DNA of 16,001 bases from positions 1 to 16,001 of the forward strand of contig JAOUGG010000007.1 of NCBI GenBank assembly GCA_029857855.1. The letters are read 5' to 3'. Under the pieces are notes generated by a model. The model searched no databases. It was not told the origin of the DNA and saw nothing but the letters and a program-made list of their open reading frames with translations. Positions 1 to 16,001 of the stretch are shown piece after piece (the first letter of the stretch is position 1; each line of letters opens with the position of its first letter). This DNA comes from Acidimicrobiia bacterium. GTDB lineage: Bacteria; Actinomycetota; Acidimicrobiia; Acidimicrobiales; SZUA-35. Position numbers and translations under genes: made by a program.

Positions 1-1044
1 GGCCCGGCACAGGGCCCGGACCTGCATCTGGTAGAGGCCGTTGCGGATCATGCCGAGCCGAACGCCCCGGGTGCCGATCATCGGATTCGTCTCGTGTAGC
101 CGCCGGGCCCCCGCCAGTTCCGCCTCCTCGTAGCGGCCCAGCTCGCCGCGGGCTTCCCGGGCGATGAGATCGGTGAGATCCGGTAGGAACTCGTGCAGTG
201 GCGGGTCGAGCAGTCGCATCGTCACTGGAAGGCCGTCCATGGCCGACAGGATCTCGGTGAAATCGTGAGTCTGCGCGTCCTCCAGCTCGGCGAGTGCACC
301 GGCCTCGGTCTCGGGATCGGCGGCCAGAATGAAGCGGCGCATCACCGGGAGGCGGTCCGGAGCCAGGAACATGTGCTCGGTGCGACACAGCCCGATGCCG
401 CAGGCGCCCAGGTCGCGTCCCCGCCGGGCGTCGGCACCGGTGTCGGCGTTGACCCGCACCTGGACCCGACCGTCGGCCACGGCGTCGGCCCACTGCAGCA
501 GCAGATGGAGTTCGGGCGGTGCCTCGTGGGCCGCGGTGTCGAGCGAGCCGACGTACACGGAGCCGGTCGTCCCGTCGATCGTCAGCTCGTCGCCTGCATG
601 GAGGACGGTCGACCCGACGGTGACCCGGTCGCCGTCGAACCGGAGTTCGTCGGCGCCCACGACCGCCGGGATACCCCAGCCTCGGGCGACGACCGCGGCG
701 TGGCTGGTCAGCCCGCCCCGGGCCGTGAGGATGCCTTTGGAGACCTGCATCCCGAGCACGTCGTCGGGTGCCGTCTCCGGTCGAACCAGGATCACAGCCT
801 GCCCGGCGTCGGCCCGGGCCACCGCATCCTCGGCGGTCAGCGCGACACGCCCCGAAGCCGCTCCGGGTGATGCCGGGAGCCCGGAGGTCAGCACCCGGGC
901 GGTGGTGGTGTCGGTGAGGTCGGCGTGAAGGTGGCGGCGCAGCTCGTCCGGCTCGGTTGCGAGGATCGCCTCGACGACGGCGTCGGTCGTTCGGACGGTC
1001 TGCGCCTCCCGGACCCGCGCTGCCACTCCCCCCTCGGCGCTCAT
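1..1044 (-). CDS. PPDK-like PEP-utilizing enzyme without ATP-grasp domain (partial)
   Basis: Seen: 348 residues from an ATG at 1044 to the left edge, where the frame is still open. After a linker of about 65 residues comes GLPASPGAASG, then the phosphohistidine domain with GGLTSHAAVVARG, which carries the catalytic His. The PEP/pyruvate barrel follows, with CRTEHMF, MDGLPVTMRLLDPPLHEFLP and NPMIGTRG. These match pyruvate phosphate dikinase closely. Known: normal PPDK has a nucleotide-binding ATP-grasp region of roughly 350 residues before this point, and it makes PEP from pyruvate, ATP and phosphate. Here the gene begins at the interdomain linker. The start is fixed by an ATGA overlap with the dehalogenase stop, suggesting translational coupling; no clear Shine-Dalgarno is visible. 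Inference: it either needs a separate ATP-grasp partner or does another PEP-linked phosphotransfer. Family assignment is sure, function is not. Confidence 0.9.
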   Translation of the reverse strand, partial: MSAEGGVAARVREAQTVRTTDAVVEAILATEPDELRRHLHADLTDTTTARVLTSGLPASPGAASGRVALTAEDAVARADAGQAVILVRPETAPDDVLGMQVSKGILTARGGLTSHAAVVARGWGIPAVVGADELRFDGDRVTVGSTVLHAGDELTIDGTTGSVYVGSLDTAAHEAPPELHLLLQWADAVADGRVQVRVNADTGADARRGRDLGACGIGLCRTEHMFLAPDRLPVMRRFILAADPETEAGALAELEDAQTHDFTEILSAMDGLPVTMRLLDPPLHEFLPDLTDLIAREARGELGRYEEAELAGARRLHETNPMIGTRGVRLGMIRNGLYQMQVRALCRA

Positions 1045-1919
1045 GCCGTCGGCAGCCAGCCGGCCACGGCCGCCCCGATCTCGTGCGGGCTGTCCTCCTG
1101 GATGAAGTGGTTGCCCTTGACGGTGACCTCGGTGAGATTGGGCCACGACCGGCAGAACTCGCGTTGGGCGCCGATGAGGATGGCGCCGGGGTCGGCGTTG
1201 ACAAAGAGCTTGGGAACGTCGGAGGTCGACAGCCACTCGGCGTAGTCGGCGACGATGGCGTGCACGTCGGACGGTTCGCCGTCGATCGGGACCTCCCGGG
1301 GCCAGGTTAGAGTCGGTCGGCGGTGCTCCGGCTCGACGAAGGGCCGCCGGTATTCATCGTGCTCGGCCGGCGTGAGATCCCGCAGAATCGAGCCGGGCAG
1401 CACGGCCTCGACGAACAGGTTCTTCTCGATGATCATCTTCTCGCCGGCAGGGGAGCGGAACCCCTCGAAGATGCTCCGGGCCGCTTCGGGCCACTCGTCC
1501 CAGGTCACCGGGCGCACGATGGCCTCCATGAAGGCGAGACCCGCCACCCGGCCCCGGTGCCGGTTGGCCCAGTCGAACCCGAGCGCCGACCCCCAGTCGT
1601 GGATGACGAAGGTCACCTCGTCACCGAGGTCGAGGTGGTCGAGCAGTTCGTCGAGATAGCGGCGATGTTCGACGAAGCGGTAGGAGCCGGGGCCGGTGTC
1701 GTCGAGTTTGTCGGAGTCGCCCTGACCGATCAGGTCGGGCACGATGCAGCGGGCCCGATCCGAGACGTGGGGCACGACGTTGCGCCAGAGATACGACGAG
1801 GTCGGGTTGCCGTGGAGGAACACCACCGCGGGACCGGACCCCGACTCGTGGTACGCCATCCGTTTGCTCAGCACAGTGGCGTAGGACTTGGCGAGCGGAT
1901 CCGGGGAGATGTCGGTCAT
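1041..1919 (-). CDS. dhaA: haloalkane dehalogenase (DhaA/LinB type)
   Basis: Alpha/beta-hydrolase of 292 residues that hydrolyses carbon-halogen bonds of haloalkanes to alcohol and halide in the cytoplasm. It resembles Rhodococcus DhaA along its length. Visible active-site residues: Asn38 in HGNPTSSYLWRN and Trp109 (halide binding), nucleophile Asp108 in IHDWGSALGF, acid Glu132 in FMEAI, and base His271 in GNHFIQED. This arrangement is that of subfamily HLD-II. The ATG at 1919 gives the family length; in-frame starts at 1961 (ATG, with a weak AAGAG upstream) and 2021 (GTG) would add N-terminal residues with no counterpart. The stop overlaps the start of the next gene by ATGA. The natural substrate cannot be read from sequence, and close relatives with the same catalytic set can have other hydrolase activities. 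Confidence 0.93.
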   Translation of the reverse strand: MTDISPDPLAKSYATVLSKRMAYHESGSGPAVVFLHGNPTSSYLWRNVVPHVSDRARCIVPDLIGQGDSDKLDDTGPGSYRFVEHRRYLDELLDHLDLGDEVTFVIHDWGSALGFDWANRHRGRVAGLAFMEAIVRPVTWDEWPEAARSIFEGFRSPAGEKMIIEKNLFVEAVLPGSILRDLTPAEHDEYRRPFVEPEHRRPTLTWPREVPIDGEPSDVHAIVADYAEWLSTSDVPKLFVNADPGAILIGAQREFCRSWPNLTEVTVKGNHFIQEDSPHEIGAAVAGWLPTA

Positions 1920-1987
1920 GGCAACGATGATCCCGCGCTTCGATCCACTCGGCAAGGCCATTGCATCTCTTGAACCTTGGTGCGCCG

Positions 1988-2040
1988 ACGTCCCCCCACC
2001 GCCGAGCTTTTGCGGGTTCACGTCCCATCAGGGGGACGTC
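1988..2040 (-). promoter_or_regulatory. competing inverted-repeat arms upstream of the dehalogenase gene
   Basis: GACGTCCCCC at 1988-1997 is the exact reverse complement of GGGGGACGTC at 2031-2040. A second copy, ACGTCCC at 2020-2026, pairs with GGGACGT at 2033-2039 across a six-base loop. The two left arms therefore compete for one right arm. The element lies 69-121 bases upstream of the dehalogenase start on its coding strand. It could be an operator or a leader structure; no regulator gene is nearby. Confidence 0.4.
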
Positions 2041-2147
2041 AGGCCGCAGAAGCTCAAGGTGGTGGGAGCCCCGCCGTGGCGTGGGGTGGCGACGCCGTCG
2101 AGACCGACGACACGGTCGATCTGGGGAACGATGCCCCCATCGGCATT

Positions 2148-2190
2148 CTGCCGTTGCTCCGCGTCGCTGAGCGACATCGGACAACGGCAG
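2148..2190 (-). terminator. strong hairpin downstream of the P450 gene
   Basis: CTGCCGTTG (2148-2156) pairs perfectly with CAACGGCAG (2182-2190). Inside, TCCG (2158-2161) pairs with CGGA (2178-2181), and GTCGC (2163-2167) pairs with GCGAC (2171-2175) around a TGA loop. That is about 18 base pairs in 43 bases. It starts 16 bases past the P450 stop. There is no T run, so it may be a T-less actinobacterial terminator, an RNA-stabilising 3' structure or an attenuator between the P450 and dehalogenase genes. Confidence 0.5.
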
Positions 2191-2206
2191 TACCAGATTG
2201 GCGGGG

Positions 2207-3403
2207 TCACGGTGACGGTTGGCCCCAGCGGACGGGAACCGACAGCGGGCCCCGGAAGGCCCAGCCGCCGAAGCGAACCGGTTCCGCATCGACGTCGAGG
2301 GACGGCGCACCCAGTCGCTCGAACAGCCGGGGGAGGGCGTGATCGCCGACAAGACTGCGGGAGGCCGCCGCCCCGGCGCAGAAGTGGGGCCCGGCACCGA
2401 AGGTGAGCGACGGGCCGGTGTTGCGGGTGACGTCGAACCGATCGGACAGGGCGAAGTGGCGCTCGTCGCGGTTCGCCGAGCCGAACATCAGAAACACGCG
2501 TTCGTCGGCCTCGAATCGAACCGGCGGCCCGTCGTCGGGCTCGAACTCGAAATCGGCGGCGATGCGGCGAGGTGACATGCCGATCGGTGCGATCCAGCGG
2601 CAGTACTCCTCGAACACCTGGAGCCACGTCACGGCACCGTCGAGTGCCTGGGCCAGCTGATCGGGGTGGGTGAGGAGTGCCCAGACAGCACCGGCGATCG
2701 CGTCACGGGGCTCGTTCTGACCGCCGGAGATCGTGAGTTTGATGTTGGCCCGCACCTGGTCGAGTGGCATGCCGGACGCCACCATCACCGACAGCAGGCT
2801 GTTGTTGGGCTCGGCCCGGACTTCGGGCAGCCGCTCATCGATGGCGGCGTCGATGGCCGCGGTGGCGGCATGACAGCGGGCCTCCACATCGGGGTCGCCG
2901 ACGTAGTTGGCGATGCCGTCGATCATGGCCTGGCTCCAGGCGTCCATCTCCTCGAAGGTGATCGTGGTCAGTCCGGTGATGATCTTCAGCGCCTCGCCCG
3001 ACACAGCAGTGGCGTACGCAGGCACGAGATCGACACGTTCGTGATCGGCCAGTGAGTCGATCACCTCGTCGGTGATACGGGCGAACTCCGCCGTCCAGTA
3101 GGTCTTTACCTTCGACGGCGAGATCGCCGGGTAGTAGACGAACCGCTCACGGCGATGCTCGTCGCCGTCCTTGCGCATCATGTTGCGGCCCATCAAGACG
3201 TTCATCAACCCACCGGGTTGTTCGGAGGAGAACACCGCGACATTCTTCTCGCAGGTGTGGACATCGTCGCGCCGGGTCAGCAGCGTCGCCCCCAGCTCGG
3301 GCACGAAACAGATCGGTGTCGCGGCCCGCATCCGGGCGAGTGTCGGGTAGGGGTCGTCCCAGAACGATGCAGGATCGATGGAGACGACCGGGGCGTTCGA
3401 CAT
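2207..3403 (-). CDS. cytochrome P450
   Basis: Haem-thiolate monooxygenase of 398 residues, a usual length for soluble bacterial P450s; it would need ferredoxin/reductase partners, and none are in the window. Visible motifs: DEHRRER near 81-87 (C-helix), ExxR at 266-269 (EYCR), SANRDERHF near 309-317, and the haem loop [10 protein letters not shown] at 335-344 with Cys342 as iron ligand. The I-helix reads [11 protein letters not shown] (226-236) in place of the usual A-G-x-D/E-T-T, so the conserved acid/alcohol pair is absent as normally written. The ATG at 3403 fits family length; the frame is open to 3583 but that part has no P450 character. Upstream is a CATACT box six bases from the ATG. 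The gene diverges from purA and precedes the dehalogenase gene. Substrate unknown. Confidence 0.93.
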
Positions 3404-3409
3404 CCACCC

Positions 3410-3476
3410 AGTATGCGGCGACCACCGACGGTGGCTCCACTCCCGATCCTCCACCCGATTCGAGCGGGGTGGGATC
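3410..3476 (-). promoter_or_regulatory. P450 promoter region with two inverted repeats
   Basis: On the minus strand a -10-like CATACT lies at 3415-3410, six bases before the P450 ATG. Just upstream is the perfect inverted repeat CCACC-GAC-GGTGG (3422-3434), placed where the spacer and -35 would be. A second repeat pairs CCACCC (3451-3456) with GGGTGG (3467-3472), flanked by GATC (3445-3448) and GATC (3473-3476). This placement fits operator sites in the P450/purA divergent region. No binding protein is identified. Confidence 0.4.
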
Positions 3477-3512
3477 GACAACCCCGCTCTACGGGTCCCG
3501 GGCCATTCGCGG

Positions 3513-3527
3513 TACCATCGAACAGTG
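3513..3527 (+). promoter_or_regulatory. purA -10 box and leaderless start
   Basis: TACCAT at 3513-3518 fits the TANNNT -10 pattern. It ends six bases before the GTG start of purA at 3525, so transcription would begin at or next to the start codon. No Shine-Dalgarno sequence is present upstream, which fits leaderless translation. No good -35 is visible. Confidence 0.5.
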
Positions 3528-4805
3528 CCAGCAACGATCGTGGTCGGAACCCAGTGGGGTGACGAGGGTAAAGGCAAGTTCACCGATCTCCTTTCGAAGG
3601 AGATGTCGATGGTCGTGCGCTATCAGGGCGGCCACAACGCCGGGCACACCCTCGTGGTCGACGACGAGACGTTCGCCCTCCAACTCGTGCCGAGCGGGGT
3701 GCTCTACGACCACATCGTGCCGGTCATCGGTAACGGCGTCGTCGTCGACCCGTTCGTGCTGCTGGCCGAGATCGACATGCTCGCCCGTCGGGGGGTCGGC
3801 TGTTCCCGCCTCCGGGTCTCCGGCAACGCCCACCTGATCCTGCCCTATCATCAACAGCTCGACGCCCTTCACGAACGGCACCTCGGCAAGGCGAAGTTGG
3901 GTACCACGAAGCGGGGCATCGGGCCGGCCTACGCCGACAAGGCGATGCGGCTTGGTCTGCGGGTTCAGGATCTCCTCGACGAGATGATCTTCCGCGAGAA
4001 GCTGCGGGCCGCTCTCATCCACACCAACAAGGTGCTGACCAAGGTATTCAACCGCCTTCCCGTCGATTCCGACGCCCTGGCCGACAAGGTCCTGTCGGAG
4101 TGCCTCGAGCCGTTGAAGCCCTACATCGCCGATACCACCGACCTCATCCACGAGAGCCTCGAGGCCGGTCAGCAGGTGCTGTTCGAGGGCGCGCAGGCCA
4201 CGTTCCTCGACCTCGATCACGGCACCTATCCCTTCGTGACATCCTCGAATCCGACGGCCGGTGGTGCCTGCACCGGAACCGGTGTCGGACCCCGCCACAT
4301 CGACCGGGTGCTCGGTGTGGCCAAGGCCTACGTGACCCGAGTCGGCGCCGGGCCGTTCCCCACCGAGCTGTTCGACGACTACGGCAACCGGATGGTCGAC
4401 ATCGGCCGGGAGTACGGCACGAATACCGGTCGCCGTCGCCGTCCGGGTTGGTTCGACGCCGTGATGCTCCGCCACGCCGTGCGGGTCAACAGTCTCACCG
4501 ACCTGGCCATCACCAAGATCGACGTGCTCGACACGTTCGACGTGGTGAAGGTCTGTGTCGGCTACGAGATCGACGGTCAACGGGTCGACAAGCTGCCCTA
4601 CCATCAATCCGATCTCCACCGGGCCAAGCCGGTCTACGAGGAGCTTCCCGGATGGAAGACGGATCTCTCGATGGTGCGCCGGCCCGAGGACCTTCCGTCA
4701 GAGGCCACCGAGTACCTCGGGTTCATCACCGAGCAGGTCGGGGTCCCGGTGTCGCTGGTGTCGACCGGACCTGGCCGCGACGAATACCTGCACCTCAGCC
4801 CCTGA
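3525..4805 (+). CDS. purA: adenylosuccinate synthetase
   Basis: Joins IMP and aspartate, using GTP, to form adenylosuccinate in AMP synthesis; cytoplasmic homodimer. The 426-residue length is normal. Motifs in order: QWGDEGKGK near 9-18 (GTP P-loop and catalytic Asp), QGGHNAGHT near 34-42 (catalytic His), [14 protein letters not shown] near 126-139 (IMP contacts), [22 protein letters not shown], and [15 protein letters not shown] toward the C-terminus. The GTG at 3525 ([12 protein letters not shown]) matches the family N-terminus; the open frame extends upstream to 3378 but that part is unrelated. The start directly follows a TACCAT box, so the message is probably leaderless. The gene is divergent from the P450 and convergent with the zinc-finger gene. 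No defects seen. Confidence 0.98.
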
Positions 4806-4844
4806 ACAGGGGCCGGCGGTACTCCCTCAACAGGGGTCGGCGGT
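4799..4844 (+). repeat. tandem hairpin repeat between purA and the zinc-finger gene
   Basis: A 20-base unit occurs twice, at 4801-4820 and 4825-4844, with two differences (core AACAGGGG, then CGGCGGT). Each copy can fold: CCCCTG (4799-4804) with CAGGGG (4807-4812), and CCCT (4824-4827) with AGGG (4832-4835). The first copy includes the purA stop codon. Both convergent genes end here, so the pair may act as a bidirectional terminator, though no T runs follow. Confidence 0.5.
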
Positions 4845-4867
4845 CACCGGTTCTCCCGGCGGCTTCG

Positions 4868-7450
4868 TCAGCGACGGCGGCGAGGTAGGTTTTCGGCCGC
4901 CTCCTGGGCGTCCGGCGCGATCCCCCGCAGGGCGGGCGGGATCCAGGAACCGCGAGCGTCGGTATCGGCCCGCTGTGTCGCTGTGCTGCCGTCGAGATCG
5001 GGAACGTCGTCGACAGCCGTCCACGTTGCCGAGTCGTCGTCGAGGGTCTCCAACACGGTCGACTCCGGTGAGACGACGTCGGGGATGTGTTCGGAGGCCA
5101 TCGGTTCCACCTCGACGACCGCCGCTGGCATCGTCGGATCCCCGAGTTCCCACGATTCCGCAGGCGCCGCCGGTTCGGACGGCTCCGCCGGTTGCCAGGT
5201 TTCCCAGGACTCCGACGGCTCGTCGGGTTCGATCGTTTCCGCCGGCACCGCTGCCTGGGGTGACTCGGACGGTTCCCACGACTCCCAGGCCGGCGACGGC
5301 TCCCAGGTTTCCCGAGATACCGACGGCTCGTCGGGTTCAATTGGCTCCGCCAGCACCTGGTGTTCCACGGGTTCGGCCGGCAGGAAGGGATCCAGCGGTT
5401 CGCTCGCCGGGAGCGATTCCCCTCGCGGCGGTACGTCGGTTTCCCCCGCCTCCGGCGGAAGGAGATCGTCGATCGACGGGACATCGGTGAAGTCGGGCTG
5501 CCTCCCGACGGAGTATTCGACTTCCACGGGTGCCAGCTCGTCCGGGAACAGGTCGTCGATGGGTGGAGGTTCGGATGTCGGCGACGGCGTATCTCGTCGG
5601 GCGAATGCCGCCAGCGGGTGCCGATCGGCATCGGCAAAGGCGGCCAACGGGTGCCGCTCGGCCGGGGTGTAGGAGACAATCGGGCGGCGGCTGGGCGGTG
5701 GCGTGTCGGTGGCGGGTTCCGGGTCCTGCGTGGCGGCGATCGGGAGTGTTGGGTCGATCCTGGGTTCCGGCTCCAGTTCCGGTGCGGCGGTGATCGGATC
5801 CTCCGCCTCGACGGCGGAGACGGGTTCCGGCTCTAGCGTTGCGGGGATCTCCAAGGGCAGCTCGACCGCGGTTCGGGCTGTGATCGGCTCGACGGGAGGC
5901 TGCGCTGGTTCAGATGGCTGAGCCGGTTGGAGAGGTTGCGCCGGTTGCGAGGCACCCTGGCTCCGGGTCGGTGCCGGTTGCGTGCCCGGTTCCGGTGCGG
6001 CGGCCGCTTCGGCGGACTCGAGAGGCGCCGGCGATGAAGGCGAGATCGGTGCCGGAACCCGGTTCCGGGGCTGGTCGTCGGTCGGGGTGGAGTCCGATCC
6101 GCCACCGTCGGATGCCGAGAACGGGTCGGTGGAGAAGTCGGGCACGGCGTGGGGCTCGCTGACCACCCGACTCCGTTTCAGGAACGGGTTTTCGGCCGGC
6201 CCGCTCGAGGATGGCTGATTCGACAGGTCGGCCACCAGATCCCGCAACCGCGGCGACATGTCCGGAATCTGATCCAGCGGTCCGATCGGGCGGGAGCCTC
6301 CGTTGCCGTCGGGCCCGGTCTGATCCGGAGCGGCTGGGTAGTCGCCAATCGCCCGCAGTGTCCGCCGCCGCTCCTCTTGGATCGGTGGCTCGCTCGCGTC
6401 GGGCGGGGTACCGAACGGGTCCTCGGTGAACGGCACGTCTCCCAGGTCCGATGGGGGCATCCAGTCGCCCGGATGGTCGGATTCCGCGTCGTGACGCACG
6501 GTGTCGTCCTGCGGCAGCCTAAGAAGATGGTCATTCGCGTCCGGGCGGGGTGGCGGCCCGGCGTTGGCCGTTGAACCGGCGCCATCTCCGAGGGGCGAGG
6601 ACGGATCGGTTTGAGGATCGTCGAGCACATCCTGGGCGGCTGCTATGGCGGACATGCTCTCGGCCGTCGACCACTGCACCTCAATCTCGGCTTCATCAGC
6701 GTGGCCGCCGTCAGCATCCGTGTCGCTGTCGGGGAAACCCTGCAGCAGGGTGGAGGGGATGGCAACCGAGCTGTCCGGTGGCAGCTCTGTGGCTTCGTGG
6801 AGCACGGAGGCGGCCGGGGCGCCGTCCGTCTCGTTCGCATCGATCGGGGTATCGGCAGGCCGACCCGTCTCGCCGTCGCGGCCCCGGCGTCGTATGTCGG
6901 CCAGTTGGCTCACCGCGTCGGCGTCCTTGGCTCCGTCCGCCCGGTTCTGGTCGGTACCCGACCCGCTGCCGTTCAGGACTTTGTCGATGGGGACGAGGTC
7001 ATCCTCGTTCCGTTCCGACTCGTTGGGCTTCAGTCGTCCCAGCAGTCGCCTGATCCCGGTGCCGTCCGCCGCGGCCGACGAACCGTCGGCGGACTCGGCC
7101 GAGCTCGATTCGGCCGCCGCCTTCTCCCGATCGCTCTTTGACACCGGAGGGGGTGGGGGGCCGGCGACCAGGGCGTCGGCCGGCAGGCCGGCATCGAAGA
7201 ACTGAAAGAAGTCTTCGGGCTGTTCGGTGGCGGCGTAGGCCTTCCGGCGGGATTTCACCGTGCGGCGGTCACCTCGAACCTCAGGCTTGCCGCTTCCTCT
7301 GACGCCCGAGACCGTGAGCGCACAGTCCTTGCAGACCATATCCTTACGGCCCTTCAGGGGTAGCGCGCATGATCGGCAGAGATCCCCGTAACAGAGATCA
7401 CAGACGTCAACGGCCATCTCAAATGTATGAAAGTCACAGTGACCGTTCAT
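4868..7450 (-). CDS. zinc-finger protein with long disordered acidic/proline tail
   Basis: Predicted 860 residues. The first 45 hold C5, H8, C17, C20, C25, C28, C40 and C43 (CDFH, CDLC, CRSC, CKDC), a B-box/treble-clef-like set that could bind two zinc ions. The rest is low complexity, rich in Pro, Ser, Glu, Asp and Ala, with few hydrophobic stretches, so probably disordered; I see no membrane segment or signal peptide. Short repeated elements occur: IDDL(F/L)P twice, HPLAAFA twice, and Trp-containing SWETW/SWEP units near 680-760. The C-terminus ends in a basic NLPRRRR. GGAAAG (7461-7456) five bases before the ATG is a fair ribosome site. The gene lies between purA and purB, diverging from purB by 86 bases. 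I cannot assign a function; a scaffold or RNA/protein-binding role would be a guess. Confidence 0.8.
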   Translation of the reverse strand: MNGHCDFHTFEMAVDVCDLCYGDLCRSCALPLKGRKDMVCKDCALTVSGVRGSGKPEVRGDRRTVKSRRKAYAATEQPEDFFQFFDAGLPADALVAGPPPPPVSKSDREKAAAESSSAESADGSSAAADGTGIRRLLGRLKPNESERNEDDLVPIDKVLNGSGSGTDQNRADGAKDADAVSQLADIRRRGRDGETGRPADTPIDANETDGAPAASVLHEATELPPDSSVAIPSTLLQGFPDSDTDADGGHADEAEIEVQWSTAESMSAIAAAQDVLDDPQTDPSSPLGDGAGSTANAGPPPRPDANDHLLRLPQDDTVRHDAESDHPGDWMPPSDLGDVPFTEDPFGTPPDASEPPIQEERRRTLRAIGDYPAAPDQTGPDGNGGSRPIGPLDQIPDMSPRLRDLVADLSNQPSSSGPAENPFLKRSRVVSEPHAVPDFSTDPFSASDGGGSDSTPTDDQPRNRVPAPISPSSPAPLESAEAAAAPEPGTQPAPTRSQGASQPAQPLQPAQPSEPAQPPVEPITARTAVELPLEIPATLEPEPVSAVEAEDPITAAPELEPEPRIDPTLPIAATQDPEPATDTPPPSRRPIVSYTPAERHPLAAFADADRHPLAAFARRDTPSPTSEPPPIDDLFPDELAPVEVEYSVGRQPDFTDVPSIDDLLPPEAGETDVPPRGESLPASEPLDPFLPAEPVEHQVLAEPIEPDEPSVSRETWEPSPAWESWEPSESPQAAVPAETIEPDEPSESWETWQPAEPSEPAAPAESWELGDPTMPAAVVEVEPMASEHIPDVVSPESTVLETLDDDSATWTAVDDVPDLDGSTATQRADTDARGSWIPPALRGIAPDAQEAAENLPRRRR
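5195..5341 (-). repeat. internal 108-base-spaced repeat in the zinc-finger gene
   Basis: A 39-base stretch at 5195-5233 recurs at 5303-5341 with five differences. The offset of 108 bases equals 36 codons. The copies encode IEPDEPSESWETW and IEPDEPSVSRETW, so the gene has grown by in-frame duplication of a Trp/acidic unit. Confidence 0.75.
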
Positions 7451-7524
7451 TACTACTTTCCAGCACCCGTCGATGTACTCTGTTCCATCGACCGCCCGAA
7501 GATCATGCTTAACAAAAGCGGAGC

Positions 7525-7539
7525 GGAGGTTCTCCGATG
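7525..7539 (+). promoter_or_regulatory. purB ribosome binding site
   Basis: GGAGG at 7525-7529 lies seven bases before the purB ATG at 7537. It fixes this start and, unlike purA, shows conventional leadered initiation. The 86-base divergent interval also holds GGAAAG (minus strand, 7461-7456) for the zinc-finger gene and a possible TACTCT -10 at 7476-7481 with no clear -35. Confidence 0.75.
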
Positions 7540-8952
7540 ACCGTGCCCAACATCCTTGCCGAGAGATACGCCTCCGAGGAGATGGTCGGCATCTACGACC
7601 AGACGAATCGGATCCGTCTGGAACGGCAGTTCTGGCTTGCGGTCCTCCGGGCCCAGGCCGAACTGGGGGTTGACGTCCCCGAAGGCGCGATTGCCGACTA
7701 CGAGGCCGTGATCGACAACGTCGATCTGGATTCGATCAACCAGCGCGACAGGATCCTGAAGCACGACGTCAAAGCCCGGATCGAGGAATTCAACGAGCTC
7801 GCCGGCCATCAGGAGATCCACAAGGGCCTGACCAGCCGCGACCTGACCGAGAATGTCGAGCAGTTGATGACCTGGCGGGCGCTCGAGTTGATCGACCATC
7901 GGACGGTGTCGCTTCTTCGTCTCCTTGCCGAGCGAGCTTCGGAATACGCCGGGCTGGCCATGGTCGCCCGCACCCACAATGTTCCGGCCCAACCGACGAC
8001 TTTGGGAAAGCGGTTCGCTCAGGCGGGCGAGGAATTGTTGCTGGCGCATCGTGAGCTTCGTGACCTGCGAGCCGCCTATCCGATTCGAGGAATCAAAGGC
8101 CCGGTCGGATCACAACAGGATCAACTCGATCTGCTCGGATCGGTCGAGAAGGTGGAAAGACTCGAGGAACTGGTGGCTCGTCACCTCGGCATCGATCAGC
8201 GGTTCAACGCCGTCGGCCAGGTGTATCCACGGTCACTCGACTTCGCCGTCGTGTCGACACTCCTTCGGTTGGCCGCCGGTCCATCGAGTATGGCCATGAC
8301 CATCCGGCTGATGGCGGGCCACAATCTCGTCACCGAGGGATTCAAACAGGGCCAGGTCGGGTCATCCGCGATGCCTCACAAGATGAATGCGCGATCCTGT
8401 GAACGAATGAATGGGTTGTACACGATCCTTCAGGGTCATGTCACGATGGCGTCGAGCCTGGCCGGTCATCAATGGAACGAGGGGGATGTCGCCTGCTCGG
8501 TCGTGAGACGTGTCGTTCTCCCCGACAGCTTCTTCGCGATCGACGGTCTCTACGAGACGGCGTTCGACGTCGTGCGAAACGCTGGAGCCTTTCCCGCGGT
8601 CATCGACAATGAACTCCGCCAGTACCTTCCGTTTCTGGCCACGACGAAGCTGCTCGTTCACGCTGTGCGGCACGGCATGGGCCGGGAGGATGCCCATCAG
8701 GTCATCAAGGAGCACGCCGTCGCCACGGCTCTCTCGGTGCGCGAAGGTAAGGGCGACGGCACCCAGTTGATCAGCCGGCTGTCAGCCGACGAGCGGTTCC
8801 CCGGCTCCGAGGACGACCTCTGGTCAATGATCAGCAGGCCGTCCGACTTGCTCGGGACTGTCGAAAAACAAGTCGGCGTATTCTGCGATCAGGTCGAAAC
8901 GCTGTCGTCAGAATACGCCGAACCGTGGTATCGAGGAGCTGAAATCCTCTAA
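7537..8952 (+). CDS. purB: adenylosuccinate lyase
   Basis: Fumarase/aspartase-superfamily lyase that releases fumarate from SAICAR and from adenylosuccinate in purine synthesis; cytoplasmic homotetramer. The 471 residues are a usual length. Visible: KHDVKARIEEF near 75-85, GLTSRDLTEN near 97-106, ARTHNVPAQPTTLGKR near 144-159 with catalytic-site His147, and the signature loop GSSAMPHKMNA at 275-285 with the catalytic Ser. The start has a strong GGAGG seven bases upstream. It forms a functional pair with purA, from which it is separated by the large minus-strand zinc-finger gene, so the two purine genes are not one transcript. A GC hairpin follows the stop. No defect is seen. Confidence 0.97.
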   Translation: MTVPNILAERYASEEMVGIYDQTNRIRLERQFWLAVLRAQAELGVDVPEGAIADYEAVIDNVDLDSINQRDRILKHDVKARIEEFNELAGHQEIHKGLTSRDLTENVEQLMTWRALELIDHRTVSLLRLLAERASEYAGLAMVARTHNVPAQPTTLGKRFAQAGEELLLAHRELRDLRAAYPIRGIKGPVGSQQDQLDLLGSVEKVERLEELVARHLGIDQRFNAVGQVYPRSLDFAVVSTLLRLAAGPSSMAMTIRLMAGHNLVTEGFKQGQVGSSAMPHKMNARSCERMNGLYTILQGHVTMASSLAGHQWNEGDVACSVVRRVVLPDSFFAIDGLYETAFDVVRNAGAFPAVIDNELRQYLPFLATTKLLVHAVRHGMGREDAHQVIKEHAVATALSVREGKGDGTQLISRLSADERFPGSEDDLWSMISRPSDLLGTVEKQVGVFCDQVETLSSEYAEPWYRGAEIL

Positions 8953-8967
8953 CCCTTTATCTCGGGC

Positions 8968-8984
8968 GGGGCATCCTGCCCCTT
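8968..8984. terminator. short GC hairpin between convergent genes
   Basis: GGGGCA (8968-8973) pairs with TGCCCC (8977-8982) around TCC, followed by TTGTG. It sits 15 bases after the purB stop and nine bases after the stop of the converging small gene, so it may terminate both. The T tract is short. Confidence 0.55.
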
Positions 8985-8991
8985 GTGAGCA

Positions 8992-9399
8992 TCAGGCTGC
9001 TCGGGAAATGCCTGCTCGCTTCAGCACCGAAGCAGGGACACCGATTTGGCGGAATGCCTGATAGGTGATCCCCTTGCGCTCCGCATAGCCCTCGGCCACA
9101 CGGACGAAGTCGTTCTCGAGGTCGGTGATGTTGACACCGTTGTCCATGCCGTCGAGCTCTTCGGTCAAGTCGATTTGCTCCTGAGTGAGCTGGAGCCGCT
9201 TCAACGGATCGGCTTCCTCGAGCTCAACCTCGATTCGTTCCAGACGGCGGCCTATCGACTCCTTGGTCCGTTTGCGCCCACGCTTGGGACGACTCGATTC
9301 CAAAGCCTCGAGGTAGGCCCGAACCATACGACCTTCGGCTCGACCAACGGCGAGAGCCTGCTTGTGTTCCTCTGTCATTTTCGCTTTTTTGGCCGCCAT
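8992..9399 (-). CDS. conserved hypothetical protein, charged N-terminus and ERKGI(T/S)Y tail
   Basis: 135 residues. The N-terminal part is strongly basic (MAAKKAKMTEEHKQALAVGR, then KRGRKRTKES). The middle, about 48-82, is a Glu/Leu-rich stretch likely to form a coiled coil (IGRRLERIEVELEEADPLKRLQLTQEQ). The C-terminus reads AERKGITYQAFRQIGVPASVLKRAGISR and looks like a small helical fold. I recall similar proteins being widespread in actinobacteria but know no function; this is memory, not a search. The basic head and helix-rich tail could suit nucleic-acid binding, which is inference only. A GGATAGGATAGGA stretch upstream offers an AGGA about nine bases from the ATG, and a 7-base-pair inverted repeat lies just beyond it. 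It converges on purB. Confidence 0.8.
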   Translation of the reverse strand: MAAKKAKMTEEHKQALAVGRAEGRMVRAYLEALESSRPKRGRKRTKESIGRRLERIEVELEEADPLKRLQLTQEQIDLTEELDGMDNGVNITDLENDFVRVAEGYAERKGITYQAFRQIGVPASVLKRAGISRAA

Positions 9400-9420
9400 A
9401 GCCTGTTTCCTATCCTATCC

Positions 9421-9440
9421 CTACCACATTGCCGTGGTAG
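9421..9440 (-). promoter_or_regulatory. inverted repeat upstream of the small hypothetical gene
   Basis: CTACCAC (9421-9427) and GTGGTAG (9434-9440) form a perfect 7-base-pair repeat around ATTGCC, 22 bases upstream of the ATG at 9399. On the minus strand it could be an operator in the promoter region. On the plus strand it is followed by CTTGTTGTTTT and could be a terminator for read-through from purB. The two readings cannot be separated by eye. Confidence 0.4.
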
Positions 9441-9894
9441 CTTGTTGTTTTAGCTACCCGCCTGCTCTGAACGCGTTCATGAGCCTGGCACAACCGCCGA
9501 GTCTTCAACATAGTAACGGATTATTCGCTTTCAGGTGAGCGTCGGTTATATAACAAAATTTCCTAGATGCAAAACCACCAGTTCAACGTGTTCAAATTTT
9601 AACCGATGTTCCATCGGTGATTGCAGGTTCGGACCGCGGCCTCCGAACATCGAAATTGCCGCAACACAGTTATTCCAGCGGGTGGGCCGGCCGGTTACGG
9701 CATGGCGGGTGAATACTCCATTCGTCACACGGGTGATCGACTCTTGTTTACGGGGCCTGGGCACGACGTGGAAGCGGAATGGTCGTGCCCTGAGTCGAAA
9801 GACCCACTGTCGGCTATTGGCGCCAAATCGCCGACACTGCAGCAGACACAGCGAAGAGGGCCCGGAATCAATGATTCCCGACCCTCTCCTGGTT
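9441..9894. other. gene-free stretch with several strong stem-loops
   Basis: I find no credible protein here. The first half is unusually AT-rich for the window and contains the palindrome GTTATATAAC (9545-9554). Perfect inverted repeats: ACCGATG/CATCGGT (9602-9608, 9612-9618), GTTCGGA/TCCGAAC (9627-9633, 9642-9648), GGGCACGAC/GTCGTGCCC (9759-9767, 9782-9790) and TGTCGGC/GCCGACA (9808-9814, 9830-9836) with TTGGCGCCAA inside it. The tRNA terminator (9855-9887) is the last. This density suggests a structured RNA or processed tRNA trailer; I recognise no known RNA family (not tmRNA, RNase P RNA or SRP RNA by their usual motifs). Confidence 0.35.
9855..9887 (-). terminator. terminator of the tRNA cluster
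   Basis: Outer arms AGAGGG (9855-9860) and CCCTCT (9882-9887) enclose a second perfect stem GGAATCA/TGATTCC (9864-9870, 9872-9878). On the minus strand it begins eight bases after the tRNA-Phe CCA end and is followed by the T-rich TCTTCGCTGTGTCT. Position and shape fit a factor-independent terminator for the three tRNAs. Confidence 0.75.
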
Positions 9895-9970
9895 TGGTGG
9901 TCGGGACCGGCGTCGATCCGGTGACCTACCGCTTTTCAGGCGGTCGCTCTCCCAACTGAGCTACCCGACC
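9895..9970 (-). tRNA. tRNA-Phe (GAA)
   Basis: 76 bases including an encoded CCA. Acceptor GGTCGGG pairs with CCCGACC, the D stem is GCTC/GAGC, the anticodon stem ACCGC/GCGGT carries the loop CTGAAAA (anticodon GAA), and the T stem is ACCGG/CCGGT. Discriminator A. It is last in a Glu-Asp-Phe cluster and the only one of the three with a genomic CCA. Confidence 0.97.
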
Positions 9971-9980
9971 AGATTGTGAG

Positions 9981-10055
9981 CGGTCCCGACGAGATTTGAA
10001 CTCGCGACCTCCGCCTTGACAGGGCGGCGTGCACTCCAGACTGCACTACGGGACC
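9981..10055 (-). tRNA. tRNA-Asp (GTC)
   Basis: 75 bases to the discriminator G; CCA is not encoded. Acceptor GGTCCCG/CGGGACC, D stem GTGC/GCAC with a ten-base loop, anticodon stem CCGCC/GGCGG with loop CTGTCAA (anticodon GTC), T stem GCGAG/CTCGT with one G-T pair. Ten bases separate it from tRNA-Phe. Confidence 0.97.
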
Positions 10056-10077
10056 AGATCAACTCTTCAGTTGTTCG

Positions 10078-10150
10078 CACCCCCAACGGGATTTGAACCC
10101 GTGTTACCTGCGTGAAAGGCAGGCGTCCTAGGCCGCTGAACGATGGGGGC
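10078..10150 (-). tRNA. tRNA-Glu (TTC)
   Basis: 73 bases to the discriminator G; CCA is not encoded. Acceptor GCCCCCA/TGGGGGT, D stem GTTC/GGAC, anticodon stem CCTGC/GCAGG with loop CTTTCAC (anticodon TTC), T stem CGGGT/CCCGT. It is first in the cluster; 22 bases separate it from tRNA-Asp. Confidence 0.97.
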
Positions 10151-10179
10151 TCGTGCTTTTCGCCGATTCCACTTCGCCA

Positions 10180-10227
10180 ATCCGGCCGGGGCCGGATCAA
10201 TGTAGCAGCAGCCGGCGAAAGCTGCAC
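10180..10227 (-). promoter_or_regulatory. probable tRNA cluster promoter with 18-base palindrome at the start site
   Basis: On the minus strand TACATT (10204-10199) fits a TANNNT -10 box; the -35 region at 10227-10222 reads GTGCAG, a poor match. The predicted start, near 10192, falls inside a perfect palindrome ATCCGGCC-GG-GGCCGGAT (10180-10197). It is about 40 bases upstream of tRNA-Glu. The palindrome could be a 5' leader hairpin of the precursor. Confidence 0.4.
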
Positions 10228-10330
10228 CGAAAATCTCCGCATCGTTCCGAGGAACAATGGGCCGAGACTTTCCGGCTACCAAGAGTACCTCGTCACCCTC
10301 GGAGATCGGCAGAATTTGCCAGGGGTAATT

Positions 10331-10828
10331 TCAGGAGTCTTCGCCGTCGTCGGGGTCGGGCAGAACGGTGATCATGGCCGTCACGATGCTGTCGAGGAGA
10401 TAGCCGAGTTCGTCGTAGATCAGATACAGGCCGATGTCCGGATCGTCGAAATCCGGTTCGTCGTCCTCCGACACGTCGAGCCGGGTTCCGAGAACCAGGC
10501 GGGCGTCATTGATCACCGACATCCACTGGGCGAGTTCGTCCTCGGTGACGACCTCGTTGTCGGCCGTTTCCCGGACGGTGTCGGCTGCTGTGCGGCGCTG
10601 CTCGATCAGGCCGTCGCGGGACAGAACCTGGTAGCCGGCATCCTTCTCGGGATCATGCGGGTACGCGGTCGGAAAGAGGCGCCGTGTCTCGGGGATGTCG
10701 AGGGCGACGATCTCGTCGATCTCGTCGGCCAGACGGACGAGAAAGCTGCGGACATCCGGGGCCAGCTTCACCCGAAAACGCCCGTCGTCGAGGGCCTCGA
10801 AGGGCTTGGGGCGGCGAAATCGAACCAT
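10331..10828 (-). CDS. DUF2017 family protein
   Basis: 165 residues from the ATG at 10828. MVRFRRPKPFEALDDGRFRVKL starts a family I recognise as DUF2017, an actinobacterial protein typically encoded right after clpS. The protein is acidic overall, with a middle part (EDELAQWMSVINDARLVLGTRLDV) that is characteristic, and a C-terminal helix (IYDELGYLLDSIVTAMITVL) that looks amphipathic. It has no catalytic motif I can name. The start was chosen because it leaves a 20-base gap to the clpS stop; the frame stays open to 10876, which would overlap clpS by 28 bases. The conserved pairing suggests a link with Clp adaptor function, but that is context only. Confidence 0.88.
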   Translation of the reverse strand: MVRFRRPKPFEALDDGRFRVKLAPDVRSFLVRLADEIDEIVALDIPETRRLFPTAYPHDPEKDAGYQVLSRDGLIEQRRTAADTVRETADNEVVTEDELAQWMSVINDARLVLGTRLDVSEDDEPDFDDPDIGLYLIYDELGYLLDSIVTAMITVLPDPDDGEDS

Positions 10829-10848
10829 GATCCGGAATGTCCGCCCGT

Positions 10849-11142
10849 CTACTCGTCGTGTTCCATGGTCGCCCACAAACCGTGCCCATGTAGCCGGTTG
10901 ACGTCGCGCTCGGCCTCCGTCCGGGTGCCGCTCGACACGACCGCCCGGCCCTTGTGGTGGACGTCCATCATCAGCTTATTGGCCTTCTCCTTCGAGTAGC
11001 CGAACACCTTCTGGAACACGAAGGCGACGTAGCTCATGAGATTTATGGGATCGTTCCACACGATCACCACCCACGGGCGGTCCTCTTCGACCACCTCCTC
11101 GGTGATGAGCTCCGGATCCTGGAGTTCCAGCGGTGCGCCCAT
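10849..11142 (-). CDS. clpS: ATP-dependent Clp protease adaptor ClpS
   Basis: 97 residues, normal length. ClpS binds proteins with N-degron first residues and hands them to the ClpA/ClpC unfoldase for ClpP degradation in the cytoplasm. Visible: [18 protein letters not shown], in which the ND pair matches the substrate-pocket residues, [23 protein letters not shown] with the pocket His, and the C-terminal strand region [17 protein letters not shown]. The flexible acidic N-terminus ([13 protein letters not shown]) is typical. The upstream sequence CACACTGGGTGGA closely matches that before the P450 gene. The DUF2017 gene follows 20 bases downstream, as is usual in actinobacteria. The 199-base divergent interval to the next gene shows no confident promoter by eye. 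Confidence 0.96.
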
Positions 11143-11341
11143 TCCACCCAGTGTGTCAGGTTTTCGTCCGACATCGGCACGATGCCTGTGCCGTCAATGC
11201 CGTGATGGTCACCCCCGCGCTAGGTAAAAACACCCGAATCTCTCGGTCCGAACTGGCCGCTCCGAGGTGTTGTCGTGGCAGACTTGAAAGTAGGACGAAT
11301 GGCGAAGGCGTGCTAGAAGCCAGACGGGATCACGTGAGACG

Positions 11342-12685
11342 ATGACAGCGACCACCCTGGCGCAGATGATCGAGCCCGAGTCTGTCGGCTTCGACGTGCT
11401 CGAAAAAGAGTATCGGCCCCTGTTGAAGTTGGTGGAGCAGCTGATCGGTGTCGTGCCCAATTGCGATCCCGTCCTCGAGATCTGGCCGCCGGGATTTCGC
11501 AGCTACAACCTGCTCGTACCCAATCTGTTGAACCTCCCCGCGTCGCTCGTGGGTCAGGGAGCGCCGAAGGATCTCGTCGGGCTTGCGATGTACACGGCGA
11601 GTCGGGCCGCCGAGTGCATGTACTGCTCGGCACACACCTGCTCGTTCGCACTTCGGCGGGGTACCTCGCCCGAAGCGCTGGTCGGCGACTACTCGCCGAT
11701 CGAAGCTGCGGTGGCCCGGGTGGCCGAGGGCATCTCGAAGGTGCCGGCCGACCTGACGAAAGCCGACGTGGCCGAGATCGAATCCCATCTCCCGCAGTCC
11801 GACATCGAATGGATCGTGCTGAGCGTGGCCATGATGGGCTTCCTCAACAAGTTCATGGACACCATGGGCATCGAGTTGGAGGACGCCGCGGTCGCCGATG
11901 TCGAGGAGCTGATCGGCCCGACCGGATGGAAGGTCGGCAAGCACGGCTGGAATTCGGAGGACCTGATCGACCTCGACATGCCCGAGGGTCGCCCACTGCG
12001 GCCCCGAGGCAAGGCGGCGGCCAACGGATCGAGCTCGAACGGGTCGACCCGGCCGTCGTACCTCGACGTGCCACAGGACTCGCTCGGCACGTACTTGAAG
12101 GTGATCCGCCAGGCTCCCGCCGCACTCCGCATGGAGCGGCAGTGGACCAAGGGCATGTCGGGCCGGATCGCCCCGGCGTTGCTCACGTTGGAGGCCGACG
12201 TCGGCCATTCGTTCCCGATCCTGGCCAGCCTCCATCACGGTCGCGGGGTTCGGGCCATCGCCACCGTGCTGCGTGACAATCTCGATCCGGAGCTGTCGAC
12301 GCTCGGGCTGCGGGCCAAATGTCTGGTCGGCCTGGTCTACGCCCGGGTCGTCGGCAACGAGGTGCTCACCTCGGAGGCCATCCAGTTGGCGCTGACCCTC
12401 GTTCCCGACATGGACCATCCGCTGCTCACCGCCGTCGGCCGGTTCGCCACCGCTTCGCCGGAGACGGCAACGCTGCCGCCTCAACTCAGCAGCGTCGAGG
12501 CCGCCGCGGTGATGTTGGCCAAGGTCGGTGCACCGAGTCCGTCACAGATCAACGAGATCAGCATTGAGGCGGCGGCGGGTTCGATGTCGGCGGCCCAGAT
12601 CGTGGAGATGGTGGTCTGGTTGTCGGTACAGCAGACGCTACACCGGCTCTACGTCTACTACGACGTCAGCCGCGACATCTACTGA
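11342..12685 (+). CDS. AhpD-like (alkylhydroperoxidase/CMD) two-domain protein
   Basis: 447 residues. The N-terminal domain (about 20-190) has SRAAECMYCSAHTCSFALRRG at 87-107, the AhpD/carboxymuconolactone-decarboxylase motif E-C-x-x-C-x-x-H with E91, C92, C95 and H98. In AhpD the two cysteines and His form a redox centre that reduces peroxides. A Ser/Asn/Gly linker (about 224-240) joins a C-terminal half (about 245-447) that looks like a second copy: GLRAKCLVGLVYARVVGNEVLTSEAI and QIVEMVVWLSVQQTLHRLYVYYD align by eye with the N-terminal KDLVGLAMYTASRAAE and DIEWIVLSVAMMGFLNKFMD, but without the Cys pair. Single-domain members are about 180 residues, so this is double size. The start ATG lacks a good ribosome site. 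The 3' end overlaps convergent ctaA. Substrate unknown. Confidence 0.85.
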   Translation: MTATTLAQMIEPESVGFDVLEKEYRPLLKLVEQLIGVVPNCDPVLEIWPPGFRSYNLLVPNLLNLPASLVGQGAPKDLVGLAMYTASRAAECMYCSAHTCSFALRRGTSPEALVGDYSPIEAAVARVAEGISKVPADLTKADVAEIESHLPQSDIEWIVLSVAMMGFLNKFMDTMGIELEDAAVADVEELIGPTGWKVGKHGWNSEDLIDLDMPEGRPLRPRGKAAANGSSSNGSTRPSYLDVPQDSLGTYLKVIRQAPAALRMERQWTKGMSGRIAPALLTLEADVGHSFPILASLHHGRGVRAIATVLRDNLDPELSTLGLRAKCLVGLVYARVVGNEVLTSEAIQLALTLVPDMDHPLLTAVGRFATASPETATLPPQLSSVEAAAVMLAKVGAPSPSQINEISIEAAAGSMSAAQIVEMVVWLSVQQTLHRLYVYYDVSRDIY

Positions 12686-13633
12686 ATCGGCTACTGCATC
12701 GGATCCCGGTTCCGGCCGCTCCGACTCCGCGGGGCGGCGGGCGAACAGGCTCAGATGGAGGAGCAGGGCGAGGCCCCAGACTGTGACCGAGCCGAGAATG
12801 TGGAACCACACCAGAACCGGTGGAACGCCGGCGAGGTATTGCCAGTAGCCGGTGGCGCCCTGGGCCACGGAGGCCACCAGCAGCCAGCGGGCGAGCCGGA
12901 CCGGGTCGAGGTTCGGAGCGGATAGTCGCTCGACCGGGGTGGCCCGTAGCCGAACCCACAGCCACAGAGCCGTCAACACGAAACACCAGACGGTGACGCT
13001 GTGCGTCCGGGCGATCGTCTCGAAATCCAGGCCGAGACGTTCGGCCCGGCTGTCGCCGCTGTTGGGGCCGGTGCCGGTGACCAGCGTGCCGACGACGAGT
13101 ACCAGACTCACGAGACCGACCATGACCCGGCTGTGGAGCAGGATCGACGGGCCGACCCGTGGAGATGGCCGTTCGGGCCGGGCGCCCGCTTTCAGCCAGA
13201 GCACGATCGCGTTCCACACCATGACCGCCGAGAGCAGGAAGTGGCCGGCGACGGCGATCGGATCCAGTTCGAGTACCACCACGGCGCGGCCGAGGAGGAT
13301 CTGGGCCACGGAGCCGGCGATCAGGCCGAGAGCCCACGGAAGGAGATCGGGCCTGGGATCGGTCATCCGGCGACGCAGCCGCCAGGCCTCGAATGCGACG
13401 GCAAGGGTGAACAGGCCGATGATCCCCGAAAACACCCGGTTGCCGTACTCGATCTTGCCGAGCAGGTCCTGTTCGGAGGGCAGGAGTTGCCCGTCGTGGC
13501 ACTCGGGCCACTGCGTGCAACCGAGCCCGGCCTTGGTGAGTCGAACGGTTGCTCCACTCACGACTATCAGGCCCAAAAGTACGGTGGTTAGAGCCACCAG
13601 CTGCCGATAACGACGCAGACTCACCGTCCCCAC
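12638..13633 (-). CDS. ctaA: haem A synthase (CtaA/COX15)
   Basis: 331 residues, eight predicted membrane helices. Oxidises the C8 methyl of haem O to formyl, giving haem A for aa3 oxidases, in the cytoplasmic membrane. Visible: SGATVRLTKAGLGCTQWPEC (26-45) with the loop Cys pair C39/C45, IEYGNRVFSG (61-70) with the conserved Glu, and His residues H131 (AGHFLLSA), H211 (RTHSV) and H278 (FHILGS). Where Bacillus CtaA has the haem-ligand His of the ExxHR motif, this protein has Asn65, a change I recall in other actinobacterial CtaA. The C-terminus adds an acidic tail (about 300-331) that overlaps the AhpD gene by 48 bases. The start is GTG 13633; GTG 13624 is possible and better placed for a TAGCGT box at 13637-13632. 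It diverges from ctaB. Confidence 0.96.
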   Translation of the reverse strand: MGTVSLRRYRQLVALTTVLLGLIVVSGATVRLTKAGLGCTQWPECHDGQLLPSEQDLLGKIEYGNRVFSGIIGLFTLAVAFEAWRLRRRMTDPRPDLLPWALGLIAGSVAQILLGRAVVVLELDPIAVAGHFLLSAVMVWNAIVLWLKAGARPERPSPRVGPSILLHSRVMVGLVSLVLVVGTLVTGTGPNSGDSRAERLGLDFETIARTHSVTVWCFVLTALWLWVRLRATPVERLSAPNLDPVRLARWLLVASVAQGATGYWQYLAGVPPVLVWFHILGSVTVWGLALLLHLSLFARRPAESERPEPGSDAVADSVDVAADVVVDVEPV

Positions 13634-13725
13634 GCTACCACTCGGTTACGATTCGCCGATCCTGCCAATTCAGTTCGCCCACCACCGCCGGGCAGGGTGG
13701 TTTCACAGTACCCTTGTGGCTGGTG
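13632..13725. promoter_or_regulatory. divergent ctaA/ctaB promoters, both leaderless type
   Basis: For ctaA (minus), TAGCGT at 13637-13632 lies seven bases before GTG 13624. For ctaB (plus), TACCCT at 13709-13714 lies eight bases before GTG 13723. Both fit TANNNT boxes with transcription starting at the codon, and neither gene has a Shine-Dalgarno. An inverted repeat ACCACC/GGTGGT (13681-13686, 13696-13701) sits upstream of the ctaB box and could be an operator. Confidence 0.45.
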
Positions 13726-14625
13726 CTCACAGCTGCTCCTGCGCGTTCTCGGGTTCGGGCCTTCATTGCCCTGACGAAGCCTCGAATCATCGAGCTGCTC
13801 TTGGTGACCACGGTGCCGACCATGATCGTCGCCAATCGCGGGCTGCCGTCGGGCTGGCTGATCCTGAACACCATTATCGGTGGAACGCTCGCCGCCGGCG
13901 GGGCAAACGCGTTCAACATGTACATCGACCGTGACATCGACGCCCTCATGAACCGGACCAAGGGCCGCCCGCTCGTCACCGGCGAAATCGAACCGGTCGA
14001 GGCGCTTGTGTTCGCCGCCGCCATCGAGGCCGTCGCCTTCGTCTGGCTCGCCGTGTTCGTCAACCTGCTGTCAGCCGTCCTGGCTGTCGGGGCCTGCGCC
14101 TTCTACGTGTTCGTCTACACGCTGTGGCTGAAACGAACCTCCACCCAGAACATCGTGATCGGCGGTGCCGCAGGCGCGGTTCCGGTCCTCATCGGCTGGT
14201 CGTCGGTCACCAACTCGGTGGGCTGGGCGGCGATCATCCTGTTCGGCGTGATCTTCTTCTGGACCCCACCCCACTTCTGGGCGTTGGCGATCAAGTACGA
14301 AGACGACTATTCCGCCGCCTCGGTTCCCATGATGCCGGTGGTGGAAGGTCATCGGTCCACCGCGGCCCAGATGGTCGTCTACTCCACCGTCGTCTGGGCG
14401 CTGACGATCGCCTTCTGGTGGGTGGCCGACATGGGTTGGCTGTACCTCGTCGTGGCCATGGGGCTCGGCGTGGCCTTTACCGGCGGCGCGGTTCGTCTGT
14501 ACACCGAAACCGATCCACAAGCCCAGAAGCAGCAGTCCTTGCGCTACTTCACCTTCTCGATCACCCACCTGACCGTTCTATTCGCCGCACTCGCACTCGA
14601 CCAGCTGATCGTCTGGGGATTGTGA
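13723..14625 (+). CDS. ctaB: protohaem IX farnesyltransferase (haem O synthase)
   Basis: 300 residues; UbiA-family prenyltransferase with about nine membrane helices that adds farnesyl to protohaem to make haem O, the substrate of CtaA. Visible: ALTKPRIIELLLVTTVPTM near 16-34, the first Asp motif NAFNMYIDRDIDALMNRT near 64-81 followed by KGRPL, WLKRTSTQNIVIGGAAGAVP, and the second motif WTPPHFWALAIKYEDDYSAA plus SVPMMPV. The GTG at 13723 was chosen because family proteins begin just before this helix and a TACCCT box precedes it; the frame is open back to 13549 without family character. It is divergent from ctaA and upstream of an oxidase-related gene, fitting a haem A/oxidase locus. Confidence 0.96.
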   Translation: MLTAAPARSRVRAFIALTKPRIIELLLVTTVPTMIVANRGLPSGWLILNTIIGGTLAAGGANAFNMYIDRDIDALMNRTKGRPLVTGEIEPVEALVFAAAIEAVAFVWLAVFVNLLSAVLAVGACAFYVFVYTLWLKRTSTQNIVIGGAAGAVPVLIGWSSVTNSVGWAAIILFGVIFFWTPPHFWALAIKYEDDYSAASVPMMPVVEGHRSTAAQMVVYSTVVWALTIAFWWVADMGWLYLVVAMGLGVAFTGGAVRLYTETDPQAQKQQSLRYFTFSITHLTVLFAALALDQLIVWGL

Positions 14626-14792
14626 CGGTTTCATCATCGGGCGTTCGACGCGGTTACAGTACGTGGCCGCAAGGGTGCAATAGTGGCGCGCTCGCCGAAA
14701 CCGCCTTCCGGCAGGGCCGGAGCATCGGCGACGAGGTCCGAATCACCGACAATCCGCACGCCGACCATCGGCACGCTGACAACCTGCAAATG

Positions 14793-14818
14793 GCCTCCTC
14801 GGAAGTTCCGTCGGAGGC
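14793..14818 (+). promoter_or_regulatory. hairpin enclosing the ribosome binding site of the oxidase-like gene
   Basis: GCCTCC (14793-14798) pairs with GGAGGC (14813-14818), and CGG (14800-14802) with CCG (14808-14810) inside. The right arm contains the only good Shine-Dalgarno, GGAGG at 14813-14817. When folded it would hide the ribosome site. The rest of the 202-base interval from 14626 shows no gene; TACAGT at 14655-14660 is a possible -10 box without a clear -35. Confidence 0.5.
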
Positions 14819-14827
14819 GGTAACACC

Positions 14828-16001
14828 TTGGCTGAAGATGAACTCATGGCTTTAACAGAAACCCGCCCTGCTGAAACCGGATCCGACAGCGCTGACGTCG
14901 CAGCCCTGCCGTCGTTCACACCCGATGGATTCCTCGGCTCCGTCGACCACAAGCCGATCGGCCGCATGTTCGTCGGTGGGGGGATCATCTTCCTGCTCGC
15001 CGGTCTCGTCGTCGGTCTGGTCGCAGCCTTCGAATCATCCGACGGGTCAACCTTCCAAATCGCCGCCGACGGCGCCGAGTTCGCCCAGATCTGGTCGATC
15101 AGCCGGGATCTGGCCATCTTCGGCGGCCTCGTTCCGATCCTGATCGGGATCGGCCTCTACATCGTGCCGCTGCAGATCGGCGCACCGAGTCTCGCCTTCG
15201 CCAGGGGAGCCTCCGGAGCCTTCTGGACCTGGCTGCTCGGAACCGGCCTGCTGATCGTCGCCTACCTGCTCAACGGTGGTCCCGGCGGCGGCCGTCGTGA
15301 CTTCGTCGTGCTCTGGGCCTGTTCACTGGCCATGATGATCGGTGCCGCGGTCTGGGCGCTCGTCGTTCTCGCCTCCACCGTTCTCGGCGCTCGAACCGTC
15401 GGTATGACGATGGATCGCATGCCGTTCACCTCGTGGGCCTACTTCATGTTCTCGCTCCACGCCATCTTCAGCCTGCCGATCGTGATGGGCGAGCTGCTCC
15501 TCGTGCTCCTGCGGGTTCGCTACGGTCACCTCGACATCACCGACACGGCCTCACTGACCGGCGTGCTCGACGGCGTCAGCCTCGCCCCGTCGATCTACTG
15601 GCTCGGGCTTCCCGCTCTCGGCATCGCCGCCGACGTGATCGGCGCCCACACCGGACTCCCGATCCTGCAGCGTCGGATCACGATGGTCGCCATCACGGCG
15701 TTCGAACTGCTGGCGTTCGGTCAGGATCTGGTCGGTATGGCCACCGAGCGAGCCGTCGAGTTCGACAACGTCCTTCTCGTCGTCGGGCTGTTGACCGCCC
15801 CGCTCCCGGTGCTCGCCGTCCTCGGTCTCGGTGGCAACAGCCTTCGCCAGGGCACGCTCCGGCTGAAGGCGGCGCTGGCCGCCGTCCTGCTCTCGGGCCT
15901 GCTGCTGCTGGCCGCCACGGTCGCCTCTCTGCTCGGTCTGGTCGAGCCGGTCATGGGCTATCTCGAGGAGCTGTCCCCCGGTTCGGTCGACATGACGAAC
16001 T
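14828..16001 (+). CDS. cytochrome oxidase subunit I homologue lacking metal ligands (partial)
   Basis: Runs off the right edge; 385 residues are visible counting from Met at 14846. Start TTG 14828 is preferred because GGAGG lies ten bases before it; ATG 14846 in the same frame is the alternative. Fold signatures of heme-copper oxidase subunit I are clear: VDHKPIGRMF (33-42), LYIVPLQIGAPSLAFAR (104-120), WTWLLGTGLL, NGGPGGG and GMTMDRMPFTSWAYF (186-200). The ligands are not. Where subunit I has the helix II haem His (F-T-M-H-G), this reads WSISRD with Ser86. Where it has FWFFGHPEVYILILPAFGI, this reads YWLGLPALGI (251-260), missing about eight residues including the CuB His and cross-linked Tyr. 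The His-His pair region reads FGQDL (291-295). So it is probably not an oxidase by itself. It may be a structural or partner subunit. It follows ctaB. Confidence 0.85.
   Translation, partial: MAEDELMALTETRPAETGSDSADVAALPSFTPDGFLGSVDHKPIGRMFVGGGIIFLLAGLVVGLVAAFESSDGSTFQIAADGAEFAQIWSISRDLAIFGGLVPILIGIGLYIVPLQIGAPSLAFARGASGAFWTWLLGTGLLIVAYLLNGGPGGGRRDFVVLWACSLAMMIGAAVWALVVLASTVLGARTVGMTMDRMPFTSWAYFMFSLHAIFSLPIVMGELLLVLLRVRYGHLDITDTASLTGVLDGVSLAPSIYWLGLPALGIAADVIGAHTGLPILQRRITMVAITAFELLAFGQDLVGMATERAVEFDNVLLVVGLLTAPLPVLAVLGLGGNSLRQGTLRLKAALAAVLLSGLLLLAATVASLLGLVEPVMGYLEELSPGSVDMTN

Follow-up and report, generated by a model that had tools for sequence, protein, structure and literature searches.

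A putative non-catalytic subunit I paralogue without metal ligands at the head of the caa3 oxidase operon of Acidimicrobiales

The window, the whole 16,001-base stretch of DNA analysed here, ends in a reading frame, pI, which its sequence marks as a predicted non-catalytic paralogue of heme-copper oxidase subunit I; in relatives it is followed by two genes, pIII and X, with which it forms a module heading the caa3 oxidase operon. We consider it on balance probable that pI-pIII-X is a non-catalytic module that came from a duplicated oxidase half and is now a structural pseudo-protomer of the caa3 oxidase, with which it would be physically associated. Position 16001 is the end of both the window and its contig (C110, covered in full), where the pI frame is still open, and the source genome has a completeness of 81%. 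The relevant features are as follows, with residues numbered from the TTG at 14828.

12638–13633, minus strand: ctaA (haem A synthase), divergently oriented, an arrangement shared with relatives; 46% identity across the stretch present in locus L003.
13549–14625, plus strand: ctaB (UbiA prenyltransferase family), directly upstream of pI, as in relatives.
14813–14817, plus strand: GGAGG, a Shine-Dalgarno-like sequence ahead of pI.
14828–16001, plus strand: pI, the ligand-free paralogue of subunit I; from TTG it runs for 391 residues before the contig end cuts the frame.
15101–15103, plus strand: Ser92 (Ser86 from ATG), at the place of the helix II low-spin haem a His (bovine 61) in the MAFFT and HMMER alignments.
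15188–15190, plus strand: Ser121, at the aligned place of the D-channel Asp.
15584–15598, plus strand: APSIY (residues 253–257), aligned in place of HPEVY; CuB His 240 becomes Ala253, and the Pro and Tyr257 are kept.
15731–15736, plus strand: Val302-Gly303, aligned with the CuB His-His pair (His 290/291).
15818–15820, plus strand: Val331, at the aligned place of the K-channel Lys.

Two start codons are candidates for pI, TTG at 14828 and ATG at 14846, and the ATG is the likelier because the same Met opens all five other relatives displayed. The original prediction of a haem A locus in which pI has its own ribosome site agrees with the adjacent ctaB and ctaA and with the GGAGG. A CCTCC...GGAGG hairpin (14780–14850) could mask this Shine-Dalgarno site, and folding there is not better than that of shuffled sequences (z −0.41). 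A 580-residue protein, P0001, has 100% identity to the window pI across the shared part and supplies the missing C-terminal remainder.

That the frame encodes a heme-copper oxidase subunit I homologue, as first proposed, is borne out by a Pfam COX1 match of 92.3 bits over residues 44–367. A profile made from 82 pI sequences aligns with solved subunit I over profile positions 9–528 (E 4e-89), and 17 overlapping hydrophobic windows merge by eye into 12 segments; chain-long homology and these 12 segments place pI in family A. Homology to family A subunit I (CtaD/CoxA, PF00115, TIGR02891) extends along nearly the whole chain, the LEW.SP..NF tail included, and the HPEVY Tyr and the loop motifs are shared; the difference lies in substitutions at all six haem/CuB His and at the D-channel Asp, gate Glu and K-channel Lys. 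The 391-residue part scores 83.3 bits against NCBIfam TIGR02891 (CtaD_CoxA), whose equivalog cut-off is 670.75. Judged by its sequence, pI is thus a subunit I homologue that fails the catalytic defining features of that family, having neither the low-spin haem pair, nor the CuB and haem a3 His, nor the D- and K-channel residues. Several sources name many pI relatives 'cbb3-type subunit I'. We rejected an assignment to the cbb3 type (family C), as the NCBIfam matches are of the CtaD_CoxA, cyt_aa3_Actin, QoxB and CyoB kinds and the PDB matches are listed without a cbb3 name.

The alignment register was set with MAFFT against canonical subunit I of the same class, and an independent HMMER profile alignment to solved subunit I gave the same register; we take the ligand numbers in bovine subunit I to be 61, 240, 290/291, 376 and 378. 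Besides the replacements listed above, the gate Glu aligns with Ser255, and in P0001, beyond the contig end, Ile404 takes the place of haem a3 His 376 and Gly406 that of haem a His 378. Each of 30 canonical subunits I from this class has all six His. What stands at these places among the pI proteins bears the original prediction out: none of the 120 nearest (the best 120 of 176 over threshold, P0001 included) has any of the six, which is not a matter of chance. With six ligands and both proton-channel residues gone, O2 reduction or pumping by pI would not be expected. A Phe-His-Glu sequence at residues 400–402 of P0001 puts a His three residues ahead of the lost haem a3 ligand. This His occurs in 114 of the 120 listed relatives, yet in 6 of 40 pI rows from the order, and is possibly a clade-specific feature.

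Ser86 (by ATG numbering) as the replacement of the helix II haem His had been read correctly, and the loss of ligands is confirmed by HMMER, profile alignment having been suggested as a check. Two points of register have to be amended. The HPEVY segment was thought to be deleted with a gap of about eight residues; there is no gap and the segment reads APSIY. The CuB His-His pair had been read as GQD, and neither register does hold a His, but the pair aligns with Val302-Gly303 and GQD lies a few residues earlier. These errors leave the earlier conclusion unaffected.

Looking downstream for subunit II and a complete subunit I had also been suggested, and both follow in relatives. The operon in this Acidimicrobiales-type order runs ctaB, pI, pIII, X, subunit II/cytochrome c, canonical subunit I, III, IV and CtaG. 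The part from ctaB through pI, pIII, X and a subunit II-cytochrome c fusion to canonical subunit I is found in all 13 loci of the order, the majority of which were picked for two matches sharing one contig; subunits III and IV come after it in 11 of the 13 and CtaG in 8. Six of six further loci have the same gene order, and at one locus (L091) the contig start cuts pI. The pI frames of two loci (L043 and L044) are nearer to canonical subunit I in BLAST and were identified as pI by profile. One locus (L087, genome G029) has about 5 kb of other genes between X and subunit II (about 3026–8054), among which we noted by eye one ABC-transporter-ATPase-like and one metal-binding-lipoprotein-like frame; because the insert lies outside pI-pIII-X, the three genes hold together there as a unit.

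The second gene, pIII, encodes a degenerate subunit III of about 205 residues. It matches cytochrome c oxidase subunit III (PF00510) barely over the cut-off (Pfam COX3 24.3 and 26.1 bits against 23.8 in the two scanned) and differs from the canonical subunit III encoded alongside it: a pIII profile gives 149–198 bits for pIII and 45–82 for canonical subunit III. X is a membrane protein of about 260 residues, detected by BLAST in 12 of the 13 loci and by profile in the remaining one (L044); neither of two X sequences scanned has a Pfam match, nor has the one scanned against NCBIfam. The genes that follow the module in relatives are those of a canonical caa3 oxidase, with a CuA motif in 39 and CxxCH in 40 of 42 subunit II frames (sister orders included), and the operon of the relatives joins a six-His subunit I to a subunit II with CuA and cytochrome c. 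The window's own genome carries the end of canonical subunit I, III, IV and CtaG on another contig (C894); pIII and X were not found in its assembly, which is 81% complete. Canonical subunit I of one genome (G041; L207, 5641–7802) and pI of another (G025; L208, 7234–8708) are each split across two overlapping frames, possibly through sequencing errors.

The module and the caa3 oxidase occur together across the order. In genome lists compiled by hand, 194 genomes of the order divide into 119 with both the module and a caa3-type subunit I, 63 with neither, 2 with the subunit I alone and 10 with the module alone, so that the module is present in 119 of the 121 genomes with a caa3-type subunit I. 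We called a subunit I caa3-type if its best match had E < 1e-190, or if it was a fragment with at least 65% identity; other listed subunits I are 44–51% identical. Both of the genomes with subunit I alone (G001 and G112) have X right at a contig end, and since the contigs stop there, pI may sit beyond. Pieces of caa3 subunit I adjoin pI in three of the ten module-only genomes (G004, G041, G063); the other seven, where a caa3 subunit I may also be present, are G024, G030, G067, G096, G099, G138 and G163. No caa3 operon with an intact upstream flank and without pI was found among the 194 genomes, and a separate hand tally places the module in 131 of 196 genomes of the order.

Outside the order, the 11 sister-order caa3 loci with an upstream flank (2–2.9 kb visible) have no adjacent pI or pIII, and a twelfth (L081) ends at subunit II and has no flank. 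A search of two of these genomes (G199 and G204) for a pI at another site gave, among the matches listed, the canonical place only. As sister orders run caa3 without an adjacent pI, caa3 chemistry does not need it. Public relatives of pI that carry titles are from Acidimicrobiales or Acidimicrobiia genomes, mainly metagenomic. An early pI was also used as query against 296 genomes of the phylum. With the locus of the query itself left aside, the 29 best loci comprise 27 of other classes and 2 of the same order, and each of them has the six His; a pI less query-like than canonical subunits I would escape such a search. The best 80 loci of a contig database (genome_contigs) include 17 with a subunit I holding fewer than four of the six His, from 13 Acidimicrobiia, 3 Actinomycetota without a class and 1 labelled Actinomycetes, and 11 of the 17 have a canonical copy too; a scan with the single sequence gave no match.

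The module also tracks the respiratory chain. A split-cytochrome-b bc complex is found in 124 of 131 genomes of the order with the module and in 3 of 65 without it, whereas a long QcrB (judged by best E-value) is found in 33 of the 131 and 59 of the 65; these tallies were typed by hand, and the window's genome (G000) counts for the bc complex only through a second type of split cytochrome b, which shares 54% identity with the usual type. We considered and rejected the bc complex as an obligate partner of pI, as sister orders pair it with caa3 without an adjacent pI: all 12 sister-order genomes tested have the split-cytochrome-b bc complex. The bc link therefore follows the choice of respiratory chain and not pI itself, and pI seems to have been added by this order rather than to be required by the split-bc/caa3 chain. 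Alternative complex III was likewise set aside as a partner, with ActD (PF11821) over cut-off in 0 of 196 genomes of the order; there are two weak matches below it, one in the window's genome. In that genome the second split cytochrome b (L123, contig C762) is followed by a Rieske protein, a cytochrome c and, by eye, a nitrate-transporter-like frame. In one genome without the module (L126), a long QcrB lies near a COX3 gene.

Early lineages of pI retain part of what the window's clade has lost. Among the 120 proteins nearest an early pI (the best 120 of 361 over threshold), the haem a His pair is present in all 120 and the haem a3 His in 97; all 120 have Arg for CuB His 240, and the other two CuB places are without His. 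None of the six His remains in 21 of the 40 pI rows from loci of the order (the truncated pI of the window included). In the early lineages the C-terminus of X is mostly formed by a cupredoxin-like (blue-copper-like) domain that bears a CDFHxxM-like motif; the domain is missing from X in the window's family, and in four loci of family f7 (L085, L091, L287 and L288) it looks degenerate by eye. For a comparison of the two proteins, 72 loci were picked by hand to spread over the families, with one locus dropped as X is cut by the fetched stretch (L264) and one as pI is cut by its contig (L091). The CDFHxxM-like motif is present in 19 of the 72 loci, nearly all of early lineages; 17 have both the X copper motif and the pI haem pair, 2 the copper motif only, 8 the haem pair only and 45 neither. 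The CuB triad is absent from all 72, with a single His at one CuB place in two rows. A coupled loss of X copper and pI haem was considered (Fisher p 1e-8) and rejected, as the tree offers only 4 independent contrasts for the link, which is then not significant.

Sister orders have a related protein, X', a membrane cupredoxin behind ctaG. The approximately 85 residues preceding its copper domain match about residues 150–245 of X, and the copper domain of X' has no counterpart in X of the window's family. A C-x4-H-x4-M motif was found by pattern in 6 of 12 X' loci, and Pfam Copper-bind is over cut-off in two of three scanned.

Purifying selection acts on pI. Seven of nine listed pairs have dN/dS (NG86) of 0.054–0.117 (dS 0.23–1.40) and two have 0.232 and 0.344, the last being a pair of haem-bearing early members (L043/L086). 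In matched genomes the values for pI and canonical subunit I are 0.082 versus 0.036 and 0.25 versus 0.136, so that pI evolves faster than its canonical counterpart. One canonical pair (L110/L105, dN/dS 0.516, 56% identity) was set aside as probably not orthologous. The original view that pI is no fresh pseudogene and is maintained is in keeping with dN/dS well below 1 and with its spread across the order. Canonical subunit I has 204 near-invariant positions, of which 41 are retained by at least 75% of pI; the active-site His do not belong to these. Kept motifs are DHK near the N-terminus, PxxxG...AFxR, T...RxxGM...P, W..K..G and the C-terminal LEW.SP..NF, most of which presumably lie in loops, from the topology as we know it. 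In a tree from which the ligand columns had been removed (LG+G4), pI is one clade (100/100), with long branches noted by the program.

The original prediction held that a catalytically empty subunit I is maintained as a partner in an unusual oxidase complex, and the dN/dS values and the module's presence in nearly every caa3 genome of the order support this. Among the three roles that it named (partner subunit, assembly factor and sensor) we favour the partner subunit. The place of the module in the operon, its order-wide tie to caa3, the pairing with a degenerate subunit III and the kept motifs away from the active site all argue for a structural pseudo-protomer. Points on the other side are the sister-order caa3 loci that have no neighbouring pI, the faster evolution of pI, the seven further module-only genomes, and the failure to find pIII and X in the window's assembly. 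Such a module would have originated when an oxidase half (I and III) was duplicated and a membrane cupredoxin became attached. CuB would have been lost first, after which the module could no longer have reduced O2, and the blue copper and haem sites would have gone later. The graded series suggests that pI once carried electrons. In the window's lineage the pseudo-protomer may pack against the active II-c/I/III/IV core to give an asymmetric oxidase, in which it might stabilise, orient or dock the working half.

We also put forward, tentatively and with somewhat less than even expectation, a more far-reaching proposal. The caa3 oxidase of Acidimicrobiales would be an asymmetric hetero-complex of an active (II-c, I, III, IV) and a dead (pI, pIII, X) oxidase-derived half. 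Its early form would have been a redox unit that lacked CuB and bore haem, with Arg at a CuB position and its own blue-copper protein, and the living series, from haem sites without CuB through one haem site to none, would show an enzyme half turning into a scaffold.

An alternative explanation is that the module is an assembly factor set absent from the mature enzyme: as an apo-mimic of the core it would bind haem A or copper or pass them on, or else act as a chaperone for newly made subunits I and III. This fits the location of the module, which has ctaB on one side and the structural genes on the other in a cluster that also includes ctaA and often ctaG. Early members moreover retain haem ligands, and their X mostly has a copper-type domain, which would suit a carrier of cofactors. 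We nevertheless regard it as unlikely: the 45 of 72 loci with neither haem pair nor copper motif have kept the genes, so that delivery is improbable as a shared function, and sister orders have caa3 without an adjacent module.

Less likely again is that pI reuses the fold of subunit I as an independent sensor, regulator or small-molecule channel, linked to caa3 through co-expression alone. A CuB-less haem protein like the early members could give rise to a sensor of O2 or NO, and in the window's clade all six metal-binding His are indeed gone. PF00115 is the sole Pfam domain listed for P0001, however, and loss of the haem ligands together with continued residence in an operon beside a degenerate subunit III is not what a sensor would lead one to expect.

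The graded distribution over the tree of the haem a3 His, the blue-copper motif and the haem a pair would also suit a module that was redox-active in early lineages, with electrons passing from the blue copper of X to the haem a of pI, and that is now on its way to being lost, the window copy being a late relic. This we think improbable, since a present function is argued for by dN/dS well below 1 in cofactor-free members too and by the 131 of 196 genomes with the module, and the link between copper motif and haem pair does not withstand tree correction. A pseudogene, frameshift or assembly artefact, to which the truncation of the frame at the contig edge might point, is hardly credible given a longer identical protein in other assemblies, the absence of ligand His throughout the 120 listed relatives and purifying selection in all nine listed pairs (dN/dS 0.054–0.344).

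Cofactor-free paralogues are known in other respiratory complexes, and in CydA/CydB and other respiratory subunit pairs one paralogue is without cofactors, a duplicated subunit having been kept as a structural half; pI is likewise a retained duplicate, although of an unrelated protein family. We know of no preserved heme-copper subunit I that has been stripped of every metal site. Among open-licence PMC titles and abstract openings, none describes a ligand-free subunit I or a conserved cofactor-free pair of subunit I and III paralogues, a scope that leaves aside subscription journals and preprints. In the excerpts available, the Aquifex B-family oxidase is a homodimer (PMC8251803) and a mycobacterial supercomplex has the composition III2IV2 (PMC11189923); such dimeric oxidases and III-IV supercomplexes have oxidase halves that pair in membranes, which makes a pseudo-protomer plausible, and those excerpts mention no cofactor-free subunit I. 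If the module belongs to the enzyme, much of one bacterial order uses an asymmetric terminal oxidase, one easily overlooked because several sources call pI a cbb3-type subunit. With the graded series one can ask what in the oxidase fold has a purely structural purpose, and test what a CuB-less oxidase relative does.

Elsewhere in the window, an AhpD-like frame (11342–12685, plus strand, by eye) adjoins ctaA, and a similar frame in the same place in another genome (G191; L033, 3093–4463) indicates that synteny reaches further upstream. An 860-residue, low-complexity, Pro/Glu-rich frame (4868–7450, minus strand) has a Cys-rich N-terminus that by eye resembles a small zinc-binding domain. Three consecutive tRNA genes, for Phe, Asp and Glu, lie at 9895–10150 on the minus strand.
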